From positions 1 to 12,144 of the forward strand of contig CAMYLL010000050.1 in the NCBI GenBank assembly GCA_947259235.1: DNA of 12,144 nucleotides, written 5' to 3'. The stretch comes from an uncultured Pseudodesulfovibrio sp. (GTDB lineage Bacteria; Desulfobacterota; Desulfovibrionia; Desulfovibrionales; Desulfovibrionaceae). The position numbers were made by a program, and so were the translations under genes. Shown here piece by piece: positions 1 through 12,144 of the stretch; position 1 is the first letter of the stretch, and the number at the start of each line of letters is the position of its first letter. The notes below the pieces were generated by a model. That model searched no databases and was not told the DNA's origin. It saw only the letters and a program-made list of their open reading frames with translations.

Positions 1-1551
1 GAGGAGGCGCTCGTTGTCACGCGGGTGGAGGCCAATGGAGGGCTCGTCGAGGACATAGGTGACGCCCACCAGGCCGGAGCCGAGCTGGGAGGCGAGGCGG
101 ATGCGCTGAGCCTCGCCGCCCGAGAGGGTTCCCATGTTGCGGCCCAGGGAGAGATATTCCAGGCCCACGTTGACCATGAAGCCGAGGCGGTGGATCAGCT
201 CCTTGAGCAGCGGCTCGGAGATGAGGGTCTCGTGGCCGGAGAAGTGGAGGTTTTCGAGCCAGTCAAGGGCGCGCTGGATGGACATGGAGGTGAACTCGAA
301 CATGTTCTTGTCCGCCACGCGCACGGCCAGAGCCTCGGGCCGCAGGCGCGCGCCGAGACAGGCCGGGCAGGGCGCGCTCTGGCGGAAGCGGGCGGTCCAG
401 TGGTCCCAAACGCCCGCCTGCTGCTGGCTGTAGTCGAGCAGGGGGACGACGCCGGGCCAGCCCGTGGCCGGGTCGCCGTGGAAGAGGGCGTTCCACGCCT
501 CGGGGGTGTAGTCCGAAAGCGGCGTGTCGAGGGTGAAGCCGTGCTCGCGGCCGAGCTTCTTGAGCTGCGGCCCGTACTGGCTCTGGCGGTAGGCGGACTT
601 CCAGGGGATGACGCCGCCCTGATTGAGGGAGAGGCCCTTGTTGGGGGCGATGAGGTCCGGCTCGAAGTATTCCACGCTGCCGATGCCGTTGCAGGTGGGG
701 CACGCGCCCTGGGGCGAGTTGAAGGAAAAAAGCTGCGGAGTCAGGCGGGGCATGGATATCTTGCACGCCGGGCAGGTGGAAAGGGTGGACATGAAGGTGT
801 CAGCAGCTGCTCCCCCTTCGTCGATGACGGAGACGATCATGCGCTCGTCGCCGCGCGTCAGGGCCAGCTCCACCGAGTCGGTCAGCCGTTTGGCGATGCC
901 GTCGCGGATGACGAGGCGGTCCACCACCAGTTCGATGGTGTGTTTCTTGTTCTTTTCCAGCTCCGGGAGGTCGTCCAGGGTGTGGAGCTTGCCGCCGATG
1001 CGCACGCGGACGAACCCCTCCTTCTTGAGCTTGGCAAAGAGGTCCTTGTGGGTCCCTTTCTGGTGCTCCACCAGCGGGGCAAGGATCATGAACTTGGTTC
1101 CCGGGTCCATGGCCATGACGGTGTTGACGATCTCGTCGGTGGTCTGGGCCTCGATGGGCTTGCCGCACTCCGGGCAGTGGAACTTGCCCAGGCGGGCGTA
1201 GAAGACGCGCAGGAAGTCGTAGACCTCGGTGACGGTCCCCACGGTGGAGCGCGGGTTCCGCGTGGCGGTCTGCTGCTCCAGGCTGATGGCCGGGGAGAGG
1301 CCCTCCACCTTGTCCACGTCGGGCTTGTCCATCTGGGGCAGAAACTGGCGGGCGTAGGCCGAGAGGGATTCCACATAGCGGCGCTGTCCTTCCGCATAGA
1401 CGATGTCGAAGGCAAGGGTGGACTTGCCCGAGCCGGACGGGCCGCAGACCACCACCAGCTCGTCGCGGGGGATGTCCAGGGTGAGGTCCTTCAGGTTGTG
1501 GTGCCGGGCGCCTTCTATGCGGATGACTTTCTTGGGTGCGGTGTTGCTCAT
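1..1551 (-). CDS. uvrA: UvrABC excinuclease subunit A, N-terminal part (gene continues beyond the window start)
   Basis: UvrA is the ATP-dependent damage-recognition subunit of nucleotide excision repair; it loads UvrB at lesions in the cytoplasm. Reading the minus strand from ATG at 1551 gives 517 codons with no stop before base 1. Visible landmarks are Walker [10 protein letters not shown] at residues 37-45, the segment SLSAYARQF near 62-70 that is nearly invariant in UvrA, a CPEC pair at C126/C129, the zinc module Cys260-x2-Cys263...Cys284-x2-Cys287, the first ABC signature [14 protein letters not shown] from residue 476, and Walker B with LDEPS at D502-E503. UvrA is usually about 940 residues, so the second ATPase half lies outside. 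A well-spaced Shine-Dalgarno is not obvious before this ATG, but the N-terminus aligns with the usual UvrA start. Open frames on the opposite strand here are GC-rich shadows. Identification is certain; start position is very likely. Confidence 0.97.
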
Positions 1552-1647
1552 CGACTGATGATAAGCATTCCCAGGTCGAAGGCAAGGAGAAGAATGGGCA
1601 ACGTCGCCTCGTCAGACAACAGCCTGGTATCGTTGGAAAGCGTGGGC

Positions 1648-1696
1648 AAAAAAAGGCCGATGGACGGTCGTCAGCCCAGGAGCCAGCTTTCGGCCT
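1648..1696 (-). terminator. Possible rho-independent terminator of the STAS-like gene
   Basis: On the minus strand AGGCCGA (1696-1690) can pair with TCGGCCT (1660-1654), and a run of seven T follows at once (1654-1648). The 7-bp stem is GC-rich but the loop is long (29 nt), and its first arm lies inside the last codons of the STAS-like gene. It sits between that gene and uvrA, where a terminator would separate the two transcripts. The T-run is convincing; the long loop is the weak point. Confidence 0.4.
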
Positions 1697-2042
1697 CGTG
1701 CTCGACCTCGAAGGCCCGGTAGCTCATTGCCCTGTTGCGCAGGGCGGTCTCAAGAGCGCGTGTTGTCTCGCTGTTTTCCGGAGCGCAGACGATGGCCGCG
1801 CGCAAGCCCAGGCCCGGCACGTTGAGCATGTCCAGCGTCTCGGCCAGGCTGACGGCGTCGTGGGCGTCGAAGGTCGGTTCGAGCCGCGTCTCGTCAAGGA
1901 GCAGCCGGGTCTGGTTGCGCCTGATCATCTCGTCGAGGATGGTCTTGGCATAGTCGGCCAGGTCTTTGCCGTTTGCGAGTGAACCGGTCACGGTCACAAG
2001 GAGATAGTGTGTCGTGTCAGTGATTTGGATGGAGTATGGCAT
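1671..2042 (-). CDS. STAS/SpoIIAA-like small protein
   Basis: Encodes 123 residues. The pattern is a beta-strand-rich start (MPYSIQITDTTHYLLVTVTG), a helix (residues about 24-40), a strand with LLLDETR (about 47-53), and a later strand AAIVCAP near 82-88 before a helix. This fits the short stand-alone STAS or SpoIIAA-like fold (often annotated STAS/SEC14-domain protein), seen in many deltaproteobacteria with unknown partners. There is no signal peptide or membrane segment, so it is probably cytosolic. No anti-sigma kinase or phosphatase gene is adjacent, so a partner-switching role cannot be inferred. The Shine-Dalgarno before ATG 2042 is weak. It lies upstream of uvrA on the same strand with 119 bp between, which includes a possible terminator, so a shared operon is doubtful. 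Fold assignment is from sequence pattern only. Confidence 0.7.
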   Translation of the reverse strand: MPYSIQITDTTHYLLVTVTGSLANGKDLADYAKTILDEMIRRNQTRLLLDETRLEPTFDAHDAVSLAETLDMLNVPGLGLRAAIVCAPENSETTRALETALRNRAMSYRAFEVEHEAESWLLG

Positions 2043-2167
2043 GTGTTGTCGTGGTGAAGGTTCATGGACGGAAGCCGATACATTTCACGACACAATGCCA
2101 GCAATTGCGACTGTCGGCTACTAAAAAATAGCCAGTAGATACAGAGATATCCGGGATTGCTCGGCGG

Positions 2168-2923
2168 TCACCGCATGCCGTGGCGCTTGAGGATCGCTTC
2201 GTACTCACCATCGGCCTTCATGGCTTCCACGCCCGTGGTCAGGGCCAGGGCCAGGGTTTCCCATCCGGGCATCTGCCTGGAAAAGGTCGTGTAGATGCGC
2301 ACATGCTTCAGGGGCGGGTCGATGCGGCCGAGCTGGCCGAGTTTGTCGGGATGGTAGGCGACCATCAGGTGGTGCAGTGTTTCCGGGGTGTTGATGACGT
2401 AGTTCACACGGCCGTATATCAGTTTATCCAGGTTCTTCTTGATGCTGTCGGAGAAGTCTATGTCCATGCATGGGGCCAGTTCCTCGACCTGCCGTGTGAC
2501 GCAGGTTCCGCGTAGCTGGCCAAGTGTGGCCGGGCAGAGTTCGCTGAAGTCATTGACGGTGCGATCGCCGCCACCCATGCGAAAGAAGTGGAAGTCGCTT
2601 TCCCAGGCGTAGTCGGGATAGAACATGAATTCTTCGCGTTCGGGCGTATATCCTGCCCCGATCAGCCCGTTGATGCGCCCCTCCCTGACCAGAAGCAGGG
2701 CGCGCTTCCACGGGTAGAACTCCACCACCACATCAAAGCCGCCACGGGCCAGGGCCCTGGTCACGATCTCTGCATAAAAGCCGCTCCCCGGCAGGTCCGG
2801 GGCCGTGTAGGGCTTCCAGTTCATGGCCGCAAGGCGGATGGTCTTTCCCGCCGAGGCCGGGCGCGGCATGCCGGGGGCAAGGAAGGCAAGGAGGGCGAGA
2901 AGTACAATGGCGCGGGCGAGCAT
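2168..2923 (-). CDS. Periplasmic solute-binding protein, family 3 type (amino-acid-like ligand)
   Basis: Encodes 251 residues. Residues 1-25 form a signal peptide: basic start, hydrophobic stretch AIVLLALLAFLAP, and cleavage after ASA (23-25). The mature part reads like an SBP_bac_3 domain: a first strand IRLAAMNWKPYTAP, then GFYAEIVTRAL, the hinge-side segment VVEFYPWKRALLLVREGRI (about 66-84), and a final helix EAILKRHG. Such proteins bind polar amino acids or related small molecules, but this diverged soluble branch is often found without ABC permease genes, as here. That suggests a sensory or unassigned role rather than proven uptake. Two to three cysteines (CPATLGQLRGTC, APC) could form a disulfide in the periplasm. 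The start is supported by AAGGAT about 6 nt before ATG. Ligand is unknown. Confidence 0.8.
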   Translation of the reverse strand: MLARAIVLLALLAFLAPGMPRPASAGKTIRLAAMNWKPYTAPDLPGSGFYAEIVTRALARGGFDVVVEFYPWKRALLLVREGRINGLIGAGYTPEREEFMFYPDYAWESDFHFFRMGGGDRTVNDFSELCPATLGQLRGTCVTRQVEELAPCMDIDFSDSIKKNLDKLIYGRVNYVINTPETLHHLMVAYHPDKLGQLGRIDPPLKHVRIYTTFSRQMPGWETLALALTTGVEAMKADGEYEAILKRHGMR

Positions 2924-3097
2924 GGGAATCCTTGTGATGCTTTTGGGATATTTTCCCGATTTCGCAGTGGGCGGGGGGTCTTGATCTTATCTGGCTATAC
3001 ACACGTATGATAATGATAGCAACACGGTGGAAGGGATCGACAGGCATCTTTTGGGACAATATCCCGCTTGCCCGCGTATGAGCGGAAGGGGGCGAGG

Positions 3098-3126
3098 TTT
3101 ACAGACCCTCCGGGAGTGCGTATATT
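3098..3126 (+). promoter_or_regulatory. Sigma70-type promoter for the riboswitch/HD-GYP transcript
   Basis: TTTACA (3098-3103) and TATATT (3121-3126) are separated by exactly 17 bp, close to the sigma70 consensus. Transcription would be expected to start near 3133, right at the beginning of the c-di-GMP aptamer, which fits its position. In a high-GC background this AT-rich pair with ideal spacing is unlikely to be chance. Confidence 0.6.
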
Positions 3127-3132
3127 GGGAGA

Positions 3133-3276
3133 GTAAAGACAAGCCAAACCCGTCGCGAGGCGGGGACGGAAAGCCACGGGTCTTTGCCGGTTGTCGTCGT
3201 CTGATCTCTGACATTGGTGTCGGGGGAGCCGTGCGGGCGGAGCCGGGGTGTAAAGACAGCCGGGTTGCCTCATCAT
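3133..3276 (+). promoter_or_regulatory. Cyclic di-GMP-I (GEMM-I) riboswitch aptamer
   Basis: Seen directly: the core AAGCCAAACC (3141-3150); a hairpin CCCGTC-GCGA-GGCGGG (3149-3164) capped by a GNRA tetraloop; the linker GGACGGAAAGCC (3164-3175); a second arm closed by GTCTTT (3180-3185) pairing with AAAGAC (3252-3257); and the 3' strand AGCCGGGTTGCC (3258-3269). This order is the GEMM-I signature (typical: GCAAACC, GNRA hairpin, GGGACGCAAAGCC, second arm, AGCnGGGUUnCC). By my recollection of Vibrio Vc2 numbering, G20 is kept, which argues for c-di-GMP rather than cGAMP specificity, while the 21-46 pair is C-G instead of G-C. The second arm is unusually long (66 nt between closing strands) and contains further pairing such as GACA-TTGG-TGTC (3210-3221). 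The outer P1 helix is not convincing. The adjacent gene is an HD-GYP c-di-GMP phosphodiesterase. Confidence 0.85.
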
Positions 3277-3345
3277 CTTCCCCCGGAGCATCGCGCCACG
3301 CGACGCCCCGGCGGCCAGACGATTCCCCGGCGACCCAGGAGGGAG
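3277..3345 (+). promoter_or_regulatory. Candidate expression platform: anti-Shine-Dalgarno pairing
   Basis: CTTCCCCC (3277-3284), directly after the aptamer, can pair with GGAGGGAG (3338-3345), which contains the ribosome site of the HD-GYP gene: seven of eight positions pair, one as G-U, with one C-A mismatch. This would hide the start when formed. The same CTTCCC could instead pair with GGGAGAG (3127-3133, one bulge) as the outer aptamer helix, but that 5' segment is in the RNA only if transcription begins upstream of the predicted 3133 start. The direction of control (ligand on or off) is therefore unresolved. Confidence 0.4.
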
Positions 3346-3347
3346 TC

Positions 3348-4355
3348 ATGGGAGCCACCATTCCCGCCGGAAACGGCGGCGACACCGGAAAGCAAACAAT
3401 GGGCAGCCTGTTCAAGGTTTCGCCATATATGGTCATACCGTCCCGCGTGGGCGGGTTTTCCCTGTTTCTCAAGCAGGAGGACGCCTATGTCCTCTATGCC
3501 GAAAAGGGCGAACTGTTCACCGAGGCCCACAAGGAGCGGCTGGCCCGTCTGGGGGTGGACCATCTCTACGTCCGGGCCGAGGACTACCGCAACTATGCGG
3601 GCTACCTGCAGGAAAACCTGCTCGACATCATGGATGACGAGGCGGTCCCGGTGCGCGAGCGGGCCAGGGCGTGGAACGACGCCACGGTCTCCCTGGCCCG
3701 GGAGGCGTTCGAGACCCGTCTGCCCAAGACCATGGACAAGCGCAGCTTTGCCAGGATTCGTGCCCTGATCACCAACAGCCTGCGGTTCCTGGCGCGCGAA
3801 GACGCCCTCAGGGAGCTGTCGCGCTTCATCTCCGAAGGCAGTGATCTGTACAAGCACGGCATCGGCGTCATGGTCCTGACCGTCAGCGTGCTGTCGTCCT
3901 ATGTGAAGGAAGACGCGGAGCTGATGGTGGCCGTGGGTATGGGGGCCATGCTCCACGACATAGGCAAGCTCGAACTGCCCCCCGAGCTCTTTGCCCGCCG
4001 TACCGACACCCTGAGCCAGGCGGAGCAGGACATGATCCGCTCCCATCCCGCCCTGGGCGTGGGCGTCTGTTCCTCGCTGCCGCTGCCCCAGGAGGCGTTG
4101 CAGTGCATCCTCTTTCACCACGAGCGCGAGGACGGCTCCGGCTATCCGTCGGGCGCATCGGGCGAGCTGCTGCCGTCCTATGTCAAGGTCGTGGCCCTGT
4201 GTAACGACTACGACTCCCTGGTCCGAGGCGGGCCGAACCGCAAGAGCCTGAGCCCCTTCGAGGCACTGACCCGGATCAAGTCGCGGCGTGGCGGGGTTGA
4301 ACCCGAGCTGCTCAAGCGGCTCATAGCCATCCTATCCAAGGCCCAGATAGCCTGA
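3348..4355 (+). CDS. HD-GYP domain cyclic di-GMP phosphodiesterase
   Basis: Encodes 335 residues. HD-GYP enzymes hydrolyse c-di-GMP to pGpG and GMP at a two- or three-iron centre. Seen: His170 in YKHGIG, the metal-binding pair His203-Asp204 in LHDIGK, a later SHPALG histidine, the His257-His258 pair in the signature HHEREDGSGYP, and NDYDSLV downstream, all in the order expected of the family. The first about 110 residues form a non-catalytic domain (GFSLFLKQEDAYVLYAEKG...) common ahead of HD-GYP domains in deltaproteobacteria; there is no membrane segment or receiver domain. Start chosen at ATG 3348 because AGGAGG lies 5 nt upstream; an in-frame ATG at 3027 would put a promoter and a riboswitch inside the protein. 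The leader carries a c-di-GMP riboswitch, so the enzyme's own substrate probably sets its expression. A convergent terminator-like hairpin follows. Confidence 0.93.
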   Translation: MGATIPAGNGGDTGKQTMGSLFKVSPYMVIPSRVGGFSLFLKQEDAYVLYAEKGELFTEAHKERLARLGVDHLYVRAEDYRNYAGYLQENLLDIMDDEAVPVRERARAWNDATVSLAREAFETRLPKTMDKRSFARIRALITNSLRFLAREDALRELSRFISEGSDLYKHGIGVMVLTVSVLSSYVKEDAELMVAVGMGAMLHDIGKLELPPELFARRTDTLSQAEQDMIRSHPALGVGVCSSLPLPQEALQCILFHHEREDGSGYPSGASGELLPSYVKVVALCNDYDSLVRGGPNRKSLSPFEALTRIKSRRGGVEPELLKRLIAILSKAQIA

Positions 4356-4387
4356 GCTCACGGCAGCCGTTTTCACGATAGATCGCA

Positions 4388-4425
4388 ACAGGGCGGGGCA
4401 GGGATGTTTCCCTGCCCCGCCCTGT
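4388..4425. terminator. Strong hairpin between convergent genes, likely bidirectional terminator
   Basis: ACAGGGCGGGGCAGGGA (4388-4404), loop TGTT, then the exact reverse complement (4409-4425): a perfect 17-bp GC-rich stem. It lies in the 85-bp gap between the HD-GYP stop and the stop of the minus-strand chemoreceptor gene. Neither side has a long T-run, so it is not a textbook intrinsic terminator, but position and stability fit a transcription barrier for both genes. Confidence 0.7.
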
Positions 4426-4440
4426 CTGTTCGCTGTTGGG

Positions 4441-6423
4441 CTAGAATCGTTTGAGGTCGTCGCCGGGTTCCGCGTCTGCCGTCTTGGGGAGGGCTGCGGA
4501 TGGACGCCCGGGCGGGGGGGGCCCGGCGGCGTCAAGGGTGAAGAAGGCCACGGCTTTTTCAAGGGCATGGGAGAGTTCGTCGAGCTGGTGCGCGGCTGCC
4601 GCCACGTTTTCGGAGTGGCTCGTGCTTTGCTGCATGAGCGTGGTCATATCCGCCACGGCGTCCTTGATGCGCCGCGCCCCGGTGTCCTGTTCCGCGCTGG
4701 ACGAGGCGATCTCCTGCACCAGGTCGGCCGTCTTGCGGATGTTGGGGACGATGGACTGGATCACATGTCCGGCCTTCTCGGCCACGGTCATGCTGTTTGT
4801 CGACATGATGCCGATCTCGGCGGCGGCCTGCCCGCTGCGTTCGGCCAGTTTGCGCACCTCGGCGGCCACTACGGCAAAACCCTTGCCATGTTCTCCGGCC
4901 CGGGCGGCCTCGATGGCGGCATTGAGGGCCAGGAGATTGGTCTGGCGGGCTATTTCCTCGATGATCGATATCTTGTCCGCGATCTCCTGCATGGCCTCGA
5001 CCGTGCCGGACACGGCCTCGCCGCCGGTAAGGGCGTCCTGTGCCGTGCTGTTGGCGATGCGCTCGGTTTCGTCTGCGTTTCTGGTGTTGGTGCTGATGCT
5101 TGCAGCCATGGTTTCAACGGATTCGCTGACCTGCACGAGGGATCCCGCCTGTTCGGCCAGGTCGCGCGACAGGCTGTCCGAGGACGCCGTCAGTTCCTGG
5201 CTGCCCTGGGCCACGTCGCGTGCGGACGCGGCGATCTGACCCAGGATGACCGTGAGCTTGCCGACCATGTTGGAGAGGGAGGCCAGAAGATCGCCCATCT
5301 CGTCGTCCTCGGCCGTGCCTGCGGGGGTTGTCAGGTCGCCCTGGGCCACGGCCTGCGCAAAGCGGGCGCCCGAGGCCGAAGGGCTTATCACCAGCTTGTT
5401 CAGGACCAGCCAGCCGGTGGCAACGGGGAGGATCAGAAAGAGGCCGAGCATGACGGCGATGGCTGCGGCCAGGCTTTTGATGAGAGCCTGCGGCCCGGTG
5501 ATGTCGAGGGTCAGCACCATGACGCCCACCTGGTCCCCCCGGTAATTCCTGATGGGGAATCCGGCTACGGCGGTTCCCTTGAGAATTTCCGAGGTTTTGC
5601 CCGCAGCGCCGGCGTCGAGGAAGCGTTTGCCGACCAGGGCTCTGGCCGTTTCGTTTTCCTGGCCCGCGATGAGCACGTAGCTGTTTTCCAGCACCGGGTA
5701 TTTTTGATTGTCGCGCAGCTGGGTGGTGATGGCGAGCTGATCCGCGTTCATGAAGACCAGCATGGACATGTCCGTGTCCTTTTCCATGGGCTTGATCACG
5801 TCGGCGAAGTTGATCAGGACCTCCACCGAGCCGAGCCGCTCACCGCCGTCTGAAACAGGGGCAAGGCCGCGGATGGTGAAGCCGCCCCGGCCGGGTTCGA
5901 TGCCCATGAGCGGCTGGCCTTTGGCGTTGACGTCGAGGACGGTCTGGCGGAACGAGGAGATGTCGTCGGAGATGTCGACCCACTGGCCCTCTTTCTTGGC
6001 CTGCTTCTTTCGCCACATGCGCACCAGGCTGAGCCCTGTGGGCAGGTGGTAGTGCAGGCGGAAGCTCTGGTCCAGGGTTTCCTTCAGGCCCGCCGCCACC
6101 GGGGCCAGCTCCTTGCGGATGCGCTCCCGTGCCTGCTGCGACTGGGGCGAGTTCGGATCGAGCATGTCGCCCTGATGGGCGATGCGGTATGCCTCGGTCA
6201 CTCCTGGCAGGCGGCTGAACATGGCTGCCTCGTGCAGGGCCGTGCGAGCGGCGACGTCCAGGGATTCCTCCACAGAGGCGGTGCGCGCCCACACCAGCAT
6301 GTCCACGAAGGATGACTCGAGGCTGCCCATCCGGCTCTGCATCATCAAAAAGGCCACGACACCAAGAGCCAGGGATATCCCTGCCAGGGGTATGATCAGT
6401 TTGAATCTCAAACTCATGCGCAT
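4441..6423 (-). CDS. Methyl-accepting chemotaxis protein with periplasmic Cache-type sensor
   Basis: Encodes 660 residues. Transmembrane helix 1 is at about 8-28 and helix 2 at about 316-338, enclosing a large periplasmic sensor of about 285 residues. The sensor has the pattern [17 protein letters not shown] (121-137) with [19 protein letters not shown] (158-176), like dCache_3-type double Cache domains. A HAMP-like linker (about 340-395) ends in EDDEMGDLL. The cytoplasmic hairpin carries the conserved tip [20 protein letters not shown] (490-509) followed by [18 protein letters not shown], which binds CheA/CheW. The C-terminus (DDLKRF) lacks a CheR/CheB pentapeptide tether. The ligand is unknown; the domain type often senses small organic acids, but that is inference. 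AGGAGG lies 9 nt before ATG 6423 and supports this start over the ATG two codons later. It sits 39 bp after the methyltransferase fusion gene on the same strand, so co-transcription is likely. Confidence 0.95.
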
Positions 6424-6462
6424 GCAGTGGTTCCTCCTGGTGGCGGGTTGAAGCGGGGAATA

Positions 6463-7674
6463 TTACTCCGAGCGGCGGGCCCAGACCGCGTAGACGGGGT
6501 CGCTGTGCTCAAGCTCGGGGTAGTATCTGTCGTCGGGGTCGGGGAGGCGGGGCCAGCCCCGGTCGCTGATGGTGCGCACATCGCCGAACCCCTCGGCCCA
6601 GGCGAGGTACTGGCTGACCAGCCCCAGGCGCTCGAACTCGTGCAGTTCGGTCCATACCCTGATGACCTTCGGCTCGAACCAGCGGTTGGAAAACGTCAGG
6701 GCAAGGACCCCGCCGGGGCGCAGCACCCTCGCCGCCTCCTGGAACACCTCGAAGGGTCGGATGAGATACTCCACGGACACGGTGCAGATGATGGCGTCGA
6801 AGCTCGCATCGGCAAAGGGAAGTATGGGGTCCTGGTTGAGATCGTGGACCACGGACGCCGTCAGGGCGGGGTTCGCGGCCAGCTCCTTCGCGTTCATGCC
6901 CAGGCCGGTCATGGAGCGGGGGGCAAATCCTTCGGGCACGTGGGAGACATGTCCGGCCATGAGGTCCAGGACGTCGCCGGAATCATCGAGCAGGTCGGCG
7001 TAAATCCTGGTGATGGCGGCCGCGGCCTGTTTGTCCAGGTGCAGGACCGGCCGTTCCGTGTCGTAGAACAGGGCGTCGTCCGACTCGTCTTCGCGGGCAA
7101 AGGGCTCTGCGCCCAGAAAGTCCGTGGGGGTGTGTGGCAGGCGCGCCTGCATGCCCGGTCCCTTGAAGAGGATGTCGGGCCAGCGGCGCAGGGTTCCCAC
7201 CGCGCCCGTGGACGTCCGCACATCGAGCACGGTGGCCTTGATGCGTATGTCGCGCCCTGCCAGGGGATGGTTGAGGTCTGCCTTGAAGCCTGCCTTGCCC
7301 GTCTCCACCACGCGGAAGGGGGCGTCGGAATCGGGGCGCGTGCCCGGGACGTTTTCGATGAGATTATGGGGGTAGAACCTGCCCAGCCTCGGCTTGATCT
7401 TGCGGCCGTGAACAAAGGGCGCGAGGAATCGGGCCAGCGGCATGTCGAGCACCTTGCCCGGCTTGAACTCGGGAATCTCGGACGGGTCCAGGGCCATCTC
7501 CACCGAATCGTTGGGCCCCAGGCCGCGCATGCGGCTCTTCAGCCCCAGGGGCAGGATGTCGCGGGTGAAGCTGATGTTGTGGGCCAGCAGCCGCTCCACA
7601 TGCGCGGCGTGAGAGCTCTCCCATGACAGCTCGAAATATGCGGTGACCATTGAATCCTGCGTGATGTATTCCAC
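6463..7674 (-). CDS. FKBP/SlyD-like domain fused to a class I SAM methyltransferase
   Basis: From GTG 7674 the product has 403 residues. The first about 155 residues look like an FKBP-type peptidyl-prolyl isomerase of the SlyD sort: an opening strand VTAYFELSW and the closing segment NHPLAGRDIRIKATVLDV (135-152), matching the NHPLAGK...F.V.V end of SlyD-like proteins. The second half is a Methyltransf_11-like domain: motif I VLDLMAGHVSHVP (from 235), then LGMNAKELAANP, HDLNQDPILPFADASFDA, and VLRPGGVLALTFSNRWF. The methyl acceptor is unknown. The GTG start is preferred because AGGAG (7680-7684) lies 5 nt upstream; an in-frame ATG at 7728 would add 18 residues but has no clear ribosome site. 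No signal peptide is seen, so it is cytosolic. The chemoreceptor gene follows after 39 bp, but a shared function is not evident. Confidence 0.82.
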   Translation of the reverse strand: MEYITQDSMVTAYFELSWESSHAAHVERLLAHNISFTRDILPLGLKSRMRGLGPNDSVEMALDPSEIPEFKPGKVLDMPLARFLAPFVHGRKIKPRLGRFYPHNLIENVPGTRPDSDAPFRVVETGKAGFKADLNHPLAGRDIRIKATVLDVRTSTGAVGTLRRWPDILFKGPGMQARLPHTPTDFLGAEPFAREDESDDALFYDTERPVLHLDKQAAAAITRIYADLLDDSGDVLDLMAGHVSHVPEGFAPRSMTGLGMNAKELAANPALTASVVHDLNQDPILPFADASFDAIICTVSVEYLIRPFEVFQEAARVLRPGGVLALTFSNRWFEPKVIRVWTELHEFERLGLVSQYLAWAEGFGDVRTISDRGWPRLPDPDDRYYPELEHSDPVYAVWARRSE

Positions 7675-7744
7675 GACGTCTCCTCGGAAATAAGTCGCCG
7701 CCAAGACCCCGGTACGGGCGTCGGACATTCGGCGGTGGGAGATT

Positions 7745-7772
7745 ATTGTAGCCTAAAACAGGGAAAAGGCAA
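7745..7772 (-). promoter_or_regulatory. Sigma70-type promoter for the methyltransferase (and probably chemoreceptor) transcript
   Basis: On the minus strand TTGCCT (7772-7767) and TACAAT (7750-7745) are 16 bp apart. The expected start is near 7738, leaving a leader of about 64 nt before the preferred GTG at 7674. It lies in the 171-bp gap after the YgjP-like gene, so the FKBP-methyltransferase gene probably starts its own transcript. Confidence 0.5.
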
Positions 7773-7845
7773 ACCGTAAGGGACTTGTTGCGTGTGTGCC
7801 CTCGGCTGTGTTCCGGTTGCCCGGAGGCTTTTATCGGGGCCGGGG

Positions 7846-8556
7846 TCAGGCGAACCAGCGCGGGACGTCCGCGATGCCTCGGTTCAGGGCCTTCTCCAGG
7901 CGGACGAAGTCCGGCTGATGGCTGGCCACCAGCGCCCAGTATTGGGCCGAGTGGTTCAGGTGGCGGGTGTGACAGAGCTCGTGCAGCAGCAGATGGTCCA
8001 CCAGCTCGGCCGGCAGGAACAGGAGCTTGGCATTGAGACTGATGACCCCCCGGGCCGAGCAGCTCCCCCACCGGGTGCGCTGGCGGCGCACGCGCAGGGC
8101 CGAATAGGGCATGTCCAGGCGGCGGCTGGCTTCGTCCAGGCGGGGCAGGAGGAACTCGCGCGCCTTGGCCGTGGTGAAGCGCACCAGCCCGTCGAGGAGG
8201 GCGGCCGGGTCGTCCTTGGGACCGCGCACCAGGATGCGCGGGCCGTTCTCAATGACAGTGGTCCGCCCGGGCCGGTCGAGGTAGTCCACCCGGCAGGTCC
8301 GCCCCGTGGCCCGGAACGCCGCCTCGTCGGGCAGGTCCGGGGTGCGTCCTGTCAGGTCCGCCCCGTCCGCCTCCAGCACGGCGCGGGTGCGCTCGATCCA
8401 CGACCGCTTGGAGGCCAGGATTCCGGCCACCCTGCCGGGATCAAACCCGCGCGGCACGACCACCTGAAGCCCCTGGCCGGGGATCAGCTTGACCAGCACG
8501 CGCCTGGCCCGGGGGTTGTCCCGCACGGAAAGGGGCAGTCCGAGGTATTCCGTCAC
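7846..8556 (-). CDS. YgjP-like (SprT/M48-related, DUF45) zinc metallopeptidase
   Basis: Encodes 236 residues from GTG 8556. The zinc site is explicit: HELCH at 192-196 (HExxH) followed by HLNHSAQYW, which supplies the third histidine in this family, preceded by the family mark TRWGSCSARGVISLN. This matches YgjP-like metallopeptidases (PF01863), soluble proteins widespread in bacteria and often neighbours of restriction or repair genes; the physiological substrate is not established. The GTG overlaps the stop of the DUF523 gene as GTGA, and GGAG lies 5 nt upstream, so translation is probably coupled. The reading frame stays open upstream to 9096, but that extension is out-of-frame DUF523 sequence and is not real. 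Length is normal for the family. Confidence 0.9.
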   Translation of the reverse strand: MTEYLGLPLSVRDNPRARRVLVKLIPGQGLQVVVPRGFDPGRVAGILASKRSWIERTRAVLEADGADLTGRTPDLPDEAAFRATGRTCRVDYLDRPGRTTVIENGPRILVRGPKDDPAALLDGLVRFTTAKAREFLLPRLDEASRRLDMPYSALRVRRQRTRWGSCSARGVISLNAKLLFLPAELVDHLLLHELCHTRHLNHSAQYWALVASHQPDFVRLEKALNRGIADVPRWFA

Positions 8557-9008
8557 TTGGGCTCCGGGTCGAGCTCTGTGCTCACGGAAAATCCGTTGTC
8601 CCGGAGCAGGGCGGAGAAGAGTCCGTTGCCGGATACCAGGAGCGAGGTGAATGTGCCGTCGTAGACCTGGCCCAGGCCGCAGGAGGGCGAGCGCGCCTTG
8701 AGCACGGCCCCGGAGCAGCGGGCAAGGCGCGCCAGCCGCAGTCCTTCCTCGGCTCCGCGCAGATACTGGGCGGTATAGTCGGTCCCGTCGCGGTCCACCA
8801 CCCGGCCCCGGCGCAGCTCGCAGGGCGGGCGCGGGGTGGGCAGTCCTCCGGCAATCTCCGGGCAGAAGGGGATCGCCCGGCCCTGGCTCACAAGGTCTGC
8901 CACCCATTGCACCGGGGTAGAGCGGCCGTCGTAGCGGCAGCGTTGTCCGACGAGGCAGGCGCTGACCAGCAGCGGGCCCTGACCGGGGGAGTCTGTGTCG
9001 CGGGTCAT
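8553..9008 (-). CDS. DUF523 family protein
   Basis: Encodes 151 residues, the normal size for a stand-alone DUF523 protein. Family marks are LLVSACLVGQRCRYDG near 13-28, PFCPEIAGGLPTPRPPCE (47-64), GTDYT and the GA-rich helix, then LKARSPSCGLGQVYDGTF (103-120). The conserved cysteines (SACL, CPE, SPSCG) suggest a metal or iron-sulfur site, but the biochemical role is not established as far as I know. GGAG lies 4-5 nt before ATG 9008. Its last codon overlaps the start of the YgjP-like gene by 4 nt, so the pair is an operon. A consensus-like promoter and a palindrome lie upstream. Confidence 0.92.
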   Translation of the reverse strand: MTRDTDSPGQGPLLVSACLVGQRCRYDGRSTPVQWVADLVSQGRAIPFCPEIAGGLPTPRPPCELRRGRVVDRDGTDYTAQYLRGAEEGLRLARLARCSGAVLKARSPSCGLGQVYDGTFTSLLVSGNGLFSALLRDNGFSVSTELDPEPK

Positions 9009-9062
9009 GGTTCTCCGGTTCGTTATTGCGTGTTGTCGTGTTGACGTGGTTTCGTGTGGGTG

Positions 9063-9090
9063 ATTCTAGCCTTGATCTTTGACATGTCAA
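9063..9090 (-). promoter_or_regulatory. Sigma70-type promoter of the DUF523-YgjP operon
   Basis: Minus strand: a perfect TTGACA (9090-9085), 16-bp spacer, TAGAAT (9068-9063). The predicted start near 9056 leaves a leader of about 48 nt. The -35 box is one half of the palindrome at 9077-9092, so a protein bound there would block it. On the plus strand a weaker pair (TTGATC 9072-9077, CATATT 9094-9099, 16 bp) could serve the MFS gene. Confidence 0.6.
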
Positions 9091-9092
9091 AG
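9077..9092. promoter_or_regulatory. 16-bp perfect palindrome, candidate operator in divergent promoter region
   Basis: CTTTGACATGTCAAAG is an exact inverted repeat of 8 bp per arm with no spacer. It covers the -35 box of the DUF523 promoter and falls between the putative -35 and -10 boxes of the MFS promoter, so one dimeric regulator could control both directions. No regulator gene is adjacent in this window, so the binding protein is unknown. Confidence 0.5.
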
Positions 9093-9123
9093 TCATATTG
9101 TGCCCCCGCAGCAGAGGTGCACG

Positions 9124-10170
9124 ATGAATGATTCATACAAGCGGCGGACCATGTACGTCTTTCTGCTCGTCCTCGTGGTGGGCGCGCAGGTGGGATTCCA
9201 GGGGTGGCGCACGCTGCTCAACAACTTTGCGGTGGAAGTGGGCGGGCTTTCGGGCCTGGATATCGGCGTGGTCCAGTCCGTGCGCGAGATTCCGGGGTTC
9301 CTGGCCCTGCTGGCCATCTATGTCATAATGATAATGCGCGAGCACAGGCTGGCCGCCGTCTCGGTGTGCGTGCTCGGCCTGGGGGTGACCCTGACCGGAC
9401 TGCTGCCCTCAACGGGCGGGCTGGTTTTCACCACCCTGCTCATGAGCTTCGGGTTTCACTACTTCGAGACCATGAACCAGTCCCTCACCCTCCAGTATTT
9501 CAACCATGTCGAGGCCCCGCTGGTCATGGGACGGCTGCGCAGCGTCTCCGCCCTGACCAATATCGTGGTGGGCGGGGCCATCTATCTTCTGGCCAAGGCC
9601 ATGGGCTATGCGGAGATGTTCGCCGTCCTCGGGGGCGTGGCCGTGGCCGCCGGGCTGTGGGCCCTGACCCGCGATCCGTCCAGCGTGGACATCCCCGTCC
9701 AGCGCAAGAAGATGGTCTTCAGGTCCAGGTACTGGCTCTACTACGCCCTGACTTTCCTGAGCGGGGCCAGGCGTCAGGTGTTCGTGGCCTTTGCCGTCTT
9801 CCTGCTGGTCAAGAAGTTCGGCTATTCCGTGGAGCAGGTGACCGTCCTCTTCGTGCTCAACAACGTGGTCAATTATTTCGCCAATCCGCTCATCGGGCGG
9901 GCCGTGAACCGGTACGGGGAGCGGATGGTGCTGAGTGTTGAGTACGCGGGGCTGTTTCTGGTCTTCACCGGTTACGCCCTGACCGAGAGCGCGCTCCTGG
10001 CCGGGCTGCTCTACGTGGCGGACAACGTGCTCTTCAACTTCGCCATGGCCATCAAGACATTCTACCACAAGGTTATTACGGTAAATAAAGTATACTTAAA
10101 GCCACTGTTTTCTCTTAAAATAGATTTCATAAACTTTTTTTGTGTGGACGACATGGAGTTGTTACGGTAA
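9124..10170 (+). pseudogene. MFS transporter gene truncated at its 3' end by a mobile element
   Basis: The host-like part runs from ATG 9124 (AGAGG 6 nt upstream) to about 10071 and gives about 316 residues of a major facilitator superfamily transporter of the roughly 400-residue kind: repeated hydrophobic helices from residue 10 on, a basic loop MREHR, GRLRSVSALTNIVVGG in the middle, and a second half beginning near YWLYYALTFLSG. The last recognisable segment is AMAIKTFYHK; in relatives this is followed by about 80-90 more residues with the last helices. Here the frame enters AT-rich sequence, adds about 32 unrelated residues (VITVNKVYLKPLF...) and stops at 10168-10170. The loss of terminal helices makes function doubtful. 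Substrate is not recognisable. An open frame also starts at 9079, inside the palindrome region, but has no ribosome site there. Confidence 0.88.
10072..10086 (+). repeat. Direct repeat 1 at the element's left edge
   Basis: GTTATTACGGTAAAT, matching 14 of 15 bases of a second copy at 10158-10172. It contains the 9-nt palindrome TTACGGTAA (10076-10084) and is followed at 10088-10097 by another perfect palindrome, AAGTATACTT. It begins exactly where MFS coding similarity appears to end, so it may be a recombinase binding site at the element terminus. Confidence 0.6.
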
Positions 10171-10172
10171 AT
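10158..10172 (+). repeat. Direct repeat 2 upstream of the recombinase gene
   Basis: GTTGTTACGGTAAAT, 86 bp downstream of the first copy, with the same TTACGGTAA core (10162-10170). TATACT follows both copies after 4 and 2 nt respectively, so similarity extends to about 24 bp with a small gap. It overlaps the putative recombinase promoter, so binding there could also autoregulate the recombinase. Confidence 0.6.
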
Positions 10173-10187
10173 TTTATACTATATAAT
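10159..10187 (+). promoter_or_regulatory. Promoter-like pair before the recombinase gene
   Basis: TTGTTA (10159-10164) and a perfect TATAAT (10182-10187) are 17 bp apart. The predicted start near 10194 falls inside the ribosome site AGGA (10192-10195) of the recombinase gene, so the transcript would be almost leaderless. The boxes are good but the geometry is odd, and in such AT-rich DNA chance matches are common. Confidence 0.35.
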
Positions 10188-10200
10188 AAAAAGGACTTTA

Positions 10201-11670
10201 ATGAGCGCAGCCAATCCCTATTTTCATAGTGTCGTCGGAACTACAATACAACTTGGCAATATCCGAAGAAGAACATGGGTCATTTTTGACTCTGATGGAA
10301 ACATGTTTCGCCCCTTAATCGAATACTTTATCGAAAAAGGGGTCGGCTTGATGACCCAGCGCCACATCGCCATGGCTGTCGGGCTATATATTGATTATAT
10401 GGTCGCCAACGGTGCTACATATAGTCAGCGCAACAACAAATCAGCATTTCTTTCTGATTTTGCATGGGCTATTCAACATGGGACTGTTCACAGCACAGAA
10501 GACCACACCGGCCTATATTGGAAATCAAGGACGTCTGTTCAGGCTAGAAAAATACTGAATTCTGTTTGTGAGTTTCTTGATTGGTTGCTTGAGGCTGGCG
10601 GTTTGCCTGCAACAGATTTGTACCGAGCATCAACCTTAAGTGAAAAAATGGCCTACTGGCGATACTTCAACACGAAGAAGCAGGCCTCTCTTTTAAATCA
10701 CATAAAATTCTATTCTCATGCAATGAAGGATGCGGAGACTACCAGAAGAGCTTCTATAAGAAGAGTCTCTACGGGGCGAGATGTCCGGCCACCAAGATTC
10801 CCCGAAGACAAGATATTTAATTTGCTGTTCGAAGGATTCGTTAAACCTGGCAAACTGAACGACGATCGACTTTGGGTGAAGTATGACCTCCGCAATATTT
10901 TGATCACAATATTACTTCATGGTGGAGGGTTGAGAGTTTCTGAGCCCTTCCACATATATTGCCACGATGTAATTTCTGACCCCTATGACTCAGGTCAGTG
11001 CGTTGTCAGAGTTTATCACCCATCTGATGGCTTGATTAAGGATGTAGATACTATCACTGGCAAGCCTGTTGATAAAACCCGAAGCCAATATCTTCAAGAT
11101 CGCTTTGACCTTAGACCACGCCATGAAATCTTTGGAAGAGAACATGCAGGCTGGAAAGATTTATTTCTCGATGAAGCCAGATCTCAATTTTATATAAATG
11201 TTCACTGGTTTCCTCGATATTGGGGGGTATTGTTTAGAAGTTTCTATGCGCTGTATGTCAAGCATGTCCTCCCTGTAAACATGAAACATCCTTACGCTTT
11301 CATATGTACTGGCAAGAGATATTTCGGAAAGCCATACACCATAGCGTCTTTTCGGGAAGCGCATAAGGGGGCAGTTTTGAAAATTGGGCTTGAGTATAAA
11401 AAAGAATATGGAACGACACCGCACGGCCATCGCCATGCTTATGGGCAGAACTTAAAAGCTTCTGGAGTAAGAGAAAGACATATTCAAGCCTGCATGCATC
11501 ATCGGTCTCCTCTAAGTCAGTTGGTATACACTGAGCCAACTTACAGAGAAATAGATGCGATCCTTTCTAGTACCTCACAAAAGGTCCCAAACTATCGCAC
11601 GATACAGGAAAAGCTGGGAAAACACTTCAATGTTTCAATAGAAGAACTCTTAAGAGAACTGGTTCGATAA
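10201..11670 (+). CDS. gmtY: Tyrosine recombinase resembling GmtY (Gamma-Mobile-Trio recombinase)
   Basis: Encodes 489 residues. Tyrosine recombinases cut and join DNA through a 3'-phosphotyrosine. The catalytic set is complete in order: Arg245 in GGGLRVSEPF, His408-Arg411 in GTTPHGHRHAYGQ, a histidine at 433/434 in CMHHRS, and Tyr443 in QLVYTEP. The N-terminal about 150 residues are likely the SAM-like DNA-binding domain. Family assignment to GmtY rests on remembered similarity of the segments LLHGGGLRVSEPFHIY, HPYAFI, and GTTPHGHRHAYGQ...MHH, and on length and gene order; no search was run. Ordinary phage integrases are shorter and lack these long inserts. AGGA lies 5 nt before the ATG. Codons are AT-rich, unlike the host genes. 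A partner gene begins 1 nt after the stop. An alternative is another multi-recombinase element (Tn554-like or RIT). Confidence 0.78.
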   Translation: MSAANPYFHSVVGTTIQLGNIRRRTWVIFDSDGNMFRPLIEYFIEKGVGLMTQRHIAMAVGLYIDYMVANGATYSQRNNKSAFLSDFAWAIQHGTVHSTEDHTGLYWKSRTSVQARKILNSVCEFLDWLLEAGGLPATDLYRASTLSEKMAYWRYFNTKKQASLLNHIKFYSHAMKDAETTRRASIRRVSTGRDVRPPRFPEDKIFNLLFEGFVKPGKLNDDRLWVKYDLRNILITILLHGGGLRVSEPFHIYCHDVISDPYDSGQCVVRVYHPSDGLIKDVDTITGKPVDKTRSQYLQDRFDLRPRHEIFGREHAGWKDLFLDEARSQFYINVHWFPRYWGVLFRSFYALYVKHVLPVNMKHPYAFICTGKRYFGKPYTIASFREAHKGAVLKIGLEYKKEYGTTPHGHRHAYGQNLKASGVRERHIQACMHHRSPLSQLVYTEPTYREIDAILSSTSQKVPNYRTIQEKLGKHFNVSIEELLRELVR

Positions 11671-11671
11671 A

Positions 11672-12144
11672 ATGGGTACATTAATACAATCTAATAGCTA
11701 CTCAGTTTATAAATCTGCATATGACGGCAGAGACATCATTATAAATACTAGCCCCAATATGTACCTATTACCTGAGGAAAATGTACAATTGTGCGCCTCA
11801 GTACTAAAATCTATATATTCACATTATATGGCAATCATCTCAAAGACAAAGACTCCAAACTGGGATGATCACAACTACAAGGTAAGAAAAGCTCTAATAT
11901 GGATATGTGAGCTCTACACAAGCCACAATCCAATAGAGCTAATCAGCATTGGTTCCTTTTTTGATGGCTACCAGGAGAAAATACAAAAACTCAAAAAATC
12001 GTCAAAGAAGAATTACCACAACGGCTATTTTTTCGGAGATATTAAAAGGATTTTAGGAATATTAAGGGTTAAAGAATTGATTGCAATGCCCTTAGGCCAA
12101 ACAGATTATAGTAAAAACTACTTGGTAGGAAGTGACAATCCAAC
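11672..12144 (+). CDS. Second recombinase-module protein, N-terminal part (possible GmtZ-type integrase)
   Basis: An ATG at 11672, one base after the recombinase stop codon, opens a frame with no stop up to the window end: 157 complete codons. It starts MGTLIQSNSYSVYKSAYDGR and ends ...NYLVGSDNP. The segment is mostly helical in appearance with a lysine-rich part (KIQKLKKSSKKNYHNGYFFG, about 109-128) that resembles the N-terminal DNA-binding part of integrase-like proteins, but I do not recognise a specific family from it alone. The tight spacing implies translational coupling with the recombinase; a separate ribosome site is not clear beyond AAGAACTC and AGAGAACTGG in the upstream codons. 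In GMT systems GmtY is followed by the larger GmtZ, and this position fits, but catalytic residues would lie beyond the window. Confidence 0.75.
   Translation, partial: MGTLIQSNSYSVYKSAYDGRDIIINTSPNMYLLPEENVQLCASVLKSIYSHYMAIISKTKTPNWDDHNYKVRKALIWICELYTSHNPIELISIGSFFDGYQEKIQKLKKSSKKNYHNGYFFGDIKRILGILRVKELIAMPLGQTDYSKNYLVGSDNP

Follow-up and report, generated by a model that had tools for sequence, protein, structure and literature searches.

The closest described systems are the gamma-mobile-trio (GMT) islands, a type that takes its name from the gammaproteobacteria, in which the genes gmtY, gmtZ and gmtX stand in a row and the cargo lies after gmtX. Two more groups, the GInts (ginABCD) and the RIT elements, also carry several recombinases. 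In Vibrio, GMT islands have been described as mobile arsenals that carry anti-phage systems as well as toxins against other bacteria (PMC12039261). Tn554 and the SE elements (strand-biased circularizing integrative elements) combine one ordinary and one large tyrosine recombinase with a small protein and do not duplicate their target, but carry along 6 bases of the old flank instead (PMC10214605).

The stretch of DNA analysed here (the window) is the whole of contig C50, 12144 nt long, and the contig ends at position 12144. The source genome is MAG-like and fragmented (2.93 Mb, 474 contigs, 82.8% complete, 0.5% contamination). One AprA fragment of this genome scored above the curated cut-off, and its best PDB match was 3gyx (842 bits), which fits a Desulfovibrio-like sulfate reducer. 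The host is probably such an organism, and the Desulfovibrio-like host proposed in a preliminary description of the window fits this result. The same description had noted AT-rich DNA within a GC-rich chromosome. The GC content was indeed 0.644 in the host-like DNA before position 10072 and 0.401 from there on, and the GC3 values were 0.41 for gmtY, 0.38 for the following ORF2 and 0.88 for the MFS gene. At some distance from this step, a c-di-GMP-I-GGC riboswitch was found at 3135-3273 on the plus strand (59.9 bits, gathering threshold 59). It lies towards the 5' end of the mechanical ORF 3027-4355, the true start of which is probably later; the C-terminal half of this ORF was judged by eye to be HD-GYP-like.

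We consider it very likely that the window holds a GMT-type integrative element inserted in a host MFS gene. This reading is based on the equivalog match of GmtY, on the junctions found on two contigs, and on a layout like that of a Vibrio GMT. The features are listed in Table 1.

Table 1. Features of the element and of the interrupted host gene (window positions unless a contig is named).
Feature	Position	Strand	Basis or remark
Interrupted host MFS transporter gene, 5' part	9079..10071	+	Pfam MFS_1 52.4 bits; homology to intact relatives
Inserted element, left part, cut by contig end	10072..12144	+	host homology stops at 10071; GC 0.40 vs 0.64
GTTATTACGGTAAAT, copy 1 of 15-nt direct repeat	10072..10086	+	exactly at left terminus of the element
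GTTGTTACGGTAAAT, copy 2 of the repeat, 14/15	10158..10172	+	overlaps first hexamer of sigma-70-like promoter match
Sigma-70-like promoter match	10159-10187		10/12 positions
gmtY, tyrosine recombinase, 489 aa	10201..11670	+	NF040693 443.1 bits
ORF2, first 157 aa, gene cut by contig end	11672..12144	+	1 nt after gmtY
Element right end, 267 nt	L103:6512-6778		AT-rich, precedes MFS tail in MFS orientation
MFS gene, 3' part	contig C144 (L103), from 6511 downwards	-	found in same genome

The product of 10201-11670 matched NF040693, the NCBIfam model of GmtY to which the preliminary description had pointed, with an E value of 1.4e-132 and a score well above the curated equivalog cut-off of 340, whereas the second-best NCBIfam family, a generic Xer model, reached 26.9 bits. 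Judged from its sequence, the product is GmtY. Residues R245, K319, H408, R411, H433, H434 and Y443 were invariant in an alignment of 28 sequences, namely window GmtY and 27 relatives drawn from the best 120 of 443 proteins matching at E ≤ 0.001, and all 28 matched NF040693 at E ≤ 0.001. The R-K-H-R-H-Y residues of window GmtY we take to be the catalytic set, following established knowledge of tyrosine recombinases. By these residues, the protein is a tyrosine recombinase with the full catalytic set. The complete recombinase that had been described earlier from R245, H408, R411, H433, H434 and Y443 was borne out by the alignment. An AlphaFold model of GmtY (mean pLDDT 76, pTM 0.51) had its best PDB matches in Cre and XerA (Foldseek, E about 1e-5), with poor superposition of the whole chain (TM 0.30-0.52, rmsd about 15).

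We also considered an integrase of phage or prophage origin and rejected it. None of 50,697 phage records had a GmtY homologue at E ≤ 1e-5, no relative was found in IMG/VR by either the single-sequence or the alignment-query scan, and the PHROG integrase matches of window GmtY were weak (≤32 bits).

The single-sequence scan of GTDB contigs gave no match either. By the use of an alignment query and two short peptide patterns, 47 GmtY loci were collected from GTDB contigs; because they were found by two short patterns, they are a sample only. GmtZ-like and GmtX-like genes were called with three reference sequences each among ORFs of at least 100 aa, some loci being cut by contig ends. On this basis the next ORF was GmtZ-like in 41 loci (42 with L055, which has one ORF between), five loci had no such gene within reach, and a GmtX-like gene was present in 37 of the 47. 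Loci in which gmtY has no adjacent gmtZ are L031 on the Serratia plasmid p1 and L093 and L094 of Pseudomonas. In L031 the gene after gmtY is annotated as a hemolysin secretion/activation protein. In eleven loci (L061, L063, L064, L065, L067, L074, L076, L078, L079, L086 and L096), the DNA just upstream of gmtY encodes a helicase-like C-terminus of similar sequence (LLDRTLLYTAVTRAQQQVILVGD with variants, by eye), which suggests that this gene is either a favoured target or a neighbour that has been conserved. NF040694 was rejected as a Gmt family, as it is a model of riboflavin kinase.

Window GmtY was 29-45% identical to the 47 GTDB relatives (best segment), and the closest protein among the matches listed was the metagenome protein P0001 with 62% identity, the gene of which lies on a 5.9-kb contig. 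In a quick tree of 49 sequences, for which 32 of the 47 GTDB loci were used, window GmtY was joined by P0001 (support 100) and then by P0035/P0040 (95) inside a group of 21 rows (SH-aLRT 88). All nine GmtY rows of the long-GmtZ type fall in this group. The window element is very likely a GMT within a divergent GmtY branch.

In a sample of 395 genomes of the phylum, a single one passed the GmtY cut-off (the best four candidates were scored in most genomes), and one of 348 genomes of the order had a GmtY match at E ≤ 1e-20. In both cases it was the genome studied here, and the latter count argues for sporadic acquisition. None of the E. coli genomes matched the element DNA. At E ≤ 1e-5, GmtY homologues were present in 142 plasmid records. 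Ten listed genera of gamma- and betaproteobacteria account for 117 of these records, and gmtY is already annotated on plasmids of Betaproteobacteria. Five of the 47 GTDB loci had titles from outside Pseudomonadota (Geobacteraceae, Acidobacteriaceae, Verrucomicrobia, Chloroflexi and Gemmatimonadetes); all five are MAG contigs, and the Gemmatimonadetes match is weak and partial. None of the papers searched joined gamma-mobile-trio with Desulfovibrio. The preliminary description had expected an extension of the host range or else a sister family. The reach into a probable sulfate reducer stood, but since gmtY is found on betaproteobacterial plasmids and a Geobacteraceae MAG carries a complete trio, the host range is widened rather than newly opened.

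A second open gene 1 nt after the recombinase had also been reported before, and ORF2 (11672-12142) was still open at the contig end. It had no match in NCBIfam, Pfam, PADLOC and PHROGs at E up to 10, and the GmtZ models NF047926 and PF13009 did not match the 157 aa present. When it was padded with GmtY residues to shift its length, two protein searches returned no protein match. A phmmer comparison with all 959 ORFs from the 47 GmtY loci gave nothing significant (best E 1.2), and no solved fold matched its structure model (pLDDT 67). In the GmtY loci, GmtZ proteins have between 0 and more than 400 aa ahead of the modelled region, and in Polaromonas GmtZ the curated model covers the protein from residue 290. 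Since this N-terminal stretch is variable and lies outside the curated model, the lack of a database match over 157 aa is expected and is not evidence against GmtZ.

Against a profile of nine N-termini of long, Polaromonas-like GmtZ, hhalign gave a score of 27.0 over 119 columns, starting from ORF2 residue 5, which is a weak match (E 0.0024, probability 12%). None of 300 shuffles reached this score (best 22.4), and the reversed sequence scored 12.1. Fifteen of 300 decoy ORFs from the same loci reached the score of ORF2; all fifteen stand at GmtZ positions, and three are members of the profile. When each of the nine members was left out in turn, the ORF2 score ranged from 23.8 (without L081) to 33.6, with only 32-35 columns aligned in three of the nine cases. 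For three other types of GmtZ N-terminus, ORF2 scored no better than 60 shuffles each, one type giving 23.6 with the best shuffle. In our judgement this is suggestive, and ORF2 is likely to encode a divergent GmtZ with a long N-terminus.

The other way to read ORF2 is that the element belongs to a sister family of GMT, in which the partner of a GmtY-type recombinase is a second protein other than GmtZ. The missing matches of ORF2 in the four family libraries, the two protein searches and the 959 ORFs would agree with this, but such silence is what the variable N-terminal stretch of GmtZ, outside the curated model, lets one expect over 157 aa, and the profile match singled out the one GmtZ type that falls in the tree group of window GmtY. 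We therefore regard a sister family as unlikely. It is just as doubtful that window GmtY, P0001 and P0035/P0040 form a separate GMT lineage of anaerobic sulfate reducers with a new, non-GmtZ second recombinase and unexplored cargo.

The insertion itself was resolved to the base. Intact MFS genes in the same-genus genomes G398 and G437 were 78% and 76% identical to the window MFS gene. The MFS homology to three relatives (L036 and L037 of the same genus, L038 of the same family) ceased at window position 10071, so that the element start given in the preliminary description, 10072, was exact. The rest of the MFS gene, which had been predicted there to mark the right end of the element, is found near the end of C144, where its tail adjoins the right end of the element, and beyond the tail follows the same downstream DNA as in the relatives. 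In each of L036, L037 and L038 the host homology of the left side gives way to that of the right side at a single base, with one G common to both sides. The insertion is clean, with an overlap of at most 1 bp and no target duplication, and the element is discrete, with two defined ends and an intact site in three relatives. Because the junctions lie at the same base of intact homologues, we regard this as a real integration. The insertion removes the end of the MFS transporter, so the MFS gene is probably inactive.

The middle of the element was not found in the bin, and the end of contig C50 recurs nowhere in the genome. The GmtX model NF040692 had no match in this genome; the controls were likewise silent, though the model does recognise known GmtX. 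The GmtZ model gave only a 25-bit match in the genome, on contig C319, which carries a generic recombinase. Near the right end, a reading frame of 39 aa (L103:6658-6777), open at the contig edge and without a Pfam match, may belong to the last part of a cargo gene. That GmtZ and GmtX were not found in the bin, and that the Serratia and Pseudomonas loci lack an adjacent GmtZ, would be consistent with a decayed element, in which an intact gmtY is stranded without a working trio. Against this, no stop interrupts gmtY or as much of ORF2 as the contig shows, both ends of the element are still present, and the bin is incomplete and lacks the element middle, so we hold decay to be improbable. Since decay is compatible with a GMT origin and would leave the element a GMT all the same, the probabilities of these explanations overlap. 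Foreign DNA joined to the host contig by an assembly chimera or a binning artefact, for which the fragmented assembly of 474 contigs and the sharp GC step might speak, is very unlikely, since on two separate contigs, one per side, the homology to the relatives breaks off at an identical base, which means one clean insertion, and the DNA after the MFS tail on C144 is the same as in the relatives.

At the left terminus of the GMT-type element, gmtY starts after 129 nt, behind the promoter-like site; two such sites were found in the stretch against 0.9 expected by chance. A repeat as good as the 15-nt pair occurred in three of 200 shuffles of the leader, so that the repeat itself is no more than suggestive. 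Because the terminal motif recurs over the first promoter hexamer, a protein binding the element end might also control the gmtY operon, as this arrangement suggests. The best ungapped inverted score between the two element ends was 9, and shuffled ends averaged 9.3 (direct orientation).

For the GMT-type element we infer the following steps. GmtY and the large second recombinase encoded by ORF2, if GmtZ-like, would bring the element ends together. A circular intermediate is probable and would then be inserted at a new site without duplication of target bases, as for Tn554 and the SEs. The end-binding protein might also repress the gmtY operon, and GmtX and cargo would lie between ORF2 and the right end on C144. 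With an insertion resolved to the base in what is probably a sulfate reducer, the route of GMT exchange extends beyond Pseudomonadota, and the two junctions offer exact primer sites for recovering the missing middle together with any cargo in it.

Compared with GInts and RIT elements, the window element has several recombinases, with their genes at one end, in common with them; both have three integrases, whereas the window protein matches the GmtY model far above generic integrase models. The likeness of Tn554 and the SEs to GMT consists in an unequal recombinase pair, a small helper and the lack of target duplication (PMC10214605). The SEs differ in having four core genes, and a 6-bp footprint like theirs was not demonstrated at the ends of the window element, where 6/12 at offset 6 was tied with other offsets (in the null, made at 16 nt alone, scores of this kind are frequent).

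The Geobacteraceae MAG contig (L060, 12.6 kb) carries gmtY, a GmtZ-like and a GmtX-like gene in a row beside other bacterial genes. It shares the 1-nt gap between gmtY and gmtZ and, if the window host is Desulfovibrio-like, also the NCBI phylum Thermodesulfobacteriota, but its GmtZ, with 860 aa, is a short one, and the tree places its GmtY in the large group to which window GmtY does not belong. At L060:9748-12592, beyond gmtX, the opposite strand carries a small ORF and then an RHS/YD-repeat-like gene (families by eye), possibly cargo.

A GMT on a Vibrio alginolyticus plasmid (L108:15478-25033) is about 9.6 kb long; its ends were set by comparison with one empty V. diabolicus plasmid (L113), and in many other records homology begins at the same left end. 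Six nt inside its right junction, a stretch of 12 nt agrees in 9/12 positions with the inverted left end when the first base is skipped; chance scores were drawn up for 16 nt alone, a length at which values like this one are frequent. The similarity of the left end of the window element to the Vibrio GMT ends was not significant (at best rank 22 of 4114 for 14 nt). The window element differs from GMT islands in an ORF2 that is too short or too divergent for the GmtZ model and in a host that is probably outside Pseudomonadota. It resembles them in a GmtY above the cut-off, in having gmtY leftmost and its genes directed into the element, and in the 1-nt gap that separates gmtY from the following gene. 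Some GMTs show this gap too (by mechanical starts, 6 of the 41 loci with a GmtZ-like next ORF). The left end lies 126 nt before gmtY in the V. alginolyticus GMT and 129 nt in the window element, and both elements have a 1-bp overlap and no target duplication.
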